64,000 nt of DNA from Chloroflexota bacterium (GTDB lineage Bacteria > Chloroflexota > Anaerolineae > Promineifilales > Promineifilaceae), in contig JAJRYT010000016.1 of the NCBI GenBank assembly GCA_024275635.1, positions 34,339 through 98,338 on the forward strand, written 5' to 3'. Below, in pieces: positions 1 through 64,000 of this stretch (positions are counted from its first letter, which is position 1; each line of letters starts with the position of its first letter). The translations under genes were made by a program, and so were the position numbers. The notes below the pieces were generated by a model. The model was not told the origin of the DNA. It ran no database searches and worked only from the letters and a program-made list of their open reading frames with translations.

Positions 1-1938
1 CCCCCCAAACCTACGCCGCAGCCCACCAGCGCTCCGCTTGAAAGTTGGCAACAAATCGGGGGAGCGGCCGTTGGGCTGGAAATCAGCATACCGGTGAACT
101 GGGTCAATCTGTCCGGTGAACTTGACGTTTCCAGCGCCACAACCCCGGTGGGTCTCAGTGTGCTGCTGCTGGCCGATTCACGGCGAACGGGTCTCAGCAT
201 TTTAGCCGGGAAGGAATTGGACAGCGGCGCTTTTGGCGTGGGCTTGATTACCAACCAAGTCATGCCGGCCGCCGATCCCGTGGCGGCCCTGACACAACTC
301 ATTGCCAAACAAGAGACGGCCGTGACCCCCTTGACCTCGGCCCAGGCCGTCACATCGGTTGGCGAGGCGGCCGGCGCAGTCATGGACATCAGCGGCGATC
401 TGCTGGGGTTATTCAGCGGCGGCGGCGCCAACCTCCGCACGCGGCTCTTCCTCTTTTTATCCCCGCCAGGCAGCGGCGCGGCTGACGACCCTACGACCGT
501 ACTCGTCCTTCTCAGCGCGCCGGACAACCAATGGGAACAATATACCGACCGCTTTGACCAAATGGCACAGACTATCGCCATCCACAATGTACAGTCCGGT
601 TACACACTCAACGCCGGCACAGCCAATGTTCTGGGCAGTTTAACCAATGGCAAAGGGAGCAGCGGCCAATTGACCCAAGGGGTGAAAGATGTCTGGACAT
701 TTACCATTACTGAGGCCCGCTACGCCACCCTGAGTTTGGATCCCGAAGATGAGGAATTAGATCTCACCTTGAAAATCATTGGCCCTTCCGGCCAGACCAT
801 CACCCAGGTAGACGGCGGTTATGCCGGAGATACGGAAGTCGCCGCCGATTTGTATCTGAACGAAGACGGCCGTTACGTCGTTGAAGTCAGCGATTTCTTC
901 AATCAACCGGGGCGCTACATTTTGAGCTTGAACATTGATAAAGAACCCCGCTTCACCAGCGCCGGTGAAATTCGACCAGGGCAAAGCATTCAAAGCGCCC
1001 TGCCGGTTAACGCCCAACACGTCTGGACATTCAACGGCGCTGCCGGACAGCTCATCAGTATCGTCCTCACGCCCGATGACAGTCAGATGGATGCTATTCT
1101 CAACCTGTTCGGACCAGATGGCAGCCGTTTAGTGGCGCTGGACGAAGGGTTCAGCGGCGACGCCGAAGTCATTTCCGGCTTCGAGCTACCCGTCAACGGC
1201 GACTATTCCATTCTGGTGACCAGTTTTGCCGGGAGCGGCGGCCGCTATACGCTAGGCCTGGATGAAGGCGGCGAAGCCACACAAAATTTCTATGATGCCG
1301 GCGATCTGGCTTATGGCGATGTCAAGAGCGAAACCCTACGCAGCAACGAAGCCCACGCCTGGTTTTTCTCCGGGCGGGCGGGGGATGTTATAAGAGTTAC
1401 CGTGCGCCCGCTTAATGATGTTTTGGATCTGGATATATGGTTGTATGACCCAGACATCCAACGGTTAGCCGCCAAAGATGAATTGGCCGCCGGTGATTCG
1501 GAGACAATTGAGCAGGCGCTGCCGCGCGACGGCCAATACTTGATTTTAGTACGGGAATTTTTCGGCGCCGCCGGCAGCTATGAAATAAACTTAACGGCCG
1601 TCCCGGCCGCCACGCCAAAATTTGCTGGCCAGCTGCGTTACGGTGAAACGGTTGCCGGAACGCTGGCTCCAGAGCAGATGGCGCTCTGGCAGTTTAAGGG
1701 CGACGAGAATGACGTCATTGACATAGAACTAGCGCCAGGAACAGTATCAGAAGATGTTGTTTTTGAGCTGCAAGACCCCAGCGGCAGCATGGTATTAGAA
1801 GTGGATGCCGCATTAGCCGGACAAAACGAAACACTGAACGGGTTCACAGTCACCGCCGATGGGTTGTGGCGTATCGTGATCAAAGATTTCTTTGCTGAGG
1901 AAAGCATGTATTCCCTCACCGTAAAGCGTACGCAATAA
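1..1938 (+). CDS. Secreted/surface protein with repeated bacterial pre-peptidase C-terminal (PPC)-like domains; 5' truncated by window edge
   Basis: The reading frame of ORF 94..1938 is open back to base 1 (PPKPTPQPTSAPLESWQQIGG...). About four repeats of the type 'GxxVWTFxGxAGDxI.I.L.P....LDLxLxLxxPdG..la..Dd...GdsE.I....L...G.Y.I.V..F....G.Y.L.L'. Confidence 0.8.
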   Translation, partial: PPKPTPQPTSAPLESWQQIGGAAVGLEISIPVNWVNLSGELDVSSATTPVGLSVLLLADSRRTGLSILAGKELDSGAFGVGLITNQVMPAADPVAALTQLIAKQETAVTPLTSAQAVTSVGEAAGAVMDISGDLLGLFSGGGANLRTRLFLFLSPPGSGAADDPTTVLVLLSAPDNQWEQYTDRFDQMAQTIAIHNVQSGYTLNAGTANVLGSLTNGKGSSGQLTQGVKDVWTFTITEARYATLSLDPEDEELDLTLKIIGPSGQTITQVDGGYAGDTEVAADLYLNEDGRYVVEVSDFFNQPGRYILSLNIDKEPRFTSAGEIRPGQSIQSALPVNAQHVWTFNGAAGQLISIVLTPDDSQMDAILNLFGPDGSRLVALDEGFSGDAEVISGFELPVNGDYSILVTSFAGSGGRYTLGLDEGGEATQNFYDAGDLAYGDVKSETLRSNEAHAWFFSGRAGDVIRVTVRPLNDVLDLDIWLYDPDIQRLAAKDELAAGDSETIEQALPRDGQYLILVREFFGAAGSYEINLTAVPAATPKFAGQLRYGETVAGTLAPEQMALWQFKGDENDVIDIELAPGTVSEDVVFELQDPSGSMVLEVDAALAGQNETLNGFTVTADGLWRIVIKDFFAEESMYSLTVKRTQ

Positions 1939-2074
1939 CCGTCTCCCTGCGCGTTCTCATGTTCTACGTGGGAATCCCCGCCTGAACGCTCCGCACTCAC
2001 CACGATACGGAACGCCTGACTGGTTATTCCACATGGAGCGTGGAACAAGGGGACTGGACGCCTACCATGACTAT

Positions 2075-2914
2075 TTAATGATTTTGGACAAAGTCAATAC
2101 GCAGTAAATTTTGGTTGCAACTGGCTCTGGTTTGTAAGCTGTACACCTCAGAAACGGCCGTTCCATTCACCGACTCTAATTGAACATTGTAATCCCGTAT
2201 GACCGGCGAATCGAATACAAACTGCTCCCAACCAGATGGGCTGTAAGCAGGAGCCGTTCCTACAATCAGACGGGCGTCAATGCCGCTGCCCCACACATGC
2301 ACTTTGTAGCTCCCGGCCGCCACTGGATTCCGGCTCAGATCCAGCACTTCCCCGGCAATCCCCAACCAGTTACAGCCGGCATTGTTGGCGAAATTTCGCA
2401 AGTAGAATGGGCTGATATCTGATTTAGTGAAAGGAAACGCCGACCGCGTAGGGCTGGTCGTTGGCGAAGGGCCGGGCGGAGTCTCGGTAGGCGTGTTCGT
2501 CGCCGTGGGCAACGGGGTTCGGGTGGGTGTTTTGGTGGGGAAAATGGGCGTCAGCGAGGGCGTTAACGTGGGGCGGCGAGTATTGGTTGCCGGCGGCACA
2601 TCCGTTGGCGCCGGAGGAATAGGCGTCCAGGTGGGTAAAAGCAGATTAGGCGTCGCGGTGGGGGTGATCGTGGGAACGACGGCGGCAACGGCCGCGGTGG
2701 GCGCAGCCTCGGCTGCTTCCTGACCCCGCTGGGTAAGTGAAGCCAATGGCGTGCGCTCCAGCATCCCCGGCATGAAGAAAACGGCAATAAAGCCGGCAAC
2801 AACTAACAAAGCCACTACCAAAAACAGGATAGCTATGATGTTCTGTATAATCGTTCCACACCCGCGTCGCCGATTTTTGTTCACGTTTCTCTCTCGTTTA
2901 ATTTCAAGTATCAA
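2075..2914 (-). CDS. Membrane-anchored hypothetical protein with Pro/Thr-rich linker and C-terminal domain
   Basis: N-terminal hydrophobic segment, long TPT/PTATNTP low-complexity linker, globular C-terminus. Confidence 0.65.
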   Translation of the reverse strand: MILEIKRERNVNKNRRRGCGTIIQNIIAILFLVVALLVVAGFIAVFFMPGMLERTPLASLTQRGQEAAEAAPTAAVAAVVPTITPTATPNLLLPTWTPIPPAPTDVPPATNTRRPTLTPSLTPIFPTKTPTRTPLPTATNTPTETPPGPSPTTSPTRSAFPFTKSDISPFYLRNFANNAGCNWLGIAGEVLDLSRNPVAAGSYKVHVWGSGIDARLIVGTAPAYSPSGWEQFVFDSPVIRDYNVQLESVNGTAVSEVYSLQTRASCNQNLLRIDFVQNH

Positions 2915-3872
2915 TTAGACGAACAATGTCAGCTTGCTGCCATAACCCGTCCAGCCACGATTCAAAAGTTTGCTGCAACATAGTATACCGCATATCGGCC
3001 GATAACGGCCGTTGCGGATCGCGTTCAATAAGTTCTACCAGATAATAGGTTGGCACACCTTCGCTGTTTGCCGCGGTGATAACCTCGCTGACCTGGCCGG
3101 GCTCCAAAGCAAAGGCCGCCTCTTCGACCGGGGCGATCAACAGGGAGCCGCGCGCAAAATAATCCAGGTTGCCGCCATTCTCGGCCGTGACCCGATCTAA
3201 GGAGTACTGGTTAGCCAATGTTCCAAAATCGCTGCCATTACGGATTTGTTGACGCAGTTCCTCAGCCAAAACCGGATCATCCACTTGCAAGTAGCGGGCT
3301 TTTACCTGCTCAACCGCGGTGGGAACGTCGGCAGTAACGGCCGTTACCATTTCCCCCGTTAACATCTCTGCCGCCAGCGCCACCTTAAACTCATCCCGCG
3401 TCCATTGATTTGCTTCCAGCCAGGCAGCAAAATTGCCGGGATCGCCAGACTCGCCCTCCAACTCGGCCAGTTTCGCGTCTATCTCTTCCGGCGTTACTGA
3501 AATCCCCTGAGCGGCCGCCGCCTGGGCGATCAATACTTGCTCAATCAAAACATCCAGAACCAGCGCATGGTAGTTCTCGTCAGGCACAATGCCCAGTTCG
3601 ATCTGGGCCTGCTCATAACGGGCCAGTTCCCGTTCATAGGCAGCCAGAAAGATGGGCTGGCCGTTGACCAGCGCGGCCAAAGGTTCGGTCGGGGTTGGCG
3701 AGGGGGGAACGGCCGTTGGCGGCAGCGAAGTAGGATTGGTTGTTTCCGTAGGTATAGCTATGGGAACGGCCGTTGGCGACACAGCCTCCGGCCCATCTTG
3801 ATTATCGCAAGCGGCCCCTGATAAGGGGGCTACAATCATCAAGCCCAACATAATAAGGTGACGTGTACTCAT
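2904..3872 (-). CDS. Peptidylprolyl isomerase (SurA/PrsA/PpiC-type) lipoprotein
   Basis: Lipobox-like N-terminus (LSGAACDN), SurA_N-like helices, parvulin segment 'QIRNGSDFGTLANQYSLDRVTAENGGNLDYFARGSLLIAPVEEAAFALEPGQVSEVI'. Confidence 0.85.
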   Translation of the reverse strand: MSTRHLIMLGLMIVAPLSGAACDNQDGPEAVSPTAVPIAIPTETTNPTSLPPTAVPPSPTPTEPLAALVNGQPIFLAAYERELARYEQAQIELGIVPDENYHALVLDVLIEQVLIAQAAAAQGISVTPEEIDAKLAELEGESGDPGNFAAWLEANQWTRDEFKVALAAEMLTGEMVTAVTADVPTAVEQVKARYLQVDDPVLAEELRQQIRNGSDFGTLANQYSLDRVTAENGGNLDYFARGSLLIAPVEEAAFALEPGQVSEVITAANSEGVPTYYLVELIERDPQRPLSADMRYTMLQQTFESWLDGLWQQADIVRLIDT

Positions 3873-3948
3873 ATAATTACTCGACGTTTGACTTTATGTT
3901 TGGTTATCACGTCGTCAGATTATACACAAAGGTCATGAAGCAAGGCAA

Positions 3949-3982
3949 AAGAGCGTGCCATTTTCTAAAATAGCACGCTCTT
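3949..3982 (-). terminator. Intrinsic-terminator-like hairpin downstream of the DEAD-box helicase
   Basis: AAGAGCGTGCcATTTT-cta-AAATaGCACGCTCTT, followed on the minus strand by TTTTGCC. Confidence 0.6.
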
Positions 3983-4031
3983 ATCTATTCATTAAAGTCG
4001 TTTATGTGTGGCTGGCTTCAAATCTATCCCG

Positions 4032-5339
4032 TCATTGATTCGTCCGCAATCGGGACGGTTTAGCGGCAACGCCGGCTGACGATCTTTGTTGGCGTGAATT
4101 GTTTCGTCTTCGCCCGCGATGATGGTTGGACGGCCGTTTCCGTGATTGATTCGCGCCATTCTGGTTAGATTGCGTTGACAGCATAACCTCGCCATAATCA
4201 AACCCAGGCAGTTGTCGGCGTTCCAGCCGGGTGCCCAGCGTCTTTTCGATTTTACGTACCATCGCCTCATCTTCCGCCGTCGTAAACGTAAAGGCGGCGC
4301 CGGTCTCCTGCGCCCGCCCAGTACGGCCGATTCTGTGCGTATACGCATCAACCGTATCCGGCATGTCGAAATTGATCACATGCGAAATATCGGCCACGTC
4401 AATACCGCGCGCAGCGATGTCCGTCGCCACCAGGATATCGTATTTGCCGCTGCGGAAGCCATTGATCGCCTTTTGACGCTGATTTTGCGACATATTGCCC
4501 TGCAATGCCGCCGCCCGATATTTCAGCCGCTCCAGTTTTCGCGCCAGATTACGCGCCCGGTACTTGGTCCGAGTAAAAATCAACACCCGCCCCGTCGCCG
4601 TTTGTTCCAAAACGGCCGTTGTCAGCTTTGTCTTCAAACTGTGCGGCACCGGATAAAGCGCGTGGGAAACAGTCTTTGCCGGCGCAATCATGCCAATCTG
4701 CACAGTAACCGGATTTCTGAGAATGCTGTCCGCCAGCGTGCGGATATCCCTAGGCATAGTAGCCGAAAAGAAGAGTGTCTGGCGCTGTTTCGGCAGGTAT
4801 TTAAGAATACGGCGAATGTCAGGCAAAAATCCCATGTCACACATGCGATCGGCCTCATCTAACACCAACACCTCCACATGTGAAAAATCAACATGCCCTT
4901 CACCAATGAGATCAAGCAGCCGGCCCGGACAGGCGACAACGATCTCCACGCCTTGTCGCAACGCCGCGATCTGCGGCCCTTTGCCCACGCCGCCATAAAT
5001 GGCCGCGCTGCGTATCCTGGTCTTTGCGGCTAGATCGCCAATTGCCTGATGGATTTGTTCAGCTAACTCACGTGTGGGAGCCACAATGAGGGCGCGCGTC
5101 CGGCGCAGCGGCCCCCTGGTTAGTCGTTGTAAAATGGGTAGGGCGAAAGCGGCCGTTTTGCCGGTTCCCGTTTGCGCCAATCCCAGCACATCCCCCCCTT
5201 TAAGCACGACAGGGATGGCTTTTTCTTGGATAGGGGTAGGCTGCGTAAAACCGACAGCTTTGATACCGGCATGAATGCGCGGATCAAGAGAAAATTGTTC
5301 AAAATTCACGAAGAGGTCTCCTCGACTCAGTGGAGCCAA
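4032..5339 (-). CDS. DEAD/DEAH-box RNA helicase (RhlE-like)
   Basis: Q-motif 'GFTQPTPIQEKAIP', 'AQTGTGKTAAFALP', 'DEAD', 'SAT', 'HRIGRTGRA'. Confidence 0.95.
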   Translation of the reverse strand: MAPLSRGDLFVNFEQFSLDPRIHAGIKAVGFTQPTPIQEKAIPVVLKGGDVLGLAQTGTGKTAAFALPILQRLTRGPLRRTRALIVAPTRELAEQIHQAIGDLAAKTRIRSAAIYGGVGKGPQIAALRQGVEIVVACPGRLLDLIGEGHVDFSHVEVLVLDEADRMCDMGFLPDIRRILKYLPKQRQTLFFSATMPRDIRTLADSILRNPVTVQIGMIAPAKTVSHALYPVPHSLKTKLTTAVLEQTATGRVLIFTRTKYRARNLARKLERLKYRAAALQGNMSQNQRQKAINGFRSGKYDILVATDIAARGIDVADISHVINFDMPDTVDAYTHRIGRTGRAQETGAAFTFTTAEDEAMVRKIEKTLGTRLERRQLPGFDYGEVMLSTQSNQNGANQSRKRPSNHHRGRRRNNSRQQRSSAGVAAKPSRLRTNQ

Positions 5340-5468
5340 GTCGCACGCTCAGCCCGAAAATATAACGCTGGTTCTGCCCCAAATTGAGTTTCGGTGGCAA
5401 CCAAAGCCAAGCAGTATAACTGTTGTCGGCCAGTTACGCCAATTTTCTCATGTTGCTTCCAATACCAG

Positions 5469-6767
5469 TCAGGCGGTCGGTACAGCCAGCCCCAAATCAC
5501 TGACAACATAACCGGGAAAAACATCGGCCAAGCGGGGATTGTTAAGCCGGTCGCGGATGAGGCTGCCCAAGACGTCTCGGTAATCAGTAGTGATGGCCAG
5601 ATCGCCGGGGCCAACAAGCTGCTCGTCGTGCAAGCCAGGCCAGTTGGCATAGACTTGCCCCCCATTAATCCCGCCCCCCATCACCATCATCATATTGCCA
5701 TGACCATGATCCGTGCCCAAGCCGCCATTCTCCTGCACCCGCCGCCCAAATTCAGACATGACCACAAGCGACACCTGGCCCATCTGTGGCCCTAAATCCT
5801 CATAAAAAGCCGCCAGCCCCTGTCCCAATTCGACCAGATTGCGGGCCATAATCCCTTCAGCGCCGCCCTGGGCAACGTGCGTATCCCAGCCGCCCAAATC
5901 TACGCAAGCCACTTCCACGCCTACATCGGCCTTGATGAGTTGGGCTGTCATTTGTAACGCCTGGCCCAATTCTCGTTCGGGGTAAGCGCGTCCGGCAGGC
6001 TGGTAATTTTCTGTACCAATCTGACCCAGCATCTCAATAGCGGCAAAAGCCTGGTTCGCCGTTGTCGTTAACAGCGATTCATCCCGGTCGTAGAGCGTAT
6101 GCAGAATAGCCTGCATCTGGCCTGCTGTTTCGTCCTGCCCCTGCAGATGGTACTCGGCAATAGATTGGAGCGCTGTGGCCGAAACTGCCCCAGACAGGGA
6201 AGCCGGCAGCATGTCGCCCACACCGATGGCCCGCAGCGCCGATTCGCTGCCCGTGTCCAGTGTTGCTAGATGACGGGCTAGCCAGCCGGTGTAATCGCTC
6301 ACGGCCGCGCCCCGTTCCATCAAATCCATCGCTTCAAAGTGGGAGCGGGTCTCGTCCGGCGAGCCGGTGGCGTGGATAAAAGCCATATCGCCAGCCCGGT
6401 AAATCTCGGCCAGTGGGGCCAGCGCCGGATGCAAGCCAAAGAAACCGTCCAGGTCTACCGCCCGGCTGTCGGCCTTGTTGTCATCAGGACGGGAGATGCC
6501 AATGGTAGGGCGGCTAACGTAATACTGCTCGTCGCCATGGGGGACAACGATGTTCAAGCCATCGGCCCCACCGCGCAGGAAGATACAGACCAGCGTATCG
6601 CCTCTCGGCCCAACATGAGGATCGGCCAGGTGAATGCGAGGCGTCCAGGCCGGCAGGGCGGCAATCTGGTTGCCGAACAATAGGGCAGCGGCCGATTGTA
6701 AACTCCCAGCCAAAAATCCCCGGCGGCTTACCTGGGCATATTCATCGCAGTAAATTTTGTTAGGCAT
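5469..6767 (-). CDS. DUF1501 domain-containing protein with Tat-like signal
   Basis: 'SRRGFLAGS' twin-arginine start; 'VCIFLRGGADGLNIVVPHGD', 'GWDTH', 'SEFGRRVQENGGLGTDHGHGN'. Confidence 0.9.
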   Translation of the reverse strand: MPNKIYCDEYAQVSRRGFLAGSLQSAAALLFGNQIAALPAWTPRIHLADPHVGPRGDTLVCIFLRGGADGLNIVVPHGDEQYYVSRPTIGISRPDDNKADSRAVDLDGFFGLHPALAPLAEIYRAGDMAFIHATGSPDETRSHFEAMDLMERGAAVSDYTGWLARHLATLDTGSESALRAIGVGDMLPASLSGAVSATALQSIAEYHLQGQDETAGQMQAILHTLYDRDESLLTTTANQAFAAIEMLGQIGTENYQPAGRAYPERELGQALQMTAQLIKADVGVEVACVDLGGWDTHVAQGGAEGIMARNLVELGQGLAAFYEDLGPQMGQVSLVVMSEFGRRVQENGGLGTDHGHGNMMMVMGGGINGGQVYANWPGLHDEQLVGPGDLAITTDYRDVLGSLIRDRLNNPRLADVFPGYVVSDLGLAVPTA

Positions 6768-6781
6768 ACGTACCTCCGGTG

Positions 6782-6890
6782 GGAAGTGACTAAAGTGACT
6801 AGAGTGGGAAGTGACTAAAGTTGAGATCGCTTTCTAAACTTCGCACTTTAGCCACTTCGTACTTTAGTCACTTCCAACTTTAGTCACTTC
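6782..6890. repeat. Imperfect inverted repeat of heptamer-like units (AGTGACTAA / TTAGTCACTT)
   Basis: GGGAAGTGACTAAAGTGACTAGAGTGGGAAGTGACTAAAGT ... ACTTTAGTCACTTCCAACTTTAGTCACTTC between the DUF1501 and DUF1800 genes. Confidence 0.8.
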
Positions 6891-6891
6891 T

Positions 6892-8403
6892 TCACATCCA
6901 CTGAAAAGCGGGACTGGCGATCATCAACGCGACGGCGTCTTTGAGCCGCTGTTGGGTGCGGGGATTATCCAGGCTATCTGCGCCGGCATACTTGGTAAAC
7001 AAGGTCCGCGTCTCATCGTCCAGCGCCCGCCCCAGCGTCAATCCAGCTAGTAAATCGAGGACGCTTTGACTGTCGTGGGCTTCTCCGGCAGCGACTAATC
7101 TCTCAAAGGGAACACCCGCCCCTGGAATCTGGTCGTGAACCAGGGCCAGGGCGAAGTTCCAGCGGGGGAGCAGGTTGGACGCCCAGGCAGGAGCCACGTC
7201 GGGGTAGCCATCAGGTGGCGGCCAAAAGAAAGGGAGCTGTCCAAGCTGCTCCAGCCAGCGTATGATTTGGCGGTTGGGGCGCACGTCGGTATGCAGGGCG
7301 CGGAGGGCGGAAATCATGAAGGTAAACGGCCGTTTCAACTTCACCGGCGCAGCAGCAAATTCCTCGCTCAAAAAGATGACCCGCAGCAGCGCTTTGATGT
7401 CGCCCGCTGTTTCGCGAAAGGTTTGCGACACGCGCTCGACAAGGCTGGGGAGCGGTTCATCGGCGACGAAGCGGCGGACGAGCTTGGCGGCGATGAAATC
7501 GGCCGTGGCCGGGTGGGCGGCCAGCATGTCCAGCGCCGCCTCAATCTCGGCTTTACCGCGCCCGACCGGGAAATGCTGGCCCAAAATTTGCTTCTCGCCA
7601 AAATCGTGGGAGTCTTCGTTGAGGAAAACTTGGCCTTCATGCCGGCCGCGGCGACGCACCGTCCAGCCGGTCAGTGCCCGCGCCAGTTCTTGCACATCCC
7701 GCTGAGTGTAACCGGCATGGATGCCCAGCGTGTGCAGTTCCATCAGCTCGCGGGCGTAATTTTCATTGGGCGCATTTTTTTCGTTGCGAATGTTATCCAG
7801 ATAAACCAGCATCGCCGGGCTGTGAACGGAAGCGCCTAACAGATCGCGGAACTTGCCCAGCGCGTGCGGCCGGATATGTTCCCGATCATCCACGATTTTA
7901 AGGAGGGGCATAAATTTGTTCTTACGCAGGTAGATGTTGAAATGATCGGACCAAAATTCGACCATAGCTTCGTAAAGCTGGCGTTTGGAGTAAAGCGCTC
8001 GACCAATGACGGAAATGCCTAATTCGCGGGCGGCGTCTTTTCCTTCCTGCGCGGTTAATTCGCCCAAATCCATGTGGTAGAGGCTCAAGCTGTGTGTCAG
8101 GAGGTCAACGGCCGTGTCCTCAATAGATTTCGGGTCGAGTTGAGCTTCCAGGTACGCTTCCATCCCCAGCGCCGCCGCTTGCTCGTAATCGCCGGGACGC
8201 GGCCCGTAGCCAGCCCGGTTGAGCAGCCGCCAGATGGGAGCGACCGGCGGCGTTACCTCGCCCGGCAGTGGGGCGATGGGCAAGGCCAGTGATTCGGGCA
8301 GGTCGCGCCGGGCTACCTGGCGGCCGACCGCGCTGCACGCGGCGGCGGTAGCAGTAACGGCCGTTACGCCGCCCAGTTTGAGAAAGTCGCGTCTTGAAAG
8401 CAT
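6892..8403 (-). CDS. DUF1800 domain-containing protein
   Basis: Tat-like 'LSRRDFLKLGG'; 'LLNRAGYGPRPGDYEQAAALGMEAYLEAQL', 'NENYARELMELHTLGIHAGYTQRDVQELARALTGWTV'. Confidence 0.92.
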   Translation of the reverse strand: MLSRRDFLKLGGVTAVTATAAACSAVGRQVARRDLPESLALPIAPLPGEVTPPVAPIWRLLNRAGYGPRPGDYEQAAALGMEAYLEAQLDPKSIEDTAVDLLTHSLSLYHMDLGELTAQEGKDAARELGISVIGRALYSKRQLYEAMVEFWSDHFNIYLRKNKFMPLLKIVDDREHIRPHALGKFRDLLGASVHSPAMLVYLDNIRNEKNAPNENYARELMELHTLGIHAGYTQRDVQELARALTGWTVRRRGRHEGQVFLNEDSHDFGEKQILGQHFPVGRGKAEIEAALDMLAAHPATADFIAAKLVRRFVADEPLPSLVERVSQTFRETAGDIKALLRVIFLSEEFAAAPVKLKRPFTFMISALRALHTDVRPNRQIIRWLEQLGQLPFFWPPPDGYPDVAPAWASNLLPRWNFALALVHDQIPGAGVPFERLVAAGEAHDSQSVLDLLAGLTLGRALDDETRTLFTKYAGADSLDNPRTQQRLKDAVALMIASPAFQWM

Positions 8404-8419
8404 ATTCGCCTCGCAAGGT

Positions 8420-8944
8420 TTAGCTGGCCGACTGAGCAGCTGATTGGCTGACCGGCTGACCAGCCGGCTTCGGCAGCCATTTCACCAGGGCAAAAACGGC
8501 CGCGCCCACTGCCATCATCCCGGCAATGGGGATAAACAGGAACCAGCCTACAATGGGAACCAGCGCCGCCAGTTCATACACCACAGCGCCGCGCACCAGG
8601 TTGGTCAGCTCAGAATTGGGGTGGGCCAGGGGACGGATACGCTCGCCCAGCAGCCGGGCTAAGCCTGCGCCACCGATGGAGCCAATGCCCATGAGCAGGG
8701 CGGCTGCGATGAAGGCCAGCGCCTGTACCGGGCCGATATTCACCTGGCTGGCGATGGCGATGAAAAGGGCGAAAGCGGCCGTGACCGGTACGCCCAGGAA
8801 AAAACTGCGGCCCGGCGTCTGTTCCAGGCGGGTTTGCACCCGCTGCGTCACGTTGGGCATGAGTAAACTGAGGGCGACCAGCAGCGCGGGCACACTCAAA
8901 AGGATACCAATCAAAGAGAAAGTTACGGTATAAACATCGGCCAT
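8420..8944 (-). CDS. Hypothetical multi-pass membrane protein
   Basis: Several hydrophobic helices; start most likely at MADVYTV (ORF track starts at 8962). Confidence 0.6.
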   Translation of the reverse strand: MADVYTVTFSLIGILLSVPALLVALSLLMPNVTQRVQTRLEQTPGRSFFLGVPVTAAFALFIAIASQVNIGPVQALAFIAAALLMGIGSIGGAGLARLLGERIRPLAHPNSELTNLVRGAVVYELAALVPIVGWFLFIPIAGMMAVGAAVFALVKWLPKPAGQPVSQSAAQSAS

Positions 8945-8979
8945 TTTCCACCATCCTTGCAAATCATTTGCAAATAAGC

Positions 8980-9041
8980 GACCCGCCGGGCATGAGGCTC
9001 AGGTAGGCAAACTGTTGTCAGGATTGGCCCGACGGGTCTAA
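8980..9041. repeat. Intergenic inverted repeat (GACCCGCCGGGC ... GCCCGACGGGTC)
   Basis: Arms read directly; lies upstream of the membrane protein. Confidence 0.6.
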
Positions 9042-9320
9042 CACTTACCTGACGGATCATACAGGCGCGGTTGCCTAAAGTTGCAATCTATTTGTAAAAC
9101 AAGTGTAAATTAGGGGGGGCGGTTAGAGATTTGAAGCGATTAAAATCGCGGCTACGGTTGCAAAGACCGCCGGCACGGTCTGGTTTTAGTAGGGCGATTT
9201 TGAAAATCGCTTTACGCCCCAGAGGGAAATTTGAAATTCAACAGACTCCGGCGAGATAAGATAATTGAATTACGCCAAGTTGGGTGATCTTGGTAAGCGT
9301 TCGGAAGTAGCTTCCCGGTT

Positions 9321-9521
9321 TTCGTATTTCGTATTCCGTGTTCCGTATTCCGTGTTCCGTATTCCGTATTCCGTGTTCCGTGTTCCGTATTCCGTGCTCC
9401 GATTACGGATTACGGATAACGGATAACGGATAACGGATAACGGATTACGGATTACGGATTACGGATAACGGATTACGGATAACGGATAACGGATTACGGA
9501 TTACGGATAACGGATTACGGA
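9321..9521. repeat. Two abutting, oppositely oriented heptanucleotide arrays: (TRTTCCG)n then (ATWACGG)n
   Basis: 9321-9400 is TATTCCG/TGTTCCG units; 9401-9521 is ATTACGG/ATAACGG units, similar to the reverse complement of the first array. Confidence 0.95.
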
Positions 9522-9554
9522 CAACCAACCGCTAAGTTAATTACGAACGTCGCC

Positions 9555-10700
9555 TTAGGGCAACCCATACACATCTGTTTCCGGCTGAATGGCTGACCAG
9601 GCAAACCAAAACACCAGCGGGCCGGAGAGTTGGGTCAGACTCTCTCCGGTCAGCGCGCCAGAAACGGCCGTGCCTGTTTGAGCATCCCACAATGTGTTCG
9701 TTTCCGCATCCCGCAGCAATCCAGGCTGCTCCGACCAGGAAAATGTTAACGTCTGGTTGGCTGCTTCTCTACGGTAAACCAGAACTGTCCCCAGCGCCTC
9801 ATCAAAAACCAACAACGCCGGTAAAACGCCAAGCTGGTCGTTGACGACTCCTTCCGCCCGGACTGTTTCTAACGGGTAGGCGCGGGCATTTTTCCCAGCA
9901 ATCATGCCAATGATGAGGGATTTTCGCGGTAACAAATCATTTTGTTCTAAGTTGCTGGAAAAGCCGGCTGCGCCGCTGGTGTAGTAACCGGCGTAGGGAT
10001 CAATGATGTCGTCTGCCTGCCGCCCTAACCGTTCCGCCGACAGGATGCGGGTAGCAGGGTACTGCTGTTTCCACTCACCCCAGGCAGTGATGATGGAAGG
10101 CAGAACGGCTAACTGCTGCCCGCGCTGTCCGCCGCGAATGGCCTGGCCTACTAGCTGGCTCCAAAAGGTGTTGGTTTGGTGGTCATACATGACTAAATTG
10201 TCGCGGTACAGGTAGCCGGACACGCCAAAAGTCAGTTCACGGCCGTTTACCACCCTATCAAATACAATTGCTGAAAAGCAGAGTGGACACCAGGTAATGG
10301 CAACAGCCCGCCCGCCTACTGTATCATTCACGATTTCATGCAAACTGAGCAGCCGCACCGGGTAAGCGCGGGCGTCATCTCCGATTTGCAAGGCCATCAC
10401 TAATTCATCGTCCGGCCATTCAGCGCTGCCCGCGGCCGCGTCTACGAACAAGTCGTCGGTGGCAAAGATGGCGGGAATGTCGTCAATGTCGGCGGCCAGG
10501 AGAAGTTCACCGGCATTCAGGCGGCGTGTGGGCGGGGCGAGAGGATCGGGTGTGGGGGAAGGAACGGCCGTTACGGTGGCCGGGATGGGAGAAGATGTGG
10601 TGAGGGGAACGGCCGTTCCCCTCACACTATCTTGCTCTAATTGAATAGATTGGCAGGCTGCCAATAACAAAAACAACCCGACCAACAAGTTGATACGCAT
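9555..10700 (-). CDS. DUF3179 domain-containing lipoprotein
   Basis: Lipobox LLLAAC; 'ARAYPVRLLSLHEIVNDTVGGRAVAITWCPLCFSAIVFDR', 'LVMYDHQTNTFWSQ'. Confidence 0.88.
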   Translation of the reverse strand: MRINLLVGLFLLLAACQSIQLEQDSVRGTAVPLTTSSPIPATVTAVPSPTPDPLAPPTRRLNAGELLLAADIDDIPAIFATDDLFVDAAAGSAEWPDDELVMALQIGDDARAYPVRLLSLHEIVNDTVGGRAVAITWCPLCFSAIVFDRVVNGRELTFGVSGYLYRDNLVMYDHQTNTFWSQLVGQAIRGGQRGQQLAVLPSIITAWGEWKQQYPATRILSAERLGRQADDIIDPYAGYYTSGAAGFSSNLEQNDLLPRKSLIIGMIAGKNARAYPLETVRAEGVVNDQLGVLPALLVFDEALGTVLVYRREAANQTLTFSWSEQPGLLRDAETNTLWDAQTGTAVSGALTGESLTQLSGPLVFWFAWSAIQPETDVYGLP

Positions 10701-10791
10701 AAAACCTCAAGCAGTCGGGCCGGGTACAAAACTCAAGATATAGGAAAAATCATTTGGGCAATCTTGTAACTAAGTAATTATGTAATTGAGG

Positions 10792-10901
10792 GTATCTTCT
10801 CAATAAACTGGGGAGATTACAAAAGTTTTAACAACATATTGTCTGCATAGCGCCCGTTTTGAAACTTTTGTAATCTTTGCCCCGAAATTTTGAGAAGATA
10901 C
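10792..10901. mobile_element. MITE-like element, copy 1 (110 bp)
   Basis: GTATCTTCTCAATAAACTGGGG...CCCCGAAATTTTGAGAAGATAC. Terminal inverted repeats. Flanked by perfect 8-bp direct repeat AATTGAGG (10784-10791 and 10902-10909). Confidence 0.93.
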
Positions 10902-10951
10902 AATTGAGGCAACAAATTACTCAATTACATAATTACATAATTACGTGGTTC

Positions 10952-12772
10952 CTAAATCAAGTTATAAAACAAAAATCCATAAATCGCCATCGTCAGCACA
11001 CCGTCTACCGCCGCAAACAAAATAGCAAAATAAAGCAGGGACGCTGCCTGGCGACGATACGTAAAATACCAAGCCACCCGAATAGCTGCCATTGTAATGA
11101 GCGCCGGAACGCCGATCTGTAACGGAGCTTGCAACCAGGTTGGAATCGCCGGAATCCAGGCGGCAAAGGGGACAAAACTGCCAATTCCCGGTATCGTAAG
11201 CAGTTTCATGCCCCAATAAACGGCCGCGGCCAACAACAAACTAATCATCGTTCCCAGGCCGGTCAACCTATCCTCGTCCCGCCTCCGTAAAAATGACGTA
11301 AGAAACAAGACGAGCAGCGGAAAAATCAGCCACAACATCACCACAATCGGCGACAGTACCGCGCCGGACAGCAGCCCAAAAATCGTTTCCCGCCCAATAC
11401 GCACAATGTCGCCCCAGGTAGCGCCAGCTAATGCATTTTGAATATCTGGCGCTGTACTGGCAAAATAGATCTGAAACCCGGTAACATCGCCACGTTCCAG
11501 CCAGGTGAGGTAAAGTCGGTGGGCATCATCACTGATGATTGCCGGTTTCACCGACGCTTCCGGGGTAAAACTTAGCAGTTGATACCCGGTCAGTTCGCCA
11601 TTCTGCAAGAACACAACCCCAACCTGTCCCCGTTCTTTACGAAACTCATACAACGTTTGTACGTCAAACGCCAGCGCCAGTTCCGCCTCCGGGCCAGACG
11701 ACAAATCCAGAGAAACATCTGTCACGGCCGACGTTCCCGGATATTGTCCTATAACCGGGTAAACGCGCGGACCGGCAGTCAGGCCGCTTTCAGGCCGGTA
11801 TGTATATTCCAGATCAGGAATCCTGGGCGCAATGATGGTTTCCGGCCCAGCCATTAACGCTGGCTGTCCATGAGGAAAGTGAATGTATTGGGTCAGATTC
11901 GTGCCTGCTTCCTGTCCAGTACGCACAGAGAGGTTCCAAATCAGGTAAGCTTGCTGTGCGTCCAACCCTAACATCGGCCCAACGAGGTGATCGGTTGTTG
12001 AAAGGAGTGGCTCGTAGACAAGCACCTCCTGACCTGGTTGAAAGACACCGTCTGAATAGGCAGCATAGAAAAACCGCGTCGCTTCAAATCCTGGCGGATA
12101 ATGCGCCCACACCGCATGTAATGTTCCCGAATCATCAACTTTCAGCGTAGGTCGTATTCCCTCCGGGTCCACCAATGTGGGCGATCCTGTTAAATCACCC
12201 GCAAGCGCGTACAATCCTGGATCGCGCCGCTGGCCAGCGTACCAAACTGTGAACGCGCCCTGGGCGTCTACTACAACGGCGTAGGAATCAACAATTTTGG
12301 CGCCGGAAAGCGCCCGAACCGGCCCGACCACATCCCCTGATGGTTCCATCTGAGCTGTGTAAAGGACGCGCTCGCTAAGCCAAAAAAGATGAAGCGCTTG
12401 ACCATCCCAAAAGATGGTTGGCTTGTCAGGTTGGGTCAAGGGAATGGCTAAAGTATGTTTCCAAACGATTTCTGCCTGCCGGTTCAAGGCGACCACTGTG
12501 GGCTGCGGGCGCTCATTTTCGATCGTAATTAAAAAAAGATAACTGGTCCCATCATCATCCAACGCTATTGTTACTGGATCGGCAATGCTCGTTTCACCAA
12601 TGGGCAGCCCATGACTCCAACCGGGCGCTTTTAGCCATTCGCGGGCAGCTGTCCCTGAACAAGCTGGCAAAATAACAGCTAAAGCCAATACACACAACGT
12701 TGTGAGGTAATTATTTGATCGAAGTTTTATTCGCATCTCTTGACCAGACCTGTGAGGTTTCCAAAACCTCAC
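10952..12772 (-). CDS. Hypothetical lipoprotein/membrane protein (extracytoplasmic beta-rich N-terminus, C-terminal TM helices)
   Basis: Signal 'LCVLALAVILPACSG'; C-terminal hydrophobic segments 'LLSGAVLSPIVVMLWLIFPLLVLFLTSFL'. Confidence 0.65.
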   Translation of the reverse strand: MRFWKPHRSGQEMRIKLRSNNYLTTLCVLALAVILPACSGTAAREWLKAPGWSHGLPIGETSIADPVTIALDDDGTSYLFLITIENERPQPTVVALNRQAEIVWKHTLAIPLTQPDKPTIFWDGQALHLFWLSERVLYTAQMEPSGDVVGPVRALSGAKIVDSYAVVVDAQGAFTVWYAGQRRDPGLYALAGDLTGSPTLVDPEGIRPTLKVDDSGTLHAVWAHYPPGFEATRFFYAAYSDGVFQPGQEVLVYEPLLSTTDHLVGPMLGLDAQQAYLIWNLSVRTGQEAGTNLTQYIHFPHGQPALMAGPETIIAPRIPDLEYTYRPESGLTAGPRVYPVIGQYPGTSAVTDVSLDLSSGPEAELALAFDVQTLYEFRKERGQVGVVFLQNGELTGYQLLSFTPEASVKPAIISDDAHRLYLTWLERGDVTGFQIYFASTAPDIQNALAGATWGDIVRIGRETIFGLLSGAVLSPIVVMLWLIFPLLVLFLTSFLRRRDEDRLTGLGTMISLLLAAAVYWGMKLLTIPGIGSFVPFAAWIPAIPTWLQAPLQIGVPALITMAAIRVAWYFTYRRQAASLLYFAILFAAVDGVLTMAIYGFLFYNLI

Positions 12773-12778
12773 AGGTCT
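12746..12778. terminator. Perfect 15-bp-stem hairpin (terminator-like or palindromic repeat)
   Basis: AGACCTGTGAGGTTT-cca-AAACCTCACAGGTCT. Confidence 0.6.
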
Positions 12779-12790
12779 TTAGAAAAAAAT

Positions 12791-12821
12791 AGGGAGGCGC
12801 AATTTGAATCTACGCCTCCCT
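12791..12821 (-). terminator. Terminator for the SH3-domain lipoprotein gene
   Basis: AGGGAGGCG...CGCCTCCCT, followed on the minus strand by ATTTTTTTC. Confidence 0.7.
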
Positions 12822-12880
12822 GCGATGTTATTCCAATTGTCTTACAGGATTTCAAAAAACCATACGCCGAATTAAGTGAA

Positions 12881-13525
12881 CTAAGGCGCTTCAGTCGAAA
12901 TGCTCTCTGCTAGAACCCAGCCCTGACCTGTAGGCGCATCAATATGATACCAGGTATCGCCTTCATACTGAGCAACTTCCAGAATGGTTATAGCGACGCC
13001 GCGTTCTTGCCCAGCAATAATTTTCCCGCCAGGTTGGTCTAGAAAGTTGACCAGGAATGATTTACCGGCCAGATACATTTCGTCGCCAGGCTGCGGGCCT
13101 TCTATTGTTTCTTCTTCGGCTTCTACCGGTTCCAGGTTATCCGCTGCTACCCAGCCATCCCCTGTTGGCGCTTCTATTTTGTACCAGATTGTGTCCTGAT
13201 ATAGCGTCGATTCCAGGATAGTGACGGCCGTTCCCCGCTCTTGCCCCGCCGAAATCTTCCCGCGAGGCGCATCATACAAATTCACTAGAAGACTCCTGCC
13301 CGTCAACGTAGCCGCATCCCCCACCTCAAACGCACCACTGGTCGACGCGCCATCAGACGTGAATTTATTTTGAGCCGCCGCTTCATCTGCCCGCGCCGTC
13401 GCCTCAACTGGCGATAAAACTTCGCCTGCTTGACTACACGCCAGACCTGCCAAAATCAACAAGCCAACCAATAACCATAAAGCTGTACGTGCCTTCATTA
13501 CACTCACTCGTCCTCTTTTCATCAA
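12881..13525 (-). CDS. Lipoprotein with two SH3-like repeats
   Basis: Lipobox 'LAGLACSQ'; duplicated 'LYDAPRGKISAGQERGTAVTILESTLYQDTIWYKIEAPTGDGWVAADNL'. Confidence 0.75.
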   Translation of the reverse strand: MMKRGRVSVMKARTALWLLVGLLILAGLACSQAGEVLSPVEATARADEAAAQNKFTSDGASTSGAFEVGDAATLTGRSLLVNLYDAPRGKISAGQERGTAVTILESTLYQDTIWYKIEAPTGDGWVAADNLEPVEAEEETIEGPQPGDEMYLAGKSFLVNFLDQPGGKIIAGQERGVAITILEVAQYEGDTWYHIDAPTGQGWVLAESISTEAP

Positions 13526-14556
13526 TTCTTCCCACGCATTCGCGGGTCAAACGCATCACGCAGCCCATCCCCCATAAAGTTGAAGGCTAATGTCGTAAAA
13601 ACCAGCGCCAATCCCGGAACCAAAACCAAATGGGGATTAGATCGGATACCCGCATACCCTTCGTTAATCATTGCCCCCCAGCTTGGCGTCGGCGGATTCA
13701 CCCCCAGGCCAATAAAACTCAGCGCCGCTTCAAAGAAAATATAACCAGGAATTGCCATACTTTCGGCAATCAACAGAGGCCCGATGATATTAGGCAGTAA
13801 ATGCTTAAAAATAATACGCGAATTCGTCGCCCCCAACGCGGTAGCCGCTTCAATAAACTCTTTCTGCTTGTAGGACAACACCTGTCCCCGAGCCAGACGC
13901 GCCATACCAATCCAGTTCAGCGCACCCATAGCAATAAATACAAACAACAATCCGCCGGCCGCCCGGTCTAAACTGATCAGAAAACCGGCGACCCCCGTAT
14001 CCACGCCAGCGCGAGAAAGCGCTTTGAAATAGACTGTCATCAAAATGATAATCGGAAGCATGGGAATGGCCCACAAGAAGTCCACGATGCGCATCATGAC
14101 ATTATCAACCGAGCCACCAGCAAAACCAGAGACCGTACCATAAACAATCCCAATGCCCAAAGCCACAGAAGAAGCAACAACAGCAACAGCCAGAGAAACG
14201 CGGCCGCCATAAACGACGCGGCTCCAAATGTCACGGCCTAAAGAATCCGAGCCAGCAAAAAAGATGGTGCATCCCCATTCCAGCGGGGTATTAGCCCAAT
14301 GACAATCTGGCAGGCGGTCAGTGGTTACGAGATACCCAGTCATCGGTTTTTCACGATTATTAAGGTTGTTTTGCTCTGCAAAATGGTATGGTGTAAATAC
14401 GGGCGCCGCCAGGGCCACAATCACGACCAACAAAATAAACAAAGTTCCGCCTACGGCAACCTTATTTCGGCGGAATTCCCGAAAAGCATCTTGTGCTGGG
14501 CTGCGGCCTTTGGTTTCCTCTTGAATTTTTTCTAATTCTAACTCTGCAATCATCAT
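13522..14556 (-). CDS. Peptide ABC transporter permease (OppC/DppC family)
   Basis: 'HPFGTDxxGRD'-like 'AGSDSLGRDIWSRVVYGGRVSLAVAVVA', 'EAATALGATNSRIIFKHLLPN'. Confidence 0.92.
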   Translation of the reverse strand: MMIAELELEKIQEETKGRSPAQDAFREFRRNKVAVGGTLFILLVVIVALAAPVFTPYHFAEQNNLNNREKPMTGYLVTTDRLPDCHWANTPLEWGCTIFFAGSDSLGRDIWSRVVYGGRVSLAVAVVASSVALGIGIVYGTVSGFAGGSVDNVMMRIVDFLWAIPMLPIIILMTVYFKALSRAGVDTGVAGFLISLDRAAGGLLFVFIAMGALNWIGMARLARGQVLSYKQKEFIEAATALGATNSRIIFKHLLPNIIGPLLIAESMAIPGYIFFEAALSFIGLGVNPPTPSWGAMINEGYAGIRSNPHLVLVPGLALVFTTLAFNFMGDGLRDAFDPRMRGKN

Positions 14557-14628
14557 ATCACCTCGCGCAAATTAGCTGTCCGTTATGCTCTTTCGAAGCA
14601 AACTGACCGATTGACGGCCGTACACTCC

Positions 14629-15600
14629 CTAATCATAACGAATTCGCGGGTCTAACCAGGCATAAAGGACATCTACCAGGAGGTTGCCCGCTATCAGCAA
14701 AATACCAAAAATAAGAACAAGACTGGTTTGCAAAAAATACTCACGCTGCGTAATGCTTTCAACAAACCGGCGTCCCATCCCATTCAACGCGAAAATAGTT
14801 TCCGTGATAAAAGCGCCCGTTATCGCGCCAGCCAACATCGGCCCAATAATCGTTACCACCGGGATCAACGAATTCTTCAAAGCATGAACAATCACAACAG
14901 CTTGTTCACGCAGCCCTTTCGCACGCGCTGTACGAATATAATCCGAATCCAACACCTCCAACAAGCCAGCGCGAGTCAAACGCGCCACACCAGCTGAATA
15001 TCCTGTTCCCAGCGAAAATACCGGCAGCGCGGCATGAGTCCAAAAATCCATCGTCGGCTTCGGTAAAAATCCCAGAATAAATGGCGGCTCAGATCCCCAA
15101 AAAGCAATGGGAAGCCAGCCCAACCAAACCCCAAAAATGTAAATCAAGATTGGCCCCAACACCAGACTGGGAATAGATACCCCCAAAACAGCAATAAACG
15201 TTGCTGAATAATCAATGAAAGTGTTGTGCTTCAAAGCAGCAATAATGCCCGCCGGGATGCCAATAATAAATCCCACCGCCAGCGACATCGTGCCTAATTG
15301 AATCGAAACAGGAAATGTTTCGGCCACAATATCATTCACAGTTTGGCTGCGCAGCCGTAGCATTGGCCCCAAATCCCCTTGTAGCAAACTACCAAAATAT
15401 CTAAAAAATTGCACAGAAATCGGTTCGTTCAAACCATACCGGTCTTCCATAATACGGCGCATATGTTCCGGCATGACACGGATGCCCACGAAATCAAATG
15501 GCCCGCCAGGCATCGCTTGAACTAACAAGAATGTAACCAGGACGACAAGGAATATGATCGGGATTGAAATAAGTATACGGCGGGTAATATAGGTTATCAT
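14629..15600 (-). CDS. Peptide ABC transporter permease (OppB/DppB family)
   Basis: 'ITRRILISIPIIFLVVLVTFLLVQAMPGGPF', 'DSDYIRTARAKGLREQAVVIVHALKNSLIPVVT'. Confidence 0.93.
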   Translation of the reverse strand: MITYITRRILISIPIIFLVVLVTFLLVQAMPGGPFDFVGIRVMPEHMRRIMEDRYGLNEPISVQFFRYFGSLLQGDLGPMLRLRSQTVNDIVAETFPVSIQLGTMSLAVGFIIGIPAGIIAALKHNTFIDYSATFIAVLGVSIPSLVLGPILIYIFGVWLGWLPIAFWGSEPPFILGFLPKPTMDFWTHAALPVFSLGTGYSAGVARLTRAGLLEVLDSDYIRTARAKGLREQAVVIVHALKNSLIPVVTIIGPMLAGAITGAFITETIFALNGMGRRFVESITQREYFLQTSLVLIFGILLIAGNLLVDVLYAWLDPRIRYD

Positions 15601-15679
15601 AAAAGCCTCCCAATTGGCGGACAGTGGTCTACTTTACTAATCCTCTCTCATGGGCTATGCGTATAAAATAGAGAAATTA

Positions 15680-15707
15680 GGGGGAGCAGTTGTGAAACTG
15701 CTCCCCC
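15680..15707 (-). terminator. Terminator-like hairpin after the substrate-binding protein gene
   Basis: GGGGGAGCAGTT-gtga-AACTGCTCCCCC. Confidence 0.6.
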
Positions 15708-15734
15708 AGATACTTCATTAACTAAACGGGAATA

Positions 15735-17597
15735 TTAACCCTGGGCAGCCAACTTGGCTTCCTGATCAATGTTCCAATTATACCATTGTGCCCCACCAAA
15801 GAGCGCGGGGGTACGGCTGAGCCAAGAATGTTCCGCTACGAAAGCGATGCGCAAGAAGATGGGGAAGAAGGGATATTCGCCTTCTGGCCCAAAGAACATA
15901 TCTTCGATCTGGGCATACATTTCGACACGCTTCGCCGGATCGGTCTCTTCACGAGCGGCAACGATCATGTCATCAATCTCGTTACATTCGCGCTTCTGAC
16001 GGTTGCCCGGGTTTTCGCACCAGAGTACGTCGCCAACCCAGTTGTTTTCGTCACCGTAGTCGGGACCCCAACCGAGCGTCCACATGTGCGGCGCTTCCTC
16101 GTCGGGGGTGCTGCCGGAAGTGGCGGTCAGCAACTCGCTGAACGACTGCTGTTCAATCTGGATCAAGTCGGCGGAGCAGCCGAGGTTTTCTTCCCAGTTG
16201 GCCTGGGCGAACTCAATCCAGTTGAGCGTGCTTTGGCCGCTGTAGCCAAGCAGTGTGACGGTGGGGAAACCCTCACAGTTAGGGTAGCCGGCTTCAGCAA
16301 GCTGGGCGGCGGCGAATTCAGGATCGTAGCCAACGCCGATTTCGTTGATGGGCGGCGCGCCAAAGATGCCTGGAGGGGCAAAGTGCTTCATGGGCAGGCC
16401 CTGGCCTTGACGGACGGTTTCCACGAATGTGGCGCGGTCGAAGGCGGCGCCGAAGGCGCGGCGGACACGGGCATCATCGAACGGCGCTTTGGTCATACGG
16501 AAGCTGATGTAGAAGACAGCCAGATCAGGAATCTGGACGGTTTCATCGCCGTATTGATCCAGGTGCGCTTGCAATTCAGCATCGGGAATACCAGAGGTCT
16601 CAACTTCGTTATTGAGCCACAAGGCGTAGCCAGTGCTGGTGTCGGGTACTACATTGATCACGGTTTTCTCAATGTTGCCGCTACCCTGCATGTCTGCGGG
16701 CATGAGGGGGTTGCGGACAGTGATACGGCGGACGTTGTGAACCCATTCATCGAGGACGTAACGGCCGCTGGTGACGATATTACCGGCTTCAATCCAGCTG
16801 TCGCCATTTTCTTCGATAGCCCATGACGGCACAGCCGCCATCGTCCACATCGGAGTCATGACCATGAAGTAGCTGGCGGGGAACTCAAGTTCGATTTGCA
16901 GTGTGGCATCATCAAGCGCGGTTACGCCTACGCCATCCCACAGTTCCTGGGGAATATTTTCCGGGTCTTCAGCGTCTAATACGGCCTGGCAGCCCAAAAG
17001 CTGCGGCGCAATCACGGTGCTGTAATAAGAACCAATGTTGGGATCGCAGGCGCGCTTGATGCCAAAGACGAAGTCATTCGCTGTCACGAAGCGGGGATTA
17101 CCGTCTGCATCAACTTCTTGCACGGTCTCGCCGGTCACAGGATTGTGCTTCACCCAGGGGATGTCGGTACGCAGATTGAACGTGTAAACTAGGCCATCAT
17201 CGCTAATATCCCAGCTAGTGGCCGCTTCCGGCACAACTTCCGTTGTTTCCAGATCGACGTTGGTCAAGTTCACGAACAGGTTCTCGATGTAGTTAATGGA
17301 AACCACATCCTCGCCAACCTGCGGGTCAAGTGTAGGAATGTCAGTCGTGGAATAACCGTCCAAGGTAACCGGTTCTACCATCGCTGGCTCTTCGGCCGGG
17401 ACTTCCACAATGACCTCTTCGGTCACTACGCGAGTCACTTCAACCTGCGCGCCTTCTTCGATAACTGTCTCGGTTACAACGCGGGTCACTTCCACGGGAA
17501 CTTCGACGGTTTCCGTGACGGTTTCCGGCTGACAAGCCACTACTAGAATGGCAACCAACATCAGCGCAACAATCAATAAACTTCTCTTCTTAAACAT
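15735..17597 (-). CDS. Peptide ABC transporter substrate-binding lipoprotein (SBP family 5)
   Basis: Lipobox 'ILVVACQP'; 'DVVSINYIENLFVNLTNVDLETTEVVPEAATSWDISDDGLVYTFNLRTDIPW'. Confidence 0.92.
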   Translation of the reverse strand: MFKKRSLLIVALMLVAILVVACQPETVTETVEVPVEVTRVVTETVIEEGAQVEVTRVVTEEVIVEVPAEEPAMVEPVTLDGYSTTDIPTLDPQVGEDVVSINYIENLFVNLTNVDLETTEVVPEAATSWDISDDGLVYTFNLRTDIPWVKHNPVTGETVQEVDADGNPRFVTANDFVFGIKRACDPNIGSYYSTVIAPQLLGCQAVLDAEDPENIPQELWDGVGVTALDDATLQIELEFPASYFMVMTPMWTMAAVPSWAIEENGDSWIEAGNIVTSGRYVLDEWVHNVRRITVRNPLMPADMQGSGNIEKTVINVVPDTSTGYALWLNNEVETSGIPDAELQAHLDQYGDETVQIPDLAVFYISFRMTKAPFDDARVRRAFGAAFDRATFVETVRQGQGLPMKHFAPPGIFGAPPINEIGVGYDPEFAAAQLAEAGYPNCEGFPTVTLLGYSGQSTLNWIEFAQANWEENLGCSADLIQIEQQSFSELLTATSGSTPDEEAPHMWTLGWGPDYGDENNWVGDVLWCENPGNRQKRECNEIDDMIVAAREETDPAKRVEMYAQIEDMFFGPEGEYPFFPIFLRIAFVAEHSWLSRTPALFGGAQWYNWNIDQEAKLAAQG

Positions 17598-17716
17598 TTT
17601 TTGCTAAACCTCCTCCAATTTAATGGATTTTTGAGTAAAAAATAATCATAAACCGTTGTTCATTCTATCAATATCTACTGTCCGCGCACCACCTCCTTAA
17701 AATCACGGTTTCATCC

Positions 17717-17749
17717 AGATTGGTTCAATCTTCGAGATTGAACCAATCT
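17717..17749. repeat. Perfect hairpin AGATTGGTTCAATCT-TCG-AGATTGAACCAATCT (copy 1 of a dispersed hairpin)
   Basis: 15-bp perfect stem immediately 3' of oppF; related copy at 58659-58691. Confidence 0.85.
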
Positions 17750-17759
17750 CATATAGAGA

Positions 17760-18767
17760 TTATTTAAATTGCTCTGCATGATGACACGCCACCCAATGGG
17801 CGGCGCTTTCCGTACCCATATTTCGGAATTCAGGATCAACTTCAGAGCAAATATCAGTGGCATAAGAACAGCGAGGGTGGAAATTACACGCCTTGGGCGG
17901 GTTGGCCGGGCTGGGCACGCCCCCCTCAAGAATCAAACGCTGGCGCTTGGCTTCTTTTTCAGGGTCGGGAATAGGAATGGCGGAAAGCAGCGCCTGTGTG
18001 TACGGATGCAAAGAATGATCAAAGATCACATCTTTATCACTTAACTCTACAATCTTGCCCAGATACATGACGGCCACGCGGTCGCTAATATAGCGAATCA
18101 TAGACAAGTCATGAGCGATAAAGAGATACGTCAACCCGAGATCGTCTTTCAAATCATCCAGCAAATTAACAACCTGGGCCTGAATAGATACGTCTAGCGC
18201 CGAGATAGGCTCGTCGGCGACGATAAAGTCGGGATTCGTCGCCAGCGCGCGGGCCACGCCAATGCGCTGCCGCTGACCACCGGAGAATTCATGGGGGTAC
18301 CGATTGATAAAATAAGGGTTCAAGCCCACGATTCTAAGCAGTTCTTTGACGCGCTCTTTGCGGCTGTTAGCGTCGCCAATATTGTGAATCTCCAGCGGTT
18401 CGCCAATGATGTTGCCGACGGTCATACGTGGATTCAGGGAAGCATATGGGTCCTGAAAAATCATTTGCATATGGCGACGGGATTTACGCAGTTCGTTTTG
18501 TCCTAACTGAGTCAAATCTTGTCCCCGGAACAACACTTCACCATCTGTTGGTTTTAGTAACTGCAAAATGCTGCGACCCGTTGTAGATTTACCACAACCA
18601 CTTTCGCCGACTAACCCCAGTGTCTCCCCTTTGTAAATATTGAAAGAAATGCCATCGACTGCTTTCACCGCGCCGGTCTGACGACGGAACACACCCCGAA
18701 AAATAGGAAAATGTTTTTTCAGATTGTTGACTTGAATGAAGATTTCTTTTCCGTTTTCTTGACTCAT
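17760..18767 (-). CDS. oppF: Oligopeptide ABC transporter ATP-binding protein (OppF-like)
   Basis: Walker A '[12 protein letters not shown]', signature '[15 protein letters not shown]', oligopeptide C-terminal motif '[10 protein letters not shown]'. Confidence 0.9.
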
Positions 18768-19768
18768 GCGTTTACTCCAAAACCAGTTTCTTCACGGAGG
18801 TCTTCCCAGCGCCAACAAGCAGACAAACGATTGGGGCCTGTGGACATAAGGGCGGGATTTTCTTGTTTACATTTATCAATAGCGTAGGGACAGCGGGGGG
18901 AGAAAGGACAATGTTGGAAATTTTGCCGAAGGTCGGGAGGCAAGCCCTCGATGGAGGCTAATCTTTCTTGTCCAGTGGCATCCAACTTAGGCATTGAATG
19001 CAGCAGTCCTAATGTGTAAGGATGTAATGGTTTTTTATACAGGTCGTGAACTGGCGCTTGCTCAACGATGTAACCGGCGTACATGACGGCTACTTTGTCT
19101 ACCATGCCGGCTACCAGCGCCAGGTCATGGGTGATCCAGATAATAGCCATGCCCAATTTTTCTTGTAGTTGTTTGACCAGTTCAACGATCTGGGCTTGAA
19201 TGGTGACATCGAGCGCTGTGGTTGGTTCGTCAGCGATAAGAAGGGAGGGGTTACAGGATAAGGCCATGGCGATCATGACCCGCTGACGCTGCCCGCCAGA
19301 AAATTGATGGGGGTAGTCTGATAAACGACCTTCAGGGTTGGGAATCCCGACGAGGTCAAGCATTTCAGCGGCGCGTTTTTTGGCCTGATTATCATCCATA
19401 CCAAGATGCAATTTGAGTGATTCGGTTAGTTGAAAGCCAACGGTCAATACGGGATTGAGGGAGGTCATCGGGTCTTGAAAGACCATGGCCATTTCACGCC
19501 CGCGAATATGGCGCAGTTCTTCGGGGTCCATGCCGATCATGTCACGGCCGTTAAACAAGGCCTCCCCACTATCCACACGCCCAGGCGGGCTGGGAATCAG
19601 ACCCATGATGGATAACACACCGACTGATTTGCCAGAGCCGCTCTCGCCTACAATGGCAATGGACTCCCCTTCGTCCAGGGTGTAGGAAATGCCGTTTACA
19701 GCATTCACAACACCTTGTTCCGTATAGAATTTGGTTACAAGCTCACGGACTTCGAGTAAATGAGTCAT
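18764..19768 (-). CDS. oppD: Oligopeptide ABC transporter ATP-binding protein (OppD-like)
   Basis: '[25 protein letters not shown]', '[15 protein letters not shown]', '[10 protein letters not shown]'. Overlaps oppF by 4 bp. Confidence 0.9.
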
Positions 19769-20076
19769 AATACTCCGTAAAACGCAATAGCTGTTTTCTT
19801 TATGTTAATTAGGTGACGTCCCAAATTAATTCGACTTTTTTAGATGGTAATAAATGGGTGATATATCTCTCCTTCCAGGAGCTTTGACTATACCTTAACC
19901 AAGGGGATTTAACAAAATGAGTGTCTAAGGATTGCGCTTGTTGTGTCATTGAAAATAGTTTTCCTAAAACTACTGTAAACTAGTCTATATGAAACAGTTC
20001 AAGTCGTCAATTCGGAGACATTTTGGCGGTAAGTTGGGGGCAAACGAAGTGGTTAAGAGGGGCAATCAGAGCGTGC

Positions 20077-20109
20077 ATTTCCCCAGAAACCCTAAGTTTC
20101 CGGGGAAAT
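20077..20109. terminator. Hairpin downstream of the sensor kinase
   Basis: ATTTCCCCaGAAAC-cctaa-GTTTCcGGGGAAAT. Confidence 0.6.
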
Positions 20110-20123
20110 ATTTGGCGCTGGAT

Positions 20124-21293
20124 TCAGGCGGATTGGGGTAAGTGGATGGTAAAGGTACTGCCGCTGCCAGGTTGGCTGTCCACTTCAATACGACCGTTAT
20201 GCCGTTCCACCACAAACCTGGCAATTGTCAGCCCCACGCCCAGTCCGGGAAACAGGTGTGATCCCCCTTATGTTTCCAGACGCACGAACGGTTCAAAAAT
20301 ACGCGCTTGTTCTGCCGCTGGAATCCCGATCCCGTTGTCTTCAACGGCAATGGCAATCTCATTATTGCCATTACTAAACACTTTGATCGAAATGGGGGCT
20401 TTATCCGGGTTAAATTTGAATGCATTTTCGGTGAGGGCGCGCACTGCCAGCGTCAACGCGCGTTGGTCGGCATAAATCGGAGGTATGTTGGGCGGCATAT
20501 CCACTGTAACGCCGCTGGCATTGCCATTCAATGTCGCCCGCGCTGTGTTTAGCGCTTCAATTAACACATCCGACAAATTCACATAGGTGAATTCCAAAGC
20601 TGACGGATGCATCTCATACATAACGATCAAATCATTGGTTAAGCCCACCATACGTTCTACATTGCGTGTAATTGATTCCATGGCCGCTGGCAGCGAATCG
20701 CCCTGGATCGCACCCTGATTTATCAATCCCAGGAACCCGCGAACGGCCGTTAACGGGGTGCGCAGCTCGTGGGACAACGTGGCAATAAACTGCGTGCGCA
20801 GTCTTTCTTGTTCAGCCAGATCGTCATAGGCTCGTTCCAGATCAGTATTCCTGAGATTCAACTCCTGGATGACCGCTTCATCATTACGGCGCAAATGACC
20901 AATAATTTGGCGCAGTAAATTACGCAGCAAATAAGGATTCACCTGCGCCACCTTCATGAACGCTTTCTCGTTAATCGCCAGAACCTGGCATGACGTTCTG
21001 GTGCGAATCGTGGCTGTGCGCGAAGTCTCGCCCATGAAGGCCATCTCCCCAAAATAGCTGCCGGAGCCAATCGTATCTATTAAAATTTCCTGCGCTTCGT
21101 TGGCATGAACAAAAACGTCTACCTGGCCCTGAGTGATGACAAACAACGTTGTCCCTTCTTCCCCTTCGCGCACAATATCAACCCCGGCTTCATACGATTG
21201 GCGTTGCGCCGCCTGGCTGAGCATGTGAATATCTTCCTCACTCAGTTCGGGAAAAGCATTGTGTAACAATTTGACCGGTTCTATTTCAGTCAC
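20124..21293 (-). pseudogene. Cyclic-nucleotide-binding-domain sensor histidine kinase, interrupted by in-frame TAA (20268-20270)
   Basis: ORF 20268..21293 has a cNMP-binding domain, HisKA 'LSHELRTPL' and 'VEDNGIGIPAAEQARIFEPFVRLET'. The same frame continues after TAA as GGSHLFPGLGVGLTIARFVVERHNGRIEVDSQPGSGSTFTIHLPQSA* (G2-box end of HATPase). Confidence 0.85.
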
Positions 21294-21451
21294 AGCGAAA
21301 CCTGCCTATCTTATCGCCAGATGCATCCTGGGGACGGTGGGTGTTGGATAATGTATGCCAAGCATACCATCAAGCGGCTATAAACGGCGTTTTTTTTTAC
21401 GCAGCCTTCACTACAACAACAAATTGAAGCTATTACTTTTGTACTAAACGG

Positions 21452-22006
21452 CTATTTCCTGCTTTCCCATTCGCGGCGCAGCAGCCCATACAGAAGCATA
21501 TCGTAGCGACGGCCGTCTCGCTGCAAATGTTCCCGGTAAACACCTTCACGAACAAACCCTAATGATTCGTACAACCTCACAGCCCCTTCATTATAATTAA
21601 AGACGGTCAGGCAAACGCGGTGCAAGTTAAGTTCCCGGAAAGCATAATCCAATCCCAATTGCAGCGCATCACGGCCGTATCCCTTGCCTCGATTATCTGC
21701 CGCCCCAATGGCAATGCTAATGAAGGTCGTGCCATGCGTCCACATGATGCCATCCAGTTCCAGCAGACCGATTAGCTCGTCGTTGGCTAACGGCCGCATC
21801 CCAAACAAAAACGTCATCTCTCCCTTCTGCCCGTCCTCAATCCGTTTCGTCAACTGCGCTTCGGTCTGCGGATAAGCCGGAACAGAATCATACAAGCGTA
21901 AAAAATCAGCGTCAGCCCACCATTTACTCATCACAGGGATATCGGCGAGGATAACGGCCGTTAACCGCACCCTCTCTCCACGCAACAAATTCGATTGCAA
22001 CATCAA
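21452..22006 (-). CDS. GNAT family N-acetyltransferase (RimJ/RimL-like)
   Basis: 'GAADNRGKGYGRDALQLGLDYAFRELNLHRVCLTVFNYNEGAVRLYESLGFVREG'. Confidence 0.92.
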   Translation of the reverse strand: MMLQSNLLRGERVRLTAVILADIPVMSKWWADADFLRLYDSVPAYPQTEAQLTKRIEDGQKGEMTFLFGMRPLANDELIGLLELDGIMWTHGTTFISIAIGAADNRGKGYGRDALQLGLDYAFRELNLHRVCLTVFNYNEGAVRLYESLGFVREGVYREHLQRDGRRYDMLLYGLLRREWESRK

Positions 22007-22061
22007 TCCACCTCCAATCCTTGAAATTTTATATTGCCAGACGTATGATTCCTGTAGACCA

Positions 22062-22157
22062 AATGGTCAATAGTCAACTTCCAAATTGCCAATTGCCGAC
22101 GATATTCTCCGGAGCCATCATTGACAATTAATAATTGACCATTAGCAATTGACAATC
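22062..22157. repeat. Heptamer-like AATTGAC/GCCAATT repeat island
   Basis: AAATGGTCAATAGTCAACTTCCAAATTGCCAATTGCC ... ATTGACAATTAATAATTGACCATTAGCAATTGACAAT. Confidence 0.75.
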
Positions 22158-22179
22158 CAAACGAGGAGAAATCATTCCC

Positions 22180-23334
22180 ATGACCCAATCATACCCCATC
22201 CACATCCATGACACTCACCGCATCCAGACCAGTCAGCTCGACGTTCCGCCGCGCCTGCTGCTCGGCCCTGGCCCCTCCAACGCCCACCCGCGCGTTTTAC
22301 AAGCCCTGAGCATGAGACAGGTCGGCCACCTCGACCCCAAATTCATCGAGCTGATGAACGAGGTTCAGGAACTGCTGCGCTACGCCTGGCAAACCGACAA
22401 CCCATTCACCATCCCTGTCAGCGGCACGGGCAGCGCGGCCATGGAAGCCAGCCTGGCCAACACCGTCGAGCCGGGCGATGTCGTCCTCGTCGGCGTTAAC
22501 GGTTACTTTGGCCTGCGTTTGGTAGACATGGCCAGCCGTTACGGCGGCAACGTGCGTCAGATTGACAAGCCCTGGGGCGATGTTTTCAGCCTCGACGACA
22601 TCCGCGCCGGGCTGGAACAGCATCGTCCCGCCATCCTGGCCCTGGTTCATGCCGAAACATCCACCGGCGCGCGCCAGCCGTTGGCAGGCGTCGCCGATTT
22701 GTGCCGCGAATTTGACTGCCTGCTGCTGATTGACAGCGTCACCAGCCTGGGCGGCGTGCCCCTCATGCTCGATGAATGGGGCGTAGACGTGGCCTACAGC
22801 GGCAGCCAGAAATGCTTGAGCTGCCCGCCCGGCATCGCCCCGCTCACCCTCGGTCCGCGCGCCGTAGAGAAGCTGAACAATCGCAAAACAAAGGTCGCCA
22901 ACTGGTATTTGGATATGTCCATGTTGAGCAAATATTGGGGCAGCGAGCGCACCTATCACCACACGGCGCCCATCAACATGAACTATGCCCTGCGCGAAGC
23001 GCTGCGCCTCGTCGCCGAAGAGGGACTGGAGGCTCGTTGGGCGCGCCATCAAGCCAATGCCGAATTGTTCTGGGACGGCCTAGCCAAGATGGGGATTGAA
23101 TGCCTCGTCCCGCATGAATACCGCCTGCCCAGCCTGACCACCGTGCGCGTGCCCGATAGCGTGGACGCCAAAGCGGTCGCCGGCCGCCTGCTGCGCGAAT
23201 ACAACATTGAAATCGCCGGCGGTTTTGGCCCGTTAGCCGGGCAAATCTGGCGCGTCGGCCTCATGGGCTTCAACAGCCGCCCGGAAAATATAATGCTCCT
23301 GCTGGCGGCGTTGAAAGAAGTATTAAATCGCTAG
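22180..23334 (+). CDS. Class V aminotransferase (alanine/serine-glyoxylate aminotransferase-like)
   Basis: 'LLGPGPSNAHPRVLQAL', 'SGTGSAAMEASLAN', 'HAETSTGARQPL', PLP-lysine 'YSGSQKCLSCPPG'. Confidence 0.92.
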   Translation: MTQSYPIHIHDTHRIQTSQLDVPPRLLLGPGPSNAHPRVLQALSMRQVGHLDPKFIELMNEVQELLRYAWQTDNPFTIPVSGTGSAAMEASLANTVEPGDVVLVGVNGYFGLRLVDMASRYGGNVRQIDKPWGDVFSLDDIRAGLEQHRPAILALVHAETSTGARQPLAGVADLCREFDCLLLIDSVTSLGGVPLMLDEWGVDVAYSGSQKCLSCPPGIAPLTLGPRAVEKLNNRKTKVANWYLDMSMLSKYWGSERTYHHTAPINMNYALREALRLVAEEGLEARWARHQANAELFWDGLAKMGIECLVPHEYRLPSLTTVRVPDSVDAKAVAGRLLREYNIEIAGGFGPLAGQIWRVGLMGFNSRPENIMLLLAALKEVLNR

Positions 23335-23482
23335 GCGTCAGAGTGTGCGGAACTTTTGTTGATGCGCCTTTGTCGCCGAATGAAATTCGACGCCTGAGAT
23401 ATGAAACGCGCTGCAAGCGCGTTAAAGCGCCTGTTCACCAGAGCCATTAGTGCGCTTTAGTGTACTTTTTGTAGCAGACTGG

Positions 23483-23592
23483 GTATCTTCTCAATAAACT
23501 GGGGAGATTACAAAAGTTTTAACAACATATTGCCTGCATAGCGCCCGTTTTGAAACTTTTGTAATCTTTGCCCCGAAATTTTGAGAAGATAC
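23483..23592. mobile_element. MITE-like element, copy 2 (110 bp)
   Basis: One substitution relative to copies 1 and 3 (ATTGCCTGCAT vs ATTGTCTGCAT). Perfect 8-bp TSD CAGACTGG (23475-23482 and 23593-23600). Confidence 0.93.
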
Positions 23593-23703
23593 CAGACTGG
23601 GAATTCATTCCTAGTCAATTGGGCGATCATCAACATAAATTCCGCGCACCCTAGGCGTCAAACGGGATTGTATATCGGCAATCAATCCGTTATCATGTTC
23701 ATT

Positions 23704-24126
23704 ATGAGCGAGGACAACGTGTCATCCATTATGACGGCCGTTCACAACTGGTGTCAGACGCGCCCAGTGCGCTTGTGCGTCTTGTTTGGCTCCCAGGCCA
23801 CCGGCCTAACCCATCCGGCTAGTGATGTAGACCTGGCCGTCTGGCCGGCCGAGCCGCCCGATTCGCGCGCCAAATTACGCTGGCTGGTTGAACTGCAAAA
23901 CTTACTGGATAAAGAGGTGAGTTTGGCATTGGTATCGCCCGATTTAGATCCGGTGTTGGGGATGGAGATTGTCAGAAACGGCCGTGTCATCTTCGCCGTC
24001 GATCCGGAATTGTGGTCTAAAGAGCGCGCCCACCTCTGGCACGCTTACAACGACAGCTTACCCTTTCGCCGCGCCGCTCGCGAACAACTGCGCCAATTTG
24101 CCGAGGAGATACGCCGTGACCAGTGA
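23704..24126 (+). CDS. mntA: MntA-like minimal nucleotidyltransferase (HepT antitoxin)
   Basis: GS-X10-DxD signature: 'FGSQATGLTHPASDVDLAVW'. Overlaps the HepT-like gene. Confidence 0.85.
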   Translation: MSEDNVSSIMTAVHNWCQTRPVRLCVLFGSQATGLTHPASDVDLAVWPAEPPDSRAKLRWLVELQNLLDKEVSLALVSPDLDPVLGMEIVRNGRVIFAVDPELWSKERAHLWHAYNDSLPFRRAAREQLRQFAEEIRRDQ

Positions 24127-24520
24127 AGTGCTTCTACGTAAACTTGCTTACCTGCGTCAGTTGTTGATTGATCTAGCCCCCTACCGCACGGCCACGCTGT
24201 CCGAAGTAATGGCCGAACATTACAAACTAGAACGATTGCTGGAATTGCTGGTAGCCGCCGCCACCGACACTTTATTCCACCTCCTGGCTGAAAAGGGAAA
24301 ATCGCCAGACAGTTATCGCAATGCTTTCAAAATGGCGGCAGACGAAGGCATCCTTCCCCCCGCTTTGAGCCAACGATTGCAACAAGCCGCCGGGATGCGA
24401 AACATCCTCGTCCATTTGTACGAAGGTATTGATTATGCCATTCTGCGGGACAGTATTGAGCCAGCCTGGAAAGATTTCACCCAATTCATCACCCAACTTG
24501 AAACCAGACTCGATGAGTAA
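24116..24520 (+). CDS. hepT: HepT-like HEPN ribonuclease toxin (DUF86), GTG start
   Basis: R-X4-H-X-Y motif 'RNILVHLY' in 'GMRNILVHLYEGIDYAIL'. Translationally coupled to the nucleotidyltransferase. Confidence 0.85.
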   Translation: MTSEVLLRKLAYLRQLLIDLAPYRTATLSEVMAEHYKLERLLELLVAAATDTLFHLLAEKGKSPDSYRNAFKMAADEGILPPALSQRLQQAAGMRNILVHLYEGIDYAILRDSIEPAWKDFTQFITQLETRLDE

Positions 24521-24992
24521 TCCCACCCCTGTCAGTCAGGCGCTGTCCCAGATGAGCATCCCCCACCGCCAGTTCCGCCATCCGGGGCCGGTGTACTCGC
24601 TGGAACAGGCGGCCCGCGAACGGGGCCAGCAGCCAGAACAAATCATCCGCTCCATTCTCTTCCGTCTGGCCGCCGACAACTTCGTGATGGTGTTGATGGC
24701 CGGCCCCCGACAAATCAACTGGAAAACTCTGCGCCGACATTTGGGCGAAAAGCGGCTGACGACGGCCAGTGAGGAAGAGATGCGGCGCATCACCGGCTAC
24801 GAACGAGGAGCGGTGGCGCCTTTTGGCCTGCCTGCGCCGCTACGCATTCTGGCCGATGAAAGCATCTTTGTCCCGGAGGAGGTATCGCTCGGCTCTGGCG
24901 TGCGCGGAACCACCATCATCCTCAAAAGCGCCGATTTACGCCGGGCGTTGAGTGAAGTAGAAATTGCACGATTAGGCAAAGGTAGCAAATAG
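24513..24992 (+). CDS. YbaK/EbsC-type aminoacyl-tRNA deacylase
   Basis: 'HRQFRHPGPVYSLEQAARERGQQPEQIIRSILFRL...GYERGAVAPFGLPAPLRILADESI'. Start overlaps the hepT stop (ATGAGTAA). Confidence 0.8.
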   Translation: MSNPTPVSQALSQMSIPHRQFRHPGPVYSLEQAARERGQQPEQIIRSILFRLAADNFVMVLMAGPRQINWKTLRRHLGEKRLTTASEEEMRRITGYERGAVAPFGLPAPLRILADESIFVPEEVSLGSGVRGTTIILKSADLRRALSEVEIARLGKGSK

Positions 24993-24996
24993 CTGC

Positions 24997-25980
24997 TTGA
25001 TGAAACAAGGGGGGCATTTGTGTATGAAAGAACTTAACAGCCGGCAAAAAGCGCTTACCTGGCCATACCCTCGCTACAAACATTTCCAGACGGAATTGCG
25101 AAAAACTGCAACAGCATGGTTTGCCGAACACAGTTTCCCTGTATCAAAAAGGTTGCCGTACATCCTGGCCGATCGTGCCCGGTGGCCGGACAATATCATT
25201 GTGCCCGCGGTCGCTGACTATATCCAACAAATACAAATTGAACGTTCAACCCAGGGAAAGGGGTTCGCTCTGCATAAATACATTCATCATGGATTGAGCA
25301 GCCAAGCCTTACTTTTCAATCTTATCGGCCCATTAATCGTGCAAAACGATTTAGTCCTTTTGCAGTCACTCATCAATTCTCAGGGGGTAGGATGGTTAGA
25401 GAAGAACGCTTTTGCCCAATTTGAATACGAAGACCGGATGGTTTTTCATGAAGATTATGGACAACCCACTTCCATTGACCTAGTTCTGACGGATGGAACG
25501 GGGCGGCCACGGATTTTTATTGAAAGTAAATTCACGGAAACTGAATTTGGCGGCTGCTCTGTTTACAAATCTGGAGATTGTGACGGCCGTAACCCTGTAC
25601 ATGACTTTTCCCTATGCTACCTGCACCACGTCGGGCATCGTTACTGGGAGATGCTCGATAAATTCAGCTTTCTCAAAGGGCCGTTGCGCGACGAGAAAGT
25701 TTGTATACTAACCCAACATTACCAATTCTTCCGCTGTGTACTCTTTGCTTTGGCCCACGATGGTCTGTTCGTTTTATTGAGCGACGAACGCAGCCCCGTT
25801 TTTAGCTGCGATGACCCCCGTGGTCGTCGCGGATTGCTGCCATTTCTACTTTCGTTTATCCCTGAATCAAGCCAAGCTCATGTGTTAAATATCAGTATCC
25901 AACAGGTCGTTACGGCCGTTAAAGATTCTGGGCGACACCCCTGGATCACTGAATTTGAAAAGAAATACGGATTGACATGA
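24997..25980 (+). CDS. PD-(D/E)XK nuclease-like hypothetical protein (PGN_0703-like)
   Basis: Candidate catalytic core 'PTSIDLVLTDGTGRPRIFIESKFTETEFGGC' (D...ExK). Confidence 0.6.
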   Translation: MMKQGGHLCMKELNSRQKALTWPYPRYKHFQTELRKTATAWFAEHSFPVSKRLPYILADRARWPDNIIVPAVADYIQQIQIERSTQGKGFALHKYIHHGLSSQALLFNLIGPLIVQNDLVLLQSLINSQGVGWLEKNAFAQFEYEDRMVFHEDYGQPTSIDLVLTDGTGRPRIFIESKFTETEFGGCSVYKSGDCDGRNPVHDFSLCYLHHVGHRYWEMLDKFSFLKGPLRDEKVCILTQHYQFFRCVLFALAHDGLFVLLSDERSPVFSCDDPRGRRGLLPFLLSFIPESSQAHVLNISIQQVVTAVKDSGRHPWITEFEKKYGLT

Positions 25981-25990
25981 GGATTCTTCC

Positions 25991-27928
25991 ATGATCAAAA
26001 CTAACTTTTCCATCATTCGCAAAGAATACTCCGGCACGGCCGCTAAAGAAGACGTCGCCGCCATCAGCCGCCACCACCGCATCCAGGCCAGCCCCGGCTA
26101 CCGCGCCGCCGCCCGCTACGTGTTGGCCGAACTGCAAAAAGCGGGGCTGGATGCCGCCATCGAAACCTATCCCGCCAATTACGAGACGAAATTCTGGAAC
26201 GCCCGCTCCTTCCAGGAATGGTCAGCCACCCGTGCCACCCTGCACCTCATCGCGCCGGAAAAGGAAGCATGTAAACTGGCCGATTACCGGGAGGAAAAAA
26301 TCGCCCTCATCCAGCGCAGCATCTCGTTCCAAGGCGAGGCGGAGGTTGTGTTGTTGGAAAATGGGCTGGAAACGGCCGATTACGCCAACCTCGATATCGC
26401 CGGAAAAATCGTCCTGACCAAGGGGGCCGTCCCACGGGTGCGGGAACTGGCAGTGGAACGATTTGGGGCGATTGGCATTTTGTTTGACGGCATGAATCCC
26501 GCGCCGCCGGTGCGCCAGCCGATGGATTTGGCCGACGCCCGCCAGTACACCTCGTTTTGGTGGACGGGAAGCGAGCGGCAGTGTTTTGGCTTTGTCCTGA
26601 CGCCGCGCCAGGGATTGTGGCTGCGCGGATTGCTGAAGAAGCAAAAAGTGACGGTTAAGGCAGATATTGAGTCGCGGTTGTATGATGGGGAGATTGAGGC
26701 GGTGACGGCCGTCATCCCCGGCGCCGAAAAACCAGAGGAAAGCGTCCTCCTCGTCAGCCACCTCTGCCACCCCCAACCCTCGGCCAACGACAACGCCAGC
26801 GGGGTCGCCGCCAACCTGGAAGCGGCCCGCACCCTGCATAAATTGATTGCTTCCGGCCAACTACCGCCGCCCAAACGCAGCATCCGCTTTTTGTGGATGC
26901 CGGAGATGACCGGCTCCTACGCCTACCTCGCCCGGCACGAAAATGAAATTCCGGGCATGATCGCCGGGCTGAACCTGGATATGGTGGGCGCAGACCAGGA
27001 ACAAACCGGCGCGGTGATGGTTTTGGAACGGCCGCCCGACGCCGCTGCCTCATTCACCGTTGATTTGCTGGAACGATTGCGTGAGGAACTGTTCGACGAC
27101 GTGCCCACACATGGCGGTCTGGAAAGCTACGCCCATTTCCGCACCGCCACCACCGGCTTCACTGGCGGCTCGGATCATTACATCTTCTCCGACCCGACGG
27201 TAGGCGTGCCCATGCCCATGATTATTCAATGGCCGGATAAGTTTTACCACAGCACGGACGACACGCTGGAGAAGGTCAGCCCGGAGACACTGAACCGCTC
27301 CGGCTCGTTGGCGGCGGCGTATGCCCATTTCATCGCCGCAGCCGACGAAAAAGAGACGAGGTGGTTAGCCTATGAGATGCTGGCCCGATTCCAGGCGCAG
27401 GTGGCGCAGGTGGCGCACACGGCCGTCTGGCAAGGCCACAATCCCTACCCTAAATTGGATTACCTGTTAGAGCGGCAGGGAACGGCCATCCACTCGCTCC
27501 TCCGCCTCCACCCCCAGGCTGATTTGACGGCCGTCCTCCGCGAAACCCGCCAGCTCGTTACCCAAGCCGCAAACCGGGCCCGCTCAATGAACCATGAACC
27601 ATTGAACCATAAGGCAAAAGAGTTGGATGTGTGGGAACAAAAAGCCGCCGCCCTCATTCCCCGGCGAACCAGGCGCGGGCCAGGATTGGCGATTGGGGCA
27701 ATGGCGGAATTGACGGCCGCAGAACGAGATGAATGGCACGCCTTCACCAAAGGGCGCCAAGGGGCCTACACCCTGGGGGCGCTGGCCGAATATTGGGCTG
27801 ACGGCAACCGCACGGCTCTGGAAATCATTGACCGAATCGAGATGGAAACCGGCATCCGCGATGCCGAACTCATTGTGCGCCAGTTTGAGATGTTAGCAAG
27901 GTTAGGACTGTTAACTTTTATGCTGTAA
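25991..27928 (+). CDS. M28-family peptidase with DUF4910-like domains
   Basis: 'SHLCHPQPSANDNASGVAANLEAARTL', 'MPEMTGSYAYL', 'GLNLDMVG', 'GGSDHYIFSD', 'FYHSTDDTLEKV'. Contains a short AACCATG/AACCATT heptamer run at 27586-27611. Confidence 0.85.
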   Translation: MIKTNFSIIRKEYSGTAAKEDVAAISRHHRIQASPGYRAAARYVLAELQKAGLDAAIETYPANYETKFWNARSFQEWSATRATLHLIAPEKEACKLADYREEKIALIQRSISFQGEAEVVLLENGLETADYANLDIAGKIVLTKGAVPRVRELAVERFGAIGILFDGMNPAPPVRQPMDLADARQYTSFWWTGSERQCFGFVLTPRQGLWLRGLLKKQKVTVKADIESRLYDGEIEAVTAVIPGAEKPEESVLLVSHLCHPQPSANDNASGVAANLEAARTLHKLIASGQLPPPKRSIRFLWMPEMTGSYAYLARHENEIPGMIAGLNLDMVGADQEQTGAVMVLERPPDAAASFTVDLLERLREELFDDVPTHGGLESYAHFRTATTGFTGGSDHYIFSDPTVGVPMPMIIQWPDKFYHSTDDTLEKVSPETLNRSGSLAAAYAHFIAAADEKETRWLAYEMLARFQAQVAQVAHTAVWQGHNPYPKLDYLLERQGTAIHSLLRLHPQADLTAVLRETRQLVTQAANRARSMNHEPLNHKAKELDVWEQKAAALIPRRTRRGPGLAIGAMAELTAAERDEWHAFTKGRQGAYTLGALAEYWADGNRTALEIIDRIEMETGIRDAELIVRQFEMLARLGLLTFML

Positions 27929-27985
27929 TTTAGAATAGTTCGATTCGTCTCCCGGTTTAACCGGTTGCATGTAGAGGGGGAAACC

Positions 27986-28973
27986 ATGTCCGTACCTGAT
28001 TTAGTTAACGCCAACAACCAGTTTGGCTTTGATTTGCTGGCCAAGTTATCCACCAACGCGCCGGGAAAAATATTTTCATTTCACCGGCCAGTATTGCGTT
28101 GGCGCTTTCAATGACCGCCAATGGAACCGATGACCCAACTTCTCAGGCGATGACCAATTTACTGCGATTAACCGGACTGGATTGGACGGCGATCAACCAA
28201 GCGCACGCTGCTTTGTGGCAAGCGCTCAACGGGATTAATCCCAAGGTTACACTGTCCATGGCCAATTCGCTGTGGGCGGAACCGAGTTTCCCTTTTAGAA
28301 TGGCGTTTCGAGATGCCGTCCTAACCTATTACGAGGCAGAAATTACAAACCTGGACTTTGGCAATACACACGCGGCCGCCCAAACGATCAACCAGTGGGT
28401 CAAAGACAAAACCCAGAAAAAATCAAAAATCTGCTCAAACCCACCGATTTGATCGCGGCTGTTCTCGTATTGGTGAATGCCATTTACTTCAAAGGGGAAT
28501 GGGCTGATCCGTTTGATAAAGCACAGACAAAGGACGGCGACTTTTATTTGGTCAACAACACGGCCAAAACTATGCCGATGATGTCGCGCCGTCCGCGGCC
28601 AGGACAAGACTGGCACCCCGCTTTTGCTAAAATTGGCCGGGAAAAGGGCACAATTATCTTGCCTTGCTTTAAGATCGAATGTGAAAAAAGCTTACTTGGT
28701 CACTTCGCAGACATGGGGTTAACGGCTAACAATTTCAACCGTATGTCGGATACGGAAGGCTTTTTCATTAGCAAAGTGATTCACAAGACGTTTTTGGACG
28801 TGAATGAGGAAGGGGCAGAAGCAGCGGCGGCAACGGCGGTTGTCATGAGCCGGGGTTTGTCCGCACCTCCGTTCAAAATGGTCGTCGATCGGCCGTTCTT
28901 CTGCGCCATTCAGGACAATCTAACCGGAGCCATCCTATTCATGGGCACGATTTACGAATCGGAAATCACATGA
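27986..28973 (+). pseudogene. Degraded serpin gene (two frameshifts plus central deletion)
   Basis: Stitched frames: MSVPDLVNANNQFGFDLLAKLSTNAPGK / IFISPASIALALSMTANG... / KIKNLLKP..VLVNAIYFKGEW..PF / ..SKVIHKTFLDVNEEGAEAAAATAVVMSRG..VDRPFFCAIQDNLTGAILFMGTIYE. The shifts fall in A-runs near 28065 and 28415. Confidence 0.85.
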
Positions 28974-28997
28974 TGCAAGCATTTTAGATTTCTGTGA

Positions 28998-31061
28998 CTA
29001 CCATTCCACTTTGGGGCGGTGTTCCTGGCAGATGGTGATGAGTTCGAGGAGACGGCCGTTTTCCGCCAAGCCAATAATCAACTCCCGCGCCATCGCACTC
29101 AACTTCTCGCTAAAATCCCCCTCGCGCAGATCCATCTCAAACAAGATGTCCACCAACTCATCCTTGCTGAAATATTTAGTCAGTTTTTCGCGGAAATCAT
29201 ACAGGTCACGGCCGTCCACGGTGGGCAGGTTAGCCAATTCATGTGTGCTGGTTGACGGCTCAATCCTGGATTGGATAGACAGCATTCCGGTTTCTGGCTT
29301 CACCATCATGTAAAACGTCCGCTCCAGCGTGTGAATGCGATCTGTCTTGTCCGCATATTCAATAACCAGCTGCATGGGTACATCGCTGCCATGGGCGCGA
29401 GGAACCACATCCAGCCAATGGCTGTAATCGCGTCCAGGCTGCAAGGTAACAACGGATTGGGTGCGGGCAGTTTGTCCCTCGAAGCGGTCATCCTTGAGAG
29501 CGACATGCAGGCGGCGGGCCACGCCGAAGCCATCGTTGCGCACGATAAAATTCAGCCTGGCCCAGGCGTCGCGGATTAAATCTGATTCCGGCTCTACCTC
29601 GATGGTCAGGATGGCTTGTTGACGGTAACGAGCCACTTCTTTTTCACTACGGCGGCGGCGCTCTTTCTGGCCGGTTTCGGCAAAGGCGCGGGCAGCTTGC
29701 TCCCAGGCGGCGGCTTTCTGCTCATCGTCAACCTCTTGTTTGCTGACGGCTAAGGCGTGTTTGGCCAATGCCTGCGCCCGCTTGCCGTACCGGTCTAACT
29801 GCTGCCACAGGTTGGCCGCTTCCAGCCACGCTGCGCCTGCTTCGTACAAGGCAGCAGCCTGCTCCAAATTGCCTAGTTCGTGCCATATTTCGGCCGCTTT
29901 TAAGGGCTGGTTTTGTTCAACAAAATCAGTGGCTGCTTGTCGTTTTTCAGCGGCGATTGCGTCCGGATCGGCGGCTGGATCGGTGGCAGGTTCGGGGAGA
30001 GTCGGCCGTTCCCAGGCGACTACATTTCCGCCCCGATCAGCCACCAACAACGCATCAGGCGCTAAAATCGGCGGCGTCTCGATCCGGCGTTCCAACTTGT
30101 GCCGCCACCGCTCCACACCCGTTTCCAGGTCAAGCGCGTGCAAAATATGGTTCTCATCAGTCGCGTAAACTGTATCGCCCAAAATGAGGGGGGCGGCGGA
30201 GACCGGTCGCTCCGTAGAGAATGCCCAGAGGGTACGGCCGTTGCGCGCATCCAGCACGTCCAGCCCACTCTGATGCCCTACGAACAACCGCTCCCCCATC
30301 GCCGCCGGCTGGCCCAACGGCCGATTCTCGCCAACGGCCGTTTTCCAATCCAGATTCCCCGAAGCGCGATCCAGCGCATACACCGTCCCCTGGCTGCTGG
30401 CGGCAAAAATATGCGACCCGGAGATGACTGGCGTCTTATCCAGCCAATCCCGCCTGCCGCCCTGGTACTGAAAATGCCAGCGCACATCCCCCTCCAGTTC
30501 GACGGCCAGCAGTTCTGGCCCGCGGCAGGGGATGTAAGCCACATTTTCATGCACCAGCGGCGCGAACAGCGACGCCGTCACCGGCAGCGCCACCCGCTTC
30601 GCTTCATCCCCATCCTGTTCCGGGCTGATGACGAGCAGCGTTTTCCCCCCGGCCACGACGATGACCTGCCGATTGGCGACGACCGGCGCGGCGTAATACT
30701 GTGCCTCCCCCTGCCAGCGCCAGAAAACTGCGCCCGACTCATCCAGCGCCAGCAAAGCGCCTTCTCCTTTGAGAAAATCGCTGCTGCCGGCGGCGACGAC
30801 AACGATCTCTTTTTGTTCGGCGTGCAGGCAGTAGGCGTGCATCCCGCTGACCAGGGCATACTCAAAATCGTGCCGCCAGCGGGGCGCGCCGTCGGTCAAG
30901 GAGAGGGCTTGCACGCTGCCATGCTCCGGGGTGGGACCCGATGGCTGGGTGGCGGCGACCAGCGTCTCGCCTACCGCCAGGAGCGGGTGGATGATGTTTT
31001 GGTCTAATACGGCCGTCCACAAAATATCTGGCGGCGTTGTTTTTGGAAGTTGTTCAGTCAT
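28998..31061 (-). CDS. PQQ-type beta-propeller protein with TPR-like helices and C-terminal EAD7-like domain
   Basis: Repeated 'GxVYALDRASGNLDWK', 'LHALDLETGVERWRH'. C-terminus 'LYDFREKLTKYFSKDELVDILFEMDLREGDFSEKLSAMARELIIGLAENGRLLELITICQEHRPKVEW'. Confidence 0.8.
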   Translation of the reverse strand: MTEQLPKTTPPDILWTAVLDQNIIHPLLAVGETLVAATQPSGPTPEHGSVQALSLTDGAPRWRHDFEYALVSGMHAYCLHAEQKEIVVVAAGSSDFLKGEGALLALDESGAVFWRWQGEAQYYAAPVVANRQVIVVAGGKTLLVISPEQDGDEAKRVALPVTASLFAPLVHENVAYIPCRGPELLAVELEGDVRWHFQYQGGRRDWLDKTPVISGSHIFAASSQGTVYALDRASGNLDWKTAVGENRPLGQPAAMGERLFVGHQSGLDVLDARNGRTLWAFSTERPVSAAPLILGDTVYATDENHILHALDLETGVERWRHKLERRIETPPILAPDALLVADRGGNVVAWERPTLPEPATDPAADPDAIAAEKRQAATDFVEQNQPLKAAEIWHELGNLEQAAALYEAGAAWLEAANLWQQLDRYGKRAQALAKHALAVSKQEVDDEQKAAAWEQAARAFAETGQKERRRRSEKEVARYRQQAILTIEVEPESDLIRDAWARLNFIVRNDGFGVARRLHVALKDDRFEGQTARTQSVVTLQPGRDYSHWLDVVPRAHGSDVPMQLVIEYADKTDRIHTLERTFYMMVKPETGMLSIQSRIEPSTSTHELANLPTVDGRDLYDFREKLTKYFSKDELVDILFEMDLREGDFSEKLSAMARELIIGLAENGRLLELITICQEHRPKVEW

Positions 31062-31072
31062 GAGCGAAGACT

Positions 31073-31097
31073 TTCCCGGAAACTGGCAGTTTCCGGG
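31073..31097. terminator. Perfect hairpin TCCCGGAAACTG-g-CAGTTTCCGGGA between two co-directional genes
   Basis: 12-bp perfect arms read directly. Confidence 0.6.
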
Positions 31098-31108
31098 AGA
31101 ACAAAATT

Positions 31109-32881
31109 TTAGGGCGCCGGCGTATAGGTAACGTTGTCGTAAACAGCTTTTAAGTCCTGGTCAATGTCGTTAAACAAAATCAGTCCCAGGCTGCCTTTGG
31201 TTAATTTGGTATTGGTCGCCGACCCTACTTTGTCATCATTGACATAAAAAATTATCGAGCCGTCCGCAATCTCTACTTTTAATTTGTTCACCGACCCCGC
31301 CTGGGTATTGACTGTTCCGCTCATATCAACCGACAACAGCCCTTCAAAATCAGAACATCGGGAGCGGCAGTAAGACGCCGCCGCACGGCCGTCATCGTTC
31401 AAATAAAACTCGTACCAATCTTCGGTTTGTTCATCAAACATGAATACCATACCCGAACCAGCGGTGTTGGCCTGGGCATCGGGCATGGTGACTTCGACTT
31501 CATATGTTCCATCGCCAAAAACCCCATCGTAGGTGATCCAACTAAACCCCTTGATGCGCGTCACAAAAACGGCCCGCCCGTTGGCAAGTTCAAATTCATC
31601 GCTCTCAATCAGGCCTTCGATGGCCCAGCCATCGGGATCGCTGAAGTAGTTGAAACCAGGATCGAATTGGCTGCCGCTGTCGCTAACCGGCGCTTGTACT
31701 ACGCTGTCATCTGATGCGGGGGTAGGTTCCGGCGGCGTAGTCGGTTCGGGGGGAACGGCCGTTGGCTCGGCAGCGGCCGGTTCCTCTGTCGGCGACGCGG
31801 TCGGCGGCTCAGTGGGCTGCGCCGGCTCGCTGACTGGTCTGGCGGCGGCCAGTTCGGGTGCAGCCTCGTCTCCGCCGCGCCCGGACAGGGCAATTATGCC
31901 GATGATGGCGATGACGACGACGCCAGCCACTGCGTAAGCCCAGGTGGGAATGCCCGATTTGGCTGGGGCGGGGGTGACGGGAACGGCCGTTGTCGGCGGT
32001 GAAGGGGGGGCCAGTTCTGGTTCTGGTTTAGCTGGCGAAGGTGGGGAGGAAACGGCCGTCTCCTCCCCGTTCACCACCGCCTGCAATGCCGCCGAAAATT
32101 CCTCAGCCGTACCAAACCGCTCATTCCGCTCTTTAGCCATCGCCTTTTCAATGACGCTTTGGATGGCCAGGGGCAAATCAGGCCGCGCTGTTAAAATATT
32201 GGGGATGGGTTCCGTCAGGTGCATCACCAGCAGGCGGGGCATGCTATCATGGACGTAGGGGGCGGTTCCGGCCAGCATTTCGTAGAGGATGATACCCAGG
32301 GCATAGATGTCGGAACGGCCGTCAATATCCGGTTTGCCATCCGCCTGTTCCGGACTCATGTAAGCCGGCGTCCCCAGCGTATTGCCCGTCCGTGTGTAAC
32401 TTTCCGCGCTTTCCGCCAGCTTGACAATGCCAAAATCGCCCAGGTACGCTTCCCCATCCTCGTCAAACATGATATTGCCCGGCTTCAAATCGCGGTGAAC
32501 GATCTCCTTACTGTGCGCCTTGTCCAGCGCCCCGGCCACGCGCTGAATGATGCGAGCCGCATCTTCCAGGCTCATCGGCCCCTGGGCGATGCGATCTTTC
32601 AGCGAGCCGCCCTTCATCAACCGCATAACAAAATAGGGCCACTCCCCGTCCTCGCCGTAATCGTACATGGAAACGATGCTGCCATGTTCCAGCGCGGCCA
32701 CCGTCTTCGCCTCCCGCTCAAACCGGGCCGAAAATTCTGGGTCATGGGCAAAATAGTTCGGCAGCAATTTCAAGGCTACATCCCGCTCCAAAACGGGATC
32801 ATACGCCAGGTAAACGGTGGCCATGCCGCCGCGCCCCAGTTCCCGCTTGATCTGGTAGCGGCCTATTGTTTTTTCGCTCAT
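31109..32881 (-). CDS. Membrane-anchored Ser/Thr protein kinase (PknB-like) with C-terminal extracytoplasmic concanavalin-like domain
   Basis: 'IGRYQIKRELGRGGMATVYLAYD', 'VHRDLKPGNIMFDEDGEAYLGDFGIVKL', TM segment 'IPTWAYAVAGVVVIAIIGIIALSG', PT-rich linker. Confidence 0.93.
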   Translation of the reverse strand: MSEKTIGRYQIKRELGRGGMATVYLAYDPVLERDVALKLLPNYFAHDPEFSARFEREAKTVAALEHGSIVSMYDYGEDGEWPYFVMRLMKGGSLKDRIAQGPMSLEDAARIIQRVAGALDKAHSKEIVHRDLKPGNIMFDEDGEAYLGDFGIVKLAESAESYTRTGNTLGTPAYMSPEQADGKPDIDGRSDIYALGIILYEMLAGTAPYVHDSMPRLLVMHLTEPIPNILTARPDLPLAIQSVIEKAMAKERNERFGTAEEFSAALQAVVNGEETAVSSPPSPAKPEPELAPPSPPTTAVPVTPAPAKSGIPTWAYAVAGVVVIAIIGIIALSGRGGDEAAPELAAARPVSEPAQPTEPPTASPTEEPAAAEPTAVPPEPTTPPEPTPASDDSVVQAPVSDSGSQFDPGFNYFSDPDGWAIEGLIESDEFELANGRAVFVTRIKGFSWITYDGVFGDGTYEVEVTMPDAQANTAGSGMVFMFDEQTEDWYEFYLNDDGRAAASYCRSRCSDFEGLLSVDMSGTVNTQAGSVNKLKVEIADGSIIFYVNDDKVGSATNTKLTKGSLGLILFNDIDQDLKAVYDNVTYTPAP

Positions 32882-33032
32882 TAGAGAAACCTCCTGGACA
32901 TTTTCCTGCTGTTTTGGCAATTGATGGACTCATGGATGGGAAGATGTACACTATTATAGAAGTCGATAGGGAAACTATGCAAGTTTTATCTCATATTTAT
33001 CTGATTTTTTCTAAAAACATTAACGACTAAGG

Positions 33033-33097
33033 CATCCTCCCGGAGGTTCACGAGAGGTTAGCTGTTTTCATCAGGCCAACCTCCGGGGGGATTAGTA
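33033..33097. repeat. CCTCCCGGAGGTT...AACCTCCGGGGGG palindromic repeat, copy 1
   Basis: ATCCTCCCGGAGGTTCACGAGAGGTTAGCTG...CAACCTCCGGGGGGATTAGTA, in the leader of the FAD/Fe-S gene. Confidence 0.8.
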
Positions 33098-33104
33098 GGA
33101 TAAA

Positions 33105-36100
33105 ATGGGGGCTATTATGCGAAAATCAATTACCCGATCCAACTCGGCACACAATCAAAAACTGGCTGATTTTTGGGGCGCACTCAAAAAGGCGGTGAAC
33201 GGCCGTCTCCAAACCGACGCCGTCAGCCGCACCCTGTACAGCGCCGACGCCAGCATCTACCAAGTCATGCCCCACGCCGTCCTCATCCCCCAAACCATCG
33301 AAGATGTCCAGGCGGCGGTGGAACTGGCGGCCCAATACCAGATGCCGCTGTTGCCGCGCACGGCCGGAACCAGCTTGGCCGGTCAGGCGGTGAATGAGGC
33401 GTTGGTGATTGATTTCACCCGCCATCTGGACAGAATGTTGGAAGTGAACGCCGAGGAGGGATGGGTTCGGGTTCAGCCGGGGATTGTATTGGATGAACTG
33501 AACCTGCATCTACGGCCGTACCACCTGCAATTCGGCCCCGACCCGGCCAGCAGCAACCGGGCGGCGCTGGGGGGCATCGTTTCCAATAATTCCACCGGAG
33601 CGCATTCGATTTTATACGGCATGACGGCCGATCACGTCCTGGAAATGAATGTCATCCTGAACGACGGTTCGACGGCCCATTTTGCTCCTCTCAAACCGGC
33701 AGAATTGGCGCGAAAATCGGCGGGAAACGGCCGTGAAGCCGACATCACCCGCCAAATACACCAATTAACCAATAACCCAATTCACCAATCCACCATCCTT
33801 GAAGCCACTCCCCGCCATTGGCGGCGCTGCGGCGGCTACAACCTGGATCGATTTGTCGAGGGGGCGTCATTCCAGTGGCCGCAGGACGGCCGTTTTAACC
33901 TGGCCAAACTGGTGTGTGGGGCGGAAGGCACGCTGGCGGTGATGACGGAGATTAAGCTGAACCTGGTTCCCTGCCCGGCGAAGACAGCGCTGGCGATTAT
34001 TCATTTTGATGATTTGCGAACGGCGCTGACGGCCGTGCCCGCCATCCTGGAAACCGGCCCCTCCGCCGTCGAACTGCTGGACAATCTGGGTCTCACCCTT
34101 TGCCGCGATGTACCGGAATACGCCCGCCTGCTGAACACGTTCATTGACGGCCGTCCCAACTGCGTCCTGATCACCGAGTTTTATGGGGAGGGGGAGAAAG
34201 ATTTAAGATTAAAGATTGATGGATTAAGACGGCGCTTGCAACAAGAGAAAGCCGGTCACATCGCCGTCACGACCGCTTTCACGCCGGAGCGGCAAGCCAA
34301 CGTGTGGAAGGTGCGCAAAGTCGGCCTGGGGCTGCTCATGTCCATCAAGGGCGACCACAAGCCGATTCCTTTCATCGAGGATGCGGCCGTGCCCGTCGAG
34401 CATCTGGCGGAGTACGTCACCAAAGTGGAGGCGTTTTGCCGCGACATCGGCACGGAGGCGGCTTACTACGCCCACGCCAGCGCCGGCTGCCTGCACGTGC
34501 GCCCGCTCATCAACACCAAGAAGGCGAACGAGGTCGCCAAGCTGCCCCAAATCACCCAATTTTCGGTAGAACTGCTCAAGGGGTACGGCGGCTCCTTCTC
34601 CAGCGAACACGGAGACGGCCGTGCCCGAAGCTGGTTCAACCAGGCATTTTTCGGCCCCGACCTATACGCCCTCTACCGGCAGGTGAAGCGCATTTTCGAC
34701 CCGGACAATCTGCTCAATCCGGGCAACATCGTGGACGCCAAGCCAATGACTGAACACCTGCGCTACGGCGAAAGCTACCGGTTCGCCCCCCTCACCCCTC
34801 ACCTCGATTTCAGCGAACACGGCCAAACGGCGTCTGGCGGCTTTGACCGGGCCATCGAGATGTGCAACGGCGCCGGCATCTGCCGCAAGCGGACGATAGA
34901 CACCATGTGCCCCAGTTTCCAGGTGACGCGGGAGGAGATGCACAGCACGCGCGGCCGGGCCAACCTGCTGCGGGCGGCGTTTTCTGGCAAATTAGGGACT
35001 GGAGATGGGAGACTGGAGACTGGACAGTCTCTAATCTCCAGTCTCCAGTCTCCGGTCTCCCAAGCTTTGTACGAAGCGATGGACTTGTGCATCGAGTGCA
35101 AGGCGTGCCGGGCGGAATGTCCCTCCTCGGTGGACATGGCGAAAATCAAGTTTGAGTTTCTGGCGCACTATTATGACGCGCGCGGCGTCCCCCTGCGCGC
35201 CCGTCTCTTTGCCGCCATCCCCCGGCTCAACCGGCTGGGCAGCGGCCCGCTGGCTCCCCTGGCTAACCGGACGCTGCGCAACCGCCTCGTCCGCGCCGGG
35301 ATGGAACGTTTCCTGGGCATCTCCGCCCAACGTGCCCTGCCCCAATTTGCCCGCGTCCCCTTCACTAAATGGTTTACCTCCCGCCATACGCAATACGGAA
35401 TACGGAATACGGATCACGGATCACGCCAGATCGCCCTCTACGCCGACCCCTTCACCAACAATACCGAGCCCGATATCCTCATCGCCGCTACGGAGCTGTT
35501 GGAAGCGGCCGGGTTTGGGGTGATGGTGGTCGATGTGGGGGATGACGGCCGTGCCGCCATCTCCAAAGGGCTGGTGGACAAAGCACGCGCCGCCGCCCGG
35601 CGTACGGTGGACAAACTGGCCCCCTTCGCCGAACAGGGCATCCCTATCGTCGGCGTGGAACCCTCCAGCCTGCTCAGCCTGCGTGACGAGTATCTCTACC
35701 TGCTCCCCGGCGACGAGCGGGCCAGGCTGGTTGCCGAACACGCCCTCACTTTTGAGGAATTCATCGCCCAACAAGCCGACGCCGGGACGCTCAACCTGAG
35801 CTTCACCGACGAACCGCGCCATATCCTGCTGCACGGCCACTGCCACCAAAAAGCGCTGGTGGGGATGGAACCGGCCCGCCGGACGCTGGGGCTGTTGCCT
35901 AACGCCGTCATCGAGGAGGTGGATTCCGGCTGCTGCGGCATGGCCGGTTCCTTCGGCTACGAGGCAGAGCATGTGGCGATTTCGCTGCAAATGGGGGAGC
36001 GGAGGCTGTTCCCGGCCGTCCGCGCCGCCGCGCCGGAGACGATTATTGTGGCCGCGGGAACGAGCTGCCGGCAGCAGATTAGGGAGGGGGTGGGAAACGG

Positions 36101-36164
36101 CCGTCGCGCCCTGCACCCGGCGCAGGTTCTCCGAGACGCGCTCATTTCTGAAACAACAACTTGA
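33105..36164 (+). CDS. FAD-linked oxidase / Fe-S fusion protein (D-lactate dehydrogenase, GlcD+GlpC type)
   Basis: FAD-binding 'PRTAGTSLAGQAVNEALVIDFTRHL', 'EHGDGRARSWF', 4Fe-4S 'CNGAGICRKRTIDTMCPSF' and 'CIECKACRAECPSSVD', CCG-type 'HGHCHQKAL...EEVDSGCCGMAGSFGYE'. Interrupted in frame by heptamer-repeat segments. Confidence 0.92.
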   Translation: MGAIMRKSITRSNSAHNQKLADFWGALKKAVNGRLQTDAVSRTLYSADASIYQVMPHAVLIPQTIEDVQAAVELAAQYQMPLLPRTAGTSLAGQAVNEALVIDFTRHLDRMLEVNAEEGWVRVQPGIVLDELNLHLRPYHLQFGPDPASSNRAALGGIVSNNSTGAHSILYGMTADHVLEMNVILNDGSTAHFAPLKPAELARKSAGNGREADITRQIHQLTNNPIHQSTILEATPRHWRRCGGYNLDRFVEGASFQWPQDGRFNLAKLVCGAEGTLAVMTEIKLNLVPCPAKTALAIIHFDDLRTALTAVPAILETGPSAVELLDNLGLTLCRDVPEYARLLNTFIDGRPNCVLITEFYGEGEKDLRLKIDGLRRRLQQEKAGHIAVTTAFTPERQANVWKVRKVGLGLLMSIKGDHKPIPFIEDAAVPVEHLAEYVTKVEAFCRDIGTEAAYYAHASAGCLHVRPLINTKKANEVAKLPQITQFSVELLKGYGGSFSSEHGDGRARSWFNQAFFGPDLYALYRQVKRIFDPDNLLNPGNIVDAKPMTEHLRYGESYRFAPLTPHLDFSEHGQTASGGFDRAIEMCNGAGICRKRTIDTMCPSFQVTREEMHSTRGRANLLRAAFSGKLGTGDGRLETGQSLISSLQSPVSQALYEAMDLCIECKACRAECPSSVDMAKIKFEFLAHYYDARGVPLRARLFAAIPRLNRLGSGPLAPLANRTLRNRLVRAGMERFLGISAQRALPQFARVPFTKWFTSRHTQYGIRNTDHGSRQIALYADPFTNNTEPDILIAATELLEAAGFGVMVVDVGDDGRAAISKGLVDKARAAARRTVDKLAPFAEQGIPIVGVEPSSLLSLRDEYLYLLPGDERARLVAEHALTFEEFIAQQADAGTLNLSFTDEPRHILLHGHCHQKALVGMEPARRTLGLLPNAVIEEVDSGCCGMAGSFGYEAEHVAISLQMGERRLFPAVRAAAPETIIVAAGTSCRQQIREGVGNGRRALHPAQVLRDALISETTT
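34991..35061. repeat. In-CDS inverted heptamer repeat (GGAGACTGGAGACTGGA...TCTCCAGTCTCCAGTCTCC)
   Basis: Read directly. Encodes 'LGTGDGRLETGQSLISSLQSPVS' within the Fe-S region. Confidence 0.9.
35391..35426. repeat. In-CDS heptamer repeat (ATACGGA/TCACGGA)
   Basis: CATACGCAATACGGAATACGGAATACGGATCACGGATCACG. Encodes 'HTQYGIRNTDHGSRQ'. Same unit type as 9321-9521. Confidence 0.9.
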
Positions 36165-36244
36165 TCTTGGGTGTCAAGACTCGGACTAATCTCTAGTCTC
36201 CAATCTCACGTAAGTTATTTAATCCTCACTGCAAAGCGACATCA

Positions 36245-38556
36245 TCACGAGAAACAGCCGACAGCCTCGTTCAACTCTTCCTCCCGCCCCAATATCTCGA
36301 CCACATCACCGCTGCGTAAAGTTGTCTCGCCATGCGGGATAATCGTCTCTTTATCACGGCGAATGCTTACAATGATGCAATCCGGGGGTAACGTTAACTC
36401 GCATATCTTCTGGCCTGAACAAGCGGCATTAGCCGGAATTATACATTCATGGCGGCGCACAAGATGCTCTTTAGTTTTGGGGATCACGGCCGTTCCCTCC
36501 GTCAACTGCTCCTTTACCACAGAAATACATTTATGATCGGCAAAAACCGCGACCATGTCCCCCTGTTGCAACACCGTATGTCCATGGGCAATATGCAGCT
36601 TACGCCTCCGGCGTACAGATACAATCAAACAGGCGTCAGGCAGTTCAACTTCACTCACCCGCAGTCCAACAACGGCCGACCGGGCCGGGATTTCAACATG
36701 AATAAAAGTCGCCCCATCTAAATTCCCCAATCGCAGCGCTTCAGCGCGATGTTGATGACGCGCGCGTTTCACAATCGCATGATTATAAGCGCGAATAATA
36801 TCCCCCCGGCGCACAGTCCCTAACAACTTCCCCGATCCAGCCTGATCAACAACCGGCAGCCGCCCCAAATCACGCGCCCCCAAACGACGTAGAGCCAGCC
36901 ACATCGGTTCATGAGGATAAGCTACTACCAGCCCATCAGTCGTGGCAATGTCGGCCACTGTTTTACCTTCGATAGTTCCATTGGCCAACGCCCTATCCAA
37001 GTCCTGAATACTAACGACGCCCACCAGTCGTTTCGCATCATTCAAAACAGGAAATCCATGATGGTGCGTTTGGGCGAATTCATCAGCCAACTCCTCAAGC
37101 GACATATCTGCATAGACGACATCAACATCTGTTGTCATCGCCTCGCCAACGGTGACGCCTTGCATAACATCAATATCCTGCCCATATTGCAAATGCACGC
37201 CGCGGCGGCTCAACTTCAGCGTATAAATTGATTCCTGGTTAAGCACGCGGGCCACAATCGTGCTGATCACCGTTGCCAGCATGAGCGGCAAAATAATGCT
37301 GTAATCCCCGGTCATCTCGAACAAGATGAGAATAGCCGTCACCGGCGCGTGAGCCGCCCCGGTAAAAAAGGCGGCCATGCCAACCAAGGCATAAGCGCCA
37401 GAAGGGGCCGTGATAGTGGGAAAAAGCAGATGGGCAATCTGGCCAAATGCCCCACCCAACATCGCGCCCATGAATAGTGATGGCGCAAAAATACCGCCAG
37501 AACCGCCGGCGCCTAATGTAAGGATCGTGGCCAATAATTTAGCAACCAAGAGGATGAGCGCCATCCGGACAGCCAGATTGCCAAATAAAACATCAGTGAT
37601 GCTGTTATATCCAACGCCAAAGACCCGTGGAAAACCATCAACTTTATAGGTAACTATGCCCAATATTCCCAAAAGTATGCCGCCTAGAATCGGCTTGAAA
37701 TACTCTGGAAAACGCAGCTCGTCCCAGAAATCTTCCGATAAATAAAGGGCGCGGGTAAATCCTACAGAAGCGGCAGCGGCAATGACGCCTAACAACGCAT
37801 ACAAAATCAACTCCCACGGGCTGACCAAGGTATATTCAGGAATGGTAAAGGCACGCAAGTCGCCCTCGAAAATCTGGGCAATGATATCGGCCGTGACGGC
37901 CGATATGACGACTGCTCCAAAATAAATCGCGTGAAGCCGCCCTAAAATAATCTCCAGGGCAAAAATAGATCCGGCAATTGGCGCGTTAAAGGTGGCGGCG
38001 ATGCCTCCGGCCGCGCCACAGGCAACCAAGTTACGCACCCGTTCATCGGACAGTTTGAATGCCTGCCCTACCGTTGACCCTAACGCCGAGCCAATTTGGG
38101 CAATGGGGCCTTCACGGCCAACCGAGCCGCCGACGCCAATACATATGGCGGACGCCAGTGATTTGATCACAGCCACACGTGGGCGGATGCGTCCGCCTCG
38201 TAAAGCGACTGCTTCCATGACTTCGGGAACGCCATGCCCTTTGGCCTCGCGGGCATAGAAATAGATAAGCGGGCCGAATATCAGGCCGCCAACGGCCGGT
38301 ATGATGAGCAAATGATAGGGGGCTATCCCGGCCAGCCATTTGCCCAATCCATCATAGGCCAATGATTGGAACGCTGCGATGAGCCACCGGAAGACAACGG
38401 CTCCCAACCCGGCGCCAATGCCCACAATCAGCGCCGTAAACATAACGATGCCTGATTCTGGCGCTTGATGCCGATCAAGCCACTGCGACAGCCGCTGTCG
38501 CCCTTGTCGAGCAACGGCGCCGCCTCTCTTGTGAATGGGGGTATGAATCATCGTCA
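36245..38556 (-). CDS. ClC-family chloride channel/transporter with CBS pair and two TrkA-C (RCK_C) domains
   Basis: 'GHGVPEVMEAVALRGGRIRPRVAVIKSLASAICIGVGGSVGREGPIAQIG', 'GAGGSGGIFAPSLFMGAMLG'; CBS and RCK_C repeats. Confidence 0.93.
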
Positions 38557-38704
38557 TTGAACACTCCTTGCTAAAAAGCGAGTGACTGAGTGGTGATAGA
38601 ATGCCTCCGATTTGAAACAAAAGCAGTATACCTGAGATAATGATGACGCTGCAAAAAATTTGAGGTATTATCACCTGTTACTTTTGTCAATTGACGTAAC
38701 TACA

Positions 38705-38770
38705 TCACCCTCCCGGAGGTTGAGATAGGTTAAATATCATCTAACTCGCGAGCCTCCGGGAGGGTTAGTA
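38705..38770. repeat. CCTCCCGGAGGTT palindromic repeat, copy 2
   Basis: TCACCCTCCCGGAGGTTGAGATAGGTTAAATATCATCTAACTCGCGAGCCTCCGGGAGGGTTAGTA, between the divergent ClC genes. Confidence 0.85.
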
Positions 38771-38843
38771 AATAAATTGACAACAACTGCAGATGCCCGG
38801 CTTTCTGCTTTGGGCAAATCTTCGCAAATGATGAGGAAGTACA

Positions 38844-40883
38844 ATGACAGCAAATGTATCTCAGGAGCAGTGGGAAACTAAAGGGAGCTGGCTGCGGCAA
38901 TATCTTGACCGCCTGCAGCCGCCGGATTCTTTGGTCTTGGTAATTACAGCGATTTTTGTAGGCGTTGGAACAGGTCTGGGAGCTGTGTTCTTTATCTGGC
39001 TATTGAAACAAATCGCTCTTGTGTCACTTAAGGTGCAGGATATTTTAGGGTCTATTCTAGGGCTTATTTTATTTATGGCGGTGGCGGGCCTTATCGTTGG
39101 GTATCTTATTGACCGTTTTGCGCGTGAAGCAAAGGGGCATGGCGTTCCGGAGGTCATGGAGGCAATCGCATTACAAAACGGCCGTATCCGTCCCCGAGTA
39201 GCCGCATTCAAGGTGTTGGCCTCATCTATCACGATTGGCGCTGGCGGCTCGGCTGGACGTGAAGGCCCTATTGTGCAAGTTGGCTCGGCGTTAGGTTCCA
39301 CATTGGGGCAAATGCTGCATTTTTCAGCGGAGCGAGTGAAAATATTGGTTGCTTGCGGGGCTGCCGCCGGCATTGCCGCTACTTTCAACGCCCCAATTGC
39401 CGGGGCGTTGTTCGCTTTAGAGGTGATTTTGGGGAAATTTACAACACGCTACTTTGGCGCAGTTGTGATCAGTTCGGTGACGGCTAGTATCGTCGGCCGT
39501 GTATTTTTGAGCGATAAACCCGCTTTCACAGTGCCAGCTTATCCTCTTAACCATCTTGGCGAACTACCCATTTATATTGTGCTGGGCATTTTATCGGCGT
39601 TGGTAGCCGTCCTGTTCATCCGGGTTTTATATGGCATGGAAGGTTTTTTTGATGAACGGCCGATCCCCCTGATGTATAAAACCGCTGTGGGAATGGTGTT
39701 AACGGCCGTCGTTGGCGTTTTACTCCCAGGGCGTCAGGCGCTTGGCCCAGGACTGGAATTTATCGGCGAAACCATTGCTAATGATTTTGTCCTGCCCTTG
39801 GGGCTAATGGCCATTTTGCTGCTGCTAAAACTGCTGGCAACCGTGTTCACATTAGGCAGTGGCAACTCAGGCGGCGTTTTTGCGCCGGGTCTTTTTATGG
39901 GCGCGGCCCTGGGCGGTATCGTTGGCAACGTAGCGCATAACTTATGGCCTACTGTCGCTATTGATCCTGGCGCGTATGCCATTGTTGGCATGGCCGCCGT
40001 ATTTGCCGGCGCGGCCCGCGCCCCAATTACGGGCATTCTTATCGTCTTTGAGATGTCCAGCGACTATAAGCTCATTCTTCCCTTGATGTTGGCGACAGTT
40101 ATCTCCGCCTTGCTGGCTGAACATATCTTCAGTGAATCCATATACACGCTGAAACTGAAGCTAAAGGGGATTCGTATAGAGCGTGGCCGCGACCTTGATA
40201 TAATGCAAGGTCTCTCGGTAGAGGAAGCCATGACCCGTGACGCTTATGTCGTCCCCATAGATATGTCTCTGCGACAATTAGGGGATTATTTACAGAAAAC
40301 ACACAGCCATAGCTTCCCGGTGGTAGACAAAGCGCTAAAACTGGTAGGTATGGTAAGTATGCGCGACTATGAAAAAGGGTTGGGGCGGCCAGATTGCGAT
40401 CAACTAACCGTTCAAGATATTGCCACGATGGGCAACACCCTGGTTGCTTATGAAGATGAACCCTTGAGCGAAGCCATTCAACGGCTGGCGGTACGCGGCA
40501 TCAACAAGCTGCCTGTGGTCACACAAAAGGCCCCCGATATAGTCGTAGGAGTCATTCGGCGGCGTAACATTATCAAGGCGTATAATATCGCCCTGGCACG
40601 GCAGGCTCGATCACAATTTGACACAGACAAGGCCCAATTACGCCATGTGGATCATACAGAATTTGCCGAATTTGCGATTCCGCCGCAAGGCCGGGCAGTT
40701 AAAAAAACCATTGCCTCGCTGGCGCCAGATTTGCCCCATGACTGCGTGCTGGTTTCTGTGCGGCGCGGCAGTGAAACGCTCATTCCGCATGGCGATACGA
40801 TAATCCAGGCGGGGGACCTGATCAATGTTTTCGTCTGTGACGACAATAAAGAACAAGTGCGGCAATGTTTAATAGGCGATTGA
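38844..40883 (+). CDS. ClC-family chloride channel/transporter with CBS and TrkA-C domains (paralogue of neighbour)
   Basis: 'GHGVPEVMEAIALQNGRIRPRVAAFKVLASSITIGAGGSAGREGPIVQVG', 'GSGNSGGVFAPGLFMGAALG'. Confidence 0.93.
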   Translation: MTANVSQEQWETKGSWLRQYLDRLQPPDSLVLVITAIFVGVGTGLGAVFFIWLLKQIALVSLKVQDILGSILGLILFMAVAGLIVGYLIDRFAREAKGHGVPEVMEAIALQNGRIRPRVAAFKVLASSITIGAGGSAGREGPIVQVGSALGSTLGQMLHFSAERVKILVACGAAAGIAATFNAPIAGALFALEVILGKFTTRYFGAVVISSVTASIVGRVFLSDKPAFTVPAYPLNHLGELPIYIVLGILSALVAVLFIRVLYGMEGFFDERPIPLMYKTAVGMVLTAVVGVLLPGRQALGPGLEFIGETIANDFVLPLGLMAILLLLKLLATVFTLGSGNSGGVFAPGLFMGAALGGIVGNVAHNLWPTVAIDPGAYAIVGMAAVFAGAARAPITGILIVFEMSSDYKLILPLMLATVISALLAEHIFSESIYTLKLKLKGIRIERGRDLDIMQGLSVEEAMTRDAYVVPIDMSLRQLGDYLQKTHSHSFPVVDKALKLVGMVSMRDYEKGLGRPDCDQLTVQDIATMGNTLVAYEDEPLSEAIQRLAVRGINKLPVVTQKAPDIVVGVIRRRNIIKAYNIALARQARSQFDTDKAQLRHVDHTEFAEFAIPPQGRAVKKTIASLAPDLPHDCVLVSVRRGSETLIPHGDTIIQAGDLINVFVCDDNKEQVRQCLIGD

Positions 40884-40908
40884 CCGCTTTTCCCAAATCG
40901 TAATTATT

Positions 40909-40975
40909 GACCCTCCCGGGGGTTGGCCTGACAAAATCAGCTAACCGCCTGTGGCCCTCCGGGAGGGCGCCAGTT
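40909..40975. repeat. CCTCCCGGGGGTT palindromic repeat, copy 3
   Basis: GACCCTCCCGGGGGTTGGCCTGACAAAATCAGCTAACCGCCTGTGGCCCTCCGGGAGGGCGCCAGTTA. Confidence 0.8.
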
Positions 40976-41063
40976 ACTTGTAAAATTTGGCTGGTTGGAA
41001 GGCCATCGCGCATCGCCGAACGGCCGTTTCTACCCAATCATGCAGCCAGACAAAGCCCTTTCA

Positions 41064-41498
41064 TCATCTTCTTCCATAATGCCACAACCCGGCCGAGGCT
41101 TCTTCCAGCCGCCCGGCCAGAAGCGGCGAAATCCGTAACGGCACAGAATCGTCGCGCCGGAAGCGCAATTCCACCCAGAAGGTACGCTGGTTGCCGGTAA
41201 CGTCCTCCCAAGGGATGGACAGGGGTGGGTGGCCGGGGCGAAACAGGAATAACACAGACAAATGCAGCGCCTGCCTATCGGCGCACACTTTGAGGATGCC
41301 GTTATAGCCCACGCCCCAGCGTAAACGGCCACTTTGCCACGACCAGCACATCTCATCAAACGGCATACGGGAAGGATACACATCGGCCAGTTTGCTCCAG
41401 CCGCCCAGCCGGGACAGAAACCAGACGATGAGCGCCCAAAAAACGGCAAAAGCCAACAAACTGCCCAGAATGATTGAGATCGTTTGCAAACTGTTCAT
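41064..41498 (-). CDS. Small hypothetical membrane protein
   Basis: N-terminal hydrophobic helix 'TISIILGSLLAFAVFWALIVWFL'. Abuts the hydrolase ORF. Confidence 0.55.
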   Translation of the reverse strand: MNSLQTISIILGSLLAFAVFWALIVWFLSRLGGWSKLADVYPSRMPFDEMCWSWQSGRLRWGVGYNGILKVCADRQALHLSVLFLFRPGHPPLSIPWEDVTGNQRTFWVELRFRRDDSVPLRISPLLAGRLEEASAGLWHYGRR

Positions 41499-42331
41499 TA
41501 AGTTTCACCTTTTTGCAGATAATCAAGAATGGTTTGAGCGACGAGAGACGGCCGTTCCATTGTCAACATATGCCCCACAGCGTCAAACTCCACAAACGTC
41601 GCCCGCGGCTGGACTTCCTGCCACAACTGCCACGCCTCCGGAAAGATCGTATCCGACTCAGCGCCGCGAATCGCCAGCGTAGGCTGTGTTACCTGAGGCA
41701 CGTACTGCCACACATCACGAGGAAAATGGACGTACACGCGGACTTCCCATTCGCGGCGGAAGGTCAAGGTTACAGCGCCGGTCCCGTTTTCGCGCAGGCC
41801 GTGCCGGACGTAATCCCACAGCGCTTCATCGGGCCAGCGGCGAAAGGTAGACCGGGCGCGAAAATGGTCAAAGGCGGCCTGGCGGCTGGGCCAGCTCACG
41901 CGCCGCTGCCGGGTTCGCTGCACCAGAGGGATATTTTCAATCATTTCCGGATCGGCGTTTATCATGTCAATGATAGGGGGCGGCAAAAAGACAGGCTCGA
42001 TCAGGACAAGGGCGCGGAACAGAGACGGCCGTTTCAAGGCCGCCATCATCGTCGCTACCGCGCCCGATGAATGGCCTACGCCAATCACATCCGCCAACCC
42101 TTCCTGCTCAAAAAAGTGAATCAGGTCATCGGCCAGGAGATGCCAGCTCTCCAGTTCGGACGGCTGGCTGTGGGGCCATAACGGCCGTTGCGCCATCGCC
42201 AACACCCGGTAATGAGGCCGCAGTTCCCCTACAAACTGCCGGTAACAGCCCGGCGGGTAGGCATTGGCATGGGCAAAATGCAAAATCGGCCCCGCGCCCC
42301 CAAAATCAAGAAAAGGGATTTGTGTAGTCAT
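41498..42331 (-). CDS. Alpha/beta hydrolase
   Basis: Nucleophile elbow 'GVGHSSGAVA', HGFP-equivalent 'HFAHANAYPPGCYR', C-terminal 'VGHMLTMERP'. Confidence 0.88.
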   Translation of the reverse strand: MTTQIPFLDFGGAGPILHFAHANAYPPGCYRQFVGELRPHYRVLAMAQRPLWPHSQPSELESWHLLADDLIHFFEQEGLADVIGVGHSSGAVATMMAALKRPSLFRALVLIEPVFLPPPIIDMINADPEMIENIPLVQRTRQRRVSWPSRQAAFDHFRARSTFRRWPDEALWDYVRHGLRENGTGAVTLTFRREWEVRVYVHFPRDVWQYVPQVTQPTLAIRGAESDTIFPEAWQLWQEVQPRATFVEFDAVGHMLTMERPSLVAQTILDYLQKGET

Positions 42332-42369
42332 AACCAGCCTGTTGAAACGGATTTCATCTTCTCGCGTAA

Positions 42370-42825
42370 ATGGGCATTATAACGCGAGGTAAACCAATGA
42401 CACAAGAACCGATCAAAATCGAGATTTCTGAGGAAGAAGCGCCGTTTATACCAGAAAGCCGCCGTCTCAATATCAAAACAAAAGCGACGCAAGCGGGCAA
42501 AATCATTGCCAGCCAAACGACCAAGACGGCCAGGAAAGCGTGGAACAGTACACCGCGGCGGAAAGTAACGCGAGGGGTGGCAAAGGGAGCAACGGCCGTC
42601 GCCGGCAAAAGCAGCCGTTTCATCAGCGAAAAAGTCGCCCGAACCGCCGAAAGACGGGCGCGGGAACGGGTAACGGCCGTACAAACCCGCCTCCGCAAAA
42701 CTGATTGGAAGGCCGAAGCCAAAGGTGGAACGGCGAACGGTCTGCGCTGGCTCAGCGGGCGGTTAGCCCGGCTGGCGGCGCGAATTAACGCGCCCGCGCC
42801 TAAATCCGGCTCGGACACAGCGTAG
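42370..42825 (+). CDS. Basic hypothetical protein
   Basis: Arg/Lys/Ala-rich ORF. Coding status supported only by length and position. Confidence 0.4.
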   Translation: MGIITRGKPMTQEPIKIEISEEEAPFIPESRRLNIKTKATQAGKIIASQTTKTARKAWNSTPRRKVTRGVAKGATAVAGKSSRFISEKVARTAERRARERVTAVQTRLRKTDWKAEAKGGTANGLRWLSGRLARLAARINAPAPKSGSDTA

Positions 42826-42833
42826 CCGCAAGC

Positions 42834-43874
42834 CTACAGTTGAAATTCGGTGCATAGGCGGGTAAATTCTTTGCGGAATTGCTCAGAAATTTTAGCGCGT
42901 TCAATTAACGGCCGTAACAACGCATGAACGCCATTTAACACCAGCCTTTCAATCGCATTCACCCCCAGATCAAACGTATCCGCAATCGCCAGGTATTCCT
43001 GCGTCAAATTCGTGTTAAACAGCGGCGGATCGTCAGAGTTGATAGTGACATACAACCCTTCCGCTAACAGGCGCGGCAGCGGGTGTTCGGCCAGCGACAG
43101 CGCCACCCCCAGGCAAATATTACTGGTCGGGCTGACATCCAACGGAATTTGCCGTCGGCGCAGAAACGCAACCAGCTCCGGATCCTCCAGACAGCGAACG
43201 CCGTGGCCAATTCGGTTGGCGTGCAGTCGGTGAAGCGCGCCCCAAATACTCGCTGGCCCTTCCGTTTCCCCGGCATGAGGCAGGCAGGCCAACCCCGCCG
43301 CCCGCGCCCGGTCAAACGCCTCCGCGAATAATTCGGGGGGATTGCCCGTTTCCCCGCCGCCCACGCCAAACCCTACAACCCCTTGTTCCTGGCCGCTGAT
43401 CGCCCAATCAACCACCATCAGGCTATGGGCCGCCGGGCGAGTATTACGCGAAATATCAGGAACCCACACCGCCTGGACGCCCAATTCCACCGCCGCCCAA
43501 TCGCGCGCCCGATTTAACGCCGCCAACTGCTCAGAAAAAGGAACCGGATCGTCCGAATTGACATGCGTGTACGGCGTAAAGATGATCTCGCTGTAGCGGA
43601 TGTTTTGTTCAGCCTGGTTACACAGAAATTCACGGGCAATCAACTCAAAATCATCCGGCGTGCAAATACAGGCGCAGATTACCCTGTAAACCTCAATAAA
43701 ATGGTCGAAATCGGTAAAGGAATACCACCGCCGCAATCCTTCCACTGTTCTGGCGGGCAGGGGTTTGTGGTTGCGCCGGGCCAGTCTAAGCAAAGTCTCT
43801 GGTTGAATGGAACCCTCTAAGTGAACGTGAAGTTCTACTTTAGGCATTGCTCTGATGAATGATTCTAATGACAT
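42834..43874 (-). CDS. add: Adenosine deaminase family protein
   Basis: 'PKVELHVHLEGSIQPETLLRLARR', 'HAGETEGPASIWGALHRLHANRIGHGVRC', 'TINSDDPPLFNTNLTQEY'. Confidence 0.92.
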   Translation of the reverse strand: MSLESFIRAMPKVELHVHLEGSIQPETLLRLARRNHKPLPARTVEGLRRWYSFTDFDHFIEVYRVICACICTPDDFELIAREFLCNQAEQNIRYSEIIFTPYTHVNSDDPVPFSEQLAALNRARDWAAVELGVQAVWVPDISRNTRPAAHSLMVVDWAISGQEQGVVGFGVGGGETGNPPELFAEAFDRARAAGLACLPHAGETEGPASIWGALHRLHANRIGHGVRCLEDPELVAFLRRRQIPLDVSPTSNICLGVALSLAEHPLPRLLAEGLYVTINSDDPPLFNTNLTQEYLAIADTFDLGVNAIERLVLNGVHALLRPLIERAKISEQFRKEFTRLCTEFQL

Positions 43875-44315
43875 GCTTGTTCACTTATATCCTTACTTTT
43901 GTCGCTATTTTACACCGCATTCTCATCGTCACCACTTTATAGAACTTGCCTGTGGGGAGGGGCAATACCTAATCTGGACAAGCCAGAGAAGATTTGGGCA
44001 CAATTTCACGAATAGCACGAATTAAAACTGTCCTGATTCGAGAAATTCATGTCAAAAAACTCTTGTACACAAAACAAGAACTTAATTGAAAAGGTGCTAT
44101 CTTTGTCTGAAGGAATCTCTTATAATGACGGCGAATTGCTGTCCCGAAAGCAGCGAGAGATTAGAAGACAAATCTCCCGAAGGTTCATTTAAGAAGGGAG
44201 ATAAAACCGCTCGTAGCGAGTCGCATAGTCCGCAGCGTGGCATTGCTTGATTGCATAACGGCACTCCGCAGACTGCGTATCTGACTATAAACATATTATT
44301 ATGAGGAGACTTCCC

Positions 44316-45956
44316 ATGACACCCCCCCCTGTTCCAACGCCCCGTCCGGTAAGCATTGCCACCTGGAGCGCCTTGCCTGACCGCCAACCCACTTATGCGC
44401 TGGTGGCGGCTGTTGATCTGGTTGTGATTCGGTATGATGATCAGGTATCGGCGCTGTACGGCCGTTGCCAACATCGCGGCGCGCTCATGGCCGACGGCAC
44501 AATTAGCGAGCATAACCTCATCTGCGGCCTGCACGGCTGGGATTACCGCTGCGATACCGGCATCAGCGACTACAACCCGGATGAAAAACTGCATAAATTC
44601 AATGCCTGGGTTGATCTGGAAGAAGATGCCGTGTACGTAGACGAAGCCGAAATCGCTGCCTGGCAGGCACAAAATCCGCAGCGCTACCACCGCCACGACT
44701 ACCTCGGTTTATACGAAGACCTTCATGGCAGCGCGGAGGAACCTTACAACAACTATATCCGCAACCTGGCCCGCAATGGCCTGCCCGGTCATCACGGCGC
44801 GGTTTCGGCAATGGGCGTGCCGCTCACAGAACTGCCCCGCTGGGAGGATATTCAAATTGTGACCGCGCAGGCAGCAAAACGGCCGTTACTCGACAACGCC
44901 CCCGTCAACACCCAACTTATCATCGGCCCTAACGCCAAAAAACCGCTCCATCTGGACATCCCCATCTTCGTCAGCGACATGAGCTTCGGCGCGCTCAGCG
45001 AAGAAGCCAAAATCGCCCTGGCAATGGGCGCCGAACGGGCCGGAACCGGCATCGCCTCCGGCGAAGGCGGCATGTTACCCGAAGAAAAAGCAGCCAACTC
45101 CCGCTACTTTTATGAGTTAGCCAGCGGCCATTTTGGTTGGAGCCTGGATAAAGTCAAAAACGTGCAAGCCTTCCACTTCAAAGGCGGACAAGGGGCCAAA
45201 ACCGGCACCGGCGGCCATCTGCCTGGCAGCAAAGTCGTCGGCAAAATTGCCCAGGTGCGCTAACTGCCCGAAGGACAAGACGCTGTCAGCCCGGCTGCCT
45301 TCCCCGACCTGATCACCGTCCAGGACTTTCAACGCGTCGCCGCCCAGGTACGCGACATATCCGGCGGCATCCCTATCGGCTTCAAACTCTCCGCTCAGCA
45401 CATCGAAGCCGACATTGATTTTGCCCTCGCCGTCGGCGTAGATTACATCATCCTTGACGGGCGCGGCGGCGGCACCGGCGCGGCCCCCAACGTCTTCAAA
45501 AACAACATCTCCGTCCCCACGATGGTCGCCCTGGCCCGCGCCCGCCGCCATCTCGACCAGCGCGGCTTTGGCCGCGCTGTCACCCTCATCATCACTGGCG
45601 GCCTGCGTACCGAATCCGATTTTGTCAAGGCGTTGGCGTTGGGCGCTGATGGCGTCGCCATTGCCAATTCTGCTATGCAAGCGATTGGCTGTCTGGGAAT
45701 GCGAGCTTGCGAGACAAATAACTGCCCGGTCGGCATTGCCACACAGCGGCAGGATTTGCGCACCCGACTGGTCATAGCCCAATCAGCCCGGCAGTTGCAC
45801 AACTTTCTGCAAGCATCCGTTCATCTCATGCAAGTGTTAGCCCGCGCCTGCGGTCACGCCCATTTGAATCAGTTTAACCTGGATGATTTGACTACCTGGA
45901 AGCGCGACATTGCCTACCTGACCGGCGTGCCTTATGGGGGGGTGACGCCTCTGTAA
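44316..45956 (+). pseudogene. Rieske [2Fe-2S] domain fused to FMN-binding glutamate-synthase domain, interrupted by in-frame TAA (45261-45263)
   Basis: Rieske 'CQHRGALMADG...CGLHGWDYRCDTG'. GltS core 'DMSFGALSEEAKIALAMGAERAGTGIASGEGGMLPEE...KGGQGAKTGTGGHLPGSKVVGKIAQVR * LPEGQDAVSPAAFPDL...DGRGGGTGAAP...CETNNCPVGIATQ', same frame on both sides of TAA. Confidence 0.85.
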
Positions 45957-46069
45957 AGATCAGCTAACCAGTTTCAGTAGGTCCAAAATCTGTCGCGAAT
46001 TGCACAAATTGCACGAATTAAGGACTTGTTTTTCGTGTAATTCGTGGCAAAAATCTTGATCTACTGAGT

Positions 46070-47434
46070 TTATTTGCCAAACCGGTCTTCACTGCGGGCG
46101 CGGAATACCAGCCTGATTGGCGAACCAGGGAACGGAAAATCTTCGCGCAGTCGGTTTTCCAGATAGCGGCGGTAGCTAAAATTGACCCACTCTGGCTTGT
46201 TGACAAAGAAAACAAACAGCGGCGGGGCGACGCTGGGCTGGGTAGCATAGAAGAATTTGACTCGTCTGCCGCCTTTGCTGGGCGGTGGATGGCGCGTGAC
46301 TGCTTCACGCATCATTTTGTTCAAGGCCGCTGTGGGCACCCGCTGGTGACGAGCTTCATTCACTTCTAATGCCTGCGACAAAATCTTGTTCACACGCTGC
46401 CCGGTATTGGCAGAGATGAACAGCAGCGGCGCATAGGGGAGAAAGTTCAGTTCATGCCGCAGTTTGGCTTCGTATTCGGGCATGGTGTGTGTGTCTTTGA
46501 CGAGGGCATCCCATTTGTTGACCAGAATAATAACCCCGGCCGATTCTTCGATGAGCATACCGGCGATATGGGTGTCTTGGGCGGTAATGCCTTCTTCGGC
46601 GTCCAGCAGCAGCAGGGCCACATCGGCGCGCTGCAGCGCTTTGATGGCCCGCAGGACGCTGTACTTCTCTACGCCGGGGTCAATTTTGCCCCGCCGCCGG
46701 ATACCAGCGGTATCAATGAGGGTGAAGGTTTGTCCATGCCATTTCAGGTTGGTGTCTGTAGCGTCACGGGTTGTGCCGGCGATGGGGCTGACGATGGCCC
46801 GTTCGGCGCCGATGAGTTTGTTGAGCAGGGTTGATTTGCCGGCATTCGGCCGTCCCAGGATGGCGATTTTGACTGCGTCGTTTGCTTCATCCGAGGGCGC
46901 GGCCAGCGGCATTGCGCTGACAACAGCATCCAACAGGTCGCCGGAACCGGCGCCATGCAGCGCCGAAACAGGGAAGACTTCGCCCAGAGCCAATTCGTAA
47001 AATTCGTAGGCCGTGTCCCATAGTTTGGTAGATTCTAGTTTGTTGGCAGCGACGATGATGGGTTTCTGGGATTGGCGCAGAATATCGGCTACTTCTCTAT
47101 CAGCGGCGGTGATCCCTTGACGGCCGTCTACCACTTGAATAATCACATCCGCATCCTGAATAGCCACTGCCGCCTGACGGCGGATAAGCGGTAAAAACTG
47201 TTCCGAATCTTCAGACAAAGGTTCCGTATGCCAGCCGGATGTCACTTCAATACCGCCGGTATCCACCAGTGTAAAGGCCACGCCGCCCCATTCCGATTCA
47301 GCATAAAGCCGGTCGCGCGTCGTTCCGGCCACTTCAGACACAACAGCCAGCCGACGGCCGACAATACGGTTAAAGAGCGTAGATTTGCCCACATTGGGGC
47401 GGCCCACCAGGGCGATAAGTGCTTTCTGCTTCAT
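46070..47434 (-). CDS. der: GTPase Der (EngA)
   Basis: Two G domains: 'GRPNVGKSTLFNRIVGRRLAVVSEVAGTTRD' and 'GRPNAGKSTLLNKLIGAERAIVSPIAGTTRD'; C-terminal KH-like domain. Confidence 0.96.
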   Translation of the reverse strand: MKQKALIALVGRPNVGKSTLFNRIVGRRLAVVSEVAGTTRDRLYAESEWGGVAFTLVDTGGIEVTSGWHTEPLSEDSEQFLPLIRRQAAVAIQDADVIIQVVDGRQGITAADREVADILRQSQKPIIVAANKLESTKLWDTAYEFYELALGEVFPVSALHGAGSGDLLDAVVSAMPLAAPSDEANDAVKIAILGRPNAGKSTLLNKLIGAERAIVSPIAGTTRDATDTNLKWHGQTFTLIDTAGIRRRGKIDPGVEKYSVLRAIKALQRADVALLLLDAEEGITAQDTHIAGMLIEESAGVIILVNKWDALVKDTHTMPEYEAKLRHELNFLPYAPLLFISANTGQRVNKILSQALEVNEARHQRVPTAALNKMMREAVTRHPPPSKGGRRVKFFYATQPSVAPPLFVFFVNKPEWVNFSYRRYLENRLREDFPFPGSPIRLVFRARSEDRFGK

Positions 47435-48864
47435 GGAAAAACTCTTTTTAGAAGACGTACAGTTGGGGATGAATAAATCATTATCTTTTCTGATCGGGCC
47501 GCATGCGCCGGGTGGAAGAAACGCGCGGCTGCCATTTGGCGGCCCGCTTCTGGCGTCGTGTGTCTCATGACGATGTTATTGGTCACTCGAACCGAGTCCG
47601 TTTCGGTAACGGACAGCGTGCCGGTGATTTCGTTGGTAATAGTCAACAGCCGGGTAATATTGACGGTGACCTGTGATGGCTGGATAGAGCGCAGCTCAAT
47701 GCCCCGGTCAGGAAAGCTAACATCAGGTTCCAGGCTGTAAGTTCCAGTAATCAACCCAAAGAGGTCAACCGTCACGCGAACCTCTTCATCTAATAACGCT
47801 TCCAAAGCGGGCAGCGGCCCGAATAAAACAACGCGCACCGATTCCGGTTCTACAGTTGCTTCTAATGTTTCATCTAATCCCTGGACGACGACGATGGGGT
47901 TGTAGGTGTCAGTGGTGAAAAAGGGTTCAATATCAATTTCGACAAATATTTCTTCCCCCTCATCCTGGGTAACGCCATCGGGTAAAGCCAGGGTTACTTG
48001 CTGTAAGTACGGCTCGGTGAGGCCGGTAATATCTATCGGCTCGGTTTGAACCCGGTCAACCTGGCTGAGTAATGTCGGCCGCCCTTGAATGAGGACGCTG
48101 ATCGGACTAACATTGATGCTGAGGACGCGATAGCCGGGTGCCGGCTCGCCGATAATATCCACATCAATGAATTTTTCAGCATAACCGGCCGATTCGACGA
48201 CCGGGATGGTGATGTCTACTTGTCCTGTACTCAGGTCTAGTCCCCGGACACTGGCAACGCGCCCTTGTTGATCATAGAAAACTGGTTGCCGTGAATCGAA
48301 AATATCTTCGCGGGCATTGTTGAGAAAGACGGTAACACGCGCGGAATCAAGCTCGGCAACGCTGGAAGCCGGCCCCGAAACTGTGATAACTTCCGGATCA
48401 ACCAGGGGAATTCCTTGTGAATAGCCGCGGGCAACTTCACTCCGCACGTCGAGAATGACGGGAATGTCGCGTGTAACCAATTGTTCCAAGAGAACCGTGA
48501 TTTCTAACTGCTGTGAACGAAGGGTGACATTATCGACTTTGGGTTGAACGGCAATTGGAATGGTCGCTTCTTCGCCAAAAGGGACTTCGGTCAGATCTAT
48601 GCTGGCGGAAAAATCTTCCACTGTTAGTTGGGTCACGACAGATGTTGGCCCTTCAAACACGATCTGAACAACGCGGCGGTCGGCCGGCGGGTCAAGCAAG
48701 AGGCTGTTGTCTGGTTGGCCAATGACGGTGATGGGGATGGATAGGAATTCACTGCGTAACGGATCATCGCTTTCCTGGGCATTAAACCAAATGAGGATAG
48801 CCAGCGCCAGGGAAAGCAGGAGGGTGAACAGGTTGGAGACTATGGAACGGGCGAATTTTTTCAT
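47431..48864 (-). CDS. cdaR: YbbR-domain protein (CdaR-like)
   Basis: N-terminal TM; repeated YbbR-type strands; 4-bp overlaps with der and cdaA. Confidence 0.85.
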   Translation of the reverse strand: MKKFARSIVSNLFTLLLSLALAILIWFNAQESDDPLRSEFLSIPITVIGQPDNSLLLDPPADRRVVQIVFEGPTSVVTQLTVEDFSASIDLTEVPFGEEATIPIAVQPKVDNVTLRSQQLEITVLLEQLVTRDIPVILDVRSEVARGYSQGIPLVDPEVITVSGPASSVAELDSARVTVFLNNAREDIFDSRQPVFYDQQGRVASVRGLDLSTGQVDITIPVVESAGYAEKFIDVDIIGEPAPGYRVLSINVSPISVLIQGRPTLLSQVDRVQTEPIDITGLTEPYLQQVTLALPDGVTQDEGEEIFVEIDIEPFFTTDTYNPIVVVQGLDETLEATVEPESVRVVLFGPLPALEALLDEEVRVTVDLFGLITGTYSLEPDVSFPDRGIELRSIQPSQVTVNITRLLTITNEITGTLSVTETDSVRVTNNIVMRHTTPEAGRQMAAARFFHPAHAARSEKIMIYSSPTVRLLKRVFP

Positions 48865-49658
48865 GCGCTGCCGCCTTTTCCTTTGGGTTGGCGGTGCAGG
48901 AAGGCGTTAAGGATGGAGTCTAAGCGGGCAGGGTCCTGGCGGCGGATGATACGGCCGTTATGGGCAATTGAGACGTGGCCTGTTTCTTCGGACACGATGA
49001 CGGTAACTGCATCACTGACTTCACTGATGCCCAACGCCGCCCGGTGACGCAGCCCCATCTGCCGGTCGCTGAGGCTGCTGGTGGACAAAGGCATCACACA
49101 AGCCGCGGCAGCTATTTTATCGTTACGAATAATGACAGCGCCATCGTGCAGTTCAGTCGTTTTATTGAAAATGGTGAGGAATAGCTCCGGAGAGGGATCG
49201 GCATTGAGTTGGATGCCGGTGTCAATATATTCTTGTAGGCCGGTATCCCGCTCAAAGACGATAAGCGCGCCGTGTCGGCGTTGGGACAACCGCAAACAAG
49301 CCGGCTTAAGGGCAACAATAGTCTTGTTTTCCTGGCTGCGCCGGAAGAAGCGCAGGTAATTGCCTGTGCGACCAAGCTGCTCCAGAGCGCGGCGCAGTTC
49401 GGGTTGAAAGATAACGGGGATAGCTAATAATAATGTGGGCAAGGTGATACCGACAAGCCAACTAAAGGCAGGCAATGCGATAATGGAGGATAACAAGGCA
49501 ATGATCAGGGCCAACCCAATGAAACCTCGCAGCACCTGTACGGCTCGTGTTCCCCGGATAAGGATCAGGACGCTGTAGATAACGGCCGTAACCAACAAAA
49601 TATCTACCACACTGATCATATTCAATTGGCTGATGTATTCGAGCGTCTTTTCCACCAC
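48861..49658 (-). CDS. cdaA: Diadenylate cyclase (CdaA/DacA)
   Basis: 'DGAVIIRNDKIAAAACVMPLS', 'GLRHRAALGISEVSDAVTVIVSEETGHVSIA', three N-terminal TM helices. Confidence 0.95.
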   Translation of the reverse strand: MVEKTLEYISQLNMISVVDILLVTAVIYSVLILIRGTRAVQVLRGFIGLALIIALLSSIIALPAFSWLVGITLPTLLLAIPVIFQPELRRALEQLGRTGNYLRFFRRSQENKTIVALKPACLRLSQRRHGALIVFERDTGLQEYIDTGIQLNADPSPELFLTIFNKTTELHDGAVIIRNDKIAAAACVMPLSTSSLSDRQMGLRHRAALGISEVSDAVTVIVSEETGHVSIAHNGRIIRRQDPARLDSILNAFLHRQPKGKGGSA

Positions 49659-49693
49659 AAAAACCCTTATACCAAAATTTTCCTTTCACACAT

Positions 49694-49803
49694 GTATCTT
49701 CTCAATAAACTGGGGAGATTACAAAAGTTTTAACAACATATTGTCTGCATAGCGCCCGTTTTGAAACTTTTGTAATCTTTGCCCCGAAATTTTGAGAAGA
49801 TAC
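49694..49803. mobile_element. MITE-like element, copy 3 (110 bp)
   Basis: Identical to copy 1. Perfect 8-bp TSD TCACACAT (49686-49693 and 49804-49811). 35 bp upstream of the cdaA start. Confidence 0.93.
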
Positions 49804-49855
49804 TCACACATCAATAAATGCTTCCAAAACATAATGGGCTGTATTGGCAAATTAT

Positions 49856-49932
49856 AACTGCCCTCCCGAAAGTTAGCCTGACCAGGCCAGCTAACCACTC
49901 GTGAACCTCCAGGAGGATGCCTTAGTAGTTAC
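49856..49932. repeat. CCTCCCGAAAGTT...AACCTCCAGGAGG palindromic repeat, copy 4 (diverged)
   Basis: CTGCCCTCCCGAAAGTTAGCCTGACCAGGCCAGCTAACCACTCGTGAACCTCCAGGAGGATGCCTTAGTAGTTA. Confidence 0.75.
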
Positions 49933-50059
49933 GGTAAATTTTACCTTTTCATCAGCGCTATTAAAAATTAAGCTTAATTGGGAATCAATTTGAACGTGAC
50001 TGCGCGGCCAACAAAGAAAACCAGGTTCAGTTGCCAAAGGCAGATTTACTTTAACATCC

Positions 50060-52333
50060 TCATCTGAGCTGCTGCTTTAACTGTGCCAGCAATTGCTGGT
50101 AACTATTCTCATTTGGCGGGTTCAATTTCAAGATTTTTTCAATTGTCTTGACCGCGCTTTCCGTATGACCTGCTTCCAGTTGAGCCTCCCCTAGTTTATC
50201 CAATAAAGCAATCGCTTCTGGCTGCCGCTTTTGCTGGATATACAACCGGGAGAGTCGATCAACCAAATGGGCATCCGTCGGACGCTGCTCAACCATATCG
50301 CCTAAAATGCCAATAACCTTAGCCCCACGTCCGCTGCGTACCAAATAGATTAAATACTTATCTAACTCCCGAATGGCCTCATTATTTTGCCCTACGCGAT
50401 AATGCAAATCCACCAGCGCAATCGCCGTCCGTTCGTCCTCCGGGTCTAACCGGCGCAGCTCTTTATAAGCTGTCAGCGCCCGCTTCCAATCAAACCGCTG
50501 CATATCAATATCGGCGACGAGTCGTAAAATACGCGCTCGCCACCCTTTGTCTGAGGCCCGCAGTGTTAACTTTAAGGCTTCCTGATATGTTTCACGCGCC
50601 TTATCCACCTGAGCCAATTGGTAATAAGCTTCACCCATCGCTACATAATGTTCCAATGATCGGTCAATCTGTCCGTGTCGCTTTAACAGATCAATGAGAC
50701 GGGCGCGGGTAGAAAGGTCCAGCGGCGATAGTTCGACCACACGCTCAAAAGCCGTTATGGAACTGTTGACGTCACCGCGCACGTGATAAGTATTAGCAAC
50801 GGTTGTGAATTTCCGCGATGCGGCCTCACGTCGTCCCTGTCGGGCCAGCACTTCAGCTAACTGAATATGCGCCGGTAAATAATCGGGGGATAGCTGGATG
50901 GCGCGGTAGGTTTCCTCAACGGCCGTATTATACATCCCCCGCCGCGTATACTCCTGGCTCAAATACAAGGATTCCAAAACCTGCTCCGAACCGGCCGTTA
51001 ACACGTCGCCCAGGATCATCATGCCCGCATCAGAAATAGAATCCAATCGCTGCCGGGCTTGTTTTGCCTTATCTTCCCATCCTTTATGGCTCAAAAACTC
51101 TACCAGGGCATTGGCAAAGGCCGTTGCCTGGTCTCGTTCACCTTTCGTAACCAGGCCATCAGCCAGATTTTCATACAGTTCAATTAAGCGATCCGCCTGG
51201 CTGTGCTGTACCGTTTTCAGATCAACAATTTGTAGCACGTGGATAAAATGCTCAATAGCCTCTTCAATACGGCCGCGTCCACGGTACGATTCGCCCAATG
51301 CAAAATGGCTGGCCAGACGATATTCCCGCTCTTTGAGCGAGGTTTCAAACTCGTGGATAGCATCTTCAAAGCGCAGTTTATCCTGGTACAGTAAGCCCAG
51401 GTTGAAATGAGCTGCCGGGCTTTCCTCACCAGCGTTTATGGCTTGTTCGTAGCAACTAATTGCCTCATTAACCAGGCCGCGCCGCTGATAATCTAATGCC
51501 TGGCTGATGAGGTGATCACGCTGGAGTTTTCCAATATCTGTGTCTTCTTCCTCATCGGCAAACAACCCAACTGCCAGGTGTTCCATCGCCAAACGCCGCG
51601 CATCCTGTACAGGAACGGCCGTTTCCGCTTCTTGTTTATCAGCGTCCCATTCCCCGCTTTCATTCTCTATCGCCATCTGGCGCAACATGCCTGTGACCCC
51701 TGTAGATGAAGCGCTTCCCTGTTCGCCTTTCTCAAAAATGGCCTGACCCTGCTTAATCATCTCAATGGCAGTCAGAATCTCCGGATTGCGGGGGTCTAGA
51801 TGGAGGGCAAGTTGGCACGCTTCCTGCGCTTGTTCATTTTCACCTTGCGCTTGTAAGATTTGAGCAATAGACAGGTACTCTTGAATGGCGCTACGCACAG
51901 CGCCTTGTCGTTGATAAATGGAGGCTAATCGCTGGTGCGCTCGCAGCAAATTCGGCTCTAATCGGGCGGCGCGGTGCCAATTATCCATGGCTTCGTTCAA
52001 CTGGCGGCGGCTCAAGGCCATTTCGCCCAGGGCCATGTAGGTTTTTCCGGCCTCGCTAGTTCGCCCTAACTGTTCTTGCATTTCGGCGACTTTACGCAAA
52101 TAGATGACGTTACCGCGAGAGTTACGCGCTGCCAATTTATAATTTTCCAGCGCTTTTTCTAGCTGCGTTAACCCCATGTGAGCATCACCCAACCCGGCAT
52201 AGGGGGCCGGCTCATCGGGAGAAATGCCAACGGCCGTTTCAAACGCCCGAATAGCCTCTACCCAACGTTGGTCCCACAGGTACGAATGACCTTTATTTAG
52301 TGAATCTTCGTATAGAGCCTTTTCATTAGCCAC
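50060..52333 (-). CDS. Tetratricopeptide-repeat protein
   Basis: Many TPR units, e.g. 'YAGLGDAHMGLTQLEKALENYKLAARNSRGN', 'AAHFNLGLLYQDKLRFEDAIHEFETSLK'. Confidence 0.9.
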   Translation of the reverse strand: MANEKALYEDSLNKGHSYLWDQRWVEAIRAFETAVGISPDEPAPYAGLGDAHMGLTQLEKALENYKLAARNSRGNVIYLRKVAEMQEQLGRTSEAGKTYMALGEMALSRRQLNEAMDNWHRAARLEPNLLRAHQRLASIYQRQGAVRSAIQEYLSIAQILQAQGENEQAQEACQLALHLDPRNPEILTAIEMIKQGQAIFEKGEQGSASSTGVTGMLRQMAIENESGEWDADKQEAETAVPVQDARRLAMEHLAVGLFADEEEDTDIGKLQRDHLISQALDYQRRGLVNEAISCYEQAINAGEESPAAHFNLGLLYQDKLRFEDAIHEFETSLKEREYRLASHFALGESYRGRGRIEEAIEHFIHVLQIVDLKTVQHSQADRLIELYENLADGLVTKGERDQATAFANALVEFLSHKGWEDKAKQARQRLDSISDAGMMILGDVLTAGSEQVLESLYLSQEYTRRGMYNTAVEETYRAIQLSPDYLPAHIQLAEVLARQGRREAASRKFTTVANTYHVRGDVNSSITAFERVVELSPLDLSTRARLIDLLKRHGQIDRSLEHYVAMGEAYYQLAQVDKARETYQEALKLTLRASDKGWRARILRLVADIDMQRFDWKRALTAYKELRRLDPEDERTAIALVDLHYRVGQNNEAIRELDKYLIYLVRSGRGAKVIGILGDMVEQRPTDAHLVDRLSRLYIQQKRQPEAIALLDKLGEAQLEAGHTESAVKTIEKILKLNPPNENSYQQLLAQLKQQLR

Positions 52334-52354
52334 GAAGAAACCTCCACTTACGCT

Positions 52355-53272
52355 CTATTTTGTCAACAACTCAACCAAAATTGCCTTCTGGGCATGCATC
52401 CGGTTTTCCGCTTGTGGAAACAGAGCCGAATTGGGGCCGTCAGCCACCTCATCTGTGATCTCTTCGCCGCGATGCGCCGGTAGACAGTGCAATACAATAC
52501 AATCCGGCTTAGCTCGACTAATCAATTGCTGATTAACTTGGTAAGGAGGAAAGATTTTGAGACGTTCGGCCCTTTCCGCTTCCTGCCCCATACTGGTCCA
52601 AACATCCGTGTAAATGATATCAGCATCAATTACTGCCTGAGCCGGGTCTTCAAACACCTCAACTTTAGCCCCCGCTGTGCTAAACTGCCGCCCCAGAGCC
52701 AGGTCATCCTCCTTCAGCGCGTATCTGGGCGGCGTAGCAATAGCAAAATGGGAACCCAACTTCATCGCCGCAAACAGCAGCGAACGAGCCACATTGTTGG
52801 CATCGCCCACATAAACCATCTTCAGCCCTTCTGTTCGACCCTTATGCTCCAAAATAGTCAAAAAATCGGCCAACGCCTGCGCCGGATGGTTATAATCCGA
52901 CAACCCATTAATAATGGGCACAGAGCTGTACTTGGCCAATTCCAGAATATGATCATGAGCAAACACACGGGCCATCACCGCATCCACATAACCAGATAAA
53001 ACGCGGGCAACATCAGCCACGCTCTCTCGGCCCCCCATCTTAATCTCAGCCGGAGACATGTAAAAAGCATAGCCGCCCAGGTGTACCATACCCATTTCAA
53101 AAGAAACACGGGTACGCAATGATGGCTTCTGGAAAACAAGGGCCAAACTCTTCCCCTGCAGCAGGGGTTTGTTCCCGCCGTCGCGCCATTCCATCTTAAG
53201 CTTGATGGCTAAATCTAATAAATTACGTAGTTCATGTGGGGTTAAATCAGCAATGCTTAGGAAATGTTTCAC
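52355..53272 (-). CDS. argF: Ornithine carbamoyltransferase
   Basis: '[21 protein letters not shown]', 'VMARVFAH', '[12 protein letters not shown]', '[16 protein letters not shown]', '[14 protein letters not shown]'. Confidence 0.96.
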
Positions 53273-53454
53273 TTTTCACAGTCTCCAGGCAATCATTGAG
53301 AGGATATGTATTTTGGAAAAAGTATACCACAGGCAAAAATAAGAAGAAAGAATTCACATAACTTGTTGTGCCCGATAGGTTATGGTAAGATAATCGACGC
53401 AGAGGGATGTCACTAGGATTCCGTCCCATTAGGGCAAATGAAAGTAGGTGACAA

Positions 53455-54495
53455 ATGGATATGATTCAGGAACGACCGGGAACAGCAGCCCTAATTGCCT
53501 TTGTGCTAGGGCTATTTATTGGTTTGTTCGCGCTGGGTTGGTGGCTATGGCCCGTACAGTGGACCGATGCCGGCCCACAACATTTGGCAGCCGTTGATCA
53601 AGCGCAATATATTCGCACTGTGGCCGAACTGTATTCATATCAGGGCGACCAACAAAAAGTCCGCGATGCACTCGGCGGTTGGGGCGGCGATGTGGCCGCC
53701 TGCCAACTGGCAGCAACTTCAACCGACCTAGCCGATGCCTCACGATTGGAAGCTGTCGCTGCCGTTGTAAACAATCAGGGCTGCGACGCCATCAGCTCCG
53801 AAACACCGGTTGAACCAACCACTACTGATGACGAGGGTGGCGGTTCGCTAAATACTGTTTGGCTATTAGCGGTGTTATTGGTGATATTGGGAGCCGCTAT
53901 CTGGTTTGTCATAAGCCGTCGCAACAGCTTAATGGCCGGAGATGGTGGATCGCCACGATACGCCGATATTCCCGACAGCGCGCCAGTAATCAGCAATTCT
54001 GATGTTGTCACTACGCCGTTAGCCCGTTTCCAATCAACGTACACATTTGGACATGATTCCTATGATGATTCTTTCAGCATTGAAAATTCTAATGGGGAAT
54101 TTCTGGGCGAATGCGGCGTAGGTATTTCCGAATCAATTGGCACAGATGCGCCAAAGAATGTGACGGCGTTGGAAGTGTGGCTCTTTGATAAGAATGATAT
54201 TCGCACGGTGACGAAGGTAATCATGAGCGACCACGCTTTCTTTGATGAAGCGTTAAAGGCAAAGCTGGCCCCCAAGGGTGAGCCGGTTTTGGCCCGCGAG
54301 AATGAAACTATCGTGTTGGAAACCGCGTCGCTGATTATCAATGCTGAAATCAAGGGTTTGCAATATGGCACGGGTACGCTGCCGCCACAGAGCTTCTTTG
54401 AACAGGTGACGCTTGAATTATCGGCCTGGGCAAAGCAAGGGGATTATGACGAGCCGGATATTGTTGGTCGTGTAGATGAGATTATGAATTATTAG
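53455..54495 (+). CDS. Hypothetical membrane protein with two TM segments
   Basis: 'AALIAFVLGLFIGLFALGWWLWPVQWTDAGP' and 'VWLLAVLLVILGAAIWFVISRR'. Confidence 0.7.
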   Translation: MDMIQERPGTAALIAFVLGLFIGLFALGWWLWPVQWTDAGPQHLAAVDQAQYIRTVAELYSYQGDQQKVRDALGGWGGDVAACQLAATSTDLADASRLEAVAAVVNNQGCDAISSETPVEPTTTDDEGGGSLNTVWLLAVLLVILGAAIWFVISRRNSLMAGDGGSPRYADIPDSAPVISNSDVVTTPLARFQSTYTFGHDSYDDSFSIENSNGEFLGECGVGISESIGTDAPKNVTALEVWLFDKNDIRTVTKVIMSDHAFFDEALKAKLAPKGEPVLARENETIVLETASLIINAEIKGLQYGTGTLPPQSFFEQVTLELSAWAKQGDYDEPDIVGRVDEIMNY

Positions 54496-54521
54496 TCAGC
54501 ATTTCAGGTTAGAGAATAAGC

Positions 54522-54550
54522 AAGAGCTAGAGGCCAAACCTCTAGCTCTT
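54522..54550. terminator. Bidirectional terminator between convergent genes
   Basis: AAGAGCTAGAGG-ccaaa-CCTCTAGCTCTT followed by TTC. Confidence 0.8.
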
Positions 54551-54590
54551 TTCATTAAACAGGTCTGATTGCTGACGGACTGATTGCTTT

Positions 54591-55745
54591 TTATGCCGGG
54601 TGGTAAGGGTCGAACAGTTTTTGCCATTCGTCGAGGGCGTAACGATCGGTCATGCCGGCGATGTAGTCGGTAACGACGCGGTGCAAGGGGGTATGATTAA
54701 GCCATTCTTGGGCGGCAACGGGCAGCATTTGCGGCTCTTTGAGGTAGGCGTGGAACATTTCGGAGATGAATCGTTCGGCTTTCGCCTGCATACGCATGAG
54801 GCGGTAGTGGCGGTACATGCGCTGGTAGAGGAATTGTTTGAGCTGGCGCACTTTGACGGCAAATTCGGCGGAGTAGCCGACGAGGTTGTCGCGATGGGTT
54901 TGGACTTTTTCAGGGGAATCGATCTGGTAGGCGGTCAGGTTGTCGGCGGTGTTATTCAGGATGTCGCTTATGGTACGGCCGATTAGCTCGCGTATGATTT
55001 CATGACGGATGAGGTGGGTGAAGGAACGGCCGTTCTTCCATCCTACCGTATCCCGCAACTCCTGCCAGATCGTTAATTCATCCAAATCGTCCGGCGTAAA
55101 CAACCCGGCCCGCAGCCCATCATCCAGATCATGGGCATTGTACGCCGACTCATCGGCCAGGTTAGCGATCTGCGCTTCCAATGAGGCCCGTTTTTCCGGC
55201 TCGTAGCCTGCCGCCTCGCTCTGATCGTAATCTGTTTCGTGTTTCAGCATCCCTTCCCGCGTTTCATAGGTCAGGTTCAACCCTTTGAAGCCAGGATAAC
55301 GCTCTTCCAGTTCCGTGACCACGCGGAAACTTTGTGTGTTATGATTGAACCCGCCGTCTTCTTTCATCAAGCGGTTGAGCACATATTCTCCGGCATGGCC
55401 GAACGGCGAATGGCCCAAATCATGCGCCAGGCAAATGGCCTCAGTTAAATCCTGGTTGACGCCCAGCCCCCGCGCCAGGGAACGCCCTAATTGAGCTACT
55501 TCCAGGGTATGGGTAAGGCGGGTGCGGTAATGATCGCCCTCGTAGAAGACAAAGACCTGGGTCTTATATTCCAGTCGGCGGAAAGCGGTCGTATGTAGGA
55601 TTCGATCCCGATCCCGTTCAAAAGCGGTGCGGGTGGCGGATTCTTTTTCTGGATGAACCCGACCACGTGAAGCGGCGCTTTTTAACGCATAGGGCGCGAG
55701 GACGGCCGTTTCAATTTCTTCCAACTTATCACGTTTATACAACAT
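54591..55745 (-). CDS. dgt: Deoxyguanosinetriphosphate triphosphohydrolase-like (HD domain)
   Basis: 'FRRLEYKTQVFVFYEGDHYRTRLTHTLEVAQLGRSLARGL', 'AICLAHDLGHSPFGHAGE'. Confidence 0.94.
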   Translation of the reverse strand: MLYKRDKLEEIETAVLAPYALKSAASRGRVHPEKESATRTAFERDRDRILHTTAFRRLEYKTQVFVFYEGDHYRTRLTHTLEVAQLGRSLARGLGVNQDLTEAICLAHDLGHSPFGHAGEYVLNRLMKEDGGFNHNTQSFRVVTELEERYPGFKGLNLTYETREGMLKHETDYDQSEAAGYEPEKRASLEAQIANLADESAYNAHDLDDGLRAGLFTPDDLDELTIWQELRDTVGWKNGRSFTHLIRHEIIRELIGRTISDILNNTADNLTAYQIDSPEKVQTHRDNLVGYSAEFAVKVRQLKQFLYQRMYRHYRLMRMQAKAERFISEMFHAYLKEPQMLPVAAQEWLNHTPLHRVVTDYIAGMTDRYALDEWQKLFDPYHPA

Positions 55746-55765
55746 CGTTCACGTCCTCGTAAATA

Positions 55766-55820
55766 AACCTCCGGGAGGTTTCTTCAACGGCCTTAGCAAC
55801 GCCCAAAACCTCCCGGAGGC
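55766..55820. repeat. AACCTCCGGGAGGTT...AAACCTCCCGGAGG palindromic repeat, copy 5
   Basis: Read directly, upstream of dgt. Confidence 0.75.
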
Positions 55821-56004
55821 TGGTTCAAAACTCCCAGAAGAACAGAGCGATTAATGGCGAAACGCACAAACCCATCCCCGCTCACCCACTCATCATTGGC
55901 AACCTTGCCCACTTGCCTACTTGCAATCTGATTATGACAAGTGTAACATAATCATAAATCTTCGGCTATCGTCACCGCCCATTAATTCCCAGAGGGGTGT
56001 GTCC

Positions 56005-56646
56005 ATGCAAAAATCTCAGTCCGTCATTATTTTTACCATTATCATCATGGCTATCATCCTCGGCGTCGGCAGCTTTCTAGCATTGTCTTATGTGCGCCGC
56101 CGCCCGGAATTACCGGCGGGCAGCTTTCAGACAACCGTCGAAGGGGTGGATGTGGTGGTGGGCCTGGACCCGGCCAAACAAGTCCTGTTGCTCAATCCGC
56201 CGCCGGTGCAGAGCGACTTGCCCCCTGGCGACCAGACAACCGAACCGGCAGCCGACCAATCGACTCAGGGGCAGCAGCAGCCGACTGCTACGCCACTCCC
56301 ACCCGAACCCACGCCGACACCTATACCAGACGCTGTCGTATTTATTGATTATTTAGTGCAGGCCAACGACAGCATGTATAGTGTCGCCCAACGAATGGAT
56401 ACATCTATCACACTCATGGCCCAGGAAGGCATTGCTCAAGATAATCTTATCCCTGGGCAAACGATAAAACTGCCCATCGGCAATCCTGCGTATTGTCCGG
56501 GACAACGGCCTTACGCCGTGGGTGAAGGAGACACTGCTTTTAGCGTCAGCCGCCGCTTTAACATGACGGTGGAAGCGTTGAGAACTATTAACAACCTGGA
56601 TGAAAATTATACGATTTTGGCCGGCGGCATTTTGTGTGTGCCGTAG
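56005..56646 (+). CDS. LysM-domain membrane-anchored protein
   Basis: N-terminal TM; 'YLVQANDSMYSVAQRMDTSITLMAQEG.IAQDNLIPGQTIKLP' and a second LysM-like unit. Confidence 0.82.
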   Translation: MQKSQSVIIFTIIIMAIILGVGSFLALSYVRRRPELPAGSFQTTVEGVDVVVGLDPAKQVLLLNPPPVQSDLPPGDQTTEPAADQSTQGQQQPTATPLPPEPTPTPIPDAVVFIDYLVQANDSMYSVAQRMDTSITLMAQEGIAQDNLIPGQTIKLPIGNPAYCPGQRPYAVGEGDTAFSVSRRFNMTVEALRTINNLDENYTILAGGILCVP

Positions 56647-56690
56647 GCAAGCCGTCAAATTCATCCGGCCGGAGCATGAGGCCGTAAAAA

Positions 56691-57836
56691 GTGAAGATGG
56701 GACGATTTCGTTGTGGGTTTTTGGGAGTTATCTCCCTAGTCGTTCTGGTGACAGCTTGCCGGACAATACCGGGGGTTGAACCGGCGACGGCCGTCCCCCT
56801 GGAACCGGGTCTGCCTCCCCCCACCGCGACCTCGACAGCAGCGGCAACCCGTCTGGCGCAGCAGGCCAGCAGCGCGGCGGTAAAAGCGACGCCAATCCCG
56901 CCCGGTTTGAGCCGCACTGACCCACTGCCGTTCTTGGAAACGGCCGTCTCGCCCCATTGGGAGGTCAACATCCGGGAAATCTTACGCGGCGACGAAGCCT
57001 GGCAAATCATCCAATCCGTTAACCCGTTCAACAAACCGGCCGGGGATGGCTGGGAATATCTCCTGCTCAACCTTCAAATCCGCAACACATACACAGATGA
57101 TGGAACCCACCGCCTCAGCCTGACGGTAACCGGGGACCGGCGGGTAACGCATTATAGTTTTAATGCCAGTGTTGTCGTGCCGGAACCACGGCTGGAGATG
57201 ATACTGCCTGGCGGGGCAGCGCATGAGGGCTGGCTGCCCTTCCGCATCCATTACGGCGAAGAGAACCTCATGCTGGTCATGGAAGATGGCAGCGCGTATG
57301 ATGAACCGGCCCGTTACCTGGCCTTATCGAAGGGGGCGGCGGTGGAAACGGAAACGGCCGTCCTGTCCGCCATTACCCCCACCAGTTTAGGAACCGATCT
57401 CTCCCAGCCCGCCCCGCCCGGACAGACAACAACCAGCGATAACTGGCAGGTGACTTTGTTGGCTGTGACTCGCGGCGAAGCGGCCTGGCAGGCTATTTAC
57501 GAAACCAACCAGTTCAACGATCCGCCGCTGGAAGGTATGGAATACCTGCTGCTCCGGGTACGGGTGCGCTACATCGGCGCGAAAGAGCAAGGGCAATCCT
57601 TAACGGATCGCGCATTCTTCCTCACTGACAGGGGCGGCAAGACGTATCCACGGCCGGTTGTTGTCCAGCCACCGCCCGACCTCCTGGCGCGCCTGTTTCC
57701 CGGCGGCGAAACAGAGGGTATTATTGTGCATCTGGCTGAAGCTCAACGAAAAAACCTAGTATTGGTCTTTGAGTCCCCGGTTTACGGGGCCGCAGCCGAT
57801 ACGCGCTACTTTTCATTGGGCGATTACGGCCGTTAA
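56691..57836 (+). CDS. Lipoprotein with two DUF4352-like domains
   Basis: Lipobox 'VLVTACRT'; duplicated 'WEVNIREILRGDEAWQIIQSVNPFNKPAGDGWEYLLLNLQIRN' / 'WQVTLLAVTRGEAAWQAIYETNQFNDPPLEGMEYLLLRVRVRY'. Confidence 0.72.
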   Translation: MKMGRFRCGFLGVISLVVLVTACRTIPGVEPATAVPLEPGLPPPTATSTAAATRLAQQASSAAVKATPIPPGLSRTDPLPFLETAVSPHWEVNIREILRGDEAWQIIQSVNPFNKPAGDGWEYLLLNLQIRNTYTDDGTHRLSLTVTGDRRVTHYSFNASVVVPEPRLEMILPGGAAHEGWLPFRIHYGEENLMLVMEDGSAYDEPARYLALSKGAAVETETAVLSAITPTSLGTDLSQPAPPGQTTTSDNWQVTLLAVTRGEAAWQAIYETNQFNDPPLEGMEYLLLRVRVRYIGAKEQGQSLTDRAFFLTDRGGKTYPRPVVVQPPPDLLARLFPGGETEGIIVHLAEAQRKNLVLVFESPVYGAAADTRYFSLGDYGR

Positions 57837-57876
57837 AAAGCAAACAAATACCACTCGCCACTTTTTGGAGGTCATT

Positions 57877-58260
57877 TTGAATTGGATTGCGATCATGGTT
57901 GGCGGCGCGACCGGCGCGCTGCTCCGTTATTTAGTTTCCGGCTGGGCCTACGTCTGGCTGGGCGAAGGATTCCCCTGGGGCACACTCAGCGTTAACTTAA
58001 TTGGCTCATTTCTAATTGGCTTTCTCTGGCGGTTGTTTGACCAGATTACCATCGCACCCAATACGCGCACCCTGATTTTTGTGGGCGGATTAGGCGCATT
58101 TACCACTTTTTCGACGTATGGCTTAGAGAGTTTGAACTTACTGCGCAGCGGACAGTATAAATTAGGGCTGTTAAATATTTTGGGCAGCAATGTGCTAGGC
58201 GTTTTGTTTGTCTTTCTGGGGTTTGTCGCCGCCCGCGCCTTGCTGGCTCAGGGGCAATAG
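57877..58260 (+). CDS. crcB: Fluoride ion transporter CrcB/Fluc (probable TTG start)
   Basis: 'GGATGALLRYLVSG', 'WGTLSVNLIGSFLIGFL', 'GGLGAFTTFSTYGLE'. GGAGG upstream of TTG. Confidence 0.92.
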   Translation: MNWIAIMVGGATGALLRYLVSGWAYVWLGEGFPWGTLSVNLIGSFLIGFLWRLFDQITIAPNTRTLIFVGGLGAFTTFSTYGLESLNLLRSGQYKLGLLNILGSNVLGVLFVFLGFVAARALLAQGQ

Positions 58261-58271
58261 GAGGTGGAACG

Positions 58272-58619
58272 ATGAAGTTGTTTAAGGACGGGCTGCTGCT
58301 GCGGATTCTTATTGGCGAACGAGACACCTACCAAGGACGGCCGTTACACGAACAAATCGTCCAAAAAGCGAAAGAGCTAGACCTGGCCGGAGCCACCGTC
58401 ATTCGCGGCATGATGGGGTTTGGCGCTAACAGCCGCATCCACACGACCAAATTGCTGCGGCTTTCCCAGGACATGCCGCTGGTGATTGAGATTGTGGACA
58501 GCGAGGCGTACATCAACCGCCTGCTGCCCCATCTGGACGAGATGATGATTGAAGGGCTGGTGACGCTAGAAAAAGCAACCGTTATCCAATACGGCCGTCG
58601 CCGGCGTGAAAAAGAGTGA
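58272..58619 (+). CDS. DUF190 domain-containing protein
   Basis: 'LRILIGERDTYQGRPLHEQIVQKAKELDLAGATVIRGMMGFGANSRIHT'; adjacent to crcB. Confidence 0.92.
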   Translation: MKLFKDGLLLRILIGERDTYQGRPLHEQIVQKAKELDLAGATVIRGMMGFGANSRIHTTKLLRLSQDMPLVIEIVDSEAYINRLLPHLDEMMIEGLVTLEKATVIQYGRRRREKE

Positions 58620-58658
58620 TGTCTACCGTATAATGCATAAAAATGTAACGCTGTTCCA

Positions 58659-58691
58659 AGATTGGTTCAACCTTAAAGATTGAACCAATCT
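58659..58691. repeat. AGATTGGTTCAA...TTGAACCAATCT hairpin (copy 2)
   Basis: AGATTGGTTCAACCTTAAAGATTGAACCAATCT; same arms as 17717-17749. Confidence 0.85.
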
Positions 58692-58743
58692 TTGTCCGCT
58701 TACGTTCTATAATACGACAACACAGACAACACAAGAGAAGACA

Positions 58744-59958
<1,215 letters not shown>

Positions 59959-59975
59959 ACATTCGCAATTAACTC

Positions 59976-60022
59976 AGCGGTTTGAGAGACCAGAGATTAG
60001 TAGTCTCTAAATCTCTGGTCTC
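59976..60022. repeat. Heptamer-like inverted repeat GAGACCAGAGATTAG...CTCTAAATCTCTGGTCTC
   Basis: Read directly between pgk and the PAS kinase; same unit style as 34991-35061. Confidence 0.7.
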
Positions 60023-60042
60023 AGAATGACACAGTAACAAAT

Positions 60043-61251
60043 ATGCCCTATTCAAACAACAAACCACCACAACCAACCGACGAATTGGCTGCTTTGCGCC
60101 AACGGATAGCCCAATTAGAGGCCAAATTAGCCCTTGAGCAGCGAATATCATACGCTGAAGGAGCTGAAGGAGCATTTCAAGGCGCTATCACCATACGCAT
60201 GTTGTTAGAATCATTAGCTGAGGGCGTTATCGTGATTGACCGCTTCGGGACAATTGTTCTAGTAAACAAACGCACAGAAAAGATATTTGGGTACGCCACA
60301 GACGAAGTTATCGGAAGACCTCTTAACATCCTTTTGCCGAAACGATTTAAAAAAGGTCACTCTATACACCTGGAAACATACTTCCAATCGCCTTGGGTCC
60401 GCCACATGGGACAGGGTATTGATTTAATAGGGAGACGAAAAGACAATTCAGAATTCCCCATTGAGGTTAGCTTAAGCGCATTAGAAACAGAAACAGGGAT
60501 AATGGGACTGGCCTTCGTCACCGACATTACCTTACGCAAACAGGCCGAGAAAGAACTTAAGCTGCGAAATGAAGAGCTGGACGCCTTCGCCCACACAGTC
60601 GCCCACGATCTAAAAGCAAGTCTGGGCTTAATCGTCGGCTACAGCGATACACTGGTCAACATCCACGAAACATTATCACCTGAAGAACTACGTAAATACC
60701 TGAACGTGCTCGTCCAAAATGGGCGCAAGATGAGCAATATCATCAACGAATTATTACTCTTCGCCAGTACCAATAAAGAAGATATTCCCATAACACCTTT
60801 AGATATGCCCAGCATCGTATCGGAGGCTTGCCAGCGGTTACAACTTGACATTGAAAACAGCCACGCTGAGATCTTACAGCCCGATCATTACCCGCAAGTC
60901 ATCGGTTACGCGCCCTGGATCGAGGAAGTCTGGTTTAATTATTTAAGCAATGGCCTGAAATATGGCGGCGCTCCGCCGCGATTGCAACTGGGCAGCGCCC
61001 TACAAAATGATGGGTATGTTCGATTTTGGATTAAAGATAATGGCAACGGGTTATCAGAAGCCCAACAGAAAGTGATTTTCTCACCATTGGCTCAGTCAGG
61101 CCTGCCAGAAGCTAAAGGACATGGGCTGGGCTTATCCATCGTTCGCCGCATTATAGAAAAATTAAACGGCCAAGTCTATGTTGAAAGCGAAATAGGCCAC
61201 GGCAGCCTCTTTGTCTTTACTCTGCCAGCCGCTGGTAATTCGTCGGCCTAA
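60043..61251 (+). CDS. PAS-domain sensor histidine kinase
   Basis: PAS 'LLESLAEGVIVIDRFGTIVLVNKRTEKIFGY', H-box 'FAHTVAHDLKASLGLIVGYSD', 'WIKDNGNGLS', 'GHGLGLSIVRRIIEKLNGQVYVES'. Confidence 0.93.
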   Translation: MPYSNNKPPQPTDELAALRQRIAQLEAKLALEQRISYAEGAEGAFQGAITIRMLLESLAEGVIVIDRFGTIVLVNKRTEKIFGYATDEVIGRPLNILLPKRFKKGHSIHLETYFQSPWVRHMGQGIDLIGRRKDNSEFPIEVSLSALETETGIMGLAFVTDITLRKQAEKELKLRNEELDAFAHTVAHDLKASLGLIVGYSDTLVNIHETLSPEELRKYLNVLVQNGRKMSNIINELLLFASTNKEDIPITPLDMPSIVSEACQRLQLDIENSHAEILQPDHYPQVIGYAPWIEEVWFNYLSNGLKYGGAPPRLQLGSALQNDGYVRFWIKDNGNGLSEAQQKVIFSPLAQSGLPEAKGHGLGLSIVRRIIEKLNGQVYVESEIGHGSLFVFTLPAAGNSSA

Positions 61252-61299
61252 TTTACTGGGCGCGGGTCGATGGTTAAGACTTCACAATAATGCAACAAG

Positions 61300-61326
61300 A
61301 AGGCTTGTCCATAATGGACAAGCCTT
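61300..61326 (+). terminator. Intrinsic terminator of the PAS kinase gene
   Basis: AAGGCTTGTCCA-taa-TGGACAAGCCTT followed by TTTC. Confidence 0.85.
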
Positions 61327-61332
61327 TTTCTG

Positions 61333-61405
61333 TGCCCCCTAGGGGACTCGAACCCCTGTTTCGGCCTTGAGAGGGCCGCGTCCTGGGCCGCTAGACGAAG
61401 GGGGC
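61333..61405 (-). tRNA. tRNA-Glu (anticodon CTC), CCA not encoded
   Basis: Minus strand GCCCCCTTCGTCTAGCGGCCCAGGACGCGGCCCTCTCAAGGCCGAAACAGGGGTTCGAGTCCCCTAGGGGGCA folds as a full cloverleaf; anticodon loop CTCTCAA. Confidence 0.95.
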
Positions 61406-61453
61406 GGGCAACTTTTTAACCAAACGAGATTCTAACAAACGGCCGTTTCCCTG

Positions 61454-62722
61454 TCAAACAGATTTACGACTGGCAGATAGGGTAAACGGCCGTTTCCCTC
61501 CCCACCACAGCGCCACAAACAACATTCCCCCCAGCAAGGCGGCACAAAACCAATAAATGCCGCGTATGCCCCACAATGGCAGCAGCCCATATGCCAGCGG
61601 CGGGCCAATCGCGCTGCCCAAATCGCCAACGGTAAACAAAATGCCCAGGGAACGGCCGCGCTGCCTGTTGCCCGACAAATCCCCCACCAGTGCGGTGGAC
61701 AATCCTTGATTACTGCTGGACACACTCGTCAGCGGCAAACCCAACAATATCGCCAGGGGGATGCCCAACGCCAACAAGCCAAACCCGGCCACGCCTGCTG
61801 CCAAGCCGCCGGATACAACCTGCCAGCGATTACCGGCCCGGTCTGACAACCGGCCGATAACCGGCATGGCCGCCATTCCCAGCAGCGTTGTCGTCCCCAG
61901 CCCAAGCCCGGTCAGCGTGGCCACGCCTACCGACCAGCGTCCCACCGTCACCGACTCGCCCAACAAATCCAGCAGAAAGAGGCTGAACGTGGAGATCAAA
62001 ATGCCGGCGATGACGATGCGATGAATACCCATCAACAAGGTTGCCGAGGTTAGTTCGGCTGTGCGGCGAGGTGGGGAGAGGGGAGGGGATACCACAGGTT
62101 CCCCTTTTTGTTCCCTCCGCAAATGCCCCGTCTCCGGCAACAACAACCACGCCGCCGCCGTCCCCGTCAGATTCAAACCGGCGGCAATCCACATCGCCCC
62201 CTGGTAACCAATCCAGTCCGTCAGCAACCCGCCCAAAATTGCCCCGGCGGCCGTACCCATAAAAAACGAAACCTGATAATAGCTTACCCATCGCCCCCGG
62301 TTGTCATTCCCTGTAATGTCGAGAATAATCGCATTACCGGCCACCCAAATGCCTGACCAGGCAATTCCCCACAGCAGCCGCCCCAGCAAGAACAGCGCAA
62401 ATCCCGGTACGAGGGCGTAAAACATGGTCGAAATCGCCCCCAGGAACAGCGCAGGTACGAAAACCCGCCGGCGCGGCCAGCGGTCGCTGATCCAACCCGC
62501 TGCACCATTAGTTGCCAGGCGCACCCAGCGGTTAGCCGAGAGCAAAATGCCCACGCCAGCTAAGGCCACGCCGGCATCGGCTGTGTGTGTGGGAAGAATG
62601 GTGTATAGCGCCGAATCTCCCATCAACGACAAACCTGTGCCAATTCCTACCGGAATCAGCACCCGCCAAAGTGACATTTGAGTATGAAAGCGCATTGAAT
62701 CCTTATATCTGCCAAAGCACAA
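61454..62722 (-). CDS. MFS transporter
   Basis: 12-TM pattern; 'RWVRLATNGAAGWISDRWPRRRVFV', 'GRLSDRAGNRWQ'. Confidence 0.88.
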   Translation of the reverse strand: MCFGRYKDSMRFHTQMSLWRVLIPVGIGTGLSLMGDSALYTILPTHTADAGVALAGVGILLSANRWVRLATNGAAGWISDRWPRRRVFVPALFLGAISTMFYALVPGFALFLLGRLLWGIAWSGIWVAGNAIILDITGNDNRGRWVSYYQVSFFMGTAAGAILGGLLTDWIGYQGAMWIAAGLNLTGTAAAWLLLPETGHLRREQKGEPVVSPPLSPPRRTAELTSATLLMGIHRIVIAGILISTFSLFLLDLLGESVTVGRWSVGVATLTGLGLGTTTLLGMAAMPVIGRLSDRAGNRWQVVSGGLAAGVAGFGLLALGIPLAILLGLPLTSVSSSNQGLSTALVGDLSGNRQRGRSLGILFTVGDLGSAIGPPLAYGLLPLWGIRGIYWFCAALLGGMLFVALWWGGKRPFTLSASRKSV

Positions 62723-62818
62723 CCTTACATGGGGAAACGGCCGTTGTCAAAATGTAAGATTTCTACTCTCCCCGCCGTCTCAAAGAGGAACACAATTCAC
62801 GGGAGATTCAAACAAAAC

Positions 62819-63808
62819 ATGACAAACGAAAATATCACCCTTTACGGCGCTCATTGGTGTCCCGACTGCCGCCGCAGTAAACAATTCCTGGGCGAACACC
62901 AAATCCCATACAACTGGGTAAACATCGAACAAGACCCCGAAGCTGAACAATTCGTCATTCAAACCAACAACGGCAACGGAATCTGTCAGGACATTTTTGA
63001 AGTTCTAGATTACCTTCCATCACAATCAATAGATTTACTGTTTGCCGACCCACCGTATAATTTAAGCAAGTCCTTTAACGGCCGTACATTTTCCGAATTG
63101 CCTCTCAGTCAATATGAAAAGTGGCTGAATAGTTGGATTTCTAAACTGCCACGCATTCTGAAGCCGACCGCATCTGTATACATATGTGGCGATTGGCGAT
63201 CTTCCTCGGCCATACATAGAATCATAGAGAAATATTTTGTCGTTAGACATCGTATTACATGGGAACGTGAGAAAGGGCGTGGGGCAAAGACAAACTGGAA
63301 AAATAGTTCCGAAGATATCTGGTTTTGTACCGTATCACAAAATTACACGTTCAATGTAGATGCTGTCAAATTAAAGCGAAAAGTAATAGCGCCATATACG
63401 ACCGCAAAGGGAACTCCCAAGGATTGGAGTGAAACAGAGGCTGGTCGTTTTCGTTTAACTTACCCCTCCAATCTTTGGACTGATCTAACCGTGCCGTTTT
63501 GGTCAATGCCTGAAAATACAGATCATCCCACTCAAAAACCTGAAAAACTGTTGGCGAAAATTATTTTAGCCAGCTCTTGTGAAGGCGATGTTGTTTTTGA
63601 TCCATTTTTGGGTTCTGGCACGACATCAGTCGTCGCTAAGAAACTTAATCGTCATTACATTGGCGTTGAAATAGACGAACATTATTGTTGCCTTGCTGAA
63701 AAACGGTTAATGCAAACAGAGATGGATTCAGATATTCAAGGGTATTACGAAGGCGTATTTTGGGAAAGGAATACATTGGCCGACCAAAAAAAACCAGCAA
63801 GACACTGA
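62819..63808 (+). CDS. Chimeric ORF: N-terminal glutaredoxin-like fragment fused to beta-class DNA methyltransferase (N4-C or N6-A)
   Basis: 'ITLYGAHWCPDCRRSKQFLGEHQIPYNWVNIEQDPEAEQFVIQTNNGN' (glutaredoxin-like, CPDC), then 'ICQDIFEVLDYLPSQSIDLLFADPPYNLSKSF' (motif IV) and 'HPTQKPEKLLAKIILASSCEGDVVFDPFLGSGTTSVVAKKLNRHYIGVEID' (motifs X/I). Confidence 0.85.
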   Translation: MTNENITLYGAHWCPDCRRSKQFLGEHQIPYNWVNIEQDPEAEQFVIQTNNGNGICQDIFEVLDYLPSQSIDLLFADPPYNLSKSFNGRTFSELPLSQYEKWLNSWISKLPRILKPTASVYICGDWRSSSAIHRIIEKYFVVRHRITWEREKGRGAKTNWKNSSEDIWFCTVSQNYTFNVDAVKLKRKVIAPYTTAKGTPKDWSETEAGRFRLTYPSNLWTDLTVPFWSMPENTDHPTQKPEKLLAKIILASSCEGDVVFDPFLGSGTTSVVAKKLNRHYIGVEIDEHYCCLAEKRLMQTEMDSDIQGYYEGVFWERNTLADQKKPARH

Positions 63809-63939
63809 ACAACCGCTCCATAAATCAACTCTCGCTAATTTAACATGGGTGACAAAACAACAGTAATTCCCGCAGTCAAAATCTGGTATAACAATAGCCT
63901 CATTTTCGTAAAGATTCAAGGAGAAAAGAGGCGACATAA

Positions 63940-64000
63940 TGAAGATAAGAAAGCATTTATCAGCAGATGGCTTATTTAAGATGGTAAGAAAGGGATTCAA
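63940..64000 (+). CDS. Start of an ORF, possibly a transposase (truncated by window)
   Basis: ATGAAGATAAGAAAGCATTTATCAGCAGATGGCTTATTTAAGATGGTAAGAAAGGGATTC = MKIRKHLSADGLFKMVRKGF. Resembles N-termini of some DDE transposases from memory only. Confidence 0.25.

What the first reader, a model, noticed from the sequence alone, without database searches (positions are those of the whole stretch)
10784..10909. 110-bp MITE-like element (copy 1) with perfect 8-bp target duplication
GTATCTTCTCAATAAACTGGGGAGATTACAAAAGTTTTAACAACATATTGTCTGCATAGCGCCCGTTTTGAAACTTTTGTAATCTTTGCCCCGAAATTTTGAGAAGATAC. The ends are inverted (GTATCTTCTCAA, then GGGG..AGATTACAAAAGTTT in both arms). It is bounded exactly by AATTGAGG on both sides. 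It has no coding capacity, so it would be a non-autonomous element mobilised in trans. With copies 2 and 3, the exact boundaries are proven by three different TSDs.
Basis: seen in the sequence. Interest (0 to 1): 0.75.

Follow-up and report, generated by a model that had tools for sequence, protein, structure and literature searches.

The report
Mini jumping element mobilised by IS66
A 110-letter stretch of DNA that codes for nothing has copied itself to about 28 places in this bacterium's genome, and its ends match those of a known kind of jumping gene (the IS66 family), whose enzyme most likely moves it; it is a new example of an ordinary kind of genetic parasite.

Summary
Three 110-bp copies (10792-10901, 23483-23592, 49694-49803) lie in the window, each between perfect but different 8-bp duplications. 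The 5.7-Mb assembly holds about 28 copies or fragments. Of the 19 full-length copies at 99% identity or more, 13 have an exact 7-9-bp duplication, two more have 7 of 8 bases matching, and four have none.
About 1.75-kb elements with one gene, in Chloroflexota and other bacteria, begin GTATC(A/T)TCTCAATAA..GGGG at both ends, make 8-bp duplications and encode an IS66-family DDE transposase. In relatives of the same family, transposase C-termini lie about 20-30 bp inside the exact end TTGAGAAGATAC. This fits the ISBst12 group of IS66.
No transposase or fragment was found in the host's own incomplete assembly, so the host may carry orphan MITEs. The orthologous gap in a same-genus genome lacks the element. 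Insertions also occur at one fixed base of another repeat that has at least 30 empty copies.
The same ends flank several other palindromic interiors, and one helix is kept by compensatory changes.
This is a new member of a known kind, with modest interest.

The parts
10784..10791 (.). Left 8-bp target duplication AATTGAGG of copy 1
   Evidence: Sequence; identical to 10902-10909
10792..10901 (+). MITE copy 1, 110 bp, IS66-type ends
10792..10803 (+). Left terminal inverted repeat GTATCTTCTCAA; with the next ~10 bases (taaactGGGG) it matches the ends of full-length IS66-family elements
10814..10829 (+). Left arm of the inner hairpin AGATTACAAAAGTTTT
   Evidence: Fold; compensatory changes in homologous elements
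10861..10876 (+). Right arm of the inner hairpin GAAACTTTTGTAATCT
10890..10901 (-). Right terminal inverted repeat (reads GTATCTTCTCAA on the minus strand)
10902..10909 (.). Right 8-bp target duplication AATTGAGG of copy 1
23475..23600 (+). MITE copy 2 (23483-23592) with 8-bp duplications CAGACTGG; 1 mismatch to copy 1
49686..49811 (+). MITE copy 3 (49694-49803) with 8-bp duplications TCACACAT; identical to copy 1

Best explanation
The 110-bp element is a MITE: a non-autonomous transposon with no gene, keeping only the ends recognised by an IS66-family transposase of the single-gene ISBst12 group. The transposase, supplied in trans by a full-length element, binds the ~12-22-bp end modules, moves the element and inserts it at a staggered cut that is repaired into an 8-bp duplication. 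Shown here: ends, duplications, absence of the element at the orthologous position in a same-genus genome, paralogous empty sites, and full-length elements with the same ends, duplication length and an IS66 transposase. Inferred: that this transposase moves the MITE, and that it was once or still is present in this lineage.
For: Exact borders and different duplications in many copies. Full-length 1.72-1.85-kb elements with ends GTATC[A/T]TCTCAATAA..GGGG or close variants; exact 8-bp duplications on L213 (AATGGAGA), L223 (ATGAATTG), L212, L214, L198 and L209; L194 and L196 have the exact 12-mer at both ends. The protein matches PF03050 (E 6e-12, above cut-off), and columns fitting a D, D, E triad are invariant in 13 homologues. 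In G014, G016 and G030 (same family), transposase C-termini sit just inside TTGAGAAGATAC, mostly at contig breaks. G001 (same genus) lacks the element between the same two genes: gap 134 bp against 251 bp, and 251 - 118 = 133. Two insertions (C113, C145) with full duplications at the same base of another repeat that is uninterrupted in at least 30 places. 24 of 33 insertions are intergenic against about 16% expected from random positions.
Against: No IS66-type transposase or fragment was found in the host assembly, which is about 94% complete and in 253 contigs, so present-day mobility is not shown. Four of 19 full-length copies have no duplication. Two of the full-length IS with exactly the MITE's 12-mer (L194, L196) have no matching duplication; the ones with perfect duplications have close variants (GTATCATCTCAA, GTATCTTATCAA).
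Confidence: 0.93

Rival explanations
1. A different transposase, not of the IS66 family, mobilises the element and only shares similar ends.
For: No IS66-type gene was found in the host assembly. A decayed IS5-like transposase fragment lies about 240 bp from one isolated GTATCTTCTCAA end on C187.
Against: Every full-length element found with these ends carries an IS66-family gene, though the search that found them started from that gene. I found no intact second end for the C187 end, so it is not shown to belong to the IS5-like fragment.
Confidence: 0.04
2. The repeat is kept because it works for the host (for example as an extragenic hairpin acting on mRNA), not as a transposon.
For: Strong hairpin, intergenic bias, and arms that covary between related elements.
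Against: Different exact duplications at most copies, paralogous empty sites and absence at the G001 orthologous position show it spreads by insertion. Intergenic bias also follows from selection against gene disruption. The scan found no terminator-like site inside the element.
Confidence: 0.03

Closest known systems
ISBst12 group of the IS66 family (e.g. ISDge4 of Deinococcus geothermalis, PMC12898284)
   Same: Single transposase gene, 8-bp duplication, similar ends (ISDge4: GTGACTACTCAGCA / GTAACTGCTCAGCA; here GTATCTTCTCAATA); DDE_Tnp_IS66 domain in the partner found here
   Different: The window element has no gene and is 110 bp; its exact partner is not in the host assembly
Bacterial MITEs such as MITEPsy1 (PMC3189936), MITECca01 (PMC9769881), MITEPye1 (PMC11578231)
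   Same: Short, non-coding, inverted ends matching a larger IS; MITEPsy1 and MITEPye1 with target duplications; MITECca01 and MITEPye1 also mostly intergenic
   Different: Those papers link their MITEs to other families (probably IS5, IS982, IS1182). No IS66-derived MITE turned up in the open papers searched

Membership tests
MITE | Short, no coding capacity, terminal inverted repeats | tested here: met
   110 bp, ends GTATCTTCTCAA, no ORF of its own
MITE | Many copies with target duplications of fixed length | tested here: met
   About 28 copies or fragments; 13 of 19 full-length copies with an exact 7-9-bp duplication, mostly 8 bp
MITE | Shares ends with an autonomous element | tested here: met
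   IS66-type elements in other genomes and transposase ends in the same family
MITE | Mobilised in trans by that element | not testable with these tools
   Needs a transposition assay
IS66 family / ISBst12 group (for the partner element) | DDE_Tnp_IS66 transposase | tested here: met
   PF03050 E 6e-12, 45.9 bits over cut-off 23.1; NF033517 hit E 1.2e-30 but below its cut-off, 106.9 of 180 bits
IS66 family / ISBst12 group (for the partner element) | 8-bp target duplication | tested here: met
   L198, L209, L212, L213, L214, L223, L226, L227, L231
IS66 family / ISBst12 group (for the partner element) | Single ORF, without tnpA and tnpB | tested here: met
   One ORF of about 547-559 aa fills most of each intact element
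IS66 family / ISBst12 group (for the partner element) | Phylogenetic placement among named ISBst12-group transposases | not tested
   No tree with named reference sequences was made; group assignment rests on gene content, ends and duplication length

The most novel reading that the evidence does not exclude
These IS66-type MITEs are a modular family. A fixed ~22-bp end module is combined with many unrelated palindromic interiors, and the inner hairpin is itself under selection or renewed by arm-to-arm conversion, for example because a folded or cruciform form helps transposition or because the hairpin protects neighbouring transcripts.
Probability: 0.2. Interest if true: 0.5.

Novelty: new member of a known kind. 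Interest (0 to 1): 0.3.

Why it matters
It ties a set of short repeats scattered through genomes of this Anaerolineae family to an IS66-type transposase, so the repeats can be annotated and their mobility tested. The mix of constant ends and changing, covarying hairpins gives a natural data set on how bacterial MITEs acquire new interiors.

Tried and rejected
PF03050, the transposase C-terminus and a 13-sequence transposase profile were all searched in the host genome without a match. The 110-bp sequence has no match in phage or plasmid records. No Rfam family matches the element; the only hit in the window is a tRNA. The IS5-like fragment on C187 was rejected as the partner because it is decayed and no matching second end was found. 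The viral contig scan gave no answer.

Full report
Observation. The element lies at 10792-10901 between two copies of AATTGAGG. Two further copies are at 23483-23592 (CAGACTGG) and 49694-49803 (TCACACAT); similarity between the three stops exactly at the ends. The end 12-mer occurs six times in the window against 0.17 expected. The strand folds far better than its shuffles (z -7.2).

Copies in the genome. The window is part of contig C135 of a 5.7-Mb, 253-contig assembly. A search with the 110 bp finds about 28 copies or fragments, nine of them identical to copy 1 and ten with one mismatch. Of these 19, eleven have an exact 8-bp duplication, one has 9 bp and one 7 bp; two have 7 of 8 bases; four have none. 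One 188-bp copy is an internal dimer with a perfect duplication (C187:3808-3995). The near-identity suggests a recent spread. The 110-bp type with its interior is otherwise seen only in G014 among 52 genomes of the family, at 79% identity.

Other elements with the same ends. The host also has elements of 63 to 133 bp with the same end module (GTATCTTCTCAA, GTAACATCTCAA or close variants at either end) and 8-bp duplications, but different palindromic interiors: C8, C65, C93, C113, C141, C162, C165, C206, C214, C17. Related genomes G001, G013, G014 and G015 carry more. G013 has at least 16 end matches and 795 first-look candidates.

The partner. In G030, contigs end inside an element that begins with the same end. 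Its reverse strand encodes the C-terminus of a transposase, and a longer homologous fragment in G014 matches the end of Pfam DDE_Tnp_IS66. A full-length homologue (L159, 556 aa from its first Met) matches PF03050 above the cut-off. A scan of public genomes gave 74 loci. Many are complete elements of 1.72-1.85 kb with one ORF and ends GTATC[A/T]TCTCAATAA..GGGG or close variants; nine have exact 8-bp duplications. D240, D367 and E480 (numbering of L194) are among the invariant columns of 13 proteins, as expected for a DDE enzyme. The single gene, the ends and the 8-bp duplication fit the ISBst12 group; a published member, ISDge4, has ends GTGACTACTCAGCA / GTAACTGCTCAGCA and an 8-bp duplication (PMC12898284).

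Empty sites. In G001 (same genus) the two genes flanking copy 1 are conserved (72% and 68% identity); the gap between them is 134 bp against 251 bp here, and 251 minus 118 (element plus one duplication) is 133. The gap is too diverged for a base-by-base junction. Within the host, another repeat carries insertions at one fixed base (CGCCAAAG), by a 133-bp type on C113 and a 111-bp type on C145, each with a full duplication; 30 uninterrupted copies of that repeat were read.

Host setting. No IS66-type gene was found in the host assembly by three searches. Since other fragmented assemblies in the same searches did show fragments at contig ends, absence is plausible but not proven at 94% completeness. 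The class is Anaerolineae (Chloroflexota): G050, listed as same class, yields L159, which matches at 100% the record L188 titled Anaerolineae bacterium. A simple gene call puts 24 of 33 insertions between genes against 16% for random points; this call is crude and two of the loci (L025, L026) are the same site.

Hairpin. In the 105-114-bp types the two inner arms stay complementary through sequence change: 8 of 16 pairs show changes on both sides, 97.7% of cells pair, none of 500 shuffles reaches the score, and sliding by one base drops pairing to 50-57%. The eight arm pairs were picked and joined by me, and arms of one palindrome are complementary from birth, so only the homologous G013/G014 types argue for true compensation.

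Judgement. It is a MITE moved by an IS66-type transposase, with high confidence. The kind is known; the member, its partner and the modular relatives appear undescribed in the open papers searched, which do not include most subscription journals or ISfinder.

Noticed in passing
L287-L316 (own genome, outside the window), e.g. L287: A second, more abundant repeat of about 123 bp, GGGTTCGTTCAAAATTAACTTTG...CAAAGTTATAAACGAACGTGCCC, with 40 scored matches and 205 first-look candidates, often between 3-bp A/T duplications (ATA, TTA, TAA, AAA); it looks like another MITE family. None in the window.
   Followed up: partly
L127:5087-5206 and L128:159-278 (G013): 120-bp elements with ends GTAACTACTCAGCC and 8-bp duplications, close to the ends of ISDge4; a further ISBst12-type MITE family.
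   Followed up: no
L068:174-479 (G000 contig C187): Decayed IS5-like transposase fragment (named from its sequence, not by a family search) near an isolated GTATCTTCTCAA end at C187:706-717.
   Followed up: partly
L006:1480-1630 and L021:1480-1630 (G000 C91 and C233): Two copies next to the second repeat at or beside the same CGCCAAAG site but lacking a matching duplication on the other side, which suggests recombination between copies or deletion.
   Followed up: no
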